The notes under the pieces were generated by a model that was given only the letters and a program-made list of their open reading frames with translations, was not told the origin of the DNA and did no database searches. From Segatella copri (lineage in GTDB: Bacteria; Bacteroidota; Bacteroidia; Bacteroidales; Bacteroidaceae): DNA of 64,000 nt. Each line of letters starts with the position of its first letter. Position 1 is the first letter of the stretch. Of the stretch, positions 1 to 64,000 are shown piece after piece. Position numbers and translations under genes: made by a program. The stretch covers positions 1,534,501 through 1,598,500 of the forward strand of contig NZ_CATKVU010000006.1 of assembly GCF_949820605.1 (NCBI RefSeq). The letters are read 5' to 3'.

Positions 1-2004
1 GTTGAGTTTTTCGCAACCATAGAACATATCATTACCATGAGTAACCTAGTTCGTAACAAACTTATCGCTGGCGTAGATGGTTGTGAGAGCGTGGCAGAGC
101 AGGAACATATCCTGCATATTCGTCACCTTCTCTGTGTTGAATTTAGTGAGGTCGAGAGATTTGAGAGACTCGCAGTAATCGAACATACTTTCCATATTCG
201 TCACTTTCGCTGTGTTAAGATACTCAATGCCTTCTATTGTGGTCAGATTACTGCAATTAAAGAACCACACATTACAGCTCGTTGGTCTTGCATTGGCAAA
301 CGAAGCATCGAAGACTACCTTCTTTATCTTAGATGCTTGTTGATACCAACCAGGATAATTTTCCCCCACATTAAGGTCATAAGCACCTTCGGGCTTGACT
401 CCCTTGTAGCTGAATGTAAGAGTTCCAGTAACACCGTCAAACATGGCATACCCACATCCAGGAGTAAAGTAACCAGTCGTGCAGTTGGCATAGTTGTGAT
501 CTGTCTTGCTATTAGTATAGTCTTTGAGTTTTTTGCAGCCAGCAAACATATTAGCTCCATTACTTACGTTTGTTGTGACAAATTTGTCACCAACATAGAT
601 GGTTGTAAGATTAGAGCAATCTATGAACATAGCACTCATATCTTCTACGTTCTGAGTATCGAAGTTAGTGAGGTCGAGTGAGGTAAGCTCAGAGCACCCC
701 CAGAACATACAGCACATATCTGTCACGTTCTGAGTATTGAAGTTAGAGAGGTCGAGCGAGCCAATACCTTTACAGGCATTGAACATACCTCTCATACTTG
801 TCACGTTCCGAGTATCGAAGTTAGAGAGGTCGAGCGAGGGAAGATTAGAGTAGCCAGAGAACATCCAGTCCATGTTGGTTACTTTTTCAGTATTAAGATA
901 TTCAATACCTACAATTTGTGCCAAGTTATTAAAAGCCCAGAACCATTTATAACAACTCGTTGGCCTTGCATTAGCAAACGAGGCATCAAAGACTACCTTT
1001 TCGATATTGGCTCGTTGTTTCTCCCACGCAGGGGAATTAGTGCCTTCGTTCAAGTCATAAGCTCCTTCGGGCTTGGAAGGACCATATCTGAATGTAAGCG
1101 TTCTTGTGCTTCCGTCAAACACGGCGTAACCCTTATATAAAAGGCTGGCATAACTAACCTCTTGAGTGGCATTTGCGTCGCTAAAGTATTTGTGGCATAC
1201 ATTACACAGCCAGTGTTCCTTTATCGCATCTGTAGCTTCATGGTGAGTGAGTGTATGCTTCTTTAGCTCATCAGTCTTATATTTTTTTACTGTTGAGTGG
1301 CAAATAGAGCATTTGTATGTGGTATAGCCATGCTCGGTGCAAGTAGTTTCCACAGTTTTTATTGCATTGCCAAGGGCAGACGAGCCATCGGCATTTGTGT
1401 GCGTACAAGTTTGGAGTTTGAGTTCAAATTCGCATACCTGCAACACGTCTCCGCTATGAGTAGCCGATATTTCCCATTTGAAATATTTGTAAGATTTACC
1501 TCCCCCGCAGGTGAAGTCGTAAGAAGTATAGTTCACATCCTGAAGCTTCGTATCGTTGTTCACCTCCTGAATGAGCGTCCATTCTCCATCTTTGCCTTCA
1601 TTGTTTCCATAGAGTTTCCACGACTTAGGGTTACGGCCATTCCAATTGGAGTTGTCGTTACCAGTTGTGATGGTGTAGCCCACAGGAATTCCTGCCTTGC
1701 TAGCTTCGAAGATGACATAGGCACTGCCATAGAAATTGCAGCACCACTTGGTGGAATTGCCTTCTTTCTTTTGGCCATCAAAGAGTTTATGGTAACTTTC
1801 TGCATCAGATATGCCCAAAGGATTACCCTCTAAGGCTGTGAAGGTTACTGTGTTGTCATAATCTGTCTGCGCCACCATACTGGTAGGCACAAGCAACAAC
1901 ATGAACAACATCAATGGGAACAGAGCGATCCTTCGGAACCTACCTCCCCCATTGTTAATACGGTCGGCATGCGATCCATTGAATTGATTGGTAATTTTTT
2001 TCAT
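1..2004 (-). pseudogene. BspA-like leucine-rich-repeat surface protein, broken by an in-frame TAG and cut by the window edge
   Basis: Secreted cell-surface repeat protein of the BspA type (DUF285 repeats). The frame opens at 2004 with a basic N-terminus and a hydrophobic signal segment at residues 26-46 ending in MVAQ. Residues 50-195 look like a discoidin (F5/8)-type domain (SWKLYGNN, YFKWEIS). Residues 200-275 carry Cys/His pairs (CSIC, CNVC). The rest is leucine-rich repeats with the pattern NVTxMxxMFxxCxxLxSLDLSNFDT in two blocks, each opened by YAVFDG or YAMFDG. At 46-48 the frame hits TAG, but bases 45-1 in the same frame still read VTHGNDMFYGCEKLN, matching the earlier repeat FVTTNVSNGANMFAGCKKL without a gap. 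So the stop is a nonsense change inside a repeat and the gene continues off the edge. BspA relatives act in adhesion; the role here is inferred. Confidence 0.85.
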
Positions 2005-2155
2005 AAATTAATATTATAATTGTTATTTAAATTTGTCTGCTTATTGTTAAGTTCACTCCAGAAAATACAAGAGGTTTATTAAGAAGATAAATATGGATGC
2101 CCCCCCGATGATAATCAGGGCTAACTCTATCCTTGGTATAGTTTCTATATTTCCT

Positions 2156-2278
2156 TCATGTTGCAAATATAGTGAATTTCTCCGAAAGAGGGTGCAGCTT
2201 TCCCCTGTTCAAATCTTTATCAATCTGAAGCTCATTTATCTGCTGGCGCAAAGCTTGCAAATCTATTTTCTTTGCCAT
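2156..2278 (-). CDS. possible 40-residue small protein
   Basis: Short open frame starting ATGGCAAAG at 2278 with a good Shine-Dalgarno (AGGAGA) 7 bases upstream. It encodes a charged, glutamine-rich peptide (MAKKIDLQALRQQINELQ...) ending HPLSEKFTIFAT. I do not recognise it. It lies on the minus strand between the 6S-like RNA and the BspA gene. A promoter-like TATATTTGC (2160-2168) overlaps its last codons and could serve the BspA gene. It may be a real small gene or the remnant of a longer one; the ribosome site and sensible composition are the only support. Confidence 0.4.
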   Translation of the reverse strand: MAKKIDLQALRQQINELQIDKDLNRGKLHPLSEKFTIFAT

Positions 2279-2357
2279 ATCGGTGTCTCCTAGCTCTACA
2301 AAATATACTCCACCGATTCCTTAAGCAGAGAAGATTGTTCGTGTTTGTAATGGCTAT

Positions 2358-2711
2358 AATAAAAAGAAAAGCGTAGGAATCATATTACTCGCATTACCCT
2401 TGCCTATTGAGGTCCTAGGAAAACCTTTGGCAACAAGAATAAGAAGCAACAGAAACCTACGCCAAACTTGCATATATAATAGCACAGGATGTACCCTATC
2501 CAAACGAATGGAAAGGGCACACCTATGCCTGTGTACATACACACATAAAGCGAAGGCGCCTACCGCTGTCTTCATCTGAATGCCTCTTTTGAAATTTCCT
2601 AGGTTTCAATAGGTCAGAAGAAAACGTAGTACACGTCTTTCTTAATTATGATAGGCCAAGCCATGGACTTTTACTTAGCCGGCGACTCATCGCCAGCCAT
2701 CCACAGCAAGA
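2358..2711 (-). ncRNA. probable 6S-like structured noncoding RNA
   Basis: About 350 bases with no credible ORF, behind a strong Bacteroidetes promoter (TTTG 2745-2748, 19-base spacer, TACTTTTG 2718-2725) and ending in a T-rich tract near 2370-2359. Reading the minus strand, 2613-2403 folds into one long rod. The base pairs CCTATTGA (2606-2613) with TCAATAGG (2403-2410), then CCTAGG (2598-2603) with CCTAGG (2414-2419). Further up, CACAGG pairs with CCTGTG (2528-2533 with 2483-2488), and an apical hairpin covers 2491-2520. A rod of about 210 nt with an interrupted middle is the shape of 6S RNA, which binds the housekeeping RNA polymerase. The ~95-nt leader has a perfect 8-bp hairpin (2679-2698) and could be trimmed off. 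Expression and structure are well supported; the 6S identity is inference. RNase P, tmRNA and SRP RNA core motifs were not seen. Confidence 0.6.
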
Positions 2712-2717
2712 CGGTTG

Positions 2718-2748
2718 CAAAAGTACGAAAAAGAATTGGCTTCACAAA
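2718..2748 (-). promoter_or_regulatory. promoter of the 6S-like RNA
   Basis: TTTG at 2745-2748, 19-base spacer, TACTTTTGC at 2725-2717: near-perfect match to the Bacteroidetes vegetative promoter. Predicted start near 2711. Confidence 0.75.
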
Positions 2749-2765
2749 ATTTTAGGTCTTTTTTC

Positions 2766-2797
2766 TTGCATATCTCATTTACTTTTCTTATCTTTGC
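2766..2797 (+). promoter_or_regulatory. promoter of the 45-aa/DUF6169 pair
   Basis: TTG at 2766-2768, 20-base spacer, TATCTTTGC at 2789-2797, leading into an mRNA whose first ORF starts at 2837. It is almost back-to-back with the minus-strand promoter at 2718-2748. Confidence 0.7.
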
Positions 2798-2836
2798 CAC
2801 CAAATTAATAACAATAACATTAAAAAGGAGGTTATT

Positions 2837-2974
2837 ATGCAAGCAACAAAGAACAATTCAAAGGAGGAAACCATCAGAAAGTTTAAACAACTCCTAAAAC
2901 ATAAAGAGGAGATGCTCGAAAGAGCAAAACAATATGATGGCATTGACATTTATGCTAAATTTGCAAACGCATGA
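2837..2974 (+). CDS. 45-residue charged protein, first gene of the DUF6169 pair
   Basis: ATG at 2837 behind a full Shine-Dalgarno (AAGGAGG). The product (MQATKNNSKEETIRKFKQLL...) is lysine/glutamate-rich and predicted helical, ending AKFANA. Its stop overlaps the next start (ATGA at 2971-2974), the usual sign of translational coupling. I do not recognise a family. A small helical protein coupled to a larger one can be an antitoxin-like partner, but nothing here proves that. Confidence 0.7.
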   Translation: MQATKNNSKEETIRKFKQLLKHKEEMLERAKQYDGIDIYAKFANA

Positions 2975-3462
2975 AAGAATTGTCTCTACATCACATTAAC
3001 AGCAAATCACCTTATCGAGTTATATGCTCAGATAAGGGTGATTATCTGTTTGCAACAGACAAGGGGATTAACTATACCATTTCTTTTACGGAAGAGTTTC
3101 CTCTTGGCGGTTGTATGAGCTATCAATTTTGCATACACAATGACAATAAAATCCATGGCTCATACGATAATAAAATAAGCACAACGATTATTGCCATCAT
3201 TGAGGAGTTCTTCCTTCAAAACTTGAACGTCTTACTATATATTTGCGACACAAGTGACAACCGTGAAGAAGTTAGAAACCGTTTATTTATAAGATGGTTC
3301 AAGGAATATGCAGACCCACAAAAGTATACCATCCAGTCTGCTAACACAACCATTGAAGGTCAAGGATTCTACTCTTCTATCATTGTAGAAAACAGAAATC
3401 CACTATTAGATGAAATCAAAGCTGATTTCGAAAAGTCGGCAAATGATTTAAAAGAGAAATAG
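2971..3462 (+). CDS. DUF6169 family protein
   Basis: 163 residues. The recognisable core is IIAIIEEFF (about residues 71-79), then LLYICDTSDN, RNRLFIRWF and a C-terminal NPLLDEIKADF, which I associate with the Bacteroidetes family DUF6169 of unknown function. No signal peptide or membrane segment, so probably cytoplasmic. Translationally coupled to the 45-aa gene upstream (4-base overlap). The neighbouring 3' sequence is repeat-rich and the pair stands alone, which fits an accessory two-gene unit. Confidence 0.7.
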   Translation: MKELSLHHINSKSPYRVICSDKGDYLFATDKGINYTISFTEEFPLGGCMSYQFCIHNDNKIHGSYDNKISTTIIAIIEEFFLQNLNVLLYICDTSDNREEVRNRLFIRWFKEYADPQKYTIQSANTTIEGQGFYSSIIVENRNPLLDEIKADFEKSANDLKEK

Positions 3463-3510
3463 TTTCTTGCAAATTCCAAATAAAATTGGTTATAAAGCAG
3501 CATATATTCA

Positions 3511-3605
3511 AGGCTTTTGCCCTTACAGGGCGCAAGGTTACAACACCCTAATACCCAGGGTGTTGCCCTGGGCTAGGAGCTTTTGCCCTTTCAGGGCGCG
3601 TGGGG
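3511..3605 (+). repeat. interspersed palindromic repeat, copy A
   Basis: GGCTTTTGCCCTTACAGGGC, then CCCAGGG..CCCTGGG, then GCTTTTGCCCTTTCAGGGCG: three GC-rich hairpins in a row. The same block recurs twice near 44.35-44.53 kb. It fills most of the 309-base gap between the DUF6169 gene and the HU-HIG gene; the rest (to 3771) shows no gene. Confidence 0.8.
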
Positions 3606-3771
3606 TAAAACTTGCGAAAGTTCAATTATCTAAAGAAAAATCTTTTTTCTCTAAACTAATATCACTATTGCCACACTTTCTGATAACGCTCTGGTATTTA
3701 GCGTTTTAAGCGTGGCAATGAGGGCATTTTTTATTATCACCTATTGCCACCTATTGCCACACTCCTGTTTT

Positions 3772-4410
3772 TTATTCTTTTCTCTTCACCCAAACCTTAT
3801 GGCTGCCACGACCTAACGAATCTATCGGCGAAGTCTTGTCATTTGTCAGCTCCTTCAGTTCCATAGAGGCAGCAGTACGGCTCAGGTTGTTGATGGAGGC
3901 ATAATCGCCTAGGGTGAGGACTCCGTTCTTCTCTATCACCTCCAGGGCACGGGCGATGCGCTCTTCCCTGGAATAGAGCTGCTTACGGATAACCTTTACA
4001 CCACCCATATCACGCTCCAGGTCACGGTCGGTTTCACGCTTCACATCCTTGATAAACTCAGGAGACGCCTTGAAGTTGATGTCCTTCACGCCCACCTTGC
4101 GGTACGTCATCTTATCATCTGGATTCAGAATTTCCCTAGGCTTCTCATCCTCGAAAGCGAGAGAGAGGGAGAAGGTGCCGAAACCTTCCAGATTCACGTT
4201 GTACCCCATGGAGAGCATGTCTGTCAGCATATCAACCACATCGGTCAATACAGCCTCCGTGGTACTTTCCGAAATACCGCGATGGTAGTTCTGCATCATC
4301 TTGACGAACTCTTTTCTGGATAGTGTACGGTTGGTCACCATCTTGGGATAAACTCTGCGCTTGCCTTCATCACGCAAATCATTCAACTCTTGCAACTTGT
4401 ACTTAGCCAT
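3772..4410 (-). CDS. HU-like DNA-binding protein with C-terminal winged helix (HU-HIG type)
   Basis: 212 residues from the ATG at 4410 (AAAGGAAACAG upstream); the upstream in-frame extension MITILIRKETD is unlikely. Residues 1-130 are a divergent HU/IHF fold: TLSRKEFVKMM, then EAVLTDVVDMLTDMLSMGY, then the HU hallmark VNLEGFGTFSLSL. Residues about 150-212 form a winged helix (REERIARALEVIEKNGVLTL, then NNLSRTAASMELKEL). This matches the HU domain fused to wHTH class of Bacteroidetes, thought to bind DNA. Monocistronic. A second HU-HIG protein at 37784 has a glycine-rich tail instead. Confidence 0.85.
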   Translation of the reverse strand: MAKYKLQELNDLRDEGKRRVYPKMVTNRTLSRKEFVKMMQNYHRGISESTTEAVLTDVVDMLTDMLSMGYNVNLEGFGTFSLSLAFEDEKPREILNPDDKMTYRKVGVKDINFKASPEFIKDVKRETDRDLERDMGGVKVIRKQLYSREERIARALEVIEKNGVLTLGDYASINNLSRTAASMELKELTNDKTSPIDSLGRGSHKVWVKRKE

Positions 4411-4548
4411 ATCTGTTTCCTTTCTTATTAAGATTGTTATCACTCCTTATTGCAGCAGCCTTTGCATCCTATAGTATTTATGATCATACCTAAGAAGAAA
4501 AGACCACAAACCTAGGAAGAAAAGTATTTTATCCTAGGAGAAATCTCC

Positions 4549-4632
4549 GTTCACCGACGCTGAATGTCCGTTCAACGTCGCTGAACGGCGGTTCAACGTC
4601 GGTGAATGGCGGTTCAACGTCGGTGAACGAAG
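4549..4632. repeat. tandem repeat, four 21-bp units
   Basis: Units begin at 4549, 4570, 4591 and 4612, each of the form GTTCAACGTCGGTGAAYGGCG. Each unit carries a near-palindrome TTCAMCGWCGSTGAA. It lies upstream of the HU-HIG gene (minus strand). Confidence 0.85.
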
Positions 4633-4773
4633 ATTTCTACCTTGCAAAGATACAACTTTATCAGATATAAAACAAGACTTTTCCTGAATATCTTTACTTT
4701 TCCGGCCATAATTCTTCGTTTTTTGAGCTTATTTCTTTGCGTATCCCAAATAATTGTGTTAACTTTGTAGTCA

Positions 4774-4861
4774 GATTGCAAACCAAAGGCCAAAGGATTG
4801 CAAACCAAAGGTCAAAGGATTGCAAACCAAAGGCTAAAGGATTGCAAGCCAAAGACAAAGA
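4774..4861. repeat. tandem repeat, four 22-bp units
   Basis: Units start at 4774, 4796, 4818 and 4840: GATTGCAAACCAAAGGYCAAAG. They end about 25 bases before the sbcD start and so would lie in or at the start of its leader. Confidence 0.9.
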
Positions 4862-4885
4862 AAAAGACTAAGATTAGACATTCTT

Positions 4886-6199
4886 ATGAGTATGAAGATA
4901 TTAGCAACCAGCGACTGGCACCTGGGCAACCTGTTTCACGGCAACGACCGTCTGCCGGAACACAAGCATTTCCTGAAATGGCTCCTGGAACAAATCGCTG
5001 AACAAAAGCCCGATGCTCTCCTCATCGCAGGAGACATCTTTGATAACGGAAATCCATCGGCAGCGGCACAGACCGTTTATTACGAGTTTCTTGCCGATGC
5101 TACCCAACTGTGCCCGAACATGCAGGTCATCATTACCGCCGGCAACCACGATTCCGCCAGCCGACTGGAGGCTCCCCGTCCGCTACTCACCCGATACCAC
5201 GTGGAAATAAGAGGAAACGTAAGGAAAATCTGGCAGCAGGGAGAAAGCGAGGACGATGATAAGACCGGCGGACATTGGATCTATTCCTTCGATGACCTCA
5301 TCATCCCCGTAACCAACGAGGCAGGAGAAGAAGTCATCATACTCGCCGTACCTTTCCTAAGAAGCGATGTGGTGCAGAACGCCAGTTACTCGCAGGGAGT
5401 CAACGACTTTCTGAGAGAACTGACGGCTGAGGCTCGAAAGAAATACCCGGGCAGGAAATGCATCATGATGGCACACATGTACGCCAAGGGTTCGGATATC
5501 GCCAAAAAGGATGCGAGCGAGAAAATCATCATCGGCGGACAGGAGGAAGTGGACCTGGAAGGATGGAACGACCATCCCGACTATATGACTTGCGGACACA
5601 TCCACAAACGGCAACATATCTGGAACACCGACTGGGCAAGATATACGGGAAGTATCCTCCCGATGTCGTTTGCCGAGAAAGACTACACTCACGGCATCGA
5701 CCTCATCACCATAGAACACGGAGAAGAGGAGGAAGGAAAGGAAACCGGCAAGAGTAAGGAATGGAAAGTAGATTTCCTGGAATACAAGCCTCAGCACGCC
5801 CTCCGCATCCTGCCCGAAGATGAGGAAGAACTGACCTTCAAGAAATGGCAGAAGCTCATCAATTCAGAACTCTCGGAGAGAACTGACGGCGAACTGAGCG
5901 ACCATTTCGACTACGTGATGCTGAAAGTGAAACAGGAGAAACTGACCAGCGATGACATCAAGGAACTGGAGAAACTCGTCAACGAAAAGGATGCCGTGCT
6001 CTGCAAAATCCAGCGCATCATCCCGCAACTGGACCTCTCCACCATCCAGGGTTCCCAGCACATCACCAGCATAGAAGACATCATCAACCGTCCTCCGCTC
6101 GACACGCTGAAAGAAGCCTTCGCCATCAGACACAACGCCCCGATGAACGAAAGACAGGAGAAAATGTTATCCGATTTATTAACGACATCATCATTATGA
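4886..6199 (+). CDS. sbcD: exonuclease SbcCD, nuclease subunit D
   Basis: 437 residues, Mre11-like calcineurin-fold nuclease that works with SbcC on hairpins, cruciforms and blocked DNA ends. The metal-binding motifs are in order: DWHLGN (residues ~10-15), GDIFDNG, GNHDSASR, a histidine in MAHMYAKGS, and GHIHKRQ. The start could be the ATG at 4886 or the one two codons later. The last four bases overlap sbcC (ATGA), so the two subunits are translationally coupled. The many palindromic repeats elsewhere in this window would be natural substrates if extruded; that link is inference. Confidence 0.97.
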   Translation: MSMKILATSDWHLGNLFHGNDRLPEHKHFLKWLLEQIAEQKPDALLIAGDIFDNGNPSAAAQTVYYEFLADATQLCPNMQVIITAGNHDSASRLEAPRPLLTRYHVEIRGNVRKIWQQGESEDDDKTGGHWIYSFDDLIIPVTNEAGEEVIILAVPFLRSDVVQNASYSQGVNDFLRELTAEARKKYPGRKCIMMAHMYAKGSDIAKKDASEKIIIGGQEEVDLEGWNDHPDYMTCGHIHKRQHIWNTDWARYTGSILPMSFAEKDYTHGIDLITIEHGEEEEGKETGKSKEWKVDFLEYKPQHALRILPEDEEELTFKKWQKLINSELSERTDGELSDHFDYVMLKVKQEKLTSDDIKELEKLVNEKDAVLCKIQRIIPQLDLSTIQGSQHITSIEDIINRPPLDTLKEAFAIRHNAPMNERQEKMLSDLLTTSSL

Positions 6200-9100
6200 A
6201 ATTCCTACAACTCGAAATACTCAACCTCGCTTCGCTTGACAAACAGGGAGGCGAGGTCATCAACTTTGAAGAAGGTGCCTTAGGCGAGAGCACCATCTTC
6301 AGCATCGTAGGTCCGACGGGAAGTGGCAAGTCTACCCTACTCGACGCCATCTGTCTGGCTCTCTACAACCGCGCCCCTCGCTATCCCAGAAAGAAAGGAG
6401 ACAAGAACCAGAACATCGAGATTTTCGGAGCTGCCGATGCCAGCGAAAGTAACCGTCTGGCTCCTACCGACAGCCGAAACATCCTGACACGTGGCAAGAA
6501 GGAAGGCTACAGCAAACTCACCTTCCTTGCCAACAACGGCAGCATCTACCGCGCAGAATGGCACGTCAGATTCCAGAGAGTGCGCTACGAGAACGCCAAG
6601 ACTGCGCTTTATAAAATCACGAGAAACAGCGAAGAGATAACGGAGGAAACTGCCGACTGGAACGAGCTGCCGAACATCATCGGACTCGACTACGACCAGT
6701 TTCTCCGTACCGTACTCATCGCCCAAGGCTCGTTTGCCAACTTCCTGACGGCGAAGGAAAACGAGCGGTACGAACTCCTGGAAAAACTCATCGGATGCGA
6801 GGAAACTTATACGAACATCGCTACTGAAATCAAGAAGGCGAAAGACCAGGCGACGGATGCCTATAACCAGATGGCAGCATCGGTGGAAGCCGTAAAACAG
6901 AACCTGCTGAACGATGAAGAACTTGCCCAACTGAAGGAGGAAATCGCCCGGTTGGAAAAGGCTGAGAAGGAACTCGACAGCCAGTTGCAAGCCATTTCGA
7001 AAGACCTGCAATGGTTTGAGGAAAACGATAAGCAAATCAAGCAAATCACTATCTGCCAAACAGATATGGAGCAAGCAGCAGATGCCATTAAAGCGATGCA
7101 AGCCCAGATTCTCCGTCTGCAGTTGCACGATGAAGTACAGCCTGCCGTCAACCAGCTGCAGGAAGTAGAGCGACAGACGCAAAGCATCCACGAGCAGGAA
7201 GAAAACATTCTGAAAGCGGAAGGAAACATCAAAAGTCAAGAGTCTGCCATCGACGAAAGCGAGAAAACTCTCGCCAGTCTGAAGGAAGCAGTCAGCAAGG
7301 CACAGGAACAGCTGGAAAAGGCGCAGCCGGTCATCGCTGAAGCAAGAGCGCTGAAAACCAAAATGGAAGCGGCTATGCCGAATCTGAAAGAAAAGAAAGA
7401 GGCATTGGAGTTGGCTCAGAAAGAGAATCAAACTGCCCTGAAAGACGTGGAGGAAAACGCCCGAAACATCCAAAAATGGGAAGCAGAAACGGAGAAAGCA
7501 AACCTCGCCCTCAAAGCGACACAGGAAGAGATTGCCAAGCAGAAACAGGTTCTTCACGAAGCGACGCAAGCCGCTGAACAGGCTTGGGAGACGGAAAGAA
7601 ATAAGACTGCCGGACAGAATATAGAGGAACTGCAGAACAGCAAGACTGTAGCCGACAGGAAACTGCAGGATGTCCAGCAAGCCATCAAGGTTGTGGCTCA
7701 TCTCGATGTTGCCACAACAGAAAAGCAGAAGAATGAGGAGCGCATCCTGGTCTTGGGCAAGAGAAACGCAGAGATAGATGAAGCGCTGGGCAAGTTGACC
7801 ATCGAGGCGCTGACCCAAGAGTCCCTGACGCTGAGAAATGCCTATACCCTCATGGTGAGCGAGAAATGGGAGATTCATCGTGCCAACCTGACCGAAGGCA
7901 AACCTTGTCCGCTCTGTGGCAGCACGACCCATCCTTATCATACCGACAACAGGCAGTTTGAGGAAGCCACCACGGAACTCTCGCAACTTCTGAAAGCCAA
8001 GGAGGATCTACTGAAACTGCAGCAGAAAGAGGAGAAGGATCTTTCCGGCGAAAGAAAACAGAACGACGGCGAAGTACAGACGCTCCAGAAACAACAGGAA
8101 AAGCTCTCGGGAGAAATCGCAACTTACGAAGAGGAATGGAAGGCGCTCATCGCCCAGTATCCAAAGATTCCGAAGGCAGAGGCAGAACTGAAATCGCTCT
8201 TGCCTATCTATGAAAACAAGGCGAAAGATGCGAGCAGCAAACTGAGCCTCTTTAACAAGATTCAGAAAGAGATAGAACGGCTGACCCAACTCAAGGATAA
8301 GGCTGTGAAGGATGAAGCTGCGTATGAAAGCAAGGCTTCTACAATACTGAACGAAGTCCAGGAAACTGCATCAACCTGCGCCACAAAACTGGCTGAGCAG
8401 AAAGCACTTACCATCAACCTCATCTCACAGCAAAAGAGCAAGGAGGAGGCTTACGTGAAAGCCCTTCAGACATGGAATAGCGCCAAGAAGGAAATGGAGG
8501 AATGGCAGGAGAAATATAAGCAGATTCTGAATGGCGAAGAACCAGATGCGGCAGAACAAAGACTGACAGCAGCAAAGGATGAGGCAACGAAAGCAGCTGA
8601 TACTCAGAACGAGAATATTAACAAACTGAAGGCTGAACTCGCCAACAGTAAAGGTTCGCATCAAACCATGCTGTCTCAGAACAAGACAACAAAGGAGACT
8701 CTGCAGACGAAGGAAAAGGAACTCGACCTTTGGATTGAGGAATACAATAAGCAGCTTGAAGAAAAGAGCAACGAAGGAAAAGACTCCGAGGAGACTGATT
8801 CTAAAGAAAAAGGCATCGAGAAAAGAAGTATCGAACCAAGCCTTATCGACCGAAATACCATCCGGGAGATGCTTCACTCTGTCGAAGACTGGAATGCTAT
8901 CCGACGGGAAAAGGACGAAAAGGAGAAAGCCGTGGCTTCAACTACCGCCCTTTACCAGAGCGCAGAAAAGGCGCATCAACAGCACTTGGAACATCAGCCT
9001 GCACAAAGCCGTGATGCTCTCCTAGCCATTCAGCAGGAGTATCAGGAGAGAAGCCAGCGCAACGAACTGATTGCTGCCAACGCCAGAATGCAGAACCATC

Positions 9101-9666
9101 AGGAAGCCGTGAAGCAGTTGGGTGACAAGGCTGAGGCTCTGCAACTCGTAACACAGGAAAAGGACGACTGGACAGCCATTACGGATGCCATCGGAGCAGA
9201 CGGCAAAACGCTGCGCAAGATAGCCCAATGCTATACGCTCAGTTTCCTGATAGCGCACGCCAACCAGGAAATCAGAAAGTTCAACAGCCGTTACGAACTG
9301 CAGCAGGTAAAGCATTCGCTGGGCATCAGAGTCATCGACCACGACCGTGCCGACGATATCCGAGACACCACCTCCCTATCAGGTGGCGAAACCTTTATCG
9401 TAAGTCTGGGTCTCGCCTTGGGCTTGTCGGCATTGTCCTCCCGCAACATCTCCTTCGAGAACCTGTTCATCGACGAAGGCTTCGGAACCCTCGACCCCGA
9501 TACCTTAGCCACCGTCATCGACTCCCTCGCCATGCTGCAAAGTTCGCAAGGCAAGAAGGTGGGCGTCATCAGTCATACCGACACGATGAGCGAGCGCATC
9601 ACCACCCAGATAAGGATTATCAAGAATGGCAACTCCGGCAGCAGCCATATCGAGATCTATCCTTAA
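6196..9666 (+). CDS. sbcC: exonuclease SbcCD, ATPase subunit C
   Basis: 1156 residues, Rad50-like SMC-family ATPase. Walker A GPTGSGKST at about 39-47 and Q-loop region VLIAQGSFANFL. Long coiled coils (lysine/glutamate/alanine-rich) follow, broken by a zinc hook CPLC at 571-574. The ABC signature SLSGGETFIVSLGLALGLS and Walker B LFIDEGFGTLD near residue 1090 come at the C-terminus, with the switch histidine region VGVISHTD. The hook dimerises two SbcC molecules and the head binds SbcD. Starts inside the sbcD stop. Long antisense open frames in this gene are by-products of its codon use. Confidence 0.97.
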   Translation: MKFLQLEILNLASLDKQGGEVINFEEGALGESTIFSIVGPTGSGKSTLLDAICLALYNRAPRYPRKKGDKNQNIEIFGAADASESNRLAPTDSRNILTRGKKEGYSKLTFLANNGSIYRAEWHVRFQRVRYENAKTALYKITRNSEEITEETADWNELPNIIGLDYDQFLRTVLIAQGSFANFLTAKENERYELLEKLIGCEETYTNIATEIKKAKDQATDAYNQMAASVEAVKQNLLNDEELAQLKEEIARLEKAEKELDSQLQAISKDLQWFEENDKQIKQITICQTDMEQAADAIKAMQAQILRLQLHDEVQPAVNQLQEVERQTQSIHEQEENILKAEGNIKSQESAIDESEKTLASLKEAVSKAQEQLEKAQPVIAEARALKTKMEAAMPNLKEKKEALELAQKENQTALKDVEENARNIQKWEAETEKANLALKATQEEIAKQKQVLHEATQAAEQAWETERNKTAGQNIEELQNSKTVADRKLQDVQQAIKVVAHLDVATTEKQKNEERILVLGKRNAEIDEALGKLTIEALTQESLTLRNAYTLMVSEKWEIHRANLTEGKPCPLCGSTTHPYHTDNRQFEEATTELSQLLKAKEDLLKLQQKEEKDLSGERKQNDGEVQTLQKQQEKLSGEIATYEEEWKALIAQYPKIPKAEAELKSLLPIYENKAKDASSKLSLFNKIQKEIERLTQLKDKAVKDEAAYESKASTILNEVQETASTCATKLAEQKALTINLISQQKSKEEAYVKALQTWNSAKKEMEEWQEKYKQILNGEEPDAAEQRLTAAKDEATKAADTQNENINKLKAELANSKGSHQTMLSQNKTTKETLQTKEKELDLWIEEYNKQLEEKSNEGKDSEETDSKEKGIEKRSIEPSLIDRNTIREMLHSVEDWNAIRREKDEKEKAVASTTALYQSAEKAHQQHLEHQPAQSRDALLAIQQEYQERSQRNELIAANARMQNHQEAVKQLGDKAEALQLVTQEKDDWTAITDAIGADGKTLRKIAQCYTLSFLIAHANQEIRKFNSRYELQQVKHSLGIRVIDHDRADDIRDTTSLSGGETFIVSLGLALGLSALSSRNISFENLFIDEGFGTLDPDTLATVIDSLAMLQSSQGKKVGVISHTDTMSERITTQIRIIKNGNSGSSHIEIYP

Positions 9667-9813
9667 CCCATCTTAATTATACCTTCATAAAATAGTAATT
9701 ACACCATTATATATAGGGTACACATACATTATCCATCGTGAACAGGGCATCACCATCTATGTGGCTTACCGCTATTTCGCCACACCGAAACGCAAGTTTA
9801 TCGTCACAAAACA

Positions 9814-9857
9814 AATATGCGTTCCTACGGATTCATCTATCCACAGGAACGCATATT
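9814..9857. terminator. bidirectional terminator between sbcC and panD
   Basis: AATATGCGTTCCT (9814-9826) pairs with AGGAACGCATATT (9845-9857), a 13-bp perfect stem with T-rich sequence on both sides. It lies between convergent sbcC and panD. Nothing else convincing is seen from 9667 to 9917. Confidence 0.75.
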
Positions 9858-9917
9858 CTTTATGATTATCATACGAGATTATCATTCTTTATACAATTCT
9901 ATATCATCATACGATAT

Positions 9918-10262
9918 TTAAACCTTATTTCCCTCTTTAGGGAAAACCACGGTTGGCTGGAAGGTCTTAGCCTCCTCAAAGTCCATCAGGGCATAAGCGA
10001 TGATGATGACGGTATCGCCCACCTGCACCTTGCGGGCTGCAGCACCGTTCAGGCAGATACAACCGCTGCCACGCTCACCCTTGATAATATAGGTCTCCAA
10101 GCGCTCACCATTGTTGTTGTCTACAATCTGAACCTTCTCGCCTGCAATCAGATTAGCAGCGTCCATCAAGTCCTCATCGATGGTGATGCTACCCATATAA
10201 TTCAGGTTAGCCTCAGTTACGGTCACACAATGGAGCTTACTCTTCAATACTTCTATCTGCAT
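9918..10262 (-). CDS. panD: aspartate 1-decarboxylase
   Basis: 114 residues, normal length for this pyruvoyl enzyme, which makes beta-alanine from aspartate for pantothenate. The self-processing site Gly24-Ser25 is visible in NYMGSITID; cleavage there generates the pyruvoyl group on the new N-terminus. Other family features are [12 protein letters not shown] at the start and [19 protein letters not shown] in the second half. It follows panC on the minus strand by 60 bases, so the beta-alanine supply and the ligation step are probably co-transcribed. Confidence 0.97.
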
Positions 10263-10322
10263 TGTTCTGTTATTACTTGATCTGTTACGGATTAAACTTA
10301 ATAAAGAATATCTATCGAGGAA

Positions 10323-11174
10323 TTATCCCTTATACTTGATATGGTCGATGAGACGGATAGGAGTCTTACCGCAATAAACGGTGATGCAACCTACCACGTA
10401 TGCACTATCCTCCCATGAAGAAACATCCTGCAGGCTGTCGCCATCCACAATCTGGAAATACTCTACCTCCAGACCCTCTACAGCATTGATGTCGGCAACC
10501 ACCTTATCGTGAGTTTCCTGTACGGTATGAGTCTTGGCATACTCCACACTCTCCTTCAGGGCCTTATAGATGTTTGGCGCAATGGCACGCTCATCAGGAG
10601 CCAGCAAAGTATTACGGCTGCTCTTAGCCAAACCATCCTCATCACGGATGATAGGACACTCTACAATCTGCACATCGCTGTTGATGTACTTCACGAGCTG
10701 CTTGATGACAGCAATCTGCTGCCAATCCTTCTCACCGAAATAAGCACGGGTTGGTCGAACGATATAGAAAAGACGGCTCACTACCTGACATACACCATTG
10801 AAATGACCCGGGCGCTTGGCACCCTCCATCACGGTAGAAACAGGTGGAAACTCAAAGTGGCGTGTATCTGGTGTAGGATACATCTCCTTCACCGATGGTG
10901 CAAACACATAGTCAGCACCACAAGCCTCCAAGAGCTTGCAGTCAGCATCGAGGGTACGAGGATAGCGATCCAAGTCACCCTGATCATTAAACTGTGTAGG
11001 ATTCAGGAACACAGAAACTACAGTCACGCCATTTTCCTTCACACTGCGCTTAACAAGAGAGGCGTGACCCTCATGCAGCGCACCCATAGTTGGCACAAGG
11101 CCGATTTTCTTTCCCTCCTTACGACACATGAAGAGTTCGTTCTGGAGGTCAACAATCTTATTGAATACTTTCAT
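10323..11174 (-). CDS. panC: pantothenate synthetase
   Basis: 283 residues from ATG 11174. A second ATG at 11180 is equally possible; the longer frame to 11219 would start upstream of the likely promoter (TTATTTTGC). The enzyme joins pantoate and beta-alanine with ATP. Seen: [10 protein letters not shown] (the HIGH-type nucleotide motif), [15 protein letters not shown], and the KMSKS-like [11 protein letters not shown]. Upstream partner of panD. It diverges from the GT5-like gene at 11349. Confidence 0.97.
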
Positions 11175-11348
11175 CGTCATAATCTGTTTTCGGGTGCAAA
11201 ATAACAACTTTTTTCTCAAATGAGAAAGAAAAAACCTAAAAATATGCGAATTATTGCCGAAAATAATGAATTTCGGAGAAAAAATGCCCCTATTTGAAGT
11301 TTTTTTTGTACCTTTGCACGTAATTCGTAAGAATAAAATTTAAATTTT

Positions 11349-12161
11349 ATGGCAAAAAAAGTATTATTTATCAATCAGGAGATCGACCCATACGTAGCCG
11401 AGTCTCACATGTCAATCATGGGACGCGAACTGCCTCAGAAGATGCAGGAAGCAGGTTTTGAGATCCGCACCTTCATGCCTAAGTGGGGCACCATCAACGA
11501 GCGTCGCGGACAATTGCACGAGGTCATTCGCCTGTCTGGTATGAACCTTATCATAGATGATACAGACCATCCGCTGATCATCAAGGTTGCATCTATACCA
11601 ACAACACGACAGCAGATTTATTTCATCGATAATGACGACTATTTCAAGAGCCGCCAGATGGGCACCGATGAAAACGGAAAGGAATATGCCGACAACGGAG
11701 AAAGAGCTATCTTCTTTGCACGTGGCGTATTGGAAACCGTAAAGAAGCTCCGCTGGCAGCCTGACGTAATCGTCTGCCAGGGTTGGGCTAGCGCAGTAGT
11801 GCCATTCTATGTAAAGACTGCCTACAGCGAAGAGCCTTCATTTGCAGAATCAAAGGTAATTACCGCTCTCTATACCAATGAACTCAAGGGTGAACTGGGT
11901 ACCAACTTCAAACGTTGCGTTGCCTTCCGCGATGCCAAGTCTGAACTGCTCGACGACTATCAGGACGACTTCGACTTCATTGAGCTCGGCAAACTCGCCA
12001 TCGACTATAGCGACGGTGTGGTAGAAGGTGAAGAAGAAGCTACCCAGATTCTCTTTGATTATGCGAAGGAGAAGAACAAGCCTGTACTGACTTATCCGGG
12101 AGAAGATATCCAGGAGCCATACGCAGACTTCATCAACAAGGTTTGTCCTGACGCAGAATAA
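11349..12161 (+). CDS. GT5-like (glycogen/starch synthase N-terminal domain) protein, half-length and missing KTGGL
   Basis: 270 residues that align in kind with the N-terminal half of bacterial glycogen synthase: KVLFINQEIDPYVAES, FEIRTFMPKWG, ERAIFFARGVLETV, WQPDVIVCQGWASAVVPFYVK. Real glycogen synthases have KTGGL after the first strand; here the region reads VAESHMSIMGRELPQKM. The whole C-terminal Rossmann half, with the acceptor and nucleotide residues, is absent. It is therefore probably not a working synthase. It has its own promoter (TACCTTTGC just upstream) and is followed after 35 bases by a DUF4270 lipoprotein gene, suggesting a linked, possibly surface or sensing, role. Databases usually call it glycogen synthase. 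Confidence 0.8.
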   Translation: MAKKVLFINQEIDPYVAESHMSIMGRELPQKMQEAGFEIRTFMPKWGTINERRGQLHEVIRLSGMNLIIDDTDHPLIIKVASIPTTRQQIYFIDNDDYFKSRQMGTDENGKEYADNGERAIFFARGVLETVKKLRWQPDVIVCQGWASAVVPFYVKTAYSEEPSFAESKVITALYTNELKGELGTNFKRCVAFRDAKSELLDDYQDDFDFIELGKLAIDYSDGVVEGEEEATQILFDYAKEKNKPVLTYPGEDIQEPYADFINKVCPDAE

Positions 12162-12196
12162 AATTCCGACAACAGAGACACATACATACAAGGATA

Positions 12197-13639
12197 ATGA
12201 AAATTTTAAGACTCTTAACAGTATTAGTTATAGCAGCGCTTACTTTCGCTGCATGTGATGATACCACCGAGGGAATCGGTGGTAGCATCACTAATAAGAT
12301 AGACAACATTAACATTTCTAACTCAGCGTTCAATGTTACCACAAAGTCTATAGTAGCAGATTCCGTATTGAGCCGCAACAACACGGGGCTCATCGGAAAG
12401 ATGAAAGACCCAGAAACTGGCAACTATGTAAAGGGCGACTACATGACCCAGTTGGGCGTATTGCCTACTTTCTCTGTAGATACACTAGATATCAAGAAGG
12501 CAAACAATGGTTCTATCGAAGCCGACTCATGCTACCTCCTGGTTTCTTACAACGCCAGCTACGGTGATACCATCGCCCCAATGAAGGTGACAGCCTATGA
12601 GATGACCGAGCCGATGAGAGAGGATCAGGAATATTACTCTAATTATGATGCCTTCAAGAACGGCTGGGTAAACGAAAACAACCAGCATTGGAGCAGTAAT
12701 TACAACTTGAGCAATACATCAGATGTCAAGAACTTCAAGATTTACTTGAATAAGAAGTACAAAAAAGATGGTAAGACATACAAGAACTATGGTTCTTACA
12801 TCATGCAAACATACGCAGAACATCCTGAGTACTTCAAGACCAACTTCAAGTTCCTGCACAATGTCTGCCCTGGCTTCTACATCAAGAATGTAGGTGGTAC
12901 GGGTAACATGGCTAAGATTTGGAATACAGAGCTTATCTTCTACTGGAAAAAGACCATCAAGGCAAAGGACGGCGTTACTGACAGTACTGGAATCGGATAC
13001 AACCGTTTTGATGGTACAGAAGAGGTATTGCAGCTCAACAAGATTGAGAATGATACCGAGAACTTGAAGAAGTTGGCAAGTCAGGAGGACTGGACTTACC
13101 TCAAGTCGCCTGCCGGTATCTTCACCGAGGTTACCCTCCCTATCGAAGACATCATGAAGGGACATGAGAAGGATACGCTCAACACAGCTACCATCTCTTT
13201 CCCACGACTCAACAATGAAAACGAAGACAACCCATACAACTTTGCTACACCAAGCACCATCCTGATGGTTCAGAAAGACAGTTTGCAGTCGTTCTTCGAA
13301 AAGAGCAAGTTGGCAGATAGCCGTACTTCTTATACCACAAGATACAGCAGTACAGGTACTTATAAGAATGCCTATACATTCCAGAATATCGCCAACCTGG
13401 TTTCTGCCATGTATAAGAACAAGGGCAAGAGCGAAAACTGGGATAAGGTTGTACTGGTTCCAGTAAGTATCATCACGGTTACACAGGGCCATACTACTGT
13501 CATCACCAAGATAAATCACGATATGGCGCTCGCTTCTACCCGACTGAAAAGAGGTGTAATAACCACCGACAGCAACGGCAAGGAGACAAGTCCTATACAG
13601 ATAAAGGTGATTTACAGTAAGTTTAAAGAAAAAGAATAA
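12197..13639 (+). CDS. DUF4270 domain lipoprotein
   Basis: 480 residues. Signal peptide with lipobox LTFAAC (cysteine near residue 20), so lipid-anchored in the envelope. The mature part begins DDTTEGIGGSI, then has a long beta-rich region with ADSVLSRNNTGLIGKMKDPETG, the pattern of the Bacteroidetes DUF4270 family of unknown function. Second gene of the unit starting at 11349. Confidence 0.85.
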   Translation: MKILRLLTVLVIAALTFAACDDTTEGIGGSITNKIDNINISNSAFNVTTKSIVADSVLSRNNTGLIGKMKDPETGNYVKGDYMTQLGVLPTFSVDTLDIKKANNGSIEADSCYLLVSYNASYGDTIAPMKVTAYEMTEPMREDQEYYSNYDAFKNGWVNENNQHWSSNYNLSNTSDVKNFKIYLNKKYKKDGKTYKNYGSYIMQTYAEHPEYFKTNFKFLHNVCPGFYIKNVGGTGNMAKIWNTELIFYWKKTIKAKDGVTDSTGIGYNRFDGTEEVLQLNKIENDTENLKKLASQEDWTYLKSPAGIFTEVTLPIEDIMKGHEKDTLNTATISFPRLNNENEDNPYNFATPSTILMVQKDSLQSFFEKSKLADSRTSYTTRYSSTGTYKNAYTFQNIANLVSAMYKNKGKSENWDKVVLVPVSIITVTQGHTTVITKINHDMALASTRLKRGVITTDSNGKETSPIQIKVIYSKFKEKE

Positions 13640-13674
13640 GCATTCATAACGCAAAGTAAAAAAGGAAACGAAAC

Positions 13675-13821
13675 ATGGCAGATAATTTTTTGGAGCGTCA
13701 TCGCGAAGAATACGAGATACGTAAGGCTGCATGGCTCAAGAAGAAGAAACTATTCATGAAGTCAGGCAAGAAACAGAAGCCCCAGACACAGATGCCACGT
13801 CCTGAAGACGAAGCGTTATAA
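13675..13821 (+). CDS. 48-residue conserved small basic protein
   Basis: ATG at 13675 behind AAAGGAAACGAAAC. Product MADNFLERHREEYEIRKAAW followed by a lysine cluster and a PQTQMPRPEDEAL tail. Short proteins of this pattern recur in Bacteroidales and are sometimes labelled dehydrogenase, a label with no basis in this sequence. Third gene after the DUF4270 gene and followed at once by a strong terminator. Confidence 0.75.
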   Translation: MADNFLERHREEYEIRKAAWLKKKKLFMKSGKKQKPQTQMPRPEDEAL

Positions 13822-13853
13822 ACACGAAAAAATATTCAGAATCCTGAGAAAGA

Positions 13854-13897
13854 GGGTGTATCATAAAGCATTTGAATGTTTATGATACACCCTTTTT
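13854..13897 (+). terminator. rho-independent terminator
   Basis: GGGTGTATCATAAA (13854-13867) pairs with TTTATGATACACCC (13879-13892), 14 bp, then TTTTT. Ends the GT5-like/DUF4270/48-aa unit. Confidence 0.9.
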
Positions 13898-13973
13898 ACT
13901 TTGCCGGTTAATCCTTAAAAACCGCCGCATAAGTACGATAAAAGCCATTTAATACAAAATAAAGCAAAATTAA

Positions 13974-14006
13974 TTTGGAGTTTACCCATTTTTTTTATAT
14001 CTTTGC
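13974..14006 (+). promoter_or_regulatory. promoter of an orphan transcript
   Basis: TTTG at 13974-13977, 20-base spacer, TATCTTTGC at 13998-14006. No ordinary gene follows before the terminator at 14270-14310. Confidence 0.75.
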
Positions 14007-14011
14007 ATTGT

Positions 14012-14310
14012 AAATTAAAAGTATTTTATATTAAACAGACAAAAAGCAATAAAATAAAAATAATCAAGATATTAGTAGAGATACTGATCTATGGGTTTAA
14101 CTTTTCTAAGAACTTGCATTTAAGGATACAAGATATTTGCAGGATACAAGTTACTTGCAATATATGAGATACTTGGTTTATGTTTATAGATAATGGAGAA
14201 ATTACTCTCATAAAGAATTTGTTTTTAAGTTTAAACAAAAATGCTAAAGTTAGATGTTAGTAATTATAAGTCCCCGTAGTGACCGTGAGGCTACTGTGGG
14301 GACGCTTTTT
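14012..14310 (+). ncRNA. orphan ~300-nt transcript (small RNA or small-protein mRNA)
   Basis: Consensus promoter at 13974-14006 and a clear terminator: GTCCCC (14270-14275) pairs with GGGGAC (14298-14303), followed by CTTTTT. Between them are only tiny ORFs. One of 26 codons (14180-14260, MFIDNGEITLIKNLFLSLNK...) ends ten bases before the terminator; another of 10 codons ends near 14121. Imperfect 17-18-bp repeats (GATACAAGATATTTGCAG, GATACAAGTTACTTGCAA) lie at about 14116-14170. It could be a small RNA or an mRNA for the 26-residue peptide. It is convergent with uvrD. Confidence 0.55.
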
Positions 14311-14331
14311 CAATTTATAGTATATAGAAAC

Positions 14332-14362
14332 AAAAAGGGCAAGACCAGAGATGGCCTTGCCC
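14332..14362 (-). terminator. terminator of the uvrD/pcrA unit
   Basis: On the minus strand GGGCAAGGCC ... GGTCTTGCCC then TTTTT; stem arms 14337-14346 and 14353-14362. Confidence 0.85.
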
Positions 14363-14464
14363 AATCTATTTTTATAACTCTTTATCAATATTATAAGATT
14401 CTACCTGTAAGGGAGAACTTCAAAACAGGATAAACCTATAAATATAAACATCAGACTACTGAAC

Positions 14465-17029
14465 TTAATCTACTACCGTAAACTTGGCATATTTCAGCAG
14501 AAGCTGTTTGGTGCCAGAATGAACGAACTCCACCGTAGCCTTCGTATTCTCACCAGTACCTTCAATCTTCAATACCGTTCCCCGTCCAAAACGCTGATGT
14601 TCAATCTTCATTCCCTCCTGCAAACCACAAGAAGAACTGCCTGAAGCTGTAGAAGAAGAAACTGATGCTGCAGAAGATCCAGTACCGCGAGAAGCAGGAT
14701 GAGAAGAATGCGTCTCCATGTAACGCTTAGCTGCATTCAGCGCTCTAACAGACTTGAAATTACCTTCAGAGAGAGATGAGCGTCCGGAAACAGACGAGCG
14801 TCCAGAAGTACGTGAAGTCTCCGGTTCATCATCAAAGAGAGAAGGCTTAGGATCTGCTACAAACTGCGATGCTACCGGTTTAGAATTCTGATACCTGCTA
14901 CTGTATCTAGGCTGCTCAGCATCCCCCCACGGTCTGCGAGGACGTTGCGCTCTCGCCCACTCCGGCTGGTCAGACATCGAATCAGCTCTGGAGCCAAACA
15001 TCGAACCAGACCTTGAACCAAGCCTTGAGTCAGACATAGAGCCAAACAAGCTTCCACCAGCCTCATCCAGGCAATCAATCAACTTGCCGTCAATCTCATC
15101 GATAAACCGACTCGGATTATCAAACTCCATCTTGCCATATCGCCAGCGGTTCTTGGCGTTCGTCAGGATACAATGTTTCTCAGCTCGAGTAATGGCAACG
15201 TAAAGCAATCTCCGTTCCTCCTCCAGTTCTCGGAGCGAAGCAGCAGAAAGCGGACTTGGGAAGATATTCTCTTCCAATCCTACCACGAAAACCGTAGGAA
15301 ACTCCAGACCCTTGGCAGCATGAACCGTCATCAGAGAAACACGAGGTTCATCCTTATCACCATCGCTGTCAGCATCGGTAAGCAGCGCCACATCCTGCAG
15401 ATAATCCTGCAGGAAGAGTTCATCAAATCTACCCTCTTCACGGCGTTCCTCCACAAAAGCAGACATACCGCTCAAGAATTCCTCCAGGTTCTCCTGACGT
15501 GCCAGATCATCGGCATCCTTGCCCGACATGATATCCTGACTGATACCACTCTCCTTGATAATGGCATCACCCAATTCATAGACATCCGTAGTTTGAGCCC
15601 GTTCGATAAACGAAGAAATCAGCAATCTGAAGGTTTCCAGCTTGTTCATCGTACCCTTGTTAACCGCCAGTCCATACCGCTCAGGAGCACCGATTACCTC
15701 CCAGAAACTCACCTGGTTCTGATGGGCACAGTCAGCAATCTTCAGCACCGTAGTAGCCCCTATTCCTCGTGCCGGATAGTTGATGATACGCTTGATAGCC
15801 TCTTCATCATCCGGATTCGCCACCAGACGGAAATAGGCTATGATGTCCTTGATTTCCTTGCGCTGGTAGAAACTCAGTCCGCCATAAATGCGATAAGGAA
15901 TACCCTGCTTTCTGAACTCCTCCTCGAAGCTGCGGCTCTGGGCATTGGTGCGGTAGAGAATGGCAAAATCACTATACTGGCAGCCATCCTCGCGCCGGAT
16001 ACGCTTCACGTCCTTCGCCACAATCGCCGCCTCTTCCTTGTCGCTGTAGGCAGGCTTATACTGAATCTTCTCCCCCTTCGCATTCTCGCTGAATACATCC
16101 TTAGGAATCTGGTTGCGGTTATGCTTGATCAGACTGTTAGCCGCCTCAACGATAGTCTGGGTAGAGCGGTAGTTCTGCTCCAGTTTGAAGAGACGCGTGC
16201 CCTGAAACTGGCGCTGATAGTTGAGAATATTATCGATATTGGCACCACGGAAACTATAGATGCTCTGCGAGTCATCACCCACGGCACAAACACGCTGCTT
16301 CTCCTGACAGAGTTGCATGACGATAGACATCTGAACGTGATTGGTATCCTGATACTCATCCACCAGGACATAATCGAAGCGGGCAGCATATTTGTGGCGA
16401 ATATCCTCATGCTCCCTGAAGAGCTGATAGGTAAGCGTCAGCAAATCATCGAAATCCATGGCATTGGCCTGCTTGCAGCGCTGCACGTAAGCCACGAAAA
16501 TCTTACCAACCTCAGGCATCTGCGCACGCTTGTTCTGCTCGAAGATAGCCGCATCGCTCTCATAAGCCGCAGCACTCATCAGGTTGTTCTTCGCCATCGA
16601 AATCTTGGCATGAACGGCAGCAGGTTTATACTTCTTATCATCCAGCCCCATCTCCTTCACTATCGCCTTGATCAGCGAGCGCGAGTCACTTTCGTCATAA
16701 ATGGTAAAGTTGTTGTTGAAGCCGATATGCTCAGCCTCCGCTCTCAGGATTCGGGAGAAGATGCTGTGGAAGGTACCCATATAGAGATGCTGGGCGAGAT
16801 CATTTCCCACCAGTTTTCCGATACGTTCCTTCATCTCCCTTGCCGCCTTATTGGTAAAGGTGAGCGCCATGATGCTCCAGGGTTTCATGCCCTGGCTCAG
16901 GAGATAAGCTATCTTATAAGTAAGTACACGCGTCTTACCCGAACCTGCACCGGCTATCACCAGCGAAGGTCCGTCAATATATTCTACCGCAGCACGCTGC
17001 GCTTCGTTCAAGTCGTTCAGTAAATCCAT
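14465..17029 (-). CDS. pcrA: UvrD/PcrA-type ATP-dependent DNA helicase
   Basis: 854 residues, SF1A 3'-5' helicase for repair and replication restart. Motifs in order: Q motif LNEAQRAAVEY, Walker A GAGSGKT (residues ~27-33), TFTNKAAREMKERI, DEYQDTNHVQ (motif II), VGDDSQSIYSFRGA (motif III), QNYRST (motif IV), MTVHAAKGLEFPTVF (motif V) and LLYVAITRAEK (motif VI). The C-terminal ~190 residues are serine/arginine-rich and low complexity, then end in a Tudor-like KIEHQRFGRGTVLKIEG as in PcrA. Downstream of mtgA by 43 bases and probably in the same transcript. Confidence 0.95.
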   Translation of the reverse strand: MDLLNDLNEAQRAAVEYIDGPSLVIAGAGSGKTRVLTYKIAYLLSQGMKPWSIMALTFTNKAAREMKERIGKLVGNDLAQHLYMGTFHSIFSRILRAEAEHIGFNNNFTIYDESDSRSLIKAIVKEMGLDDKKYKPAAVHAKISMAKNNLMSAAAYESDAAIFEQNKRAQMPEVGKIFVAYVQRCKQANAMDFDDLLTLTYQLFREHEDIRHKYAARFDYVLVDEYQDTNHVQMSIVMQLCQEKQRVCAVGDDSQSIYSFRGANIDNILNYQRQFQGTRLFKLEQNYRSTQTIVEAANSLIKHNRNQIPKDVFSENAKGEKIQYKPAYSDKEEAAIVAKDVKRIRREDGCQYSDFAILYRTNAQSRSFEEEFRKQGIPYRIYGGLSFYQRKEIKDIIAYFRLVANPDDEEAIKRIINYPARGIGATTVLKIADCAHQNQVSFWEVIGAPERYGLAVNKGTMNKLETFRLLISSFIERAQTTDVYELGDAIIKESGISQDIMSGKDADDLARQENLEEFLSGMSAFVEERREEGRFDELFLQDYLQDVALLTDADSDGDKDEPRVSLMTVHAAKGLEFPTVFVVGLEENIFPSPLSAASLRELEEERRLLYVAITRAEKHCILTNAKNRWRYGKMEFDNPSRFIDEIDGKLIDCLDEAGGSLFGSMSDSRLGSRSGSMFGSRADSMSDQPEWARAQRPRRPWGDAEQPRYSSRYQNSKPVASQFVADPKPSLFDDEPETSRTSGRSSVSGRSSLSEGNFKSVRALNAAKRYMETHSSHPASRGTGSSAASVSSSTASGSSSCGLQEGMKIEHQRFGRGTVLKIEGTGENTKATVEFVHSGTKQLLLKYAKFTVVD

Positions 17030-17072
17030 TAATCAATATTTACCAGATTTTTCATTCTTCACTCTTCATTCT

Positions 17073-17807
17073 TCACTTCCCCCTATATCCTCCCACAGCC
17101 GTGCCCGGGTCGAAATCTTCGCCCTCACGAGGGAAGGTAGGGATAAATCTCATCTGATGTTCTATCTGTCGCTGGCGCTTCTTCATATAAGCGCTAGGAT
17201 GCAGCGAACTGAATTTGCGCGGATTAGGAAGCGTGGCTGCTATCAGCGCACACTCGCCACGAAACAGATCTTTCGCTTTCTTGTCGAAATGATATTCTGC
17301 AACCGCATCCACACCATAGATACCCGGTCCCATCTCAATGCTGTTGAGATAAACCTCCATGATGCGCTGCTTGCTCCACATCATTTCGATGAGGAAGGTA
17401 AAGTAGACTTCAAATCCCTTGCGGGTCCATGAACGGCCAGGCCACAGAAAGACATTCTTAGCAGTCTGCTGACTGATGGTACTGGCTCCATGCACCTTTC
17501 CACCACGGGCATTATTCTTCGCCGCACTCTCGATGGCATTGAAGTCGAAACCGTGATGCTTCAGGAATCTCGCATCTTCGCTCGCCATCACTGCCACTGG
17601 CATATGAGGCGAGATCTTATCCAAAGAAACCCAATGATGATGCAGGGTAATACTCTCACCATCAGCTACTTGCTGAAAGCATCGGATAATCATCAGAGGA
17701 GTGACATATACAGGAATGAACCTATATGCCACTACAGCAAGAATGGTGGTACTGAAAAACAGCACCACCACCCATTTTACTATATTCTTGATTTTCTTCA
17801 AAATCAT
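17073..17807 (-). CDS. mtgA: monofunctional peptidoglycan glycosyltransferase
   Basis: 244 residues. An N-terminal membrane anchor (residues 10-30, [20 protein letters not shown]) is followed by a GT51 domain. Seen are the catalytic glutamate region [15 protein letters not shown], the motif [43 protein letters not shown] (in parts), and [23 protein letters not shown] [18 protein letters not shown]. It polymerises glycan strands from lipid II at the outer face of the inner membrane. No transpeptidase domain, as expected for MtgA. First gene of a unit with uvrD/pcrA. Confidence 0.95.
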
Positions 17808-17844
17808 CTATTTAGTTTTTTCCCTTCCGGGAGCATGAAAGTTA

Positions 17845-18534
17845 TTACTTCAATGTACCATTGTTGGCTGCGTTAACCATAGCCTGGCTAGCATACATAT
17901 AGACCTCTACACGACGGTTCTGGGCACAAGCAGCAGTAGTATTAACAACAGGGTTAGCAGAACCCAAACCCTGAACATTCTTTACCTGACGGCTGGTAAC
18001 ACCGCAAGAAGCAAGATAGTTGTAAACTGCCTCAGCACGCTTCTGGCTCAATGGCAAGTTGATACCATCATTACCTGTAGCATCTGTATAACCCTGGATA
18101 GAAACCTCACAGTCGGTATTGTTCTTCAATACACCGGCAAACTGAGCCAAATCAGTCTTTGCGCTGCTGCTGAGAGTAGAACCGTTAGTCGGGAAGAGGA
18201 TACCAGAAGCAAATGTTACCTTAACGGCAGACAAGCCATTGGCATCTTTTACAGTCTCAACCTGTGCATTCTTCACCTGTTCAGCCTCAGCCTTCACCTT
18301 ATCCATGTGCTTTCCGATGAGGTTACCAGCACCGCCACCAACAGCTGCACCGATAGCAGCACCTACAAGAGCACCTGTACCACGATGGCTATTGTTGAGC
18401 AATCCACCAACGAGAGCACCCAGAGCTGCACCTGAACCGGCACCTACAGCTGTACCTGTCTTCTGATTGGTTCCACAACTTGAGAAAAGCAAGCACAAAG
18501 AGAGGCCTGCAACTGCAAAATTAGTCTTTTTCAT
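17845..18534 (-). CDS. OmpA-family lipoprotein with glycine-zipper region
   Basis: 229 residues from ATG 18534, chosen because it has AGGAGAT just upstream and gives a proper lipoprotein signal (SLCLLFSSC); the longer frame to 18633 is unlikely. Residues ~30-80 are glycine/alanine-rich (GAGSGAALGALVGGLL, GAAIGAAVGGGAGNLIG), a glycine-zipper membrane-associated segment. Residues ~110-220 are an OmpA C-terminal domain (SIQGYTDATGNDGINLPLSQ, then RAEAVYNYL and NRRVEVYM) that binds peptidoglycan. Likely tethers the outer membrane to the wall. Promoter TATCTTTGC lies on the minus strand near 18566-18574. Confidence 0.93.
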   Translation of the reverse strand: MKKTNFAVAGLSLCLLFSSCGTNQKTGTAVGAGSGAALGALVGGLLNNSHRGTGALVGAAIGAAVGGGAGNLIGKHMDKVKAEAEQVKNAQVETVKDANGLSAVKVTFASGILFPTNGSTLSSSAKTDLAQFAGVLKNNTDCEVSIQGYTDATGNDGINLPLSQKRAEAVYNYLASCGVTSRQVKNVQGLGSANPVVNTTAACAQNRRVEVYMYASQAMVNAANNGTLK

Positions 18535-18823
18535 TTTAAAATCTCCTATATTTATGTTATTTAATTGCAAAGATAACTCTTTTTTCTCCATAATGGAGAG
18601 TTTTCTAATATTTTTTTGTATTTTTGCATGCAAATTTAAGGGTATTTGTCGAAATAGAGCTAGGAAATCACCTATTTGGGGGGTGGAAAATCCCTAAAAG
18701 TAGAATTTCGGACACCTGCAGACAGGTGAACTGCCGGCTGCAGATGATGAAGGGGCTCATGCTTATACCTTAATATATAAATAACAGAAGAAATAAAAAA
18801 CAAAATAAATAGAAAAAAGCAAT

Positions 18824-20305
18824 ATGGCTAAAGAACTCAAGAATTTAACCAAGCGCGCTGACAACTACAGTCAGTGGTACAATGATTTGGTAGTAAAGGC
18901 TGATCTCGCTGAGTTGTCACCAGTTCGTGGTTGTATGATTATCAAACCATACGGTTACGCTATCTGGGAGAAGATGCAGCAGCAGCTCGACAAGATGTTT
19001 AAGCAGACAGGTGTACAGAACGCATACTTCCCTCTCCTCATCCCGAAGAGTTTCTTCTCTCGTGAGGCTGAGCACGTGGCAGGTTTCGCCAAGGAGTGTG
19101 CCGTAGTTACCCACTACCGTCTCCGTTCTACAGAGGATGGCAAAGAGGTTGAGGTTGATCCTAACGCAAAGCTCGATGAGGAGCTTATCATCCGTCCTAC
19201 TTCTGAGACCATCATCTGGAACACCTATAAGAACTGGATTCATTCATGGCGTGATCTTCCTATCCTCTGCAACCAGTGGTGTAACGTAATGCGTTGGGAG
19301 ATGCGTACCCGTCCGTTCCTCCGTACTTCTGAGTTCCTCTGGCAGGAGGGTCATACTGCTCATGCCACTAAGGAAGAGGCTGAGACAAAGGCTCAGGAGA
19401 TGCTCAAGGTTTACGCTGATTTTGCAGAGAACTACATGGGCGTTCCTGTATTGCAGGGTGTGAAGAGTGAGACTGAGCGTTTCGCCGGTGCCCTGAACAC
19501 TTATACCATCGAGGCAATGATGCAGGATGGCAAGGCTCTCCAGAGCGGTACTTCTCACTTCCTGGGTCAGAACTTCGCCAAGAGTTTCGATGTTACATAC
19601 TTGAACAAGGAGAACAAGCCTGAGTATGTATGGGCTACTTCATGGGGTGTTTCTACCCGACTGATGGGTGCCCTCATCATGGTTCACAGCGATGACAACG
19701 GTCTCGTATTGCCTCCAAAGCTGGCTCCTATCCAGGTGGTTATCGTTCCTATCAACAAGGGCGACGAGCAGTTGGCTCAGATTACTGCTAAGTTGCAGCC
19801 TGTCATCAACCAGCTCCGCGAGTTGGGCATCACCGTGAAGTATGATGACAACCCTGCCAAGCGTCCTGGCTTCAAGTTCGCTGACTATGAGTTGAAGGGT
19901 GTTCCTGTACGTCTCGCTATGGGTGGCCGTGACTTGGAGAACAACACCATCGAAATCATGCGCCGTGATACCTTGGAGAAGGAGAACGTAAGCTTCGACG
20001 GTATCGTTGAGCGCGTAAAGAATATGTTGGAAGACATCCAGAAGAATATCTTCGAGAAGGCTCGTGCTTACCGTGATGCTCACGTTTATGAATGCGACAA
20101 CTACGAGGAGTTCAAGGAGCGTGTGAAGAACGGTGGTTTCTTCCTCTGCCATTGGGACGGTACAGCCGAGACCGAGGCTAAGATTAAGGAAGAGACTCAG
20201 GCTACCATCCGTTGCGTGCCTTTCGCTTACGAGCAGACTCCAGGTGTAGATATGGTAAGCGGCAAGCCAGCCGTAGCCCGTGTCATCATCGCAAGAAGCT
20301 ATTAA
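18824..20305 (+). CDS. proS: prolyl-tRNA synthetase, short archaeal-type
   Basis: 493 residues, class II synthetase without the editing insertion of long bacterial ProRS. Motif 2 region [21 protein letters not shown], the RPTSE motif ([14 protein letters not shown]) and motif 3 [14 protein letters not shown] followed by the anticodon-binding domain ([15 protein letters not shown]). The C-terminal zinc-binding-like part ends in the family-typical aromatic residue (IIARSY). The 290-base gap upstream holds the divergent OmpA promoter and a small hairpin CACCTG/CAGGTG (18713-18728). Confidence 0.97.
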
Positions 20306-20313
20306 TCATCCCC

Positions 20314-20338
20314 GGTGTCGGGAGTTTATCCTGACACC
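20314..20338 (+). terminator. hairpin after proS
   Basis: GGTGTCGGG (20314-20322) pairs with CCTGACACC (20330-20338). No T-run, so it may be a weak terminator or an mRNA 3' stabiliser. Confidence 0.5.
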
Positions 20339-20352
20339 ATAATATATTTAAT

Positions 20353-20775
20353 ATGAGGCAGTTGATACTATACATTCTTTTTCTGGTGTCCATGGTCTTC
20401 TCAGGCTATGGAGAGGTATCTGCTGCCTCTATTTCTTTTACTCCCGAGGATTCTTATACCGAATATGCAAGCCATAAGAAAGATGGTTTGACAAAGGTTG
20501 AGTATGACAAGAGCCAGCCTGAGGCACAGCTTGAAAACGCCTCACAGCTTGCTTACCGCATCTGTAGCAGCCGTCCGCAGCGCTTATTGCCAAGTGGCAA
20601 CATGCACAACAGTCAGACTGCCAGTAGATTACTTACAAATAGAATCCGTTATTTATCATCCCTTTTATCAGCTATAGAAGGTGGCATGGAGCCTTTCCGA
20701 CAGGAAACTGCCCCAATCCACTTTGATGTCGCCAGCAAGTATTATATCATTTGCCTGCGACGTCTGCTCTGTTAG
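20353..20775 (+). CDS. hypothetical secreted protein
   Basis: 140 residues, unrecognised. A clear signal peptide at residues 1-25 (LILYILFLVSMVF, cleavage after VSAA). The mature part is hydrophilic (SFTPEDSYTEYASHKKDG) and then has a segment NRIRYLSSLLSAIEGG and ends CLRRLLC. No domain recognised. It sits 48 bases after proS without a promoter that I can see, so it may be expressed by read-through. Confidence 0.65.
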   Translation: MRQLILYILFLVSMVFSGYGEVSAASISFTPEDSYTEYASHKKDGLTKVEYDKSQPEAQLENASQLAYRICSSRPQRLLPSGNMHNSQTASRLLTNRIRYLSSLLSAIEGGMEPFRQETAPIHFDVASKYYIICLRRLLC

Positions 20776-20931
20776 TGCTTATTCTTTTTTCTTTTTAAAA
20801 TTTCATATAGGTTTATCGCATCTTTTCTAAGATTTGCGATAAGACTGGTTACACCCCTATTCAAAACAAAAAACAGTTCAATATATATTATTTTTCAAGA
20901 ATTAAGAATAAGCAAATAACAGTATAAAATT

Positions 20932-21324
20932 ATGGCAAAGATTAATCATTTAGAGATGGGTGCTGATGTTTTGGCACTCCAGGATGTACAGGTAAAGAAA
21001 GGTTTCATGGGTTTGACAGTCAAGCTCATCTATCAACCTACCAACAGCGTGATTAAGATAAAAGAGAAGGAATATTCTGCAGAGGATGGAAGAAAGCTTG
21101 AGAACATCCTCAGCGCAGCCCCAAAGGATGTAGAAACAGCAATCAGCAACTTCCCTGTTTCTGCCATCAGCATGGGTAATATGAAGTTACAGGCTTGCAT
21201 CTCTGACGACCACCAGTTTGTTGCCACACAGCTCCTTGCCTTCAAGGATTTCGGTTACAAGCCGGTTACAGAGATGAAGACCTATACAGGAAAGACAGCC
21301 GAGGCTTTCGCTCAGTTGTTTTAG
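20932..21324 (+). CDS. conserved-looking cytoplasmic protein of unknown function
   Basis: 130 residues beginning MAKINHLEMGADVLALQDVQ. No signal peptide or membrane helix; balanced charge, predicted alpha/beta. Segments such as KGFMGLTVKLIYQ and GYKPVTEMKTYTGKTAEAF look like a folded domain, but I cannot name it. Codon use is like its neighbours. A strong terminator follows. Confidence 0.65.
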   Translation: MAKINHLEMGADVLALQDVQVKKGFMGLTVKLIYQPTNSVIKIKEKEYSAEDGRKLENILSAAPKDVETAISNFPVSAISMGNMKLQACISDDHQFVATQLLAFKDFGYKPVTEMKTYTGKTAEAFAQLF

Positions 21325-21339
21325 TTATATCACAGTTTC

Positions 21340-21374
21340 GGGACAGAGGACAGAACAATTCCTCTGTCCCTTTT
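21340..21374 (+). terminator. rho-independent terminator
   Basis: GGGACAGAGG (21340-21349) pairs with CCTCTGTCCC (21361-21370) followed by TTTTCTTTT. It overlaps the 3' end of the truncated toxin frame on the other strand. Confidence 0.9.
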
Positions 21375-21538
21375 CTTTTATAGTTTATGCCACGATTTGG
21401 ATTTCTCAGTAAACTATTAACATTAGCATCGAACTTATCAAACACTTTTCTTGCTGTTATAGAACCATATTCTGTTTCTACAAGATCTAAAACATCGTTC
21501 AATTGTCTTGAAGCAAGCAATGACCATTCTATTCCCAT
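21340..21538 (-). pseudogene. ParE/RelE-type toxin, C-terminally truncated
   Basis: From ATG 21538 the frame reads like the N-terminal half of a RelE/ParE toxin: EWSLLASRQLNDVLDLVETEYG, then ITARKVFDKFDANVNSLLRNP. After RNPNRGI (about residue 51) it runs into the neighbouring terminator and then antisense through the end of the 20932 gene, giving a 90-residue frame with unrelated sequence. The beta-sheet core and catalytic C-terminus of the family are missing. The start overlaps the antitoxin stop (GGATGGGAATAG), a normal toxin-antitoxin layout, so this is a decayed toxin. Confidence 0.7.
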
Positions 21539-21819
21539 CCTCGTTCCGCTTTTATACGACTCATTAATTCTGAATGGGAAATGGTATTACCATTTTCATG
21601 ATCCTTTAATGCCATCTCCACACTAGCTGCCAAGGCTTCACGAGGAATCTCGTTCACAAAAGCTTCTATCTCATCAGACTCAGGAACGACATAAGGATTT
21701 ACCTTATCCATTGTTGTATAAAGCAATGTGATAAGCTCATTCTTGTCATCGTCACTCCAGTTTTTCACTTCATTCCAAACAGGAGTCGATGTTATATTGC
21801 TATGATCTGATAGTTTCAT
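21529..21819 (-). CDS. probable antitoxin of a decayed ParE-type module
   Basis: 96 residues from ATG 21819 (alternative ATG 21825; the frame to 21876 lacks a ribosome site). Acidic protein (MKLSDHSNITSTPVW, then DEIEAFVNEIPREALAAS) with a C-terminal HSELMSRIKAERGW like antitoxin tails that wrap around ParE/RelE toxins. No DNA-binding domain recognised with certainty. The downstream overlapping toxin gene is truncated, leaving this as an orphan antitoxin. Confidence 0.65.
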   Translation of the reverse strand: MKLSDHSNITSTPVWNEVKNWSDDDKNELITLLYTTMDKVNPYVVPESDEIEAFVNEIPREALAASVEMALKDHENGNTISHSELMSRIKAERGWE

Positions 21820-21946
21820 AATCATCTCTATTTTAAAACCTTTCTGCAAAAATACGGTAATTATCTGATAATTCAAAGAATATTCGATATTTTAACACAA
21901 AAATGTATCACAAAGTATTTGCTTAACAGAAGAGGACAAACAAAGA

Positions 21947-21987
21947 ATGGCGAAACCAGCAGACTGTCAGCCTACTCATTTCGCCAC
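21947..21987 (-). terminator. hairpin after the purF-like gene
   Basis: TGGCGAAA (near 21948) pairs with TTTCGCCA (near 21980), 8 bp, downstream of the minus-strand stop at 22020. Confidence 0.5.
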
Positions 21988-22019
21988 TTACATATTTATT
22001 TATCTCGCAAAAAGATGAA

Positions 22020-23459
22020 TTAGTCTTCATCAGCAAACTCATCAAGAGTATATGCGCTGCTGCCATCGAAGCAGTGGGTACATACCTGGCACTTTGGAAG
22101 ACCGATAGCCTCTACCAGCTGCTCGATGGTGTTGAACTTCAGGGAAGTCAAGCCCAACTGGCTGGCAATCTCATCTACCATTCTCTGATACTCAGGAGAA
22201 CCGGTGGTAGCGTATTTCTCAAGATTCTTGTTGGCATCGCCCTCAAACTTCTCGATGATACGACGGGTAATCAGCTCCATATCACTCTTTGAAGAAGTGA
22301 AGTTGATGAACGGACAACCATATACCAATGGAGGACATGCAATACGCATGTGACACTCCTTCAAGCCAGCCTGGTCGAAAAGCACCTTCACGTTGTCGCG
22401 AAGCTGGGTACCACGCACGATACTGTCATCACAGAACAATACACGCTTGCCCTTAAGCATCGCCTTGTTAGGAATCAGTTTCATCTTGGCTACCAATGAA
22501 CGCATGCTCTGGTTGCTTGGAGTAAAGCTGCGAGGCCATGTAGGCGTATACTTGGCAATGCAGCGCTGGTAAGGCACACCCTTGCCGGCAGCATAACCCA
22601 TCGCCATACCCGTACCTGAATCAGGAATACCGCTGCAGCAGTCTACCTTCACATCATCCGTCTTGGCGAGATTGAAGCCGTTGGTGAAACGTGCCTCCTC
22701 TACATTCTTGCCTTCGTAGGTAGATGTAGGGAATCCGTAGTAAACCCAAAGGAAAGAGCAAACCTGCATCTTCTTGTTGGCAGGTCGGATCTGCTCCATG
22801 CCATCAGCTTTAATCTTCACGATTTCGCCTGGTCCTACCTCATATGCTGTTTCATAATCGAGATTAGGGAACGAGGTTGTTTCGCTGGAAGCCGCATAGG
22901 CACCTTCCTTCTTGCCGATGATGATTGGAGTACGTCCCCAACTGTCACGCGCACAGATGATGCCATCCTCGGTAAGAATCATCATGGTGCAGGAACCTTT
23001 GATGTGATGGAAAACGTTTTCGATACCTTCTCTGAAAGTTTTACCCTGAATAATGAGCAGAGCCACCAACTCAGTTGGATTGGTACTACCCGAAGACATC
23101 TCTGCAAAGTGCATGTTCTTTTCGAGCAGAAGCTGAGTAAGTTCATCCTCATTTACTATCTTAGCTACGGTGCAAATGGCAAAGCGGCCAAGATGAGAGT
23201 TCATGATGAGTGGCTGGGGATCTGTATCGCTAATCACGCCGATGCCCGATGTAGCTCCTTCAAACTTGTTGAGAGTAGGTTCAAACTTCGTTCGGAAGTA
23301 TGAACTTTCCAGATTGTGGATAGAGCGCACGAAGCCCTTCTCACTACTGTAGGTTGCCAAACCGCCCCGGCGTGTGCCGAGATGTGAGTTGTAATCTGTG
23401 CCGTAAAAGAGATCAGCGACACAGCTTTTCTTGGAAATAGTTCCGAAAATGCCTCCCAT
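22020..23459 (-). CDS. PurF-like amidophosphoribosyltransferase lacking the glutaminase cysteine
   Basis: 479 residues with the two-domain layout of PurF. Residues 1-250 are an Ntn glutaminase-like fold (YGTDYNSHLGTRRGG, SHLGRFAI, ARDSWGRTPIIIG). Residues 270-430 are a phosphoribosyltransferase with the PRPP motif VLFCDDSIVRGTQ and DSGTGMAMGYA. Genuine PurF begins MCGI, the cysteine being the nucleophile that releases ammonia from glutamine. Here the start is MGGIFG (codons ATG GGA GGC at 23459), so glutaminase chemistry should be absent. The C-terminus has a cysteine cluster CQVCTHC. It may use free ammonia, be a regulatory paralogue, or act on another substrate. Own promoter (TACCTTTGC upstream). 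It should not be assumed to be the cell's main PurF. Confidence 0.85.
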   Translation of the reverse strand: MGGIFGTISKKSCVADLFYGTDYNSHLGTRRGGLATYSSEKGFVRSIHNLESSYFRTKFEPTLNKFEGATSGIGVISDTDPQPLIMNSHLGRFAICTVAKIVNEDELTQLLLEKNMHFAEMSSGSTNPTELVALLIIQGKTFREGIENVFHHIKGSCTMMILTEDGIICARDSWGRTPIIIGKKEGAYAASSETTSFPNLDYETAYEVGPGEIVKIKADGMEQIRPANKKMQVCSFLWVYYGFPTSTYEGKNVEEARFTNGFNLAKTDDVKVDCCSGIPDSGTGMAMGYAAGKGVPYQRCIAKYTPTWPRSFTPSNQSMRSLVAKMKLIPNKAMLKGKRVLFCDDSIVRGTQLRDNVKVLFDQAGLKECHMRIACPPLVYGCPFINFTSSKSDMELITRRIIEKFEGDANKNLEKYATTGSPEYQRMVDEIASQLGLTSLKFNTIEQLVEAIGLPKCQVCTHCFDGSSAYTLDEFADED

Positions 23460-23618
23460 AAGAGTATAAATCTATGTTATAATTTTGTAATATAGGTGCA
23501 AAGGTAAATAAAAATCAGAAAATATGCAAGTCTTTTTGCTTTTTTTCTGTAAAAACATGATAATGAGGGTAACTTGCTACCCTATTTCGAGAAGAATAAA
23601 CGGCTACTGAAACGAAAA

Positions 23619-23645
23619 GCGCTCCGGCAATAATTGCCGGAGCGC
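23619..23645 (-). terminator. terminator of the phospho-sugar mutase
   Basis: Palindrome GCGCTCCGGCAA/TTGCCGGAGCGC with a 3-base loop; on the minus strand it is followed by TTTTCGTTT. Confidence 0.85.
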
Positions 23646-23667
23646 CATGATATGATTTCCTATGAAA

Positions 23668-25419
23668 TTAATCCAACTTCAAGCTCTTCTTGATAGCCTC
23701 GATCTTATCCATTGCAGCAGCTGTGCAGCGGTTGTAGCAGCCAGCGCACTTGAATGAAGGATCCTTAACCTCAATATAGAACTTAATCTTAGGCTCTGTA
23801 CCTGATGGACGGACACTTACCTTGGTGTTGTCATCGCAGAACCACTGGAGTACATTGCTTGTAGCAGGCATATCGAGCTTCTCTACGCTGCCGTCAGCAT
23901 GCTTAGTCTCCAAAGTCTGGTAGTCCTTCCAGGTTACCACCTTGCTGCCACCCAACTCCTGTGGAGGGTTGGCACGGAAGTCTGCCATCATCTGCTTAAT
24001 CTCGTCAGCACCAGTCTTACCTGGGCGAACTACGTTTACAGTGAACTCCTTGCTGAAGCCATACTCTGCATAAATCTGCATCAGGAGGTCGTAGAGAGTC
24101 TTGCCCTGATCCTTAGCCCATGCTGCAATCTCGCAAATCAGACAGATAGATGCAGGAGCATCCTTATCGCGTACCTTATCGTATGGCAAGAAACCGAAGC
24201 TCTCCTCACCACCACCGATGTACTGCTGCTTGCCCTCAGAGATAGCAATCTCGCGTGCAATCCACTTGAAACCAGTGTAGCAGTCGCGCAACTCTACGTG
24301 GTTCTTCTTGGCAATCTCAGCGATAACTTCTGTTGTTACGATGGTCTTTACGAGGAAGTCTGTTGGCTTCAACTTGCCCAACTTCTTCTTGTTCTCGATG
24401 ATGTAGTAGCAGAACATCATGGCTGTCTGGTTACCGTTGATAATCATCCACTCACCCTTGTCGTCGCGGCAAACGATGGCAAGACGGTCAGCGTCTGGGT
24501 CGGTAGCTACCACGAGGTCAGCGTTCAACTTAGTACCGAGCTTCATACCGAGGGTCATAGCCTCTGCATTCTCTGGGTTAGGAGAAACTACTGTTGGGAA
24601 GTTGCCATCTACTACCATCTGCTCAGGAACTACATTGATGTTCTGGAAGCCCCAAGAACGCAGACAGAGAGGAACGATGACACGACCTGTACCGTGCATA
24701 GCTGAATAAACGATGTTGAGGTCTTTCTGACGGTTGATGACATCCTGGTCAATCATAGCAGAGTGAACGGCTGTCATGTAGTCGTAATCCATCTCACCAC
24801 CGATAATCTTGATCTTATCCCAGTTAGCCTCAAACTTCACCTGGTCGATAGTAACCTTGTTTACCTCCTCGATGATACCTGTATCGTGTGGAGCCAGAAC
24901 CTGAGCACCGTCGCTCCAGTAAGCCTTGTAACCGTTGTACTCCTTAGGGTTGTGAGAAGCTGTTACGTTGACACCAGCCTTTGCACCGAGCTCGCGGATA
25001 GCGAAAGAAATCTCTGGTGTAGGCCGGAGGCTCTCGAAGAGATAAGCCTTGATGCCATTGGCAGAGAAGATGGCAGCTACGGTCTCAGCGAAGAGACGGG
25101 AGTTGTTACGGCAGTCGTGACCTACTACTACAGAAAGGTTCTCCTCACCTGGGAAAGCCTTGAGGATGTAGTTAGCAAAGCCTTGAGTAGCCATACCAAC
25201 GATATACTTGTTCATGCGGTTGGTACCTGCGCCCATGATACCGCGCAAACCACCAGTACCGAACTCCAAGTTCTGATAGAATGCATCAACGAGAGCAGAC
25301 TTATCCTCTGCGTCGAGCATTGCCTTTACTTCCTTACGGGTTTCTTCGTCAAAAGCAGGTGTGAGCCACTGCTGTGCTCTTTCTTCACACTGCTTGATCA
25401 ATTCTGCGTTATTAGCCAT
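23668..25419 (-). CDS. phospho-sugar mutase (phosphoglucomutase/phosphomannomutase family)
   Basis: 583 residues, alpha-D-phosphohexomutase superfamily, which interconverts 1- and 6-phosphosugars. The four signature loops are present: active-site serine TASHNPKEYNGYKAYW, magnesium loop DPDADRLAIV, sugar loop GGEESFGF and phosphate loop RPSGTEPKIKFYIE. The start region FGTGGLRGIMGAGTNRMN is typical of the long Bacteroidetes/Firmicutes PgcA-type enzyme. A CAGCYNRC cysteine cluster near the C-terminus is unusual for the superfamily. Promoter TAACTTTGT near 25500. Exact sugar preference cannot be read from sequence. Confidence 0.95.
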   Translation of the reverse strand: MANNAELIKQCEERAQQWLTPAFDEETRKEVKAMLDAEDKSALVDAFYQNLEFGTGGLRGIMGAGTNRMNKYIVGMATQGFANYILKAFPGEENLSVVVGHDCRNNSRLFAETVAAIFSANGIKAYLFESLRPTPEISFAIRELGAKAGVNVTASHNPKEYNGYKAYWSDGAQVLAPHDTGIIEEVNKVTIDQVKFEANWDKIKIIGGEMDYDYMTAVHSAMIDQDVINRQKDLNIVYSAMHGTGRVIVPLCLRSWGFQNINVVPEQMVVDGNFPTVVSPNPENAEAMTLGMKLGTKLNADLVVATDPDADRLAIVCRDDKGEWMIINGNQTAMMFCYYIIENKKKLGKLKPTDFLVKTIVTTEVIAEIAKKNHVELRDCYTGFKWIAREIAISEGKQQYIGGGEESFGFLPYDKVRDKDAPASICLICEIAAWAKDQGKTLYDLLMQIYAEYGFSKEFTVNVVRPGKTGADEIKQMMADFRANPPQELGGSKVVTWKDYQTLETKHADGSVEKLDMPATSNVLQWFCDDNTKVSVRPSGTEPKIKFYIEVKDPSFKCAGCYNRCTAAAMDKIEAIKKSLKLD

Positions 25420-25682
25420 AGTTTGATTCTATTTTGTTATTAATAATGTTCATATAGAGGGTTGTGCCCGAAAACAGCACAATATATCTCTTTTTGCGTA
25501 CAAAGTTATATAAAAATTTTGATAAACCAAGCAAGAATAAAGTTTTTTTTGTATTTTTGCACATTGAAACCGAAATGAAAATAGAATATGGCTAAAAATA
25601 AGCAATATTGTATGGGTATGGAGGTTGCAAATTGAATGAAGAATATATAAAAGTAGAATTAAGAATATAAAAACAATAGAAT

Positions 25683-26021
25683 ATGGAAGTATATTACACA
25701 GGCGTCATCATCGCCGTATCCACCTTTTTAATAATAGGTATCTTTCACCCTATCGTCATGAAGACGGAATATTATACGGGCACCCGCTATTGGTGGGTTT
25801 TCCTCGTTGCGGGTATCATCTGCATAGGAGCTGCCTTCTTGGTTGCCAACGTGCTCTTCTCTGCCATTCTGGGCGTAGTAGGTGCTTCATGCCTTTGGAG
25901 CATCGGTGAACTCTTCGAACAGAGACAACGCTGCGAGAAAGGCTGGTTCCCGAAGAATCCGAAAAGAATAGGAAAAGGATATTACAGGGACGAAGCGAAG
26001 AGTAAACATGAAAGTGTATAG
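25683..26021 (+). CDS. DUF4491 family membrane protein
   Basis: 112 residues with three predicted membrane helices (about 7-24, 39-57 and 58-76), then a cytoplasmic tail containing EQRQRCEKGWFPKNPKR, the recognisable end of DUF4491. Function unknown. First gene of a run with rlmH (18 bases) and uvrA (27 bases). A promoter TATTTTTGC about 130 bases upstream likely drives the run; the leader contains only very short ORFs. Confidence 0.85.
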   Translation: MEVYYTGVIIAVSTFLIIGIFHPIVMKTEYYTGTRYWWVFLVAGIICIGAAFLVANVLFSAILGVVGASCLWSIGELFEQRQRCEKGWFPKNPKRIGKGYYRDEAKSKHESV

Positions 26022-26039
26022 GAAGAAAACGCCAACGAA

Positions 26040-26510
26040 ATGAAGACAGAACTCATTCTGGTCGGAAAGACCGTAAACAAGCATTTCATTGCGGGCATCA
26101 AGGATTATGCCGAGCGCATCACTCATTACATGCCTTTCAACATAACAACCATTCCTGAGCTCAAGAACACCAAGAGTCTCAGCGAACAGCAGCAGAAGGA
26201 ACGGGAAGGAGAACTGATTCTGAAACTCCTCCAGCCTTCGGATACCGTGGTGCTGATGGATGAACATGGACAGGAATTCCGAAGCATCGAATTTGCCAAA
26301 TGGATAGAGCGCAAGCAGGCTACTGCCCGCAGGCTCGTCTTTGTCATCGGCGGACCTTACGGCTTTTCACAGTCTGTCTACGACCGCGCCAACGAGAAGA
26401 TCTCCCTCTCCAAGATGACCTTCTCGCATCAGATGGTGCGCCTTATCTTTACCGAGGCGCTCTATCGCGCATGTACTATTATAAAAGGTGAGCCTTACCA
26501 CCATGAATAA
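26040..26510 (+). CDS. rlmH: 23S rRNA (pseudouridine-1915-N3)-methyltransferase
   Basis: 156 residues, SPOUT-class methyltransferase that modifies helix 69 of 23S rRNA on the assembled ribosome. The trefoil-knot SAM site is visible as VFVIGGPYGFSQSVYDRA, followed by SLSKMTFSHQMVRLIFTEAL and the catalytic C-terminal YHHE. Complete and in a tight run between DUF4491 and uvrA. Confidence 0.97.
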   Translation: MKTELILVGKTVNKHFIAGIKDYAERITHYMPFNITTIPELKNTKSLSEQQQKEREGELILKLLQPSDTVVLMDEHGQEFRSIEFAKWIERKQATARRLVFVIGGPYGFSQSVYDRANEKISLSKMTFSHQMVRLIFTEALYRACTIIKGEPYHHE

Positions 26511-26537
26511 AGATAAAAAGGTAAAAAGCAAAAGAAT

Positions 26538-29435
26538 ATGCCAAAAGATAAATATATAGAAATAAAAGGGGCAAGAGCCAACAACCTCAAGAATATCGAT
26601 GTGAAGATACCTCAGGGCAAGTTTGTTGCCATTACGGGTGTCTCCGGATCGGGAAAATCATCGTTGGCTTTTGATACCTTATATGCTGAGGGCCAGCGCC
26701 GCTATGTGGAGTCGCTCTCTTCGTACGCACGCCAGTTTCTGGGACGTATGAGCAAACCGGAATGTGATTTCATCAAGGGATTGCCACCTGCCATCGCCAT
26801 CGAACAGAAAGTGATTTCGCGCAACCCACGCTCTACCGTGGGCACAAACACCGAAATCTACGAATACCTGCGACTGCTCTACGCACGCATCGGAAAAACC
26901 TATTCGCCTATCAGCGGACAGGAGGTGAAACGCCATACTACCGAAGATGTACTCGCCTGTACCCGACAGTATTCCAAGGGCACCAGGTTTGTCATCCTCG
27001 CCCCTATCCACGTCATCGAAGGGCGCAGTCTGGGCAAACAGCTGGAGATGTACAACCAGGAAGGTTACGCGCGTATATATATAAAAGGTGAATTCGTACG
27101 CATCGAAGACTTCATGGAGCAGGCTGACAAGGATCTGCTGGAAGTAAGCGGCGACAAACTGAGAAAGAGAATGCAGCAGAAGGATGAAGAAATCTTCCTG
27201 GTCATCGACCGTGCTTCGGTAAGCGATGAGAAGGATGACATCAGCCGACTGATGGATTCTGCCGAAACTGCCTTCTATGAGGGCGATGGAGCCTGCCGCC
27301 TCGTTTTCCTGCCAAGCAACATCTGCTACGACTTCTCTACCCGGTTCGAAGCTGACGGCATGCAGTTTGAAGAGCCTACCGACAACATGTTTGCCTTCAA
27401 TTCTCCTCTCGGAGCCTGCCCTACCTGCGAAGGTTTTGGCAGCATAATAGGCATCGACGAGAAACTCGTCATCCCGAACACTTCGATGAGCGTATATGAC
27501 GGATGTGTGGTTTGCTGGCGAGGCGAAAAGATGGGTATGTGGCTCAAGGAGTTCATACGCAGAGCTGCAGAATACGACTTCCCTATCTTCAAGCCTTATT
27601 TCGAACTGACTCAGCAGCAGAAGGACTGGCTGTGGCACGGTCTGCCTGGCGAGAAGAAACGTAAACAGCAGGAAAGGGTGAGCATCGATGAGTTCTTCAG
27701 AATGGTAAAGGAGAACCAGTACAAGATACAATACCGCGTGATGCTGAGCCGATTCCGTGGAAAGACGATTTGTCCTGACTGCCATGGTACCCGACTCAAG
27801 AAGGAAGCCAACTATGTAAAGATTGGCGGAAAGAGCATCACCGAACTGGTTGAGATGTCGATTGTAAACCTTAGCGAATGGTTCAAGAAGCTGGAACTCT
27901 CTGAGCATGAGAAGGAAATCAGCAAGCGTCTGCTCACCGAAATCACCCACCGCCTGCAGTTCCTCCTGAATGTTGGTCTGGGTTATCTTACGCTCAACCG
28001 AATCTCCAACACCCTCTCCGGCGGTGAGAGTCAGCGCATCAACCTGACCACCAACCTGGGCTCATCGCTCGTAGGTAGCGTATATATCCTCGATGAACCT
28101 AGTATCGGACTCCATAGCCGCGATACCGCCCGACTGATTAAGGTGCTGAAAGAACTGCAGCAACTGGGCAATACGGTGGTTGTGGTAGAACACGACGAAG
28201 AGATTATGCGGGCTGCCGACTATCTCATCGATATCGGTCCAGATGCCGGCAGACTGGGCGGAAGAGTGGTCTACGCCGGTCCGTCATCAGAATATTCAAC
28301 CACCGATAAGGCTGAACAGGAAAAGCTGCTGGCTGAATATCCGGAGAGTTATACCATCAAGTACCTGACCCACAACGAGGAGATAAAGGCGCCAACGAGC
28401 CACCGTGCCTGGAACCAGTATATCGAAATCAAAGGAGCCCGGATGAACAATCTGCGCGGCATTGATGTTAAGATACCGCTCAACGTATTCACCTGCGTAA
28501 CCGGCGTATCAGGCTCAGGCAAGAGTTCGCTCATCAAGGGAATCCTCTATCCTGCCATGCGTCGCCGTCTGGACCTCGTAGCAGATGCACCAGGCGAATA
28601 TGCATCGATGGAAGGCGACTGGAAGAGCATCAGTCATGTAGAGTTTGTTGACCAGAACCCTATCGGAAAGAGTACCCGCAGCAACCCTGCCACTTATCTG
28701 AAGGCATACGATGCGATACGTGCCCTCTTTGCCAACCAGCCACTGGCTAAGCAGATGGGATTCACGCCCCAGTACTTCTCTTTCAATACTGAAGGCGGAA
28801 GATGCGAGGAATGTAAGGGTGCGGGATATGTTACCATCGAGATGCAGTTTATGGCAGACCTCACGCTGACCTGCGAGGCTTGTAAGGGCAAGCGGTTCAA
28901 GCACGATATCCTGGAGGTTCGCTATGGCGGAAAAGACGTCAATGATGTGCTGAACATGACGGTAAATGAGGCCATTGAGTTCTTCAGCGATGAAAAGTTG
29001 CAGCGCAACGAGGGCGACTTTGACAACTGCCGCATCATCGTAAACCGCCTGAAGCCGCTTCAGGATGTGGGTCTGGGTTATATCAAGCTCGGTCAGAATT
29101 CAAGTTCGCTTTCGGGTGGTGAGAATCAGCGTGTAAAGCTCGCCTTCTTCATAGGTAAGGAGGAACAGGAGCCTACGTTCTTCATCTTCGACGAGCCTAC
29201 CACGGGTCTTCACTTCCACGACATCAAGCGCCTGCTCCATGCCTTCAATGCCCTGATAGAAAGGGGCCATTCGCTGGTAGTGATTGAGCACAATCTGGAT
29301 GTCATCAAGTGTGCCGACTATATCATCGACCTCGGTCCTGAAGGCGGCGACAAAGGCGGCAATCTTGTTGTAGCCGGAACTCCGGAAGAAGTAGCTGCCT
29401 GCAAGGCAAGCCTTACCGGAAAGTTCTTGCGTTAA
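26538..29435 (+). CDS. uvrA: excinuclease ABC subunit A
   Basis: 965 residues, the damage-recognition ATPase of nucleotide excision repair, working with UvrB and UvrC. Two ABC modules: Walker A GVSGSGKSSL near residue 35 and again near 660. Signatures are NTLSGGESQRINL and SSSLSGGENQRVKLA. Zinc-finger cysteine pairs are CPTCEGFG, CPDCHGTR and CEECKGAG/CEACKGKR. Walker B: YILDEPSIGLH and FIFDEPTTGLH. Last core gene before the accessory island. Confidence 0.98.
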   Translation: MPKDKYIEIKGARANNLKNIDVKIPQGKFVAITGVSGSGKSSLAFDTLYAEGQRRYVESLSSYARQFLGRMSKPECDFIKGLPPAIAIEQKVISRNPRSTVGTNTEIYEYLRLLYARIGKTYSPISGQEVKRHTTEDVLACTRQYSKGTRFVILAPIHVIEGRSLGKQLEMYNQEGYARIYIKGEFVRIEDFMEQADKDLLEVSGDKLRKRMQQKDEEIFLVIDRASVSDEKDDISRLMDSAETAFYEGDGACRLVFLPSNICYDFSTRFEADGMQFEEPTDNMFAFNSPLGACPTCEGFGSIIGIDEKLVIPNTSMSVYDGCVVCWRGEKMGMWLKEFIRRAAEYDFPIFKPYFELTQQQKDWLWHGLPGEKKRKQQERVSIDEFFRMVKENQYKIQYRVMLSRFRGKTICPDCHGTRLKKEANYVKIGGKSITELVEMSIVNLSEWFKKLELSEHEKEISKRLLTEITHRLQFLLNVGLGYLTLNRISNTLSGGESQRINLTTNLGSSLVGSVYILDEPSIGLHSRDTARLIKVLKELQQLGNTVVVVEHDEEIMRAADYLIDIGPDAGRLGGRVVYAGPSSEYSTTDKAEQEKLLAEYPESYTIKYLTHNEEIKAPTSHRAWNQYIEIKGARMNNLRGIDVKIPLNVFTCVTGVSGSGKSSLIKGILYPAMRRRLDLVADAPGEYASMEGDWKSISHVEFVDQNPIGKSTRSNPATYLKAYDAIRALFANQPLAKQMGFTPQYFSFNTEGGRCEECKGAGYVTIEMQFMADLTLTCEACKGKRFKHDILEVRYGGKDVNDVLNMTVNEAIEFFSDEKLQRNEGDFDNCRIIVNRLKPLQDVGLGYIKLGQNSSSLSGGENQRVKLAFFIGKEEQEPTFFIFDEPTTGLHFHDIKRLLHAFNALIERGHSLVVIEHNLDVIKCADYIIDLGPEGGDKGGNLVVAGTPEEVAACKASLTGKFLR

Positions 29436-29453
29436 GAGTTAGGGATATAAAAA

Positions 29454-29496
29454 AACTGTGTCAAGTTACAACCAAAGTAATTTGACACAGTTTACT
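29454..29496 (+). terminator. terminator of the uvrA unit
   Basis: AACTGTGTCAA (29454-29464) pairs with TTGACACAGTT (29482-29492), then TACTTTTG. It marks the core/island boundary. Confidence 0.75.
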
Positions 29497-29559
29497 TTTG
29501 CAACCTCATCGAGTATCAGCGACAATTTCTCTTATAAATGCTTTCAATATCTTGGTATT

Positions 29560-30104
29560 CAGTCACAAACGAGACACAAGATACATTACAAACCACGTAA
29601 GGTAAAGGATAAGTACCCCAACCTCATTTATTCCACGTGGGACACGGTAGACAGACCTCGACAAGTTATATCGTCTCTGACATGACAGTCATCAAATACT
29701 CTTGGTTCTTCTTTGAGTTGACCATGTATTTCGATGTCTTTACGAAAGAAATCCTAACGTGGCATGTGGCTGAGAGACGTGGACATAGAGACCAGTACAT
29801 TGATGGGCTAAATGATGTCATCAACCTGTTGAAGGGCACAGATGAGCCAACTGTTCTTCATACGGACCAAGGTAGCGTATATGCTTCGCTCGCCTATAAT
29901 GAGCTGATAAAGGACACGTTGATTGTGAGGTCTATGTCCAGGGCAGGAAAGCCTACAGACAACCCTGTGAACGAATCCCTGAACGGATGGATAAAAGAGG
30001 AATTGTTCATAGACTTCAAGATTGAGACATGTAATTCAAGAGAGGAATTCGAGGAGGCCTTGGACGCATACGTGGATTATTACAATGAGAAAAATAAAGA
30101 ATAA
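29560..30104 (+). pseudogene. IS3-family transposase remnant (OrfB catalytic core), truncated and frameshifted
   Basis: Two frames joined give an rve/DDE integrase core: YKPRKVKDKYPNLIYSTWDT..VDRPRQV in one frame, then IVSDMTVIKYSWFFFELTMYFDV, HTDQGSVYASLAYNEL, SMSRAGKPTDNPVNESLNGW and a C-terminal EEALDAYVDYYNEKN in another. The shift comes from an extra AT near 29667-29670 (GTTATATCG where GTTATCG restores the frame). The 5' portion (OrfA and start of OrfB) is missing and I could not pair terminal inverted repeats. Dead element at the edge of the island. Confidence 0.85.
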
Positions 30105-30310
30105 TGTTCACTTTTATAAAGAAAAACTTGCAAATATGGATGAGATTGTCTACTTTTGCAAATGAAAAGGAACGAAATTTGATAGATATGTGTACTTTTA
30201 AAAATATAAATAATTAATAATCATTTTTTGTGTCCACTTTGGGGAACTGCTACAAATGAAAGGCTGCTAAGGACAATTGAGACCCTCCTGACCTGAAAGC
30301 ATAACAGAAA

Positions 30311-30396
30311 GTTCCTCATAAAAGTGTATATGTAGCCATAAAAGTCCCTCATAAAAGTGTGTTAATCTTTCAAAAAGTCCCTCATAAAAATGTGAT
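30311..30396 (+). repeat. three direct repeats with exact 33-bp spacing upstream of the ATPase gene
   Basis: GTYCCTCATAAAARTGTG begins at 30311, 30344 and 30377. The last copy ends about 28 bases before the TATTTTTGC box (30424-30432), so the series covers roughly -35 to -120 of the promoter. Three helical turns of spacing suggests binding sites on one face. Confidence 0.8.
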
Positions 30397-30448
30397 ATAT
30401 TTTACTATTTCATTAATTTTCAGTATTTTTGCAGCAAAAAAGCAATAT

Positions 30449-31750
30449 ATGGAAAGATTTATCATGCAAGACCTCATTGCTTGGAAAAACAGAGAGGATA
30501 GAAAACCCCTTATTCTGTTGGGAGCAAGACAAGTTGGCAAAACTTATATCTTGAAGGAATTTGGGCAACGTGAGTTTGAAAATGTGGCCTACATTAACTG
30601 TGACAACAATGCCATGGCTAAGGATTTGTTTGCTTCAGACTATAATATAGATCGCATCCTTCTCACCATCGGAGCTATTACTGGTGTTAATATAGAAGCC
30701 GGCAAGACCCTCATCATTATGGATGAAATACAGGAGTTGTATCGTGGACTTGCCTCGTTGAAGTATTTCTGTGAAAATGCACGGGAGTATCATGTGGCAG
30801 TAGCCGGTTCCCTTCTCGGCTTGTCTCTTCATCAGGGAGAATCCTATCCTGTGGGAAAGGTTAACACCCTGGAAATGTATCCGATGACATTCGAGGAGTT
30901 TCTGTGGGCACGTGGTTTCAAGCAGCGTATGGATCTGCTGCAGCATGGAATGTGGGATGTGGTAAAATCGCTCAGAACACTCTATATTCAGCATCTTCGT
31001 GAATATTACCTTGTTGGCGGTATGCCCGAAGCCGTAAATAAGTTCATAGAAACCAATGATGCAAATGCCGTAAGGGAAGTACAGGAGGAAATTATTCGGG
31101 CCTACGAAAAAGACATTTCCAAGCATGCACCAAAAGAGCAGGTAGTAAGAATCAACCAGGTATTGAACTCCATCCCTTCCCAACTAGCCAAAGAGAATAA
31201 AAAGTTCATCTATGGTATTGTAAAACAAGGTGCCAGAGCCAAGGATTATGAGTTGGCAATCCAATGGCTCATAGATGCAGGACTGGTATATAAAATCAGT
31301 AGGGTGAAGACTTTGGGGCTTCCTCTGAAGATTCATGAGGATATCAGTGCCTTCAAATTGTATCTCTTGGATTGTGGACTGCTGGGGGCTATGAGTAAAA
31401 CTCCGCCAGCCTTGCTTCTGCTTCCTAGTAATGACAATACCGGGAAAGGTGATTTTACGGAAAACTTCGTTTGCTGCCAGCTGGAATCGCTGCACCAGAT
31501 TCCTATATATTATTATAGTAAGGAAAACAGCCAGTTGGAACTTGACTTTGTTATTCAGGTAGGAATGCAGGTCATACCGGTAGAAGTAAAGGCAGAGGAG
31601 AATCTTCAGTCAAAGTCTTTGAAAATGACTATTGCCAAAAATCCCGGCATGAAAGGCCTGCGCTTTTCGATGAGCGACTATCGGGAACAGGACGATATTA
31701 CCAATGTACCATTATATGGTGCAAGAGGATATTTGGAAACATACAACTGA
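30449..31750 (+). CDS. AAA_14/DUF4143 ATPase
   Basis: 433 residues from ATG 30449, chosen because the promoter TATTTTTGC (30424-30432) lies inside the longer frame to 30359. N-terminal ATPase: Walker A GARQVGKTYIL (~25-35), Walker B LIIMDEIQEL, sensor VAVAGSLLGL. A C-terminal DUF4143 part with TENFVCCQLESL, LELDFVIQVG and IPVEVK resembles a PD-(D/E)xK nuclease fold (D..E-x-K). Such proteins are common, often horizontally moved, in Bacteroidales and of unclear function. Single gene with its own terminator; three 33-bp repeats precede it. Confidence 0.9.
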   Translation: MERFIMQDLIAWKNREDRKPLILLGARQVGKTYILKEFGQREFENVAYINCDNNAMAKDLFASDYNIDRILLTIGAITGVNIEAGKTLIIMDEIQELYRGLASLKYFCENAREYHVAVAGSLLGLSLHQGESYPVGKVNTLEMYPMTFEEFLWARGFKQRMDLLQHGMWDVVKSLRTLYIQHLREYYLVGGMPEAVNKFIETNDANAVREVQEEIIRAYEKDISKHAPKEQVVRINQVLNSIPSQLAKENKKFIYGIVKQGARAKDYELAIQWLIDAGLVYKISRVKTLGLPLKIHEDISAFKLYLLDCGLLGAMSKTPPALLLLPSNDNTGKGDFTENFVCCQLESLHQIPIYYYSKENSQLELDFVIQVGMQVIPVEVKAEENLQSKSLKMTIAKNPGMKGLRFSMSDYREQDDITNVPLYGARGYLETYN

Positions 31751-31815
31751 AACAAATTTTGGATATCAGGCATTCATCTGAAATTCCACCCGCACAGGGT
31801 GAAAATACGATATCT

Positions 31816-31848
31816 GTGGAATCCGACAACCGCCGGATTCCACTTTTT
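31816..31848 (+). terminator. rho-independent terminator
   Basis: GTGGAATCCG (31816-31825) pairs with CGGATTCCAC (31834-31843), then TTTTTAATTT. Confidence 0.9.
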
Positions 31849-31873
31849 AATTTAAAAATCCAATTCAAAAGTA

Positions 31874-32158
31874 TTATTTATTAAAAAAGTAACTATCATC
31901 GAAGGCTGCTTCGATAAGGCGTTGCTTCACTCGGGCGTATTCTGCCGAGTCTTCGATAAAGTACCGAAGAGCAGAAACAACCCTCACATAAACACTGAGC
32001 CGATAATCGCCCTTACCCTTTTAGATTGCAAAAATGTTTTCCTTATGCATCCCAGCATAAAACATCAGATCAGAACCAGATACATGATGGTTCTTCATCA
32101 CTTCACTCAGAACAACACCGAAACGGCTGTTGTCTGCTTCAAAATTAACAATCTTCAT
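31874..32158 (-). pseudogene. small XRE-like helix-turn-helix protein interrupted by an in-frame TAA
   Basis: Minus-strand frame of 94 codons from ATG 32158 to TAA 31874-31876. It reads MKIVNFEADNSRFGVVLSEV, then GSDLMFYAGMHKENIFAI, a TAA stop (32021-32023), then in the same frame KGKGDYRLSVYVRVVSALRY and a tail ending FFNK. The piece across the stop resembles the recognition part of XRE-type domains (...NIFAI-E-KGKGDYRLSVYVRVV), and a single G-to-T change of GAA to TAA explains it. Family naming is by pattern only. Possibly once a regulator of the island. Confidence 0.65.
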
Positions 32159-32196
32159 TACTTAATTTTTTAAAATTGTTTATAATTATTGTATAC

Positions 32197-32227
32197 GAGT
32201 TCCCACTACGGGAACTCTTTTTTATTT
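32197..32227 (+). terminator. terminator hairpin upstream of the VirE gene
   Basis: GAGTTCCC (32197-32204) pairs with GGGAACTC (32210-32217), then TTTTTTATTTT. It insulates the VirE promoter (TATCTTTGC near 32237-32245) from upstream plus-strand transcription. Confidence 0.8.
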
Positions 32228-32339
32228 TCTTTTTATTATCTTTGCACCATGTAAAACAGATTCAACAATCTGCTTACCTATAAGGAAACGAATAACCGAT
32301 ACATATATTGTATAAACAATATAAAATTTTTAGGAGATT

Positions 32340-34385
32340 ATGAACATAACAACATTCAGCAACATGGCCAGCAAGATTCCTTCACCTGGCCAGTTGGAAG
32401 GCCTGGTAACCTTCATGAAGGAAGATGAGAAACTCAGGTTTTTCACCGAGTCTTACCGGAAAACAGGGAATAAGTCGTACAAGCACGATGCACCCCTCTT
32501 CGCCGTAGCCTGCATCTTCGAAGGCGGAAAAGGCAAGGACAACATCCGGAGCCTCACACATCTGTCACTGGTCGACTTCGACCACATCACAGAAAAACCG
32601 GATGACGGCACCCTGCGCTCGCTCAAAGAGAGAATCTGCCACGATGCCCACACCCTGCTCTGCTACGTTACCATGAGCGGCAACGGACTGCGCGTCATCT
32701 ACCGCTACGAAGGCGATGATTATCCCGCCGCCTTCGCCATGGGAAACGACTACTACGCGCATCTCATCGGCAAGGAAAGCGATCCGCTCTGCAAGAACAT
32801 CACAAGGCTCAGCGGACTCGCCTACGACCCCGAAGTCTATTTCAATCCTGAAGCCACAGCCTTCAGCGCCGAGGAAATCAGCCATTTCCATTCCGCTACG
32901 CTCAAGACCGCACAGAAGAAAAAGAAACAGGAACGCATCGCCGACTACTACGAGCAGATTGTCAAACCCAAGCTGGAAAACGAAAAAATCAGGTACGAAC
33001 CCGGCAACCACAACCAGTATGTGATGCGGGTGGGCTACATGATGGCAAAGAAACGGTACGACAGGAAAGAAGCCACCCAGTGGGCTATCAGGCAGTTTCC
33101 CGAATACGACGACGTAGAACAGGTATTCAAATCGTGCTACGACAACACCACTCACCCACAGAAGGCGAAGGCAGAAACCGGAAAGATTCCCTATGCCACC
33201 GTAGATGAAATCAAAGACTTCCTCGACGGACATATCAAACTCCGCTTCAACCTCATCACCCTGCGCTACGAGTATCTGAAGGGGAAATGGCGAATCCTCC
33301 AGGACCGCGATCTGAATACGCAATGGAGCAACATGTCGCTAACCGCAAGGGTGAGCAAGAGCGACATGATCAATGTCATCGAGAGCGACTATACCCCGCC
33401 CTACAATCCCTTCACCGATTATCTGGAGAATCTCCCACCCTGGCAGGAAGGCGACAAGGACTATATTGCCGAACTCGCTGCCACGGTAAAGATGAAGGGA
33501 GACCCCGTGATGCCCTTCTGTGAAGCCCTCAGGAAATGGCTCGTGGCGATGATAGCAGGATGGATAGACGAAGGTGCCGTCAACAATGTCATCCTGGTGT
33601 TCATCGGCAGACAGGGCGCCTACAAGACCACCTGGTTCAACTATCTCCTGCCGCCTGAACTGAAGCAATACTTCTATACGAAGGCGAATGCCAGGCGCAT
33701 GACGAAGGATGATATCATCGCCCTTTCGCAGTATGCACTCATCTGTTATGAAGAGCTCGACACGATGAGTCCGTCGGAACTGAACCAGCTGAAGGCTGTG
33801 GTAACGATGCAGTATACCAACGAAAGGGCGGCATACGGCCATTATGCCGAGCAGCGCAAACATATCAACACCTTCTGCGGCACGGGCAACAATCCCGAGT
33901 TTTTGAGCGACCCTACCGGTAACCGTCGCTGGCTGCCCTACGAGATAGAGAGCATCCTCTCACCCCGTGAGCATCCGTTCAATTACGAAGGCATCTACGC
34001 CCAGGCTTACGCCCTCTACAAGAGTGATTTCCGCTATTGGTTCACCGATGAGGAGATAGAAAAGCAGAACCGGCACAACCGCGCTTTTGAGGCGCCCCGA
34101 CTAGAACAGGAACTTGTGGATCTCTACTTCCGAAAGCCAACGGAGGCGGAGACAGGGGAGTTCGTGTCCATAGCCAGAGCGATGCAGATCATCAGTTGCA
34201 ACATCTCCCAGAAGCTGAGCAGCACCAAGCTGGGCAGAGCTTTCAATGATCTCGGATTCGAAAAGATGCGCACCACCTACAACCGTGGTTACAGGGCGAT
34301 TATCCGTACTGCCGAGGAAATCAAGGCATACCAGGTATCCCTCTGCATCAACTCGCAGCATTCCGATGATGATGCCCCGTTCTAG
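32340..34385 (+). CDS. VirE-type primase/helicase protein of a mobile island
   Basis: 681 residues. The N-terminal ~200 residues match the BT4734/VirE-N primase-like domain: LSLVDFDHI with aspartates and MSGNGLRVIYRY. The middle is a linker. Residues ~330-560 are a VirE/SF3-like ATPase with Walker A GRQGAYKTTWF (~423-433), Walker B ALICYEELDTMS and the downstream FCGTGNNPEFLSDPTGNRRW, as in phage/plasmid replication proteins. Family members sit beside DUF4248, HU-type and amidase genes in Bacteroidales, as here. Likely a replication protein of an integrative element or satellite; activity is inferred. It has its own promoter. Confidence 0.9.
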   Translation: MNITTFSNMASKIPSPGQLEGLVTFMKEDEKLRFFTESYRKTGNKSYKHDAPLFAVACIFEGGKGKDNIRSLTHLSLVDFDHITEKPDDGTLRSLKERICHDAHTLLCYVTMSGNGLRVIYRYEGDDYPAAFAMGNDYYAHLIGKESDPLCKNITRLSGLAYDPEVYFNPEATAFSAEEISHFHSATLKTAQKKKKQERIADYYEQIVKPKLENEKIRYEPGNHNQYVMRVGYMMAKKRYDRKEATQWAIRQFPEYDDVEQVFKSCYDNTTHPQKAKAETGKIPYATVDEIKDFLDGHIKLRFNLITLRYEYLKGKWRILQDRDLNTQWSNMSLTARVSKSDMINVIESDYTPPYNPFTDYLENLPPWQEGDKDYIAELAATVKMKGDPVMPFCEALRKWLVAMIAGWIDEGAVNNVILVFIGRQGAYKTTWFNYLLPPELKQYFYTKANARRMTKDDIIALSQYALICYEELDTMSPSELNQLKAVVTMQYTNERAAYGHYAEQRKHINTFCGTGNNPEFLSDPTGNRRWLPYEIESILSPREHPFNYEGIYAQAYALYKSDFRYWFTDEEIEKQNRHNRAFEAPRLEQELVDLYFRKPTEAETGEFVSIARAMQIISCNISQKLSSTKLGRAFNDLGFEKMRTTYNRGYRAIIRTAEEIKAYQVSLCINSQHSDDDAPF

Positions 34386-34420
34386 CCGTTCCCAAGCCAT
34401 CGGTTCCAACTGGTCAGATT

Positions 34421-34563
34421 ATGACACTATGACACTTATGACACTAGTTTTTCAACTTTTCGCCTCGCACGCGGGCAGGCAGGAACTTTCGGCCTGATTT
34501 TTCCTACCTGCCCGCGCGAGAGCAAATCTTCAGAATTCACTGTCATAAGTGTCATGTGTCATA
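34421..34563. repeat. nested inverted repeat after the VirE gene
   Basis: Outer arms: ATGACACTATGACACTTATG near 34421 and GTCATAAGTGTCATGTGTCA near 34541 (complementary, with a small internal shift). Inner arms: CTCGCACGCGGGCAGG (about 34467) and CCTGCCCGCGCGAG (about 34508). It could be a strong terminator, a cruciform, or a replication-origin-like structure next to the replication gene. Confidence 0.75.
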
Positions 34564-34595
34564 GCAAAGCCAGTTACTTCCGAAACGGAAACCAA

Positions 34596-34700
34596 AGACT
34601 TACGGTGCAAAAGTCAGAGACTTATGGTTCAAAAGCCAGAGACTTACGATGAAAAAGTCAGAGACTTACGATGCAAAAGTCAGTAGCTTATGAACCGCAT
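34596..34700. repeat. tandem repeat, four 22-bp hairpin units plus a decayed fifth
   Basis: Units start at 34596, 34618, 34640, 34662 and (degenerate) 34684: AGACTTACGRTGCAAAAGTCAG. Each unit has inverted ends GACTT..AAGTC. It ends 37 bases before the DUF4248 gene. With the nested inverted repeat it accounts for the 350-base gap after the VirE gene. Confidence 0.9.
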
Positions 34701-34736
34701 CCTCATTCATAACCCTCATAAAAATCAAACAAAACT

Positions 34737-34946
34737 ATGGATTTAAGAAGTTATACCAAGCAAGAGCTAGCTCTTCTGTATTTTCCCGATGCTACTCCAG
34801 CGGTAGCCAGTGCTCACCTGATGCGATGGATCCAGCGCATCCCCGACCTTCTCCAGAAGCTCGCCGCCACCGGTTACGGCAAGAACTGCAAGGAGTTCAC
34901 CCCGATGCAAGTCTCCTACATCCTCTACTTCCTCGGTGAACCCTAA
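34737..34946 (+). CDS. DUF4248 family protein
   Basis: 69 residues: MDLRSYTKQELALLYFPD, then a helical middle HLMRWIQRIPDLLQKL and FTPMQVSYILYFLGEP. This is the DUF4248 pattern seen beside VirE-type genes in Bacteroidales islands. It looks like a small helix-turn-helix (TKQELALLYFPDATPAVAS resembling MerR/excisionase-type DNA recognition), but function is unknown. No clear promoter, only the repeat array immediately upstream. Confidence 0.85.
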   Translation: MDLRSYTKQELALLYFPDATPAVASAHLMRWIQRIPDLLQKLAATGYGKNCKEFTPMQVSYILYFLGEP

Positions 34947-35019
34947 CCCTGTTCCTACTAATCTGAAAATGAACCAACAAAAGGTACTTCTACCTGAAGA
35001 CATCATGCAATAGGGAAAA

Positions 35020-35127
35020 GGGTCTATACACCCTTTTGTCGAGGTGTATAGACCCTTGTCAACCAAGTTAATTGCAGATTTACTATATTATTCGGGCTTT
35101 GTATCAAAGAAACCGATGAACCAGACC
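35020..35127 (-). repeat. ~110-bp 3' element with terminator hairpin, copy R1
   Basis: On the minus strand it follows the 47-aa gene by 33 bases: CCGAATAATATAGTAAATCTGC..TTAACTTGGTTGACAAGGG in parts, ending in a 13-bp hairpin GGGTCTATACACC/GGTGTATAGACCC and TTTTCCC. It is almost identical to R2 (35454-35565). Confidence 0.9.
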
Positions 35128-35160
35128 TTATAAGGAGAATGAAAATTGAGGCGAGTTAAG

Positions 35161-35304
35161 TTAAAGGCATGCATAACAGTCTGCAGCCTCCTCTCGTGCT
35201 TTAGCAAAGTCTATTTGAGCCTTTGCTTCCATTTCTTTTTTACGTCTAACCATATCTCGTAATACAGCAATTGCTTCTTCACGAGTTTTAATTTTTAAAG
35301 CCAT
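35161..35304 (-). CDS. 47-residue helical protein with a strong promoter
   Basis: ATG 35304 to TAA 35161. The product (MALKIKTREEAIAVLRDMVR, then RKKEMEAKAQIDFAKAREEA, ending ADCYACL) is a highly charged single helix or short coiled coil with two cysteines at the end. Not recognised. Support that it is real: a near-perfect promoter (TTTG 35368-35371, 19 bases, TATCTTTGC 35340-35348) 36 bases upstream of the ATG and a terminator-bearing 3' element (R1). It stands alone between DUF4248 and the ATPase-PIN operon. Confidence 0.7.
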   Translation of the reverse strand: MALKIKTREEAIAVLRDMVRRKKEMEAKAQIDFAKAREEAADCYACL

Positions 35305-35339
35305 ACTTATTCATTTTAAAGTTCTACTTCTTGTTGGTT

Positions 35340-35371
35340 GCAAAGATAAGCTTTTATTTTGAAAATGCAAA
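35340..35371 (-). promoter_or_regulatory. promoter of the 47-residue protein gene
   Basis: Minus strand TTTG (35368-35371), 19-base spacer, TATCTTTGC (35340-35348). Confidence 0.75.
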
Positions 35372-35453
35372 GAAAACGGGAGAAAAGTTTCGGGAAAATT
35401 TGGATTCCCGTATTTTAAAAGATAAAAGATAGCCATTCCATGCCACAAATGAA

Positions 35454-35565
35454 GGGTCTATACGCCACCTTTTCTTCGTGGTATATAGACCCTTGTCAAC
35501 CAAGTTAATTGCAGATTTACTACTATTATTCGGGCTTTGTATCAAAGAAACCAATAAACCAGACT
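35454..35565 (-). repeat. ~110-bp 3' element with terminator hairpin, copy R2
   Basis: Same 3' element as R1, here 58 bases after the stop of the wHTH fragment on the minus strand. The hairpin is a diverged version (GGGTCTATA/TATAGACCC with a changed middle). Confidence 0.9.
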
Positions 35566-35623
35566 CTAGTGTCTCCCATATGGATTGGGAATTCTTTACT
35601 ATTTCATTTTCTACTCAGGGTTT

Positions 35624-35857
35624 CTACAATTCCTTTACGGTAAATTTCGCCTTGCTATTGTATACGGTGGCATCATTATTGGATAAACCAAGGCGTTCCA
35701 TGATCTCTGCGGTGGTTCGAGGAACTGAACAGAAATTGACTATATCCCTTTGCTTATTAGACAATGACACTTTTGGAGTGTCAGAGTGTCTAAGTCGAGT
35801 GTCAGAGTCATTCTCAGAAGTGTCATGGTCGGTGTCATTATGCCATGCATGGCGTTA
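35624..35857 (-). pseudogene. C-terminal winged-helix fragment of an AlbA/RecG-like or Fic-type protein
   Basis: Open minus-strand stretch ending at TAG 35624-35626. It reads an Asp/Thr-rich linker (NDTDHDTSENDSDT...), then PKVSLSNKQRDIVNFCSVPR and TTAEIMERLGLSNND. This wHTH tail is what I expect at the C-terminus of Bacteroidales ATP-binding/Fic-type regulators. There is no start codon in frame and the front of the gene is gone. The linker's GACACT repeats explain the repeated AGTGTCA words seen here on the plus strand. Confidence 0.6.
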
Positions 35858-35903
35858 GGGATCCGTTAGGCGTTCCTGCGGACTTGCGTATCTCCCTAAC
35901 GCC
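35852..35903. repeat. inverted repeat after the PIN gene
   Basis: GGCGTTAGGG (35852-35861) pairs with CCCTAACGCC (35894-35903); GCGGACTTGC occurs twice between and beside the arms. Just 3' of the PIN gene on the minus strand; may act as its terminator or mark an old insertion junction. Confidence 0.6.
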
Positions 35904-35925
35904 TAGCGGACTTGCAAAGCTTGAG

Positions 35926-36429
35926 TCATTTTCTTCTTCTCCTAGGGATTTCAACCGTAGGCTCATAAGCTTTCAATCCTTCATCACCAGTAAAGATTTC
36001 AACCTGATATCCTAAATCAGTATAATATTTTACGACTTCAACGATAGAAGCATCGCCTAAAGCTTGCCCTCCTATAACGGTAGCCTTCCACTTCTCTGCC
36101 AACTTTTTTAAGTTTTCAGGATTCCACAAACTGCTTTGTTCCGTAAATGCAGCCCATGGTGATTTCTCATCAGCCGAATCGATCATGATTTGAGCAAAAT
36201 CTTCACCTAATGACTTTCTATCGCCCGAAGAATGAGCTATATGATTTCCTGTCTCAATAATTGTTGCTAGAGGCAGAATAAAGGTTGTACCTTTCTTCTT
36301 TTCTTCCTCTATTTTCTCAGAGACCATCTTGTATGAAACCAAGGCATTGCTTGGGCCACAAGTTTCCTTGCCAGGTACTTTGAGCCAAACACAAAGTACA
36401 CTCGTATCTATCACCAATACCTTTCTCAT
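35926..36429 (-). CDS. PIN-like nuclease-domain protein, partner of the AAA ATPase
   Basis: 167 residues. PIN-type acidic positions are visible: D8 in VLVIDTSVLCVW, glutamate in LATIIETGNH, aspartate in ALGDASIVEVV and aspartate in EIFTGDEGL. PIN domains usually cut RNA. The C-terminus is basic (IPRRRRK). The start overlaps the ATPase stop by one base (TAATG), so the two are translated together. The pair sits inside a mobile island between replication and cell-wall genes, where cargo often lies. A two-gene ATPase plus nuclease layout is typical of phage-defence systems; I cannot match it to a named one. Confidence 0.75.
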   Translation of the reverse strand: MRKVLVIDTSVLCVWLKVPGKETCGPSNALVSYKMVSEKIEEEKKKGTTFILPLATIIETGNHIAHSSGDRKSLGEDFAQIMIDSADEKSPWAAFTEQSSLWNPENLKKLAEKWKATVIGGQALGDASIVEVVKYYTDLGYQVEIFTGDEGLKAYEPTVEIPRRRRK

Positions 36430-37517
36430 TATATCTTATCATTAACCATCATTCTACCTATTGTTCCAGAAGCCATCAATTTGGCAAGATTCTCTTTTTC
36501 TTCCAAGAGATTGACATGGCTATCGCCATGCTCATCACGGGTAACATAGCTGATAAACGGAATCATCTTATTTCCCAACTCATCCAACAAAACAGGATTA
36601 TGCGTCGTACAGAGCACATCAACCTGGCGCTGTCGTGACAAATCCTTCAACATATCAACCAACTCCTTGGCACGAGAAGGATGCAAGCCATTATCCACCT
36701 CTTCTATAAGCAGTAAGCTATGAGGTGCAACCGTCAAAAGAGCTACGACAATCGCAATAAAACGAAGCGTTCCATCACTCATACCTCTTGCATCAACAGG
36801 CTGTTCAGGATTCCAATCCTCATAACAATAAAGCATGGCATCTGACTTAATCAGACCAACAGGCTCAGATATAACCTTGTTTATATCACGTTCAGGAAGT
36901 GGCCGAACATAGCTGGACACCAGTGCTTCCACCTTCTTCTTTTCCTCTGGAGACAACGCACATAAAACACCTGCTACATTACTACCATCAGACTTCAGCT
37001 CTTTGGAAATCTTGCAGTAATCACGCATCTTAGCAGGAACAGGATCAAGAATGACGATATTTCTAAAAGTAGCATATATCTTTGCCCAAAAATCCAGAAG
37101 TATTGGAACATCATACGTTTTCCATGTCATGTTGCGAGCAGAATCAATAAACTCACCAGGAACGGCATCATCGTCTTCTATACCCAAACGACGGATTTCA
37201 CAAGAACCAAAACTGAAAACTGAATTCCGTTTAATCACTCTCAAATCAAGAAGATAATAACTTCCTTCAATTTCTATTTCTATCTCAATACAGAAGAAAT
37301 CCTCACCTCTACGGATAATCCAGTCTTCCCCACCTCTAACAGTCTGGATGGCATCAAGAAGGCTCTTACCTTCCCCCACGGCACGGAGGAAGGCAAATGC
37401 ATCTAACACATTTGACTTACCACTAGCATTGGTTCCGATAAGGATACCCAAAGAATCGATATATATAGTAGAGTCCTTAAAGCTCTTCCAATTTTGTAAC
37501 CTAATCTTTGTAATCAT
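36429..37517 (-). CDS. AAA family ATPase (AAA_21/RecF-OLD-like), first gene of an ATPase-PIN operon
   Basis: 362 residues. Walker A GTNASGKSNVLDAF (~28-41) follows a RecF-like start KIRLQNWKSFKDS. The ABC-signature region is ARGMSDGTLRFIAIVVALL, Walker B SLLLIEEVDNGLHP, and the switch VLCTTHNPVLLDEL. There is no long coiled coil and no TOPRIM domain, so it is shorter than OLD nucleases. Promoter TAGCTTTGC (37552-37560) with CTTG 20 bases further out. It diverges from the HU-HIG gene. Likely senses or is triggered by DNA and controls the coupled PIN nuclease; that is inference from similar ATPase/nuclease pairs. Confidence 0.85.
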   Translation of the reverse strand: MITKIRLQNWKSFKDSTIYIDSLGILIGTNASGKSNVLDAFAFLRAVGEGKSLLDAIQTVRGGEDWIIRRGEDFFCIEIEIEIEGSYYLLDLRVIKRNSVFSFGSCEIRRLGIEDDDAVPGEFIDSARNMTWKTYDVPILLDFWAKIYATFRNIVILDPVPAKMRDYCKISKELKSDGSNVAGVLCALSPEEKKKVEALVSSYVRPLPERDINKVISEPVGLIKSDAMLYCYEDWNPEQPVDARGMSDGTLRFIAIVVALLTVAPHSLLLIEEVDNGLHPSRAKELVDMLKDLSRQRQVDVLCTTHNPVLLDELGNKMIPFISYVTRDEHGDSHVNLLEEKENLAKLMASGTIGRMMVNDKI

Positions 37518-37676
37518 TGCCCATGTTTATTTAAACTCAATAATATATTTTGCAAAGCTAATCATTTTTTCTGAGATAAACAAGAAAATCGCAACATTTC
37601 TAAAAGAATCTATGAAAAAGTATGATAAAACATGAGCAAGTATGAGCAACTGTGAGTTGACCCCTCACCGATTTCG

Positions 37677-37685
37677 TATCTTTGC
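37677..37685 (+). promoter_or_regulatory. promoter -7 box for the HU/smalltalk/amidase module
   Basis: TATCTTTGC with a TTGA-type box about 20 bases upstream. The next good box on this strand is inside the IS element, so the module 37784-39106 is probably one transcript. Confidence 0.65.
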
Positions 37686-37783
37686 ATTGTGGTTCAGAGA
37701 TAACATCTCATACCACCAAGAGGCAATGCGCAGCGCCCCCTACTACACAAACACAATTTATTAACCTTAAAAATGAAGACACT

Positions 37784-38335
37784 ATGATTCTGTACACATT
37801 GAAGAAGTATGTCAACGAGAAGTTGAGCGCCGCTAACGGCAAGTTTTTCGCCTACCCTGTAATCACCCAGACCTATGGTCTTGATGAACTCGCAGAGCAC
37901 ATGGAAAGTCACAACACCCCGTTCTCAAAGGGAGCCATCAAGGGAATGCTCACCGATATGGTGAGCTGCGTAAGAGAACTGGTTCTGCAGGGTATCGCCG
38001 TGAAGATTCCCGACCTCGCCATTTTCAGCATCGGCATCAAGAACAAGGAAGGTGCTGCCTCCGAGAAGGAGTTCAGCATCACCAAGAACATTGCCGGACT
38101 GAAGCTCCGTGCACGTGGCACCGGTGAGTTCAAGGCAAACAGTCTGAACCTCGATGCATCCCTGAAGAAGGCTACAGCCGTAACAGGAGATGTTACTCCA
38201 CCAGACGGCGGTAAGGACAACACAGGCGATACTACCCAGGGTGGCGGCACAAACCAGGGTGGCGACTCAACACAGACTGGCGGATCAGGCAACACCGAGA
38301 GCAGCGGCTCCGATGGTAGCGACGGCCTGGAGTAA
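37784..38335 (+). CDS. HU-like DNA-binding protein with glycine-rich tail (HU-HIG type)
   Basis: 183 residues from ATG 37784; the frame to 37682 overlaps the promoter. Residues 1-125 are the divergent HU fold (MILYTLKKYVNEKL, FSKGAIKGMLTDMVSCVREL, LQGIAVKIPDLAIFSIGI). Residues ~135-183 are glycine/threonine/asparagine-rich and disordered (TTQGGGTNQGG, GSGNTESSGSDGSDGLE). Belongs to the HU domain fused to a glycine-rich motif class typical of Bacteroidales islands. Probably coats or organises island DNA. First gene of the module with smalltalk and amidase. Confidence 0.85.
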   Translation: MILYTLKKYVNEKLSAANGKFFAYPVITQTYGLDELAEHMESHNTPFSKGAIKGMLTDMVSCVRELVLQGIAVKIPDLAIFSIGIKNKEGAASEKEFSITKNIAGLKLRARGTGEFKANSLNLDASLKKATAVTGDVTPPDGGKDNTGDTTQGGGTNQGGDSTQTGGSGNTESSGSDGSDGLE

Positions 38336-38359
38336 CCCCCTCGCCAGTAGATGAAGAAA

Positions 38360-38479
38360 GAAGGTTTTAGACAGGATGCAGTCCGGGATTCGGCTATAGC
38401 ACCCCCGGCTATTCATCAATATAGCAAGCATCATTGAAACACGCGCTATCAAGCCCATCTGCTCATCCTGTCAGCCTTC
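38360..38479 (+). ncRNA. structured RNA element between the HU-HIG and smalltalk genes
   Basis: The 210-base gap contains a closed multi-branch fold. P1: GAAGG (38360-38364) with CCTTC (38475-38479), continued by GACAGGATG (38370-38378) with CATCCTGTC (38464-38472). P2: CCGGG (38383-38387) with CCCGG (38404-38408). P3: ATAGC (38421-38425) with GCTAT (38445-38449). No ORF. It may be a cis-regulator of the smalltalk/amidase genes, a processing site, or a separate RNA. I do not recognise a known family. Support is base pairing in one sequence only. Confidence 0.5.
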
Positions 38480-38546
38480 CTTCCTAAAAGTATCGCCCGG
38501 ATATTGGAAATCCGAGCCCCCAATCCATTTATTAACCTTAAATCAA

Positions 38547-38645
38547 ATGAAAATGAAAAGAGAAACACTCAAGAAAATTCTGAATTTCGTCATTACCGTT
38601 CTCACCGCAGTAGCCTCTGCCTTTTGTGTGCAGAGCTGCCAGTAG
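38547..38645 (+). CDS. smalltalk protein (32-residue signal-like peptide)
   Basis: ATG 38547 to TAG 38643-38645. MKMKRETLKKILNFVITVLT then AVASAFCVQSCQ: a basic head, one hydrophobic helix and a cysteine near the very end. The family name smalltalk is used for such ~30-residue Bacteroidales peptides found between HU-type and amidase genes, exactly this position. VQSC is close to a lipobox; if processed, the mature part would be only Cys-Gln. It may instead act as a tiny membrane protein. Function unknown. Confidence 0.85.
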   Translation: MKMKRETLKKILNFVITVLTAVASAFCVQSCQ

Positions 38646-38671
38646 TATCAACCCTTTAAAGATTCAGCACT

Positions 38672-39106
38672 ATGAAAAACACAAGAAAAATCTCACTTAT
38701 TGTCATCCACTGTTCTGCCACACGCGTCACCCAGGACTTCACCTTCGAAAAGCTCGAAGCCTGTCATTTAGCCCGTGGTTTCCGCAGCATCGGTTATCAC
38801 TATTACATCACGAAAGACGGCGTCATCTACCCCGGACGTCCCGAGTCAGAAATCGGCGCCCACGCCCGCCATTTCAATGCACACAGTATCGGCATCTGTT
38901 ACGAAGGCGGTCTCGACGCCGACGGCAATCCGGCAGATACCCGTACGAAGGCTCAGAAGCAGTCGCTCCAGAATCTCCTGACGAGTCTGTGCGTAGACTA
39001 TCCCGAAGCCGAGATCCTAGGTCATCGTGATCTCCCGAACGTCCACAAGTCCTGTCCCTGCTTCAGTGTCCAGGCTTGGCTGAATGAAATCAAATTCCAC
39101 ATTTAG
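38672..39106 (+). CDS. N-acetylmuramoyl-L-alanine amidase (amidase_2)
   Basis: 144 residues, the size of a T7-lysozyme-type zinc amidase that cleaves the bond between MurNAc and the stem peptide. Visible: SLIVIHCSAT (first zinc histidine), GFRSIGYHYYITKDGVIY, HARHFNAHSIGICYEGG, and the C-terminal ILGHRDLPNVHKSCPCF with the last zinc ligands. No signal peptide, so export would need a holin-like path or cell lysis. It lies 26 bases after the smalltalk gene. In this setting it resembles a phage endolysin kept by a mobile island; that is inference. Confidence 0.93.
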   Translation: MKNTRKISLIVIHCSATRVTQDFTFEKLEACHLARGFRSIGYHYYITKDGVIYPGRPESEIGAHARHFNAHSIGICYEGGLDADGNPADTRTKAQKQSLQNLLTSLCVDYPEAEILGHRDLPNVHKSCPCFSVQAWLNEIKFHI

Positions 39107-39156
39107 CCCTCTATTCAGTTGATATTGTTCATACTTTATTATTTTTTCTACTCTCT

Positions 39157-41082
39157 GAGGGTGTGTCATAAGTCTGTGACGCACCCCTTTTTATTTTTTG
39201 CCTTTTCACAGATACGAAATCTTTAAAAAACATTTTTATTTACAACAAAGCCCAAACTTTCACAAGCTCGGGCTTTGCCTTTCCGCAAAAGATTTGTATC
39301 TTTGCAGAAAACTTCTTTAAGTATGGCAAAGATACAAATAAAATCTGAAACTCGGCACGAATTGAGCTTTTTTCCTAACTCTTTCGATGATTATGTGCCA
39401 AAAGACAGCAAAGTTCGTATGGTGGATCGTATTGTTCGCAGTATGGACATCAACCCTCTCATGGATACCTATGATGGGATTGGTGCTCCTCCTTACAGTC
39501 CGAAGATGCTTCTAAGTTTAGTTGTTTTTGCCTATATCAATGGCATTTATTCCTGTCGTGGCATAGCGGACGCACTTAAATACGATGTTCGCTATATGTG
39601 GATTTGTGGAGGTAAGCAATTATCTTTCGCAACAATCAACCGCTTTAGATCCCATCATATGATTAAATGCATCGACTTCTATTTTGATGCGGTCGTCTCC
39701 ATATTGGTTGAAAAGGGCGTGATTAGTCTGGAGGAACAATATGTTGATGGCACTAAGATAGAGTCGAAAGCAAACAAGTACACGTTTGTATGGAAGAAGA
39801 CTGTGGAAAAGAACAGGGCTAAGCTCTTGGAAAAGACCTCTGCTGCATTGGCTCAGATAAAAGAACAAATTCGCCTGAATGGCGGGAGTGACATTAGGGA
39901 AGAAGACAGCGAGCCAGCCACTTCCGCCAGGGATGTAGAGAGAAGTGCACGTTTGTGTGAGAGGCAAGCTAAGAACCTTCCTAAGGCAAAACTTACAGGA
40001 AGAGAGAAGCAAAAGCTAAATACTCAGATAGATCACTTGTTCAAAGCCTCGGACAAACTGCGCGAGTATGAAAAATCACTGGATATACTGGGTGAGAGAA
40101 ACAGTTACTCCAAGACTGATCCCGATGCGACCTTCATGCGCCTCAAGGAAGATGCCATGAACAATGGGCAGACAAAGCCTGCCTATAACCTTCAAATTGC
40201 GACAGAGAATCAATATTGGACGAATTTCGCCCTTTATCCCAATCCAACAGACACCCTGACCTTCAAGCCTTTTTTGGATAAGTACAAGAAAAGATATGGA
40301 AAGCAATCCAAGAGCGTCACCGCAGACTCAGGGTATGGCTCGGAGGAGAACTACGAGTACCTAGAGATGGAAGAGATGATGGGTTATGTAAAGTACAACT
40401 GGTTTCACAAGGAACAGCATAAGCCTTTCAAGGAGGATGCCTTCAACCAAGCGAACTTCTACTACAACAGGGATGATGACTATTATGTCTGCCCCATGGG
40501 ACAACACATGGAACCTTGTGGACAACGGCAAACGAAAAGTGACTCCGGCTATGTGTCTGTCATTACATTATATAGAGCACAACGATGTGATGGATGTCCG
40601 CTTGGAAGTCTCTGCAAGAAATCCAAAGGCAACAGAACCATATATGTCAACCATAAACTGAATGCATATAAAAAGGAAGCCTTCCTGCTACTAACGTCTC
40701 AAGAGGGCTTGAAACACAGAAGCCAGCGACCGATAGAGCCGGAAGCTGTATTTGGGCAGATGAAGGCAGATATGCATTATAAGCGATTCAGGCATTTCGG
40801 AATGGACAAGGTTTACATGGATCTAGGATTGTTCGGAATGGGATTCAATTTGAAGAAATATTTGGGTATAAAACGATAAAACTCAATTTTGTTTTTTTTA
40901 TCGTCAGGGATAACTATGCCCTTTTGTGAGCTTTGGGGCTGTTTTGTTATCGATAAAACAAGAAAAGTAAAGTTTCTATACAATATAATAAGATTCCCTT
41001 TGTGAAGAAAGACTACGATTCAACTAGAATATATAGAAACACACACAAAAAAGGGTGCGTCACAGACTTATGACACACCCTC
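39157..41082 (+). mobile_element. complete IS1182-type insertion sequence with 30-bp inverted repeats
   Basis: GAGGGTGTGTCATAAGTCTG... at 39157-39186 is the exact reverse complement of 41053-41082. Inside lies one transposase gene (39323-40879). Each terminal repeat is also a hairpin (GGGTGTGTCA/TGACGCACCC) followed by T's, so the left end can terminate the amidase transcript. I see no clear target duplication (CTCT on the left, ATTT on the right). Confidence 0.9.
39323..40879 (+). CDS. IS1182-family transposase
   Basis: 518 residues from ATG 39323; the promoter TATCTTTGC at 39297-39305 rules out the longer frame to 39275. N-terminal DUF772-like domain (YVPKDSKVRMVDRIVRSM, PPYSPKMLLSLVVFAYINGI). 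Catalytic DDE set in YVDGTKIESKANKYTF (first Asp), VTADSGYGSEENYEYL (second Asp) and PEAVFGQMKADMHYKRFRHF (Glu). A cysteine cluster CDGCPLGSLC lies before the last block. Intact, with intact ends, so possibly still active. Confidence 0.95.
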   Translation: MAKIQIKSETRHELSFFPNSFDDYVPKDSKVRMVDRIVRSMDINPLMDTYDGIGAPPYSPKMLLSLVVFAYINGIYSCRGIADALKYDVRYMWICGGKQLSFATINRFRSHHMIKCIDFYFDAVVSILVEKGVISLEEQYVDGTKIESKANKYTFVWKKTVEKNRAKLLEKTSAALAQIKEQIRLNGGSDIREEDSEPATSARDVERSARLCERQAKNLPKAKLTGREKQKLNTQIDHLFKASDKLREYEKSLDILGERNSYSKTDPDATFMRLKEDAMNNGQTKPAYNLQIATENQYWTNFALYPNPTDTLTFKPFLDKYKKRYGKQSKSVTADSGYGSEENYEYLEMEEMMGYVKYNWFHKEQHKPFKEDAFNQANFYYNRDDDYYVCPMGQHMEPCGQRQTKSDSGYVSVITLYRAQRCDGCPLGSLCKKSKGNRTIYVNHKLNAYKKEAFLLLTSQEGLKHRSQRPIEPEAVFGQMKADMHYKRFRHFGMDKVYMDLGLFGMGFNLKKYLGIKR

Positions 41083-41297
41083 ATTTTTGTTCAGGAATCT
41101 GCAAACTTCTTCATAATGAGGAGTATTGCGCCCCCACTTTTCCACTGAAAAGTAGGCTGTAACATGAAATATAAGACATAATTGTTTTAAATAATGTGAA
41201 AAAGTAGCGTAATACTAAACTTTATATGTACTTTTGCATCGAATTATATAAAAATAAGAAACAAATTAAAGAGAAAATATAAAAAAGAAGAAAGGAT

Positions 41298-41687
41298 ATG
41301 AAGATGAAAAGAATCATATTGACACTCTCTATGCTGGTGGCTCTTGTAGCTACTGCATCTGCTCAGGCAGAGATTAAGTTCGACAAACTGATACACAACT
41401 TCGGTTCGTTCGAAGAGTCAAATCCGGTACAGAAGGCAACCTTTACCTTCACCAATGTGGGCAACAAGCCTTTGATTATCAACCAGGCTATTGCCAGCTG
41501 CGGCTGTACCATACCTTCTTACACCAAGAAGCCTATCGCTCCAGGCGAGAAGGGACAGATTAGTGTTACCTATAACGGCAAGGGCATGTTCCCTGGTCAT
41601 TTCAAGAAGAGCATCACCATCCGTTCTAACGGCAATGTAGAAATGTCACGTCTCTATATAGAAGGTGTTATGACAGAAAAGAAATAA
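41298..41687 (+). CDS. DUF1573 domain secreted protein
   Basis: 129 residues. Signal peptide (ILTLSMLVALVATASAQA) then an Ig-like DUF1573 domain: FDKLIHNFGSFEE, KATFTFTNVGNKPLIINQ, and the family hallmark ASCGCTIPSYTKKPIAPGE. Periplasmic or surface protein of unknown role. Promoter TACTTTTGC about 70 bases upstream, then 23 bases to the EFR1 gene, so likely heads a three-gene run. Confidence 0.92.
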   Translation: MKMKRIILTLSMLVALVATASAQAEIKFDKLIHNFGSFEESNPVQKATFTFTNVGNKPLIINQAIASCGCTIPSYTKKPIAPGEKGQISVTYNGKGMFPGHFKKSITIRSNGNVEMSRLYIEGVMTEKK

Positions 41688-41710
41688 TCTAGCTCAATTT
41701 AAAAGTAAGC

Positions 41711-42562
41711 ATGATTTTCTATTTCTCAGGAACTGGAAATACCAAGTGGGCAGCAGCCAGACTGGCAGCGGCTACACACGAAGACTTGATTCCTATCGCC
41801 CCTTATATGCGGGCGGATGATTCAAGCCACAATATAGCCGAGCCGTTTATTCTGAAAGAGAATGAACGGCTCGGATTCGTTTTCCCCGTACATGGCTGGA
41901 GAGTTCCACGCCTTGTAAGGGAGTTTATCAGGAAGATGAAGATACGGAGAGAAACTCCTGATGCTACTGCTGAAGACAAGGAGACGTTCAGGAAGCATCC
42001 TTTTGCCTATTGCGTCTGTACTGCAGGCGACAGCATCGGACTCACCATCGAAAACCTCAACGATACGATTGCGCTGAATGCATCGCTTCAGGCATTGGGC
42101 ATCACGGAGGTTTCTGCTTCCTACTCGCTCATCATGCCGGAATCTTATGTAGGACTTCCTTTCATGGATGTTGATCCGAAGGAGCGCGAAGTTCGTAAGA
42201 AATCGAAATCGGCACAGGAACTGGCAGTTATCTGCGAAGAGATATTCGACAGGAAAGAGGGAGTGAACCGTCTGGTAAAAGGTCCTATCCCCTGGTTCTT
42301 CACCAAGGTTGTGGGCGGATTCTTCGAAAAGGTACTCATCACCGATAAGCGGTTTCATGTGGAGAAAGACAAGTGCGTGAAGTGTGGCATCTGTGCCAAC
42401 GTCTGTCCTGTAGGCGATATCAAGGGCGGGCACGGAGAATACCCGGAATGGCTGCATCACAAGGATTGCCTCACCTGCTTTACCTGCTATCACCATTGTC
42501 CGCATCACGCCATCGAGTTTGGACGCCAGACGCAGAAGAAAGGACAATACTTTTATAAATAA
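41711..42562 (+). CDS. EFR1 family ferrodoxin (flavodoxin-ferredoxin fusion)
   Basis: 283 residues. An N-terminal flavodoxin-like FMN site (IFYFSGTGNTKWAA, residues 2-15) precedes a C-terminal pair of 4Fe-4S clusters (CVKCGICANVCPV and CLTCFTCYHHCP). Likely an electron carrier between flavin and iron-sulfur partners in the cytoplasm. Complete; in a run with DUF1573 and the M6 protease. Confidence 0.93.
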   Translation: MIFYFSGTGNTKWAAARLAAATHEDLIPIAPYMRADDSSHNIAEPFILKENERLGFVFPVHGWRVPRLVREFIRKMKIRRETPDATAEDKETFRKHPFAYCVCTAGDSIGLTIENLNDTIALNASLQALGITEVSASYSLIMPESYVGLPFMDVDPKEREVRKKSKSAQELAVICEEIFDRKEGVNRLVKGPIPWFFTKVVGGFFEKVLITDKRFHVEKDKCVKCGICANVCPVGDIKGGHGEYPEWLHHKDCLTCFTCYHHCPHHAIEFGRQTQKKGQYFYK

Positions 42563-42586
42563 TTCCCCCTTCTACCCTAACTGTTT

Positions 42587-44308
42587 ATGAAGAAGACAAT
42601 CATCTCTCTGATGCTCGCCTTCCTGGGCATCGCCAATCTCTATGCCGTAAAGGCTAAACCGGGCATCGCCAAGATTATGCTGGCTGATGGAACCGTAGCA
42701 TGTGCTACCCTGCATGGCGATGAAACCTTCCACTACTACATGCTGCTGGACGGTACGCCCCTGCGGGAAACCCAAGACGGAAAATACGAAAAGATAACTG
42801 CTGAAGAGCTGAACACCCGAAAGACCCGTGCTTTCTCTTCAGAGAATATCACAAGAGCATCAGAATTAGGAACCGTGAGCCCAAGCTATTTCCCTCCTAA
42901 GGGAAGTCCGAAGGCATTGGTACTCCTGGTGCAGTTTCAGGATGTGAAGTTCAAGAGTAAGGATCCGGTTGCTACATTCAACCATTACCTCAACGGAAAG
43001 AAGGGAGAAGCTATGCCTGAGGCTGATAAAGAAGTGTTTATCACCAACGAGAATTACTGCCAGAACTACGGCAGCGTACAGCAGTATTTCGCAGACATGA
43101 GCGATAACCAGTTTATACCACAGTTTGACGTAGTGGGTCCTGTTACGGTAAGCAAGAATTCTGCTTATTATGGCAAGAACGGACGTGACGACGGAAGTGA
43201 CACCAACTATCCTCAGATGATTAAGGAAGCCTGCCAGCAGGTAGACGGCAAGGTTAACTTTGCCGATTACGACAGCGACAGCGACGGATATGTAGACCTT
43301 GTATATGTGATTTATGCCGGCTATTCTGAAAGCATCCCAGGCAATTCAGGCGATTGTCTCTGGCCGAAATCGGGTACCGTAGGAGGCCTGGGAACCTATG
43401 ACGGTAAAAAGGTACGCCGGTTCGGCATTAACAACGAGCTGAACAATAAGCCTACAGATACCCAAAACGGCAAATACTACATCAATGGTATCGGTCTCTT
43501 CTGTCATGAGTTTTCGCATACTCTCGGTTTGCCAGACATCTATCCGACCAACGGCATCACAGACCATAACCAGAGTCCTGAATATTGGGACGTCATGGAT
43601 ATGGGCAATTATCAGGCTGACGGCTACCAGCCTATCCCTTATTCACCATGGGAGAAAAGCATCGTAGGATGGAAACAGCCTACCCTTCTTTCGGATACCG
43701 AGGCGAAGCAGATAAAGCTGGAACCATACGACAAGGCATCGGATGCATACAAGATTATAGCCAACAGCCAGGGCGAATACCTGCTGCTGCAGAATATCAG
43801 AAACGAGGGATGGTACAAGGAGGCTCTGGGTTACGGATTGCTGGTATGGCGCATCGACTACGATGACAAGACTTCGGTTAATCTGTTTGATAATCCCAAC
43901 AACACGACAGGTAAGCCAAGGGTAATGATTGTTCCTGCAGACGGAATGGTATACAACAGCTATAACAGGGGTGTCAGCAGCGATGATATTATAACGAGTC
44001 TTCAGAACGACCCGTTCCCGACCTACAAGGCGGGCTCTGCTACAGAGTATGAGGTGAACAGTCTGACCAGTATCACCCTGAACAACAGTGTTGATACGAG
44101 TCATCCGCTCTACAACATCACAAAGGATGAAGCAACCGGTCTGGTTACCTTCGATTATCTCAAGAACTTCTCTCCTACCGGAATCTCTTCGGTCATCATC
44201 GGCAAAGACAGACCGACAGTCTATTTTGATCTGGAAGGCAGAAAGGTTTCCGTTCCACAAAAGGGCAAGATTTACATCACCAACAAGGGACAGAAGATAG
44301 TATACTAA
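42587..44308 (+). CDS. M6-family metalloprotease domain protein
   Basis: 573 residues, secreted (signal peptide IISLMLAFLGIANLYA). The zinc site HEFSHTLGLPD (HExxH plus third ligand region) is near residue 308. Before it are KALVLLVQFQDVKF and YDSDSDGYVDLVYVIYAGY (a calcium-binding-like Asp run). The C-terminal ~60 residues (TGISSVIIGKDRPTVYFDLE, then GRKVSVPQKGKIYITNKGQK) look like a sorting/anchor domain of the Bacteroidales secretion type, possibly T9SS-like. Probably a surface or secreted protease. Confidence 0.92.
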   Translation: MKKTIISLMLAFLGIANLYAVKAKPGIAKIMLADGTVACATLHGDETFHYYMLLDGTPLRETQDGKYEKITAEELNTRKTRAFSSENITRASELGTVSPSYFPPKGSPKALVLLVQFQDVKFKSKDPVATFNHYLNGKKGEAMPEADKEVFITNENYCQNYGSVQQYFADMSDNQFIPQFDVVGPVTVSKNSAYYGKNGRDDGSDTNYPQMIKEACQQVDGKVNFADYDSDSDGYVDLVYVIYAGYSESIPGNSGDCLWPKSGTVGGLGTYDGKKVRRFGINNELNNKPTDTQNGKYYINGIGLFCHEFSHTLGLPDIYPTNGITDHNQSPEYWDVMDMGNYQADGYQPIPYSPWEKSIVGWKQPTLLSDTEAKQIKLEPYDKASDAYKIIANSQGEYLLLQNIRNEGWYKEALGYGLLVWRIDYDDKTSVNLFDNPNNTTGKPRVMIVPADGMVYNSYNRGVSSDDIITSLQNDPFPTYKAGSATEYEVNSLTSITLNNSVDTSHPLYNITKDEATGLVTFDYLKNFSPTGISSVIIGKDRPTVYFDLEGRKVSVPQKGKIYITNKGQKIVY

Positions 44309-44352
44309 TATACTGAACTTTCGCATGTGGTTCAAGAACGGGCTGAAGACCC

Positions 44353-44534
44353 AAAAGCTCCTAGCCCAGGGCATCGCCCTGGGTATAATGGCAATCAGCA
44401 AGACGCCCTGTAAGGGCAAAAGCTTTGTACATTGCACAGTATTTTAAAGCTTTTGCCCTTACAGGGCGACAAGTTTGTGTCCGTAATTACCCAGGGCGAT
44501 GCCCTGGGCTAAGAGCTTCTGCCCTTTCAGGGCG
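44353..44534. repeat. palindromic repeat copies B and C, head to head
   Basis: 44353-44425 is the reverse complement of the block seen at 3511-3605; 44446-44534 is a direct copy. Together they form a ~180-bp inverted repeat with inner hairpins CCCAGGGC/GCCCTGGG and GCCCTTACAGGGC. It lies between the convergent M6 protease and YggS genes. Confidence 0.85.
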
Positions 44535-44563
44535 TGTGGAGCTTATTTGCGAAACTTGAGATT

Positions 44564-45238
44564 TTAATATATTCTAGGACCGAAGATGGTGGTACCTACA
44601 CGAACCATCGTGCTGCCGTGCTTGACGGCAATATGATAATCGTGACTCATACCCCAGCTACGCTCGCAGAAAGCATCATCATCGGCAAAATATCTAGCCT
44701 TTATCTCATCAAAGAACCGGGCAGCCTCATCAAACTCCTGAGCAATCTGCTGCTCATCGTCTGTATTAGATGCCATCATCATGATGCCACAAATCTGCAC
44801 ATGCTTCATCTCCCGCCATTCGCCTGCCTCCAGAAGTTCGCGGCAAGCATCAAGAGATAGACCCGATTTGGTATCTTCCTCAGCCAGATGAAGTTCCAGA
44901 AGAACCTTCACTACACGATCGTGCTTGGCAGCCTGCTTCTCAATCTCCTTGAGAAGTTTCAGACTGTCTACCGATTCTATCATCGAGATATAAGGTGCGA
45001 TATACTTCACCTTATTGGTCTGCAGATGACCGATGAAATGCCACTCGATGTCCTCAGGCAGCGAAGGCACCTTCTTGGCGAGTTCCTGTTCGTGACTCTC
45101 GCCGAAGATACGCTGTCCTTCAGCATAAGCCTCCTCGATATACTCGTTGGGATGGAACTTGCTGATGGCAACGAGACGAACACCGGCAGGCAAGCTGTCC
45201 AGCACCTCATGGAGATTTCTTTTTACATCATAGTCCAT
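44564..45238 (-). CDS. YggS-family pyridoxal phosphate-binding protein (PLPBP)
   Basis: 224 residues, a TIM-barrel PLP carrier involved in vitamin B6 and amino-acid homeostasis. The PLP lysine lies in RLVAISKFHPNEYI (~22-35). Also seen: GESHEQELAKKV, IEWHFIGHLQTNKVKYI, and CGIMMMAS with a phosphate-binding SWGMSHDYHIAVKHGSTMVRVG end. It follows the DUF4494 gene on the minus strand across a repeat element. Confidence 0.95.
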   Translation of the reverse strand: MDYDVKRNLHEVLDSLPAGVRLVAISKFHPNEYIEEAYAEGQRIFGESHEQELAKKVPSLPEDIEWHFIGHLQTNKVKYIAPYISMIESVDSLKLLKEIEKQAAKHDRVVKVLLELHLAEEDTKSGLSLDACRELLEAGEWREMKHVQICGIMMMASNTDDEQQIAQEFDEAARFFDEIKARYFADDDAFCERSWGMSHDYHIAVKHGSTMVRVGTTIFGPRIY

Positions 45239-45242
45239 ATTC

Positions 45243-45345
45243 TAAATGTTGAGTGTTGAATGTTGAGTGTTGAGTGTTGAGTGTTGAGTGTTGAATTAAC
45301 CTTTGTGTCCCGTTAGGCAACTCAACATTCAACACTCAACATTAA
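45243..45345. repeat. TTGAATG/CATTCAA repeat element, copy 1
   Basis: Arrays of TTGAGTG/TTGAATG words on one side and CAACATTCAACACT on the other, around a core GTCCCGTTAGGCAACTCAAC. It lies between DUF4494 and yggS. Confidence 0.85.
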
Positions 45346-45346
45346 T

Positions 45347-45844
45347 TTATTTCTCCTCGTATTCAGGCACATCATTCTTCTCCTCTTTCTTCTCGGTAGG
45401 AGCATGATGCTCGAATACATCCATCAGTTTGGTTTCGTTCAAACCAACCACATCATAATCTATCATAGTCTTGCCCATCACCTCATCAATATAACGGAGG
45501 GCACGGGCGAGAGACTTAGCCTGAACAAGATAAGTAACATTGCTGCGCTTCTCCTTCTCACTCTTCTCATCAATCGTGATGAACTGGAGTTTAGCCTTAT
45601 ACCACTTATCATCATCATCCATATCGCTGAAGAAGATTTCGCCGTAGCCAGCCTTACCGATACCGCTCACCTTCAACTCGCCTCTTACATATACCGACAT
45701 TTCATCGATGATGGCGCTCTCAGCCTCGGTAAAGCTCAAAGCATCTACTACGTATGCTTCAGAAACAACCTTTTCAGAACCATCCTCCATTGTCTTCTGA
45801 TATTTCACTTTGGTCTCAAACCATGTACTTGTTCTACTTCTCAT
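45347..45844 (-). CDS. DUF4494 family protein
   Basis: 165 residues, cytoplasmic. It opens MRSRTSTWFETKVKYQKTME, then VVDALSFTEAESAIIDEM, ITIDEKSEKEKRSNVTYLVQ and ends with a charged tail (HHAPTEKKEEKNDVPEYEEK). This matches the Bacteroidetes DUF4494 family, function unknown. Promoter TAACTTTGC upstream; first gene of the unit with yggS. Confidence 0.9.
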   Translation of the reverse strand: MRSRTSTWFETKVKYQKTMEDGSEKVVSEAYVVDALSFTEAESAIIDEMSVYVRGELKVSGIGKAGYGEIFFSDMDDDDKWYKAKLQFITIDEKSEKEKRSNVTYLVQAKSLARALRYIDEVMGKTMIDYDVVGLNETKLMDVFEHHAPTEKKEEKNDVPEYEEK

Positions 45845-46106
45845 AATTTTCTTCTTACTTATTTTAATTAATTAGTATAATCTTATAACATTTCTTGAAT
45901 TTAAGTGCAAAGTTATAAAAAAGAAAGCAAAGAGCGACATATTTAAAGAGTTTTTAATCAAAAAATAAAATTTAACCGAAAGTTATTCTCAATTCTCATC
46001 TAATTTTCTTATCTTTGCAGCCGATTAGCATAAATTGAAAAGACCAGAAGGTCATAGAATTCAATTTTCGACACGGATAATTAATAGAAAGAAACAATAT
46101 TTTAAG

Positions 46107-47318
46107 ATGCCAGAAATATCTGTACGCGGTCTTGAAATGCCAGAGTCACCTATCAGAAAGTTGGCTCCTCTGGCTGCCGCAGCAAAAAAACGTGGAGTAA
46201 AGGTATATCACCTCAACATCGGTCAGCCTGACCTTCCAACTCCTCAATGTGGCCTAGATGCCCTGAAGCATATAGACCGCACGGTCTTGGAGTATTCTCC
46301 AAGTCAGGGCTATCTCAGCTATCGCGAGAAGCTTGTAGATTACTATAAGAAATTCAACATCAACGTAACTGCCGATGATATCATCATTACATCGGGAGGT
46401 TCTGAGGCTGTACTCTTCTCTTTCATGAGCTGCCTCAACCCTGGCGACGAGATTATCGTACCAGAACCTGCTTACGCTAACTATATGGCGTTTGCCATCT
46501 CGGCGGGTGCCAAGATCCGTACCATCGCCACAACGATAGAAGAAGGTTTCTCCCTGCCTAAGGTGGAGAAGTTTGAGGAGCTGATCAATGAGCGCACACG
46601 TGCCATCCTGATCTGCAACCCTAACAACCCTACGGGCTATCTCTATACCCGCAGAGAGATGAATCAGATTCGTGACCTGGTGAAGAAGTACGACCTCTAT
46701 CTCTTCTCTGATGAGGTTTACCGTGAGTATATCTATACAGGCAGTCCTTATATCAGTGCGATGCACCTGGAAGGCATCGAGCAGAACACGGTTCTCATCG
46801 ATTCTGTTTCGAAGCGTTACAGTGAGTGCGGTATCCGTGTAGGTGCCCTCATCACCAAGAATGCAGAAATCCGCAAGGCGGTGATGAAGTTCTGCCAGGC
46901 CCGTCTCTCTCCTCCACTAATCGGTCAGATTGTAGCCGAAGCTTCTCTGGATGCTCCAGAAGAGTACTACCGCGATGTATACGATGAGTATGTAGAGCGC
47001 CGTAAGTGTCTGATAGACGGCTTAAACCGTATTCCGGGCGTATACTCTCCTATTCCTATGGGAGCCTTCTATACCGTAGCCAAACTGCCTATCGATGATT
47101 CTGAAAAGTTCTGCCGCTGGTGTCTGGAGGAATTCAACTACGAGGGCGAAACCATCATGATGGCTCCAGCCTCCGGTTTCTATACGACTCCTGGAGCCGG
47201 TCACAATCAGGTTCGTGTAGCTTACGTCTTGAAGAAACACGATCTGGAGCGTGCTCTGGTGGTTCTGGGTAAGGCACTTGAGGCTTATCCGGGAAGAGTG
47301 GAAGACGAAGGACTGTAA
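46107..47318 (+). CDS. PLP-dependent class I/II aminotransferase (aspartate-type)
   Basis: 403 residues from ATG 46107; promoter TATCTTTGC (about 46013-46021) lies just upstream and excludes part of the longer frame. Fold type I aminotransferase: LNIGQPDLPTPQ (~33), ITSGGSEAVLFSF, NPNNPTGYLYTRREM, FSDEVYREYIY and the PLP lysine in DSVSKRYSECGIRVG (~241). C-terminal arginine region NQVRVAYVL. Substrate likely aspartate or aromatic amino acids; not resolvable by sight. Followed by a repeat element and the Lol-type permease. Confidence 0.93.
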   Translation: MPEISVRGLEMPESPIRKLAPLAAAAKKRGVKVYHLNIGQPDLPTPQCGLDALKHIDRTVLEYSPSQGYLSYREKLVDYYKKFNINVTADDIIITSGGSEAVLFSFMSCLNPGDEIIVPEPAYANYMAFAISAGAKIRTIATTIEEGFSLPKVEKFEELINERTRAILICNPNNPTGYLYTRREMNQIRDLVKKYDLYLFSDEVYREYIYTGSPYISAMHLEGIEQNTVLIDSVSKRYSECGIRVGALITKNAEIRKAVMKFCQARLSPPLIGQIVAEASLDAPEEYYRDVYDEYVERRKCLIDGLNRIPGVYSPIPMGAFYTVAKLPIDDSEKFCRWCLEEFNYEGETIMMAPASGFYTTPGAGHNQVRVAYVLKKHDLERALVVLGKALEAYPGRVEDEGL

Positions 47319-47321
47319 CAA

Positions 47322-47446
47322 TGTTGAATGTTGAGTGTTGAATGTTGAGTTGCCTAACGGACATAAAGATTAAATTAACTATCAACATTCAACACTCAAC
47401 ATTCAACTATCAACATTCAACACTCAACATTCAACATTACAAAAGA
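47322..47446. repeat. TTGAATG/CATTCAA repeat element, copy 2
   Basis: GTTGAATGTTGAGTG..., core GAGTTGCCTAACGGACA, then long CAACATTCAACACTCAAC runs. It fills the whole gap between the aminotransferase and the permease. Confidence 0.9.
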
Positions 47447-48693
47447 TGAATTTTCCTCTATTTATAGCAAAGAGATTATATAGCGATCAGGGCGATAAAC
47501 GTAAAGTTTCTCGCCCTGCTATTCATATAGCCACTGCAGGTGTTGCTATCGGACTCGCCATTATGATTATGTCGGTATGCGTAGTGCTCGGATTCAAGCA
47601 TACCATACGCGACAAGGTAATAGGATTCGGAAGCCATATACAGGTGGCCGACTTCATGACGCTGCAGCAGCAAAACCAGTATCCGGTGGTTATGAACGAC
47701 TCGATGGTCAACGTACTGAAAAAGATACCTGGCGTAAAACATGTGCAGAAATTTGCCATGAAAGAGGGAATCCTGAAGACGGACAGCGATTTCCTGGGCG
47801 TCATATTCAAAGGTGTAGGACCTGATTTCGATTCTACCTTTATCCATCAGAACATGATTGAAGGCAGCATCCCTAAGTTTGATGACAAAGCGAGTCATAA
47901 CCAGATTCTCATCTCACAGCTGATGGCTGATAAGCTGAAGCTGAAGACGGGAGAACGCATCTTTGCCTACTTCTTTGATGACAACGGAGTGCGTATGCGC
48001 CGCTTCACCATCAAGGGTATCTATCAGACCAACCTGAAGAAGTATGATGAGGTGATGGTATACACCGACCTCTATACTGCCGTGAAGCTGAACGGATGGG
48101 AAGAAGACCAGGCGAGCGGTGCAGAACTGACCGTTAACGACTTCAACAAGCTCAACGAGACAGAAGACTATATCATAAATAAGGTGAACCGCACGGTAGA
48201 CCACTATGGCGAAACCTACAGCAGTGCTACCATCAAGGACCTGAATCCAAACATCTTCCAATGGCTGAGCCTGATGGATCTGAATGTCTGGATTATTCTC
48301 GGTCTGATGCTGATAGTAGCCGGCGTCACCATGATCAGCGGTCTGCTCATCATCATTCTGGAACGCACCTCCATGATAGGCGTAATGAAGGCATTGGGTG
48401 CCCGCAACAAGACCATCCGCCACACCTTCCTGTGGTTTGCCGTCTTCATCATCGGCAAGGGTATGCTTCTGGGCAACGCCATCGCCCTCGGCATTCTTAC
48501 CCTCCAGTACTTTACAGGCATCCTCAAACTCGATGCACAGACCTATTATGTAAGTACCGTTCCGGTAGAATTCAACTGGCTTGCCATCATAGCCCTGAAC
48601 ATTGCTACGCTGCTGATAAGTATCTTCATGCTCGTAGCACCAAGCTACCTGATTTCTCATATCCATCCAGCCAAATCAATGAGATATGAGTAA
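47446..48693 (+). CDS. ABC transporter permease, LolC/LolE-like
   Basis: 415 residues: first membrane helix about 26-48 (IATAGVAIGLAIMIMSVCVV), a periplasmic MacB_PCD-like domain to about residue 265, then a C-terminal FtsX block of three helices (VWIILGLMLIVAGVTMISGL, TFLWFAVFIIGKGMLLGNAI, LAIIALNIATLLISIFMLVA). Family members release lipoproteins from the inner membrane with a LolD ATPase, which is not in this window. The start ATG directly follows the repeat element. Confidence 0.92.
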   Translation: MNFPLFIAKRLYSDQGDKRKVSRPAIHIATAGVAIGLAIMIMSVCVVLGFKHTIRDKVIGFGSHIQVADFMTLQQQNQYPVVMNDSMVNVLKKIPGVKHVQKFAMKEGILKTDSDFLGVIFKGVGPDFDSTFIHQNMIEGSIPKFDDKASHNQILISQLMADKLKLKTGERIFAYFFDDNGVRMRRFTIKGIYQTNLKKYDEVMVYTDLYTAVKLNGWEEDQASGAELTVNDFNKLNETEDYIINKVNRTVDHYGETYSSATIKDLNPNIFQWLSLMDLNVWIILGLMLIVAGVTMISGLLIIILERTSMIGVMKALGARNKTIRHTFLWFAVFIIGKGMLLGNAIALGILTLQYFTGILKLDAQTYYVSTVPVEFNWLAIIALNIATLLISIFMLVAPSYLISHIHPAKSMRYE

Positions 48694-48761
48694 AATACAG
48701 TCTATAACACCACAATATGTAGACTAAAAAGGAAAAAAAATAATTATTTTATATAGTTTTT

Positions 48762-48813
48762 GAAAATAGTGCACATTTTATTTTGCAGTGTGCACTATTT
48801 TCATTATCTTTGC
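48762..48813 (+). promoter_or_regulatory. palindromic operator overlapping the first acyl-CoA synthetase promoter
   Basis: GAAAATAGTGCACA (48762-48775) and TGTGCACTATTTTC (48789-48802) are perfect inverted 14-mers. The -33 box TTTG (48782-48785) is in the loop and the -7 box TATCTTTGC (48805-48813) follows with 19-base spacing. The two GTGCAC cores are 21 bp apart. A regulator bound here would cover the promoter. Confidence 0.75.
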
Positions 48814-48835
48814 ACAAAATTTTGTAAATTGTGCA

Positions 48836-50503
48836 ATGAATTCAATACCAAGTTTTAACTCGTATATTGAGAACAGCATTATCAAGAATTGGAATCTGGA
48901 TGCGCTCACCGATTACAAGGGCGCAACCCTCCAATATCACGATATTGCCAGAAAGATTGAGAAGCTACACATCCTGTTCGAAAACAGCGATGTAAAGAAG
49001 GGCGACAAGATTGCCGTCTGCGGAAGAAATAGTAGCCAGTGGGCAGTAGCCTTCCTGGCCATTATTACATACGGAGCCATTGTCGTACCTATACAGAACG
49101 AATTTAAGCCTGAGCAGATTCACAACATCGTGAACCACAGCGAAAGCAAACTTCTGTTCGTTGGTGACGTGGTAGCTACAGAGATAACACCAGAGGAGAT
49201 GCCTTCGCTGGAAGGAATCATCTATCTTCCGGACAATTCGCTTGTCATCTCGCGCTCTGAGAAACTGACTTATGCGCGCGAGAACCTCAATGCAATGTTC
49301 GGACACAGATATCCTAAGTATTTCAGACCAGAACACGTGAAGTATCACGTAGACGATCCTGAAGAACTGGCAATGATCAACTATACCAGTGGAACTACCG
49401 GTTTCTCAAAAGGTGTGATGCTCCCATACAGAGCACTTTGGGGTAATCTCGACTACCTCATCGATTCAGTGAAACCTAAGATAGGTAAGAACTGCAACAT
49501 CCTTTCTACCCTTCCGATGGCTCACATGTATGGACTCATGACAGAATTTCTCTTCAATATAGTATTGGGTAACCATATCTTCTTCCTTACCCGTCTGCCG
49601 AGCCCAACGCTCATCTCAGAGGCGTTGTCAGAAACCAAGCCAGACATCCTCTATGCGGTGCCGCTTGTAGTAGACAAGATTGTAAGAAAGGAAGTATTCC
49701 CACATATCCAAACCAACCGTGCACGACTGCTGATGAACATGCCTGTCATCAATAAGCGCATCAAGGAGAAGGTTCGCGAGTTTGTATTGAGAAAGTTTGG
49801 CGAACGTCCTTACGAGGTTGTTGTGGGTGGTGCTCCGCTCAACAAGGAGATAGAGAACTTCTTCATCAGCATAGGTTTCCCTATCGCAATGGGATATGGT
49901 ACCACTGAGACTGCTCCACTTATCACCTTTGCCCATCAGGACAACTACGTGGCAGGAAGCTGTGGTGTTGCCGTGAAGCACATGGAGGTCAAGGTTTTGA
50001 GCGATGACCCGGAGAACGTAGCCGGTGAACTGGTTTGCCGCGGCATCAATGTGATGAAGGGCTATTACAAGAACCAGGAGGCAACAGATGCCGTAATAGA
50101 TAAAGACGGATGGTTCCATACAGGCGACCTGGCAACGATGGACGCCGACGGACATTTCTTCGTAAGAGGCAGAAGCAAGAACATGCTGCTGGGACCTAAC
50201 GGACAGAACATCTATCCGGAAGAGATTGAGGACAAGCTCAACTCCATGGCTATGGTCAACGAGAGCATCGTAATACAGAGCGATGACAAGCTGGTAGCTC
50301 TGGTTCATCCGGATATGGAAGAAGTTAACAACCTCGGCTTTACAGACGAAGACCTGGAGAACATCATGGAGCAGAACCGCAAGGAACTGAACATGCAGAT
50401 ACCTAGCTTCGCAAAGGTGTCACGCATCAAACTTCATAATCAGGAATTTGAAAAGACAGCCAAGAAGTCTATCAAGCGTTACCTCTATCAGAACGCAATC
50501 TAG
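48836..50503 (+). CDS. AMP-binding long-chain fatty acid-CoA ligase-like protein (copy 1)
   Basis: 555 residues from ATG 48836; the frame to 48788 overlaps the promoter. Adenylate-forming enzyme: P-loop INYTSGTTGFSKGVMLPYRA (~180), YGTTETAP (A5), GWFHTGDLATMDADGHFF (A7), RSKNMLLGPNGQNIYPEEIE (A8), and catalytic lysine region KTAKKSIKRYLY (A10). Activates a fatty acid with ATP and transfers it to CoA or a carrier. Adjacent paralogue at 50613 is clearly a tandem duplicate (same DALTDYKGATLQYHD start). Confidence 0.93.
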   Translation: MNSIPSFNSYIENSIIKNWNLDALTDYKGATLQYHDIARKIEKLHILFENSDVKKGDKIAVCGRNSSQWAVAFLAIITYGAIVVPIQNEFKPEQIHNIVNHSESKLLFVGDVVATEITPEEMPSLEGIIYLPDNSLVISRSEKLTYARENLNAMFGHRYPKYFRPEHVKYHVDDPEELAMINYTSGTTGFSKGVMLPYRALWGNLDYLIDSVKPKIGKNCNILSTLPMAHMYGLMTEFLFNIVLGNHIFFLTRLPSPTLISEALSETKPDILYAVPLVVDKIVRKEVFPHIQTNRARLLMNMPVINKRIKEKVREFVLRKFGERPYEVVVGGAPLNKEIENFFISIGFPIAMGYGTTETAPLITFAHQDNYVAGSCGVAVKHMEVKVLSDDPENVAGELVCRGINVMKGYYKNQEATDAVIDKDGWFHTGDLATMDADGHFFVRGRSKNMLLGPNGQNIYPEEIEDKLNSMAMVNESIVIQSDDKLVALVHPDMEEVNNLGFTDEDLENIMEQNRKELNMQIPSFAKVSRIKLHNQEFEKTAKKSIKRYLYQNAI

Positions 50504-50612
50504 AGGACAGGCCCTATCTGCTGACAGACCATCAGCAGATAAGGTCTATCATCAGCAAACGGACTTCTGTACGAGAAAAATATAAAAAAGCAAATCGTTA
50601 AATAACAAGAAT

Positions 50613-52277
50613 ATGGAGATTCCAAGCTTTAACGCACTCATCCAAAAGAGCATCATAGACCATTGGGATATGGATGCTCTGACAGACTACAAGGGAGCAA
50701 CCTTGCAGTACCATGATGTAGCACGCAAAATTGAGAAGCTACACATCATGTTTGAGAACTCTGGTGTAGTAAAGGGCGACAAGATAGCACTTTGCGGTAG
50801 AAATAGCGCAAACTGGGCTGTAGCATTCCTTGCTACCCTTACCTATGGTGCCATTGCCGTACCTATCCTGCATGAATTCATGCCAGACCAGATTCACAAC
50901 ATCGTAAACCACAGCGATGCCAAACTGCTCTTTGTGGGTGATGTTGTAGCTACACAGATTGATGCAACGAAGATGCCAGCTCTTGAAGGCATCATCTATA
51001 TACCGGATTATTCACTTGTCGTTTCACGTACCGACAAGTTGACTTATGCGCGCGAACACCTCAACGAGATGTTCGGTATCAAATATCCCAAGTACTTCCG
51101 CAAAAACCATGTCAACTACTATATGGAACAGAATCCGGATGAGTTGGCAATGATCAACTATACCAGCGGAACTACCGGTTTCTCCAAGGGAGTAATGGTT
51201 CCATACCGTGCACTATGGGGCAATGCAGATTTCGCAGAGAACGTACTGGGTAAGAAGATCAAGCAGGGAGATTCTGTCATCAGTATCCTACCGATGGCCC
51301 ACATGTACGGCATGGCGTTTGAATTTATCTTCGAATTTATCAAGGGCTGCCACGTCTTCTATCTCACCCGCATCCCTAGTCCAGCCATCATCGCCGAGGC
51401 ATTCGGCCGCATCAAGCCAGCCGTCATCATAGCTGTACCTCTGGTTATCGAGAAGATTATCCGCAAGAAGGTATTCCCTAAAATCCAGAACAACCGCATG
51501 CGTATGCTGCTCCACATGCCTGTGATCAGCAAGAAGGTGAAGGAGAAGATATGCGACCAGGTATCCAATGCCTTCGGTGGCAACTTCTACGAGGTGATTA
51601 TCGGTGGTGCAGCCTTTAACCAGGAAGTGGAAAGTTTCCTCCATAGCGTAGGTTTCAAATATACCGTGGGATATGGCGCAACAGAATGTGCCCCTATCAT
51701 CTGCTACGAGGATTACAAAAACTTCGTACCGGGCTCTTGCGGTAAGGCTGCCCTCCACATGATGGTCCGCATCGACAGTCCTGATCCTGAGAATGTACCA
51801 GGCGAAATCCTTGCCAAGGGTCCTAACGTAATGTTGGGTTACTATAAGAATGAGGAAGCTACCAAGCAGACCATCGACGAGAACGGATGGTATCATACAG
51901 GCGACCTCGGAACCATGGATGGTGACGGCAACGTCTTCATCAAGGGTCGTAGCAAGAACATGCTGCTCGGCGCAAACGGTCAGAATATCTACCCTGAGGA
52001 GATTGAGGATAAGCTCAACTCTTTGGCTCTGGTAGCGGAAAGCGTGGTTGTACAGAAGGGCAACAAGCTCATTGCTCTGGTTCACCCAGACTATGATGAA
52101 GCTCAGACCCTGAACCTCGGTACCAACGAACTGGCAGATGTCATGGAGCAGAACCGCCAGGAACTCAACACCATGATTCCTGCTTACAGCAAAGTATCAG
52201 AAATACGTATACATGAAGATGAGTTTGAAAAGACTCCTAAGAAGAGCATCAAGCGATTCCTCTATACGGCAGAGTAA
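50613..52277 (+). CDS. AMP-binding long-chain fatty acid-CoA ligase-like protein (copy 2)
   Basis: 554 residues, tandem paralogue of the preceding gene. Same motifs: INYTSGTTGFSKGVMVPYRA, YGATECAPII, GWYHTGDLGTMDGDGNVF, RSKNMLLGANGQNIYPEEIE, KTPKKSIKRFLY. Differences cluster in the middle (substrate side), so the two may prefer different acids. The 109-base gap has no strong promoter; probably co-transcribed with copy 1. Confidence 0.93.
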   Translation: MEIPSFNALIQKSIIDHWDMDALTDYKGATLQYHDVARKIEKLHIMFENSGVVKGDKIALCGRNSANWAVAFLATLTYGAIAVPILHEFMPDQIHNIVNHSDAKLLFVGDVVATQIDATKMPALEGIIYIPDYSLVVSRTDKLTYAREHLNEMFGIKYPKYFRKNHVNYYMEQNPDELAMINYTSGTTGFSKGVMVPYRALWGNADFAENVLGKKIKQGDSVISILPMAHMYGMAFEFIFEFIKGCHVFYLTRIPSPAIIAEAFGRIKPAVIIAVPLVIEKIIRKKVFPKIQNNRMRMLLHMPVISKKVKEKICDQVSNAFGGNFYEVIIGGAAFNQEVESFLHSVGFKYTVGYGATECAPIICYEDYKNFVPGSCGKAALHMMVRIDSPDPENVPGEILAKGPNVMLGYYKNEEATKQTIDENGWYHTGDLGTMDGDGNVFIKGRSKNMLLGANGQNIYPEEIEDKLNSLALVAESVVVQKGNKLIALVHPDYDEAQTLNLGTNELADVMEQNRQELNTMIPAYSKVSEIRIHEDEFEKTPKKSIKRFLYTAE

Positions 52278-52302
52278 AGAAAGAACCTGTATTATGAAAT
52301 AA

Positions 52303-52343
52303 AAAATGGTGTGACTTCGGTTTTGAAGTCACACCATTTTTTA
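52303..52343. terminator. bidirectional terminator
   Basis: AAAAAATGGTGTGACTTC / GAAGTCACACCATTTTTT around GGTTTT; ends the synthetase pair and the Crp/Fnr gene from opposite sides. Confidence 0.9.
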
Positions 52344-52354
52344 TAAGTTATAAA

Positions 52355-52954
52355 TTATAATAAAGTATTCGAGCGGATTCTGGACAGCGTTTCCGGAGTC
52401 ATCTGCAGATAACTTGCGATATAGGTGAGCGGAGCACGCAGAACCACCTGTGGGCTCATTTCGCACAGGCGCTTATATTTATTAGGTGCCGACTCAAATC
52501 GCATCAGATCGGCATGAATCTGAGACTGAATCAAACTCTCTTCCAATATTTTACGATAAAGCATCTGGATATTAACATTACGCATAGCAGCCGCCTCCAG
52601 CTTTTTCTTCGGTAGCATATACACCAGCGTAGGCTCCAAAGCTTCCACCTGCAGGTGGGTAGGCTCTTCCTTAAAGAGGCTCTCAATGCACATAAAGATG
52701 GTATGATCCACACCCAGATGTTCGGTCACCTCCTTGCCATTCTTAAAGTAAAATTGGCGCACCAATCCCTTCTCGATGTACGAGATACCCATGCACTGTT
52801 CACCTTCAGGCAAGATCATCTCGCCCTTGGCATACTTGATAGGCTCAAGGATATCTTCCACAACATCGAGCTCATCATAAGTCATCGTACTATATTTACG
52901 CGCCAGTTCGCGCGCAATATCACGCTTAGGGGTAATTACTTTAAAGTCTGCCAT
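52355..52954 (-). CDS. Crp/Fnr-family transcriptional regulator
   Basis: 199 residues. N-terminal cyclic-nucleotide-binding-like beta roll (AKGEMILPEGEQCMGISYIE, GLVRQFYFKNGKEVTEHLG). The C-terminal helix-turn-helix is shortened (LTYIASYLQMTPETLSRIRS). No FNR-type N-terminal cysteine set. Convergent with the acyl-CoA synthetase pair, whose promoter carries a palindrome; regulation of that pair is a reasonable guess but unproven. Confidence 0.92.
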   Translation of the reverse strand: MADFKVITPKRDIARELARKYSTMTYDELDVVEDILEPIKYAKGEMILPEGEQCMGISYIEKGLVRQFYFKNGKEVTEHLGVDHTIFMCIESLFKEEPTHLQVEALEPTLVYMLPKKKLEAAAMRNVNIQMLYRKILEESLIQSQIHADLMRFESAPNKYKRLCEMSPQVVLRAPLTYIASYLQMTPETLSRIRSNTLL

Positions 52955-52994
52955 AATACTTAACCTCCTTTTCCATTATACTTATATTAAATCA

Positions 52995-54788
52995 TTAGTC
53001 GAGTTTGAGCACAGCAAGGAAGGCTTTCTGTGGAACTTCCACATTACCAATCTGCTTCATGCGCTTCTTACCCTTCTTTTGCTTCTCAAGCAACTTGCGC
53101 TTACGGCTTACGTCACCACCATAACATTTGGCAGTAACATCCTTGCGCACCTGCTTAACAGTCTCACGTGCTACAATCTTGGCACCGATAGCTGCCTGGA
53201 TAGCAATATCGAACTGCTGACGAGGTATGAGGTCCTTCAACTTCTCGCACATTCTGCGACCAAAGCTCACAGAGTTATCGCGGTGAGTCAAAGTACTCAA
53301 AGCATCTACAGGCTCTCCATTCAACAGGATATCGAGCTTTACCAGGTCGGAATGACGGAATGAATCGATATGATAGTCGAACGAAGCATATCCCTTGGAG
53401 ATACTCTTCAGCTTGTCATAGAAGTCGATGACGATTTCTCCCAACGGCAACATGAAGTGGAGCTCAACACGGTTTCCACTCACATATTCCTGGTTGATGA
53501 GTTCGCCTCGTTTGTCCAGACAGAGTTTCATGATAGGTCCAATATAATTGGTTGCCGTAATGATGGTTGCCCGGATATATGGTTCCTCAATATGGTCTAT
53601 CAGCGTTGGGTCTGGCAATCCGGAAGGATTGTGAACTTCTTTCACACCGCCCTGCTTGTCGTATACCATATAAGATACGTTAGGTACGGTAGTGATGACA
53701 TCCATATTAAACTCACGGTCCAGTCTCTCCTGTACGATTTCCATGTGGAGCAAACCGAGGAATCCGCAACGGAAACCGAAGCCCAAAGCCACAGAACTCT
53801 CTGGCGAGAAAGTCAATGAAGCATCATTGAGCTGCAGTTTTTCGAGCGATGCCCGCAGATTCTCGTAATCGCTAGGATCGATAGGATAAACACCAGCAAA
53901 TACCATAGGTTTCACTTCCTGGAAACCCGCAATCGCCTTGTCACAAGGACGGGCGATATGGGTAATGGTATCACCCACCTTTACCTCGGTAGCATTCTTG
54001 ATACCCGAGATGATATAACCTACCTCACCGGTACCCAATTCCTGGCGTGGAATCATATCCATCTTCAATACACCGATTTCATCTGCATCATATTCCATGC
54101 CGGTATTGAAGAACTTCACCTTATCTCCCTTACGGATCACGCCATTCTCTATCTTGAAATAGGCGATAATGCCGCGGAATGAGTTGAATACAGAGTCGAA
54201 AATCAAAGCCTGAAGCGGTGCCTTCTCGTCTCCTACCGGAGCAGGAACACGATTAACGACAGCTTCCAATATGTCTTCTACACCCTCACCGGTCTTACCT
54301 GATGCACGGAGAATATCCTCATGCTTGCAACCAATCAGGTCTACAATTTCGTCTTCTACCTCATCAGGCATAGCCGATGGCATATCTATCTTATTGATTA
54401 CCGGGATAATCTCCAGATCGTGATCGATAGCCATATAGAGGTTTGAAATGGTCTGTGCCTGAACGCCTTGAGTTGCGTCAACAACCAGCAGTGCTCCCTC
54501 GCAAGCAGCGATGGAACGGGAAACTTCGTATGAGAAGTCAACGTGTCCCGGAGTATCGATAAGATTCAGGATATAGGTCTGTCCATCCCTTGCCTTATAT
54601 TCCATTTGGATAGCGTGACTCTTGATTGTGATGCCACGTTCTCTTTCCAAATCCATATCATCAAGCATTTGTCCTTCAGTAATCTTGATGGTCTGAGTCT
54701 TCTCCAGAAGTCGGTCTGCCAAGGTACTTTTACCATGGTCTATATGTGCAATAATGCAGAAATTTCTTATTTTATTTATATTCTCCAT
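52995..54788 (-). CDS. lepA: elongation factor 4
   Basis: 597 residues, translational GTPase that back-translocates ribosomes. G motifs: [14 protein letters not shown] (G1), [11 protein letters not shown] (G2), [12 protein letters not shown] (G3), [12 protein letters not shown] (G4). The LepA-specific C-terminus includes [20 protein letters not shown] and [19 protein letters not shown], and the usual end FLAVLKLD. Promoter shared back to back with the small lipoprotein gene. Confidence 0.98.
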
Positions 54789-54810
54789 ATAATTTTTCTC
54801 TCTTTAGAGT

Positions 54811-54842
54811 GCAAAGATAGTATTTTTTTTCGTATCTTTGCA
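54811..54842. promoter_or_regulatory. back-to-back divergent promoters of lepA and the small lipoprotein gene
   Basis: GTGCAAAGATA and TATCTTTGCAC are perfect inverted copies around a T-rich spacer. They are the -7 boxes for lepA (minus) and for the gene at 54891 (plus). The two promoters face away within ~30 bp, so polymerases probably compete. Confidence 0.75.
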
Positions 54843-54890
54843 CAAAATATTGAAAATAATAGAGATTTTTAGATAAAAAGTAGAAAAATC

Positions 54891-55277
54891 ATGAAGAAAA
54901 AGTTGATTTACATCGGTATTTTTGCTTCTTTGCTCGTTTCTTGTACAGAAAGTCTGGAGGACAAAGCGGCTCGTGAAGCCAAGGAGTATACTGAAAAATA
55001 CTGTCCTACTCCATACGTCAACGACGCCAGGACTGACAGTGCTGCATTTGATAAAACCAAGAAGATATATACGTACTATATCTCTTTGAGAAACAAGGCA
55101 GATAACAAGAAGGCGATTGATGCCAACAAGGATAAACTCCATAAGATTCAGAAGGAAGCCCTGGACAACAACCCTGGTCTGAAGAAATATAAGGAAGAGC
55201 ATTTCACCTTCCGTTTCGTATATCATTCGGCTAAGAACCCGAAGGAGGTGTTGCTGGATGATACCTTCAAGTATTAG
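54891..55277 (+). CDS. small lipoprotein of unknown function
   Basis: 128 residues. Signal with lipobox ASLLVSC (cysteine ~18), so lipid-anchored. The mature part is charged and helical (TESLEDKAAREAKEYTEKYC, ANKDKLHKIQKEALDNN) and ends with a short beta segment FTFRFVYHSAKNPKEVLLDD. No domain recognised. Own promoter, and a hairpin terminator after it. Confidence 0.8.
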   Translation: MKKKLIYIGIFASLLVSCTESLEDKAAREAKEYTEKYCPTPYVNDARTDSAAFDKTKKIYTYYISLRNKADNKKAIDANKDKLHKIQKEALDNNPGLKKYKEEHFTFRFVYHSAKNPKEVLLDDTFKY

Positions 55278-55281
55278 AAAA

Positions 55282-55312
55282 GGCACGGAGTACTAGCTAG
55301 TAATCCGTGCCT
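55282..55312. terminator. hairpin terminator between convergent genes
   Basis: GGCACGGA pairs with TCCGTGCC around GTACTAGCTAGTAA. Confidence 0.75.
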
Positions 55313-55321
55313 AAAATACTC

Positions 55322-55600
55322 TTAATATCCCATTTCCTGCAAAGCTGTCGCCAACTGGTCTGGACAGCTTGTAGGCTTATTGCCACAAGTGATACCCTTC
55401 AGTCGGGCGATAACCTCCTTTGCCTTCATGCCTTTAATCAAAGCACAAACGCCCTTGGTATTGCCATCGCATCCTCCGATGAACTGGGCATCCTGCACAT
55501 TTCCATCTTCATCTATACTGATGCAGATGTATTTTGAGCAGGTGCCATGAGTCTGATAAGTTACCTTCTGCAACTTATCCTGTTTGTCTTGCTGCAACAT
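55322..55600 (-). CDS. TIGR03905 family TSCPD-domain protein
   Basis: 92 residues with the TSCPD signature (PTSCPDQLATAL, ~77-88) and cysteines at THGTCSKYICISIDE, FIGGCDGNTKG and ITCGNKP. Related to the C-terminal domain of some ribonucleotide reductases; a metal- or thiol-related small domain of unknown role. Starts 5 bases after the yebC stop, so it is the third gene of a pheT-yebC unit. Confidence 0.9.
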   Translation of the reverse strand: MLQQDKQDKLQKVTYQTHGTCSKYICISIDEDGNVQDAQFIGGCDGNTKGVCALIKGMKAKEVIARLKGITCGNKPTSCPDQLATALQEMGY

Positions 55601-55605
55601 AATGC

Positions 55606-56349
55606 TTATTCTGCGTCTGCAGGAATTTCTGGCTTCATGTTGGTATATACAGTCTGAACATCGTCAAACTCTTCCAACTTCTCAACCATCTTGTCGATAG
55701 TTTCGCGCTCCTCAGGAGTTACATCCTTCAAATCGTTAGGGATGTAAGTGAACTCAGCACCAGTTACCTCGAAACCCTCAGCCTCCAGGTGCTTCTGAAT
55801 TTCGCCGAAGCTTGTAGGAGCACCATAGATTGTGATTTCGTTGTTCTCCTCATCCTCATCAAACTCATCTTCTACACCGTAGTCAATCAGGTCGAGAATC
55901 ATCTCATCCATATCCAGACCTTCCTTCTTCTTGAATGTGAACACAGCCTTGTGGTCGAAGAGGAAAGACAGAGAACCTGTTGTACCCAAGTTTCCGCTGA
56001 ACTTGTTGAAAATAGAACGAACGTCAGCAACAGTACGTGTAGTGTTGTCTGTCAGAGTATCAACGAAGACAGCCACTCCGTGAGGGCCATATCCCTCGTA
56101 TGTTACTTCCTTGTAATCGCTGGTATCCTTGCCACAAGCGTTCTTGATGGCACGAGCGATGTTATCCTTAGGCATGTTCTCACGCTTACAGTTAGCGATG
56201 ATAGCACGCAATGATGGGTTGTTCTCTGGTTCTGGACCGCCTGCCTTCACAGCAATAGCAATCTGCTTACCCAACTTAGTAAATGTCTTGGCCATGTGGC
56301 CCCATCTTTTCAGCTTTGTAGCTTTACGATATTCAAATGCTCTTCCCAT
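55606..56349 (-). CDS. YebC/PmpR family protein
   Basis: 247 residues, YebC/TACO1-type: MGRAFEYRKATKLKRWGHMA, GGPEPENNPSLRAIIANCKRE, NMPKDNIARAIKNACGKD, YEGYGPHGVAVFVDTLTDN. Family members act as regulators or as translation factors for difficult proline runs. Between pheT and the TSCPD gene. Confidence 0.95.
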   Translation of the reverse strand: MGRAFEYRKATKLKRWGHMAKTFTKLGKQIAIAVKAGGPEPENNPSLRAIIANCKRENMPKDNIARAIKNACGKDTSDYKEVTYEGYGPHGVAVFVDTLTDNTTRTVADVRSIFNKFSGNLGTTGSLSFLFDHKAVFTFKKKEGLDMDEMILDLIDYGVEDEFDEDEENNEITIYGAPTSFGEIQKHLEAEGFEVTGAEFTYIPNDLKDVTPEERETIDKMVEKLEEFDDVQTVYTNMKPEIPADAE

Positions 56350-56420
56350 TGGAATAAAATTTTAAATGTTTATCGTTTGTTTATAATATTATCTTAATTC
56401 TGCACGGAGCACCTTCTGCA

Positions 56421-58889
56421 TTATCTCAATTCTGCATTGAGCTTGCTTGTAAGGTTGGCTATGAGCTTCTTCATGATAGCATCTATCTGCTTGTCATTCA
56501 GAGTCTTCTCCTCATCCTGCAGGATGAAGTTAACGGCATAACTCTTCTTGCCTTCAGGCAAATGTTCACCCTCGTAAACATCAAAGAGAACAACGCTCTT
56601 CAGAAGTTTCTTCTCTGTCTGGTGGGCAATCTGCTCAATCTGAGCGAACTCTACATTCTTGTCTACGAGCAATGCAAGGTCGCGGCTCACTGACGGATAC
56701 TTGCTGATGTCGGTGTAAGTAAGGTTCACCTTCTTCACTGCCTTCATCAGGTTATCCCAGTGGATATCAGCATAGAATACATCCTGCTCAATATCGAATG
56801 CCTTCTTCAACTTCAGGCTCAGGATACCCAGTTCTACCAATACCTTACCGGCACGGGTCTCGTAACTTACGCCCTTAGAGAAGATGTTATTGTCGCTGTG
56901 CTTGATAACCACGTTGTTCTGTGGCATACCCACACGGCGGAGAATATTCTCTACCACAGCCTTCAGCTCGTAGATGTTGCTCTGCTCATCAGCATGAGCC
57001 CAACTGCCCTCTATGCGCTTACCGGTGATGAAGAGAGACATGTGAGCCTCCTGAGAGTAAGCCTTGATAGGACTCTCCTCGCTCCACTTCTCCTTATTAT
57101 ATATATAGGTGTTACCCACCTCGAAGAACTTCAGGTTCTGGCTCTTATGGTTGATGTTGCGAACCACGCTCTCCAAACCACCGAACAGCATCGTCTGGCG
57201 CATCACACCGAGATCAGCACTCAATGGGTTCATCACCTTCACGGTTGTATCGTTAGGATACTTGTTGAGGTCGAAGTCGGTATAGTAGCTAGCCTTGCTC
57301 AGAGAGTTGTTGAGAATCTCCATGAAGCCCTCGCCTACCAGCTGCTCTGCCACGAGGTTCTGGCTGTGATAAGCCTTGTCCTCATCGCCCTGAACAGTCA
57401 GGGAGCTCTTCAACTGGGTTGGAATCTCCACATTATTATATCCGTAGATACGGAGAATATCCTCTACTACGTCGCAAGGACGCTGAACGTCTACACGATA
57501 AGCAGGAACCAGGAGGTCGATACCCTCAGCATCCTCCTTCACAATCTTCATCTCGAGAGATGTGGCGATGTTCTTGATGGTCTCAGCACCAATCTCCTTA
57601 CCGATGAGGCGATGCGCATACTCATAGTTCAGGCGAACTGGGAAATCCTGCATTGGCTCTGGATATACATCCTTGATCTGCATGGAAATCTTACCGCCAG
57701 CCAACTGCTTGCAGAGGATGGCTGCCTGCTTCAAAGCATAAATCTGTCCGTTTGGATCTACGCCACGCTCGAAACGGTAGCTGGCATCTGTACTCAAACC
57801 ATGACGGCGAGCGCTCTTGCGAATCCATGTAGGATGGAAGTAAGCACTCTCCAAGACTACATCCTTGGTTGTCTCGTAAGTACCAGAACCCTTACCGCCG
57901 AAGATACCGGCGATACACATAGGCTCCTCAGCATTGCAGATGCTCAGGTCGTGCTCACCCAAGGTATGCTCCTCGCCATCGAGAGTAACAAACTTGGTGC
58001 CCTCTGGCTGGGTACGAACTACAATCTTATGACCGGTAACCATGTCTGCATCGAAGCAGTGCAATGGCTGGCCGTATGCCATCATGATGTAGTTGGTGAT
58101 ATCCACGATATTGTTGATAGGGCGCAAGCCGATGATGTTCAGCTTATCCTGCAACCACTTAGGACTTTCCTTCACCTCACAACCGGTGATGCTTACACAG
58201 GCATAACGCTTGCAAGCCTCAGTATTCTGGATTTCAACATCGATAGGAAGATCCTCGTTGTCTACCACAAACTCATCGCAAGATGGGCGATGCAAACTTG
58301 TCTTGTAGCCATTCTGCTTCAACCAGGCATACAGGTCGCGGGCTACACCCCAGTGACCGAGCGCATCAGCACGGTTGGCTGTGATATCTATCTCGATGAG
58401 CCAGTCGCTCTCCAGGTTATAATACTCAGCAGCAGGCTGACCTACCGGAGCATCTTCTGGGAGCACGATGATGCCGTCGTGAGAGGTACCTACACCAATC
58501 TCATCCTCAGCACAGATCATACCCAAACTCTCAACACCGCGGAGTTTGCTCTTCTTAATGGTAAAACTCTGGTCGCCATCGTAAAGTACGCAGCCCAAAT
58601 CTGCCACGATAACCTTCTGACCTGCAGCAACGTTAGGAGCACCACAGACTATCTGCTGAGGTTCGCCCTTACCCAAGTCAACGGTTGTAACATGGAGGTG
58701 ATCACTATTAGGATGCTCCTCGCATGTCAATACTTTACCAACATAGAGACCTTTCAGTCCGCCCTTGACAGACTGAACTTCTTCCAAAGCGTCAACTTCG
58801 AGTCCGCAAGAGGTCAACGCGTCCGCAGTCTCCTGTGGTGTCAAATCGAAATCGACGTATTCTTTAAGCCATTTGTATGAAACGTTCAT
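56421..58889 (-). CDS. pheT: phenylalanyl-tRNA synthetase beta subunit
   Basis: 822 residues. It has the N-terminal tRNA-binding OB fold (GLYVGKVLTCEEHPNSDHLHV), the B3/B4 editing region, the B5 domain (IGAETIKNIATSLEM), the class II-like core (RYGLSTDASYRFERGVDPNG-type RHGLSTDASYRFERGVD) and the C-terminal FDX-ACB domain (YTDISKYPSVSRDLALLVDK). It pairs with PheS, which is not in the window. Promoter TATTTTTGC on the minus strand near 58965-58975. Confidence 0.97.
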   Translation of the reverse strand: MNVSYKWLKEYVDFDLTPQETADALTSCGLEVDALEEVQSVKGGLKGLYVGKVLTCEEHPNSDHLHVTTVDLGKGEPQQIVCGAPNVAAGQKVIVADLGCVLYDGDQSFTIKKSKLRGVESLGMICAEDEIGVGTSHDGIIVLPEDAPVGQPAAEYYNLESDWLIEIDITANRADALGHWGVARDLYAWLKQNGYKTSLHRPSCDEFVVDNEDLPIDVEIQNTEACKRYACVSITGCEVKESPKWLQDKLNIIGLRPINNIVDITNYIMMAYGQPLHCFDADMVTGHKIVVRTQPEGTKFVTLDGEEHTLGEHDLSICNAEEPMCIAGIFGGKGSGTYETTKDVVLESAYFHPTWIRKSARRHGLSTDASYRFERGVDPNGQIYALKQAAILCKQLAGGKISMQIKDVYPEPMQDFPVRLNYEYAHRLIGKEIGAETIKNIATSLEMKIVKEDAEGIDLLVPAYRVDVQRPCDVVEDILRIYGYNNVEIPTQLKSSLTVQGDEDKAYHSQNLVAEQLVGEGFMEILNNSLSKASYYTDFDLNKYPNDTTVKVMNPLSADLGVMRQTMLFGGLESVVRNINHKSQNLKFFEVGNTYIYNKEKWSEESPIKAYSQEAHMSLFITGKRIEGSWAHADEQSNIYELKAVVENILRRVGMPQNNVVIKHSDNNIFSKGVSYETRAGKVLVELGILSLKLKKAFDIEQDVFYADIHWDNLMKAVKKVNLTYTDISKYPSVSRDLALLVDKNVEFAQIEQIAHQTEKKLLKSVVLFDVYEGEHLPEGKKSYAVNFILQDEEKTLNDKQIDAIMKKLIANLTSKLNAELR

Positions 58890-59007
58890 TATAATGATTT
58901 TTTATTTTATTTCTATTTTGAAAAACCCTAAGAAACATCATTCGGGCTATGCATGTTCTAAAACTCTGCAAAAATACAAAAAAAAATGCATATAAACAAA
59001 TAACATT

Positions 59008-59057
59008 CGCCATTTTTGCACTATTTAAAATAAATACATGCAAAAATGGCGAATGCC
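59008..59057 (-). terminator. long perfect hairpin downstream of the PBP1A gene
   Basis: CATTCGCCATTTTTGCA pairs with TGCAAAAATGGCGAATG, 17 bp perfect, with a T-rich stretch after it on the minus strand; it separates PBP1A from the pheT promoter. Confidence 0.8.
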
Positions 59058-59064
59058 TTGGTTT

Positions 59065-61398
59065 TTATTCGAAAACTTCGTCGATACTGCCAGCTCCTAC
59101 TTCCTCTGAGTCATCCTGTTCGGCTGCCTTGCGGGAACAAGGATTGTAGTCTTCCGGCAAATCGAACTTGATAGCAGGACTGATACCCAGCGACGGGTCA
59201 GCATAAACCTTCTTCATGAATATCGCCCAGATAGGCAAAGCCATGGTAGCACCCTGACCCATACTCATGGAATCGAAGTGGATATCACGCTCCTCACCAC
59301 CTACCCAGCAGCCACTTACGAGTTGTGGAGTAAAGCCGATAAACCAACCATCGCTGTTGTTATTGGTAGTACCGGTCTTGGCGCCAATCTGTCCTTCCAG
59401 GTTATAACGGTAGCGCAGTCTTCCTGCCGTACCATTATCCACAACACCCATCAGCATGGTGAGCATCTTCATGGCATTATCGGCACTGATCACCTCGTTC
59501 ATACGTGGCTGGAAGGTAGCTATCGTATTACCTTCATTATCCTCGATACGGCTCACAAACATTGGAGCAGTACGGATGCCGTGGTTGGCAAATACGGTAT
59601 AAGCACTCACCATCTCGCTGACACTTACCTCACATGGTCCCAGACAGAGACTCATGGATGCATGGATATCAGGATTGTTGATGCCGAAGTCGCGCAACAT
59701 CTGTACGAACTGCTGCGGATTGAGCTTACTCATCAGATAAGCACTCACCCAGTTGCTACTCTGCGCCAATCCCCAACTCAGCGGTACCATCTGTCCGGCA
59801 CGTGAATGGTTGGCATTGCGAGGTGTCCACGGACGACCTGCCACCATATAGGTCTGCTGACGGTTAGGTGCCAGATCGCAAGGTTGGAAGCCGTTAGACA
59901 TCGCCAGACTGTAAAGGAATGGCTTGATGGTAGAACCCACCTGCCGGCGTCCCAGACTCACCATGTCATACATGAAATGGGTATAATCCAATCCACCCAC
60001 ATACGCCTTCACAGCGCCCGTCTTAGGATCCATGCTCATAAAACCGCTACGCAGAAAACTCTTGTAATAACGGATAGAATCGAGCGGACTCATCAGCGTA
60101 TCAATATCACCATGATAGGTAAATACGGTCATCTCCTGCTTCTTGCGGAATGCCGCCTTGATTTCATCCTCAGAATATCCCGCAGCCTTCATCGTACGGT
60201 AACGCTCACTCTGGGTGATACTGCGGTTCAGTATACTCTTAATCTGTTCCGGTGTCAGCTTATCGCTGTATGGCGAGCTTGGTTTGCGAGCTATCTCTGC
60301 ACTGAAGCGAGGCTGCAGATAGCGGGCTACATGCTGATACATAGCCTCTTCCGCATACTGCTGCATACGGCTATCGATAGTTGTAAACACCTTCAGTCCA
60401 TCACTGTATACATTGTATGGCGAACCATCCTTCTTATAGTTCTTGTTGCACCATCCATAGAGCGGATCATTCTCCCACTGGATAGAATCCACCACAAACT
60501 GGGCTCGGTTCCAAGAAGGATAATCACTATGCTCCGGACGCTTAGCCATCATATACTGGCGAAGGAACTCACGCAGATAAGTAGCCGAGCCGTCCTTATG
60601 GTCGGTACGGTGGAAATTGAGTGTCAGCGGCTCAGCAGCACACTGGCTATACTCGCCCCGGCTCAGATACCCCGCCTTCACCATCTGCGAAAGAACCACA
60701 TTTCTGCGCTCCCTCGCTCTCTCCGGATAGCGAACCGGATTGAAGAGCGACGGATTCTTGCACAGTCCGATGAGCGTTGCCGACTCACAGAGGGTCAGAT
60801 TCTTCGGTTCCTTATTAAAATAGGTATTTGCCGCCGTCTTGATTCCTACAGCATTGTGCAGGAAATCGAAGTAATTGAGATAGAGAGCCAGAATCTCCTC
60901 TTTGGTATAATAGCGTTCCAGCTTCACCGCAATCACCCACTCTATCGGCTTCTGCAACAATCGTTCCATCGTACTGCCTGCCTTCTCAGAATAAAGCTGC
61001 TTGGCGAGCTGCTGCGTGATGGTACTTCCACCACCCGCATTAGTCTGTCCCAGGATACCACGCTTGACGATGGCACGTCCAAGTGCACGGAAGTCGATAC
61101 CTGAATGCTCATAGAATCGCTCATCCTCAGTAGCCACCAGCGCCTTAATTAAATAAGGTGACATCTTCTTGTAAGGAATCACGATACGGTTCTCCTTGTT
61201 CAGGTTCCACGTACCAAGCACCTTGCCATCGGCAGAGTAAACCTGGGTGGCAAATCTGTTGATAGGATTCTGCAGATCCTCGATGTCGGGCATGTAGCCA
61301 ATCATTCCAAACCAGATGGCAACAAAGGCAAGAATTACCATGAGTATTCCAGTGCCGAAAACAGCCCATAAAATATGTATAAATCGCTTTCTCATCAC
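59065..61398 (-). CDS. class A penicillin-binding protein (PBP1A)
   Basis: 777 residues, start at 61398 or the next codon. A membrane anchor at 10-32 precedes a GT51 glycosyltransferase ([52 protein letters not shown]). The transpeptidase has SxxK in [10 protein letters not shown], SxN in [10 protein letters not shown] and KTG in [15 protein letters not shown]. It builds and cross-links peptidoglycan. C-terminal tail acidic ([16 protein letters not shown]). Monocistronic, divergent from pyrB. Confidence 0.97.
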
Positions 61399-61510
61399 TA
61401 TTTCTTTAAATATTTGTGCAAAATTACATAAAAGTTTTGATTTATCGCATATAAATCAGATTTTTTATGTAACTTTGGGGGCGATTTTAGAACATTCAAT
61501 CATATTTCAA

Positions 61511-62458
61511 ATGGAAAAACATAATTTTGTGACCATTGCAGACCTTTCCAAGGAGAAAATCATGTACCTCCTGGAAATGGCGCAAGAGTTCGAAAAGCAC
61601 CCGAACAGGGAGTTGTTGAAGGGAAAGGTCGTAGCGACCCTTTTCTTCGAGCCATCTACTCGTACCCAACTCAGTTTCCAAACCGCTGCCAACCGTCTTG
61701 GTGCCCGTGTCATTGGTTTCTCTGATGCCAAGACATCCAGTACCACCAAGGGTGAGACCCTCAAGGATACCATCCTGATGGTAAGCAACTATGCCGATGT
61801 AATCGCCATGCGCCATTTCATCGAGGGAGCAGCCCAGTATGCCAGTGAGGTAGCACCAGTGCCTATCGTAAATGCAGGCGACGGCGCTCACATGCATCCT
61901 TCACAGTGCCTGCTCGACCTCTACTCTATCTACAAGACCCAGGGTACCCTGGAGAACTTGAACATCTATCTTGTGGGTGACCTCAAATATGGCCGCACCG
62001 TTCACTCACTTATCACAGCTATGCGCCACTTCAATCCTACCTTCCATTTCATCGCACCTAAGGAACTCGCCATGCCAGAAGAGTATAAACTATACTGCAA
62101 GGAGCACAACATCAAATATGTTGAGCACGAGGACTTTAACGAAGATGTGATTGCAGGTGCCGACATCCTCTACATGACCCGTGTACAGAAGGAGCGTTTC
62201 AGCGACCTGATGGAGTATGAACGCGTAAAGAACGTGTATATCCTGAAGCGCGACATGCTCTGCAAGGCGAAGGAAAACATGAAGATCATGCATCCGCTGC
62301 CACGCGTGAACGAGATTGCTTACGATGTAGATGATGATCCACATGCATACTATATTCAGCAGGCTCAGAACGGCCTCTATGCGCGTGAGGCTATCTTCTG
62401 CCACTGCCTCGGTATCTCGCTCGATGATGTGAAGAACGATAAAAGCATAATTGAATAA
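61511..62458 (+). CDS. pyrB: aspartate carbamoyltransferase catalytic subunit
   Basis: 315 residues from ATG 61511 (the longer frame to 61316 lies antisense in the PBP gene). Carbamoyl-phosphate site [12 protein letters not shown] (~48-59), then [46 protein letters not shown] and HPLPRVNEI. Catalyses the first committed step of pyrimidine synthesis. Followed by a repeat element and pyrI. Confidence 0.98.
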
Positions 62459-62580
62459 TGTTGAATGTTGAATGTTAAGTTGCCTAACGGACACCTAACA
62501 TGGCCCTCAAGGGCGCAAGCCTCACTCAACATTCAACACTCAACACTCAACATTCAACATTCAACACTCAACATTAAAAA
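62459..62580. repeat. TTGAATG/CATTCAA repeat element, copy 3
   Basis: TGTTGAATGTTGAATG, core AAGTTGCCTAACGGACACC, then CAACATTCAACACTCAAC runs; lies inside the pyrB-pyrI operon and ends at the pyrI ribosome site. Confidence 0.9.
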
Positions 62581-62587
62581 AAAAGAG

Positions 62588-63052
62588 ATGGGAAATAATA
62601 AAAGTCAATTAGTGGTTGCGGCTATCGAGAACGGTACCGTAATCGACCATATACCAGCCGAAAAGACCTATCAGGTAGTAAATCTGCTCCAGTTGGAGAA
62701 GATGGAGACTCCTGTTACTATCGGCTACAACCTGCCAAGCAAGAAGATTGGCAAGAAGGGCATCATCAAGGTTGCCAACAAGTATTTTACCGATGAGGAA
62801 ATCAACCGACTCTCTGTCGTTGCGCCTAACATCGGACTAAGTATCATCAAAGACTACGAAATTGTAGAGAAGAAGACCGTCAAGACTCCTGATACGCTGA
62901 AGGGCATCGTAAAGTGCAACAACCCTAAGTGCATCACCAACAACGAGCCTATGCAGACCCTCTTCCATACCGTAGACAAAGTGCTCGGTATCGTACGTTG
63001 CCACTACTGCGACAAAGAGCAGCAATTGGGCAAAGTAGAGCTCTGCAAGTAA
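62588..63052 (+). CDS. pyrI: aspartate carbamoyltransferase regulatory subunit
   Basis: 154 residues from ATG 62588. Allosteric domain first ([39 protein letters not shown]), then a zinc ribbon with CNNPKC (109-114 region) and CHYC. Binds nucleotides and tunes PyrB. Separated from pyrB by 129 bases of repeat, more than usual for this pair. Confidence 0.97.
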
Positions 63053-63110
63053 TAAAAACAGGTAGTTTATAACAAAAAGTAAGCAATACCACTCAAAATG
63101 TTACGATTTA

Positions 63111-63143
63111 TTTGGTAGTTTGAGAGATATTGCTTATTTTTGC
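63111..63143 (+). promoter_or_regulatory. glyA promoter
   Basis: TTTG 63111-63114, 20-base spacer, TATTTTTGC 63135-63143. Confidence 0.75.
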
Positions 63144-63184
63144 ATCCGATTTCATTAAACATCAACCATAAAAAGTAAAGGGAA

Positions 63185-64000
63185 ATGGTAAAAGATCAAG
63201 AGATTTTCGACTTAATCGAAAGAGAACATCAGCGCCAGCTGAAGGGTATGGAGCTTATCGCTTCTGAGAATTTCGTGAGTGACGAGGTGATGAACGCTAT
63301 GGGTTCTTACCTTACTAACAAGTATGCCGAGGGTCTGCCAGGCAAGCGTTATTATGGTGGATGCCAGATAGTAGACATCGTAGAGAACCTCGCCATCGAG
63401 CGTGTAAAGAAGGTGTTCGGTGCTGAGTATGCCAACGTACAGCCTCACTCTGGTGCGCAGGCTAACGCTGCCGTTCTGCTTGCCGTATTGAAGCCAGGTG
63501 ATACCTTCATGGGGTTGAACCTCGACCACGGCGGCCACCTCTCTCATGGTAGCCACGTCAATACATCCGGTATTCTCTACAACCCTATCGGCTACAACCT
63601 GAACAAGGAGACAGGCCGTGTAGACTACGACGAGATGGAGAAACTGGCTCTTGAGCACAAACCAAAACTGATTATCGGTGGTGGTAGCGCTTATAGCCGC
63701 GAGTGGGATTATGCCCGCATGCGCAAGATTGCCGATGAGATAGGCGCTCTCCTCATGATCGATATGGCTCACCCTGCAGGTCTGATTGCAGCCGGTCTGC
63801 TCGACAACCCATTGAAGTATGCGCACATCGTTACTTCTACTACCCACAAGACTCTCCGTGGTCCTCGTGGCGGTATCATTCTGATGGGCAAAGATTTTGA
63901 CAATCCATGGGGCTTGACTACCAAGAAGGGCGAGGTTAAGAAGATGAGCATGCTCTTGAATTCTGCCGTATTCCCAGGTGAGCAGGGTGGTCCGCTGGAG
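63185..64000 (+). CDS. glyA: serine hydroxymethyltransferase, 5' part
   Basis: ATG 63185, open to the window end (272 codons seen of about 425). [80 protein letters not shown] and the PLP lysine in [12 protein letters not shown]. It transfers the serine hydroxymethyl group to tetrahydrofolate. Own promoter; independent of pyrBI. Confidence 0.97.

Follow-up and report, generated by a model that had tools for sequence, protein, structure and literature searches.

In the two-gene PARIS system (AriA/AriB), a hexamer of the ABC ATPase keeps hold of a tRNase and frees its action when a phage protein binds (PMC12409363). The Septu proteins PtuA and PtuB jointly cleave tRNA-Tyr once infection occurs (PMC13096335). 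VapC-type PIN proteins also cut tRNA (PMC12409363). OLD-ABC ATPases paired with HNH, PD-(D/E)XK or PIN nucleases are reported from 594 taxa, in BREX and related systems, by a 2026 paper (PMC12839542), which cites earlier work for these pairs and mentions the PIN pair in passing. PIN effectors have been validated in other defence systems, namely DS-3 and DS-5 of DefensePredictor (PMC13092281). The phage-defence candidates of PADLOC (PDCs) are guilt-by-embedding candidates that are called nonvalidated (PMC10855318), and validation is pending for most of them (PMC12988326). A search of the open-access literature (few subscription papers, no bioRxiv preprints) returned no experimental test of PDC-M07 or of any ABC ATPase-PIN pair, and no validated PIN effector with an ABC ATPase was found in the literature read.

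The window, a 64-kb stretch of Segatella copri DNA, carries a gene pair that is, by its profile matches, the phage-defence candidate PDC-M07 of PADLOC-DB 2.0.0. Because its two proteins match PDC-M07A (PDLC04391, 1.1e-130, the best of 151 families) and PDC-M07B (PDLC04394, 6.8e-50), respectively, the pair is already catalogued, as a candidate, and it is a new instance of a known candidate kind. The original prediction had called it uncatalogued and had held that the nucleases of such ATPase-nuclease systems are HNH, TOPRIM or similar rather than PIN. The PADLOC search, which it had itself proposed, overturns the first statement, since both components have been listed there since 2023, and the OLD-ABC ATPases found with PIN endoRNases in some taxa (PMC12839542) speak against both. 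These OLD-ABC and PIN pairs, which are among the BREX accessory modules of that paper, are likened to PDC-M07 by domain pair only; relatives of the window pair also lie next to pglX. Several points of the earlier interpretation are supported: the two genes form a pair and an operon, the larger product is an ATPase of ABC type, the smaller one has the predicted fold and the active-site residues of a PIN protein, the setting is mobile and, by context, a role in defence is indicated.

Gene pair, motifs and predicted folds

The following features were placed in the window:

37517..36429, minus strand: PDC-M07A-type ABC (OLD/Rad50-like) ATPase gene, 362 aa
36429..35926, minus strand: PDC-M07B-type PIN nuclease gene, 167 aa, overlapping the ATPase gene by 1 bp
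37583..37553, minus strand: match to the Bacteroidetes-type promoter TTG-N20-TAGCTTTG, 5' of the ATPase gene, from a pattern search
35930..37601, strand not assigned: cassette of the promoter match and both genes, edges set by genome comparison

Both ORFs are real and share a single base inside TAATG, as had been claimed. The TTG-N20-TAGCTTTG pattern, which we take to be the Bacteroidetes-type promoter consensus, has 10 matches in the 64-kb window against 0.61 expected, and the predicted promoter of the pair's own is thus borne out as a consensus match, that is, as a putative promoter; a sigma-70 scan gave 9 matches against 6.5 expected and is hence uninformative. The original prediction had extended the locus to 37560, which runs past the ATPase start at 37517 and truncates the promoter match, the cassette edge lying at about 37601.

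All six PADLOC matches of the small protein are to PDC-M07B models, and every one of the 59 sequences in the PIN alignment matches PDC-M07B as well. Four acidic residues of PIN type, D8, E59, D126 and D149, are invariant in 82 of 82 relatives (2 short ORFs left out; L001 and L003, which are the same place, counted twice). The predicted fold, a check that had been named beforehand, is that of a PIN protein, and the nearest solved structures are VapC-type toxins, the closest being VapC20, whose structure entry is titled as a sarcin-ricin-loop-cleaving toxin. Foldseek with this model returned nothing at E<=0.001 (best 6.5e-3), and a profile search with the PIN alignment against solved structures gave a chance match only (E 4.2). 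Pfam and NCBIfam searches of the window protein found no match; across the family, Pfam PIN models barely detect it (best 0.0034, in one of 59 members) and are equalled or beaten by the unrelated family VPR (0.0013, in two of 59 members).

The larger protein, predicted to be a RecF/OLD-like ATPase with Walker A, Walker B and an SDG signature, is an ABC-type ATPase in which these motifs are intact: Walker A G28, N30, G33, K34, S35 and N36, the signature S247-D248-G249, E272 of the Walker B region and H306 are each invariant in 77 of the 77 relatives counted (7 short ATPase ORFs left out; L001 and L003, again one place, counted twice). Pfam assigns it to AAA_21 (1.1e-32). The only difference found from PDC-M07 is in length, with 362 aa against roughly 400-430 aa in most relatives; both components are matched and adjacent on one strand, with the 1-base overlap. 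Its predicted fold is Rad50/PtuA-like, closest by Z to Rad50/SMC heads (22.4), with PtuA of Septu at 20.9, and the model shows no long coiled coil.

The closeness to Rad50/SMC heads would suit a scheme in which the Rad50-like ATPase senses DNA ends or structures and the PIN protein, as a DNase, cuts phage DNA directly, and PIN-like folds do include DNases. We regard this scheme as quite unlikely because, among solved PIN structures, VapC-type toxins come closest, because PtuA has a comparable Z, yet Septu cuts tRNA, and because the ATPase model lacks a long coiled coil.

Among named systems, PARIS is likely to share the logic of the pair, having two genes for an ABC ATPase sensor and a small nuclease. 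However, AriB is a Toprim protein, whereas the partner here is PIN by fold and matches PDC-M07B models throughout PADLOC, so that membership in PARIS was rejected. The window ATPase also matches the AriA model (5.1e-32), though far less well than PDC-M07A. Septu was rejected likewise, PtuB being HNH and the nuclease here PIN by fold. For MADS, the ATPase matches NCBIfam MAD3 at 7.5e-27, but with 94.5 bits against a curated cut-off of 420, and PDC-M07A is far better; membership was rejected here too. VapBC is resembled by the small protein in its predicted VapC PIN fold and acidic tetrad; the operon partner, however, is a 362-aa ABC ATPase in place of the small DNA-binding VapB, and no third gene recurs within 1.5 kb in more than 10 of the best 80 of 204 loci, so that VapBC membership was also rejected.

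Linkage, distribution and neighbours

A protein search with the PIN sequence gave 1965 relatives, 120 of them listed. When one genome per species was scanned, 204 PIN relatives were confirmed, of which the best 80 were kept as loci. An ATPase relative lies directly upstream on the same strand in 80 of these 80 best loci, so that the predicted linkage of homologues as a pair holds, and the two genes overlap by four bases in 40 of the best 80 of 204. Larger gaps, of 156 and 236, appear in two of the 80 best loci because an interruption of the frame led to a wrong start for the PIN ORF; the matching PIN sequence directly adjoins the ATPase there too. Pairwise distances of the PIN proteins and of the ATPases are correlated (Spearman 0.757, n=76, 0/999 permutations). 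The ATPase is frameshifted at L007 and its match lacks the first 121 residues at L039, with the PIN ORF intact at both (assembly error not excluded); at L070 it has an in-frame interruption, and at L004 and L046 it is cut off by a contig end.

By record title, the best 80 of 204 loci belong to Cyanobacteriota (29), Bacteroidota (14), Pseudomonadota (10), Desulfobacterota (8), Bacillota (7), Chlorobi-type bacteria (6), Chloroflexota (3), Hydrogenedentota (1) and Cloacimonadota (1), with one unplaced, and thus span about nine phyla. Near the window the cassette is rare: 1 of 199 relatives has it, as do 3 of 301 genomes from the family. The idea that phages or plasmids are the home of these pairs was considered and rejected: none of 17 pattern stretches in IMG/VR viral contigs was confirmed as a relative, 50,697 phage records held no relative, and 3 of 72,556 plasmid records did. 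All three plasmid matches have an upstream gene for an ATP-binding protein, and in two of them the PIN protein is only 31-32% identical.

Genes for pglX or type I restriction were found in the fetched flanks of 12 of the best 80 of 204 loci (13 if L046 is included, which has only the gene shared with the pglX loci), with flanks shortened by contig ends in 33 of the 80. Being embedded in or beside known defence operons, the trait that defines PDCs, is therefore seen for the family in these 12 loci; in the window itself no pglX or type I restriction gene and, beside its pair, no BREX gene was identified, and the slot that holds it carries Abi-type cargo in the nearest genome. Relatives of pglX are present in five of the 80 best loci (L020, L022, L030, L035, L055). 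Type I genes are present in seven of them, hsdR in L023 and L033 and hsdS in L044, L053, L067, L074 and L081. PADLOC was run on hsdR of L033, hsdS of L044, L053 and L074, and pglX of L030 and L055, the last two with very strong matches, while the calls at L020, L022, L023, L035, L067 and L081 are based on tblastn to PADLOC-tested neighbours. The same pglX and restriction queries found nothing in 19 Segatella control regions (0/19), a control that is not phylum-matched. The ATPase ORF overlaps the end of pglX in L022 (16 bases) and in L030 (4 bases), and it follows pglX after 5 bases in L055 and about 2 in L035:

L030:1230-8789; L055:1191-10805; L022:3-5671; L035: PDC-M07 pair directly after pglX, ORFs overlapping or nearly touching

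A downstream gene common to the five pglX loci and to L046 may be pglZ. Pfam PglZ gave matches in all four genomes searched; the one in L055 is placed firmly, from its contig number and coordinates, but at 20.2 against a 25-bit cut-off, the one in L022 fits only if contig C316 is that record, and those in L030 and L035 fall elsewhere, not on the shared gene. The L030 copy had no match among solved structures.

The constant pairing, together with the VapC-like fold and the presence of the cassette on an island and on plasmids, would also suit a toxin-antitoxin (addiction) module, the main rival explanation, in which a VapC-like PIN toxin and an ATPase antitoxin serve to keep the cassette and sense no phage. 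We consider this improbable, since an ABC ATPase of about 360-430 aa stands where a small DNA-binding antitoxin would be expected, and since insertion directly after pglX favours a defence task. The intact PIN genes beside damaged ATPase genes at L039 and L007 count mildly against it, because the PIN protein may then be harmless enough to survive by itself.

No conserved third gene was found, since none recurs within 1.5 kb in more than 10 of the best 80 of 204 loci; the largest ORF cluster there is mutS in cyanobacteria (10 of the 80 best loci, with Pfam run on one member). Over full flanks, mutS lies downstream in 13 of the best 80 of 204 loci, all cyanobacterial:

L017-L019, L058, L063, L065, L066, L069, L072, L077-L079, L082: mutS in the downstream flank

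These neighbours hint at stable chromosomal inheritance in the cyanobacterial group, which would be expected of a housekeeping pair for RNA or DNA maintenance that happens to travel. Against such a role stand the very patchy occurrence near the window (1/199 relatives, 3/301 genomes), the range of about nine phyla that the record titles give and the pglX or type I restriction neighbours, and we judge it highly improbable.

A wider neighbour scan, drawing on 30 of the 80 best loci, covered 135 of 207 ORFs with a length of 150 aa or more. It showed no dominant defence family (288 PADLOC families at 1e-10, each in at most 3 members), and among hand-picked neighbours 11 of 19 (7/10 and 4/9) had no PADLOC match at 1e-20. 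Like the cyanobacterial mutS neighbours, these outcomes weigh against a role in defence only. Because no PADLOC family exceeded three members, only the named pglX and restriction neighbours were counted, and a general defence-island statistic was dropped. As a separate observation, Anabaena carries a second AAA_21 ATPase upstream of its M07 pair (L066:2757-3947; PADLOC HEC-01A, 6.7e-188), with relatives in L068 and L069, so that two related ATPase systems stand side by side.

Proposed function

By computation, the two proteins have the folds and intact motifs described above, their genes keep a fixed order and diverge together, and in part of the family they are placed near restriction and BREX genes. 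With the same anatomy as PARIS and Septu and a PIN effector, we infer that the M07 ATPase is the sensor of infection and that it sets free or licenses a PIN RNase, and we think it probable, on balance, that PDC-M07 is a defence cassette acting by abortive infection. Complex formation, the phage trigger, the RNA target and the abortive outcome are inferred by analogy, and for the predicted pair such a mechanism is plausible. A sensor complex formed by the ABC-type ATPase would hold or license the PIN protein and would be switched by a phage-derived cue. The PIN protein would then cut host RNA, the likeliest targets being a tRNA or the sarcin-ricin loop of 23S rRNA (rRNA cutting by VapC-type proteins is known here from the title of the VapC20 structure), upon which translation would stop and the infection would be aborted.

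A more specific version, which we put forward tentatively, is that PDC-M07 might be a VapC-armed branch of the ABC-ATPase immune systems that guards restriction and BREX systems. Its ATPase would detect the anti-restriction factors of phages, in the way that PARIS detects Ocr, and would fire the PIN RNase as a suicide backup. This version would explain why the pair sits directly after pglX, in front of the pglZ-like gene, and next to type I specificity genes, and also why it is swapped with other Abi cargo in the Segatella slot described below.

If the defence role is true, VapC-like PIN RNases, which are familiar mainly as parts of toxin-antitoxin modules, would also be effectors under ABC-ATPase sensors, and the set of nucleases known for this sensor class would be wider. 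The compact cassette, found over about nine phyla, would have a trigger and an RNA target open to tests in laboratory strains.

The cargo slot in Segatella

The pair had been predicted to lie inside a mobile island, and Pfam confirms four of the flanking genes, the transposase-like ORF being called by eye only:

32340..34385, plus strand: VapE-like gene of the left anchor block (Pfam VapE-like_dom 2e-33; 97% protein identity in G001)
34737..34946, plus strand: DUF4248 gene, left anchor of the cargo slot (PF14053 3.8e-27; G001 protein 100% identical)
37784..38335, plus strand: HU-like (HU-HIG) gene, right anchor (PF18291 2.2e-11; 98% in G001)
38672..39106, plus strand: N-acetylmuramoyl-L-alanine amidase gene of the right anchor block (Amidase_2 1.5e-20; 99% in G001)
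39275-40879, strand not given: transposase-like ORF, by eye only

In G001, the nearest genome, the four anchor genes recur at 97-100% protein identity, with 8.3 kb of different cargo between DUF4248 and HU (L136:3914-12221 versus 34958-37602 of the window), which includes a DUF1016 nuclease (PDC-S02), an Abi_2 protein (AbiD), an AAA_14/DUF4143 ATPase (PDC-S01) and further ORFs. Among the 20 regions fetched, L137, L141, L143 and L147 have the four anchor genes in the same order with a slot of only about 175-350 bases, and L155 has a distant HU match and a slot of about 0.9 kb. The interval between DUF4248 and HU thus looks like a variable cargo slot that holds PDC-M07, Abi cargo or, in paralogous blocks, nearly nothing.

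Positions 35930-37601 are common at 94% to G043:C8 and an S. copri plasmid, with the same end points. The flanks of these two copies, both in S. copri, are common to each other and not to the window, and because they match each other the two copies represent one context. The DNA common to the cassette copies ends at 37601 and the DNA shared with G001 starts at 37602. Since the one sharing starts where the other stops, the promoter and the two genes appear to move together, into a slot that is open to other Abi-type cargo, as judged from one locus in two genomes.

About 2 kb at 39157-41186, holding the transposase-like ORF, are missing from the homologous place in G001, and a transposase-like ORF, again by eye, also occurs in the G001 slot cargo. 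Beside the slot lie an 18-nt inverted repeat and a direct repeat of ~98 nt, spaced by about 437 bases (35015-35060, 35466-35564); part of this repeat element has matches in 3 of 60 genomes, and a piece of it recurs in the G001 slot and at a few further places.
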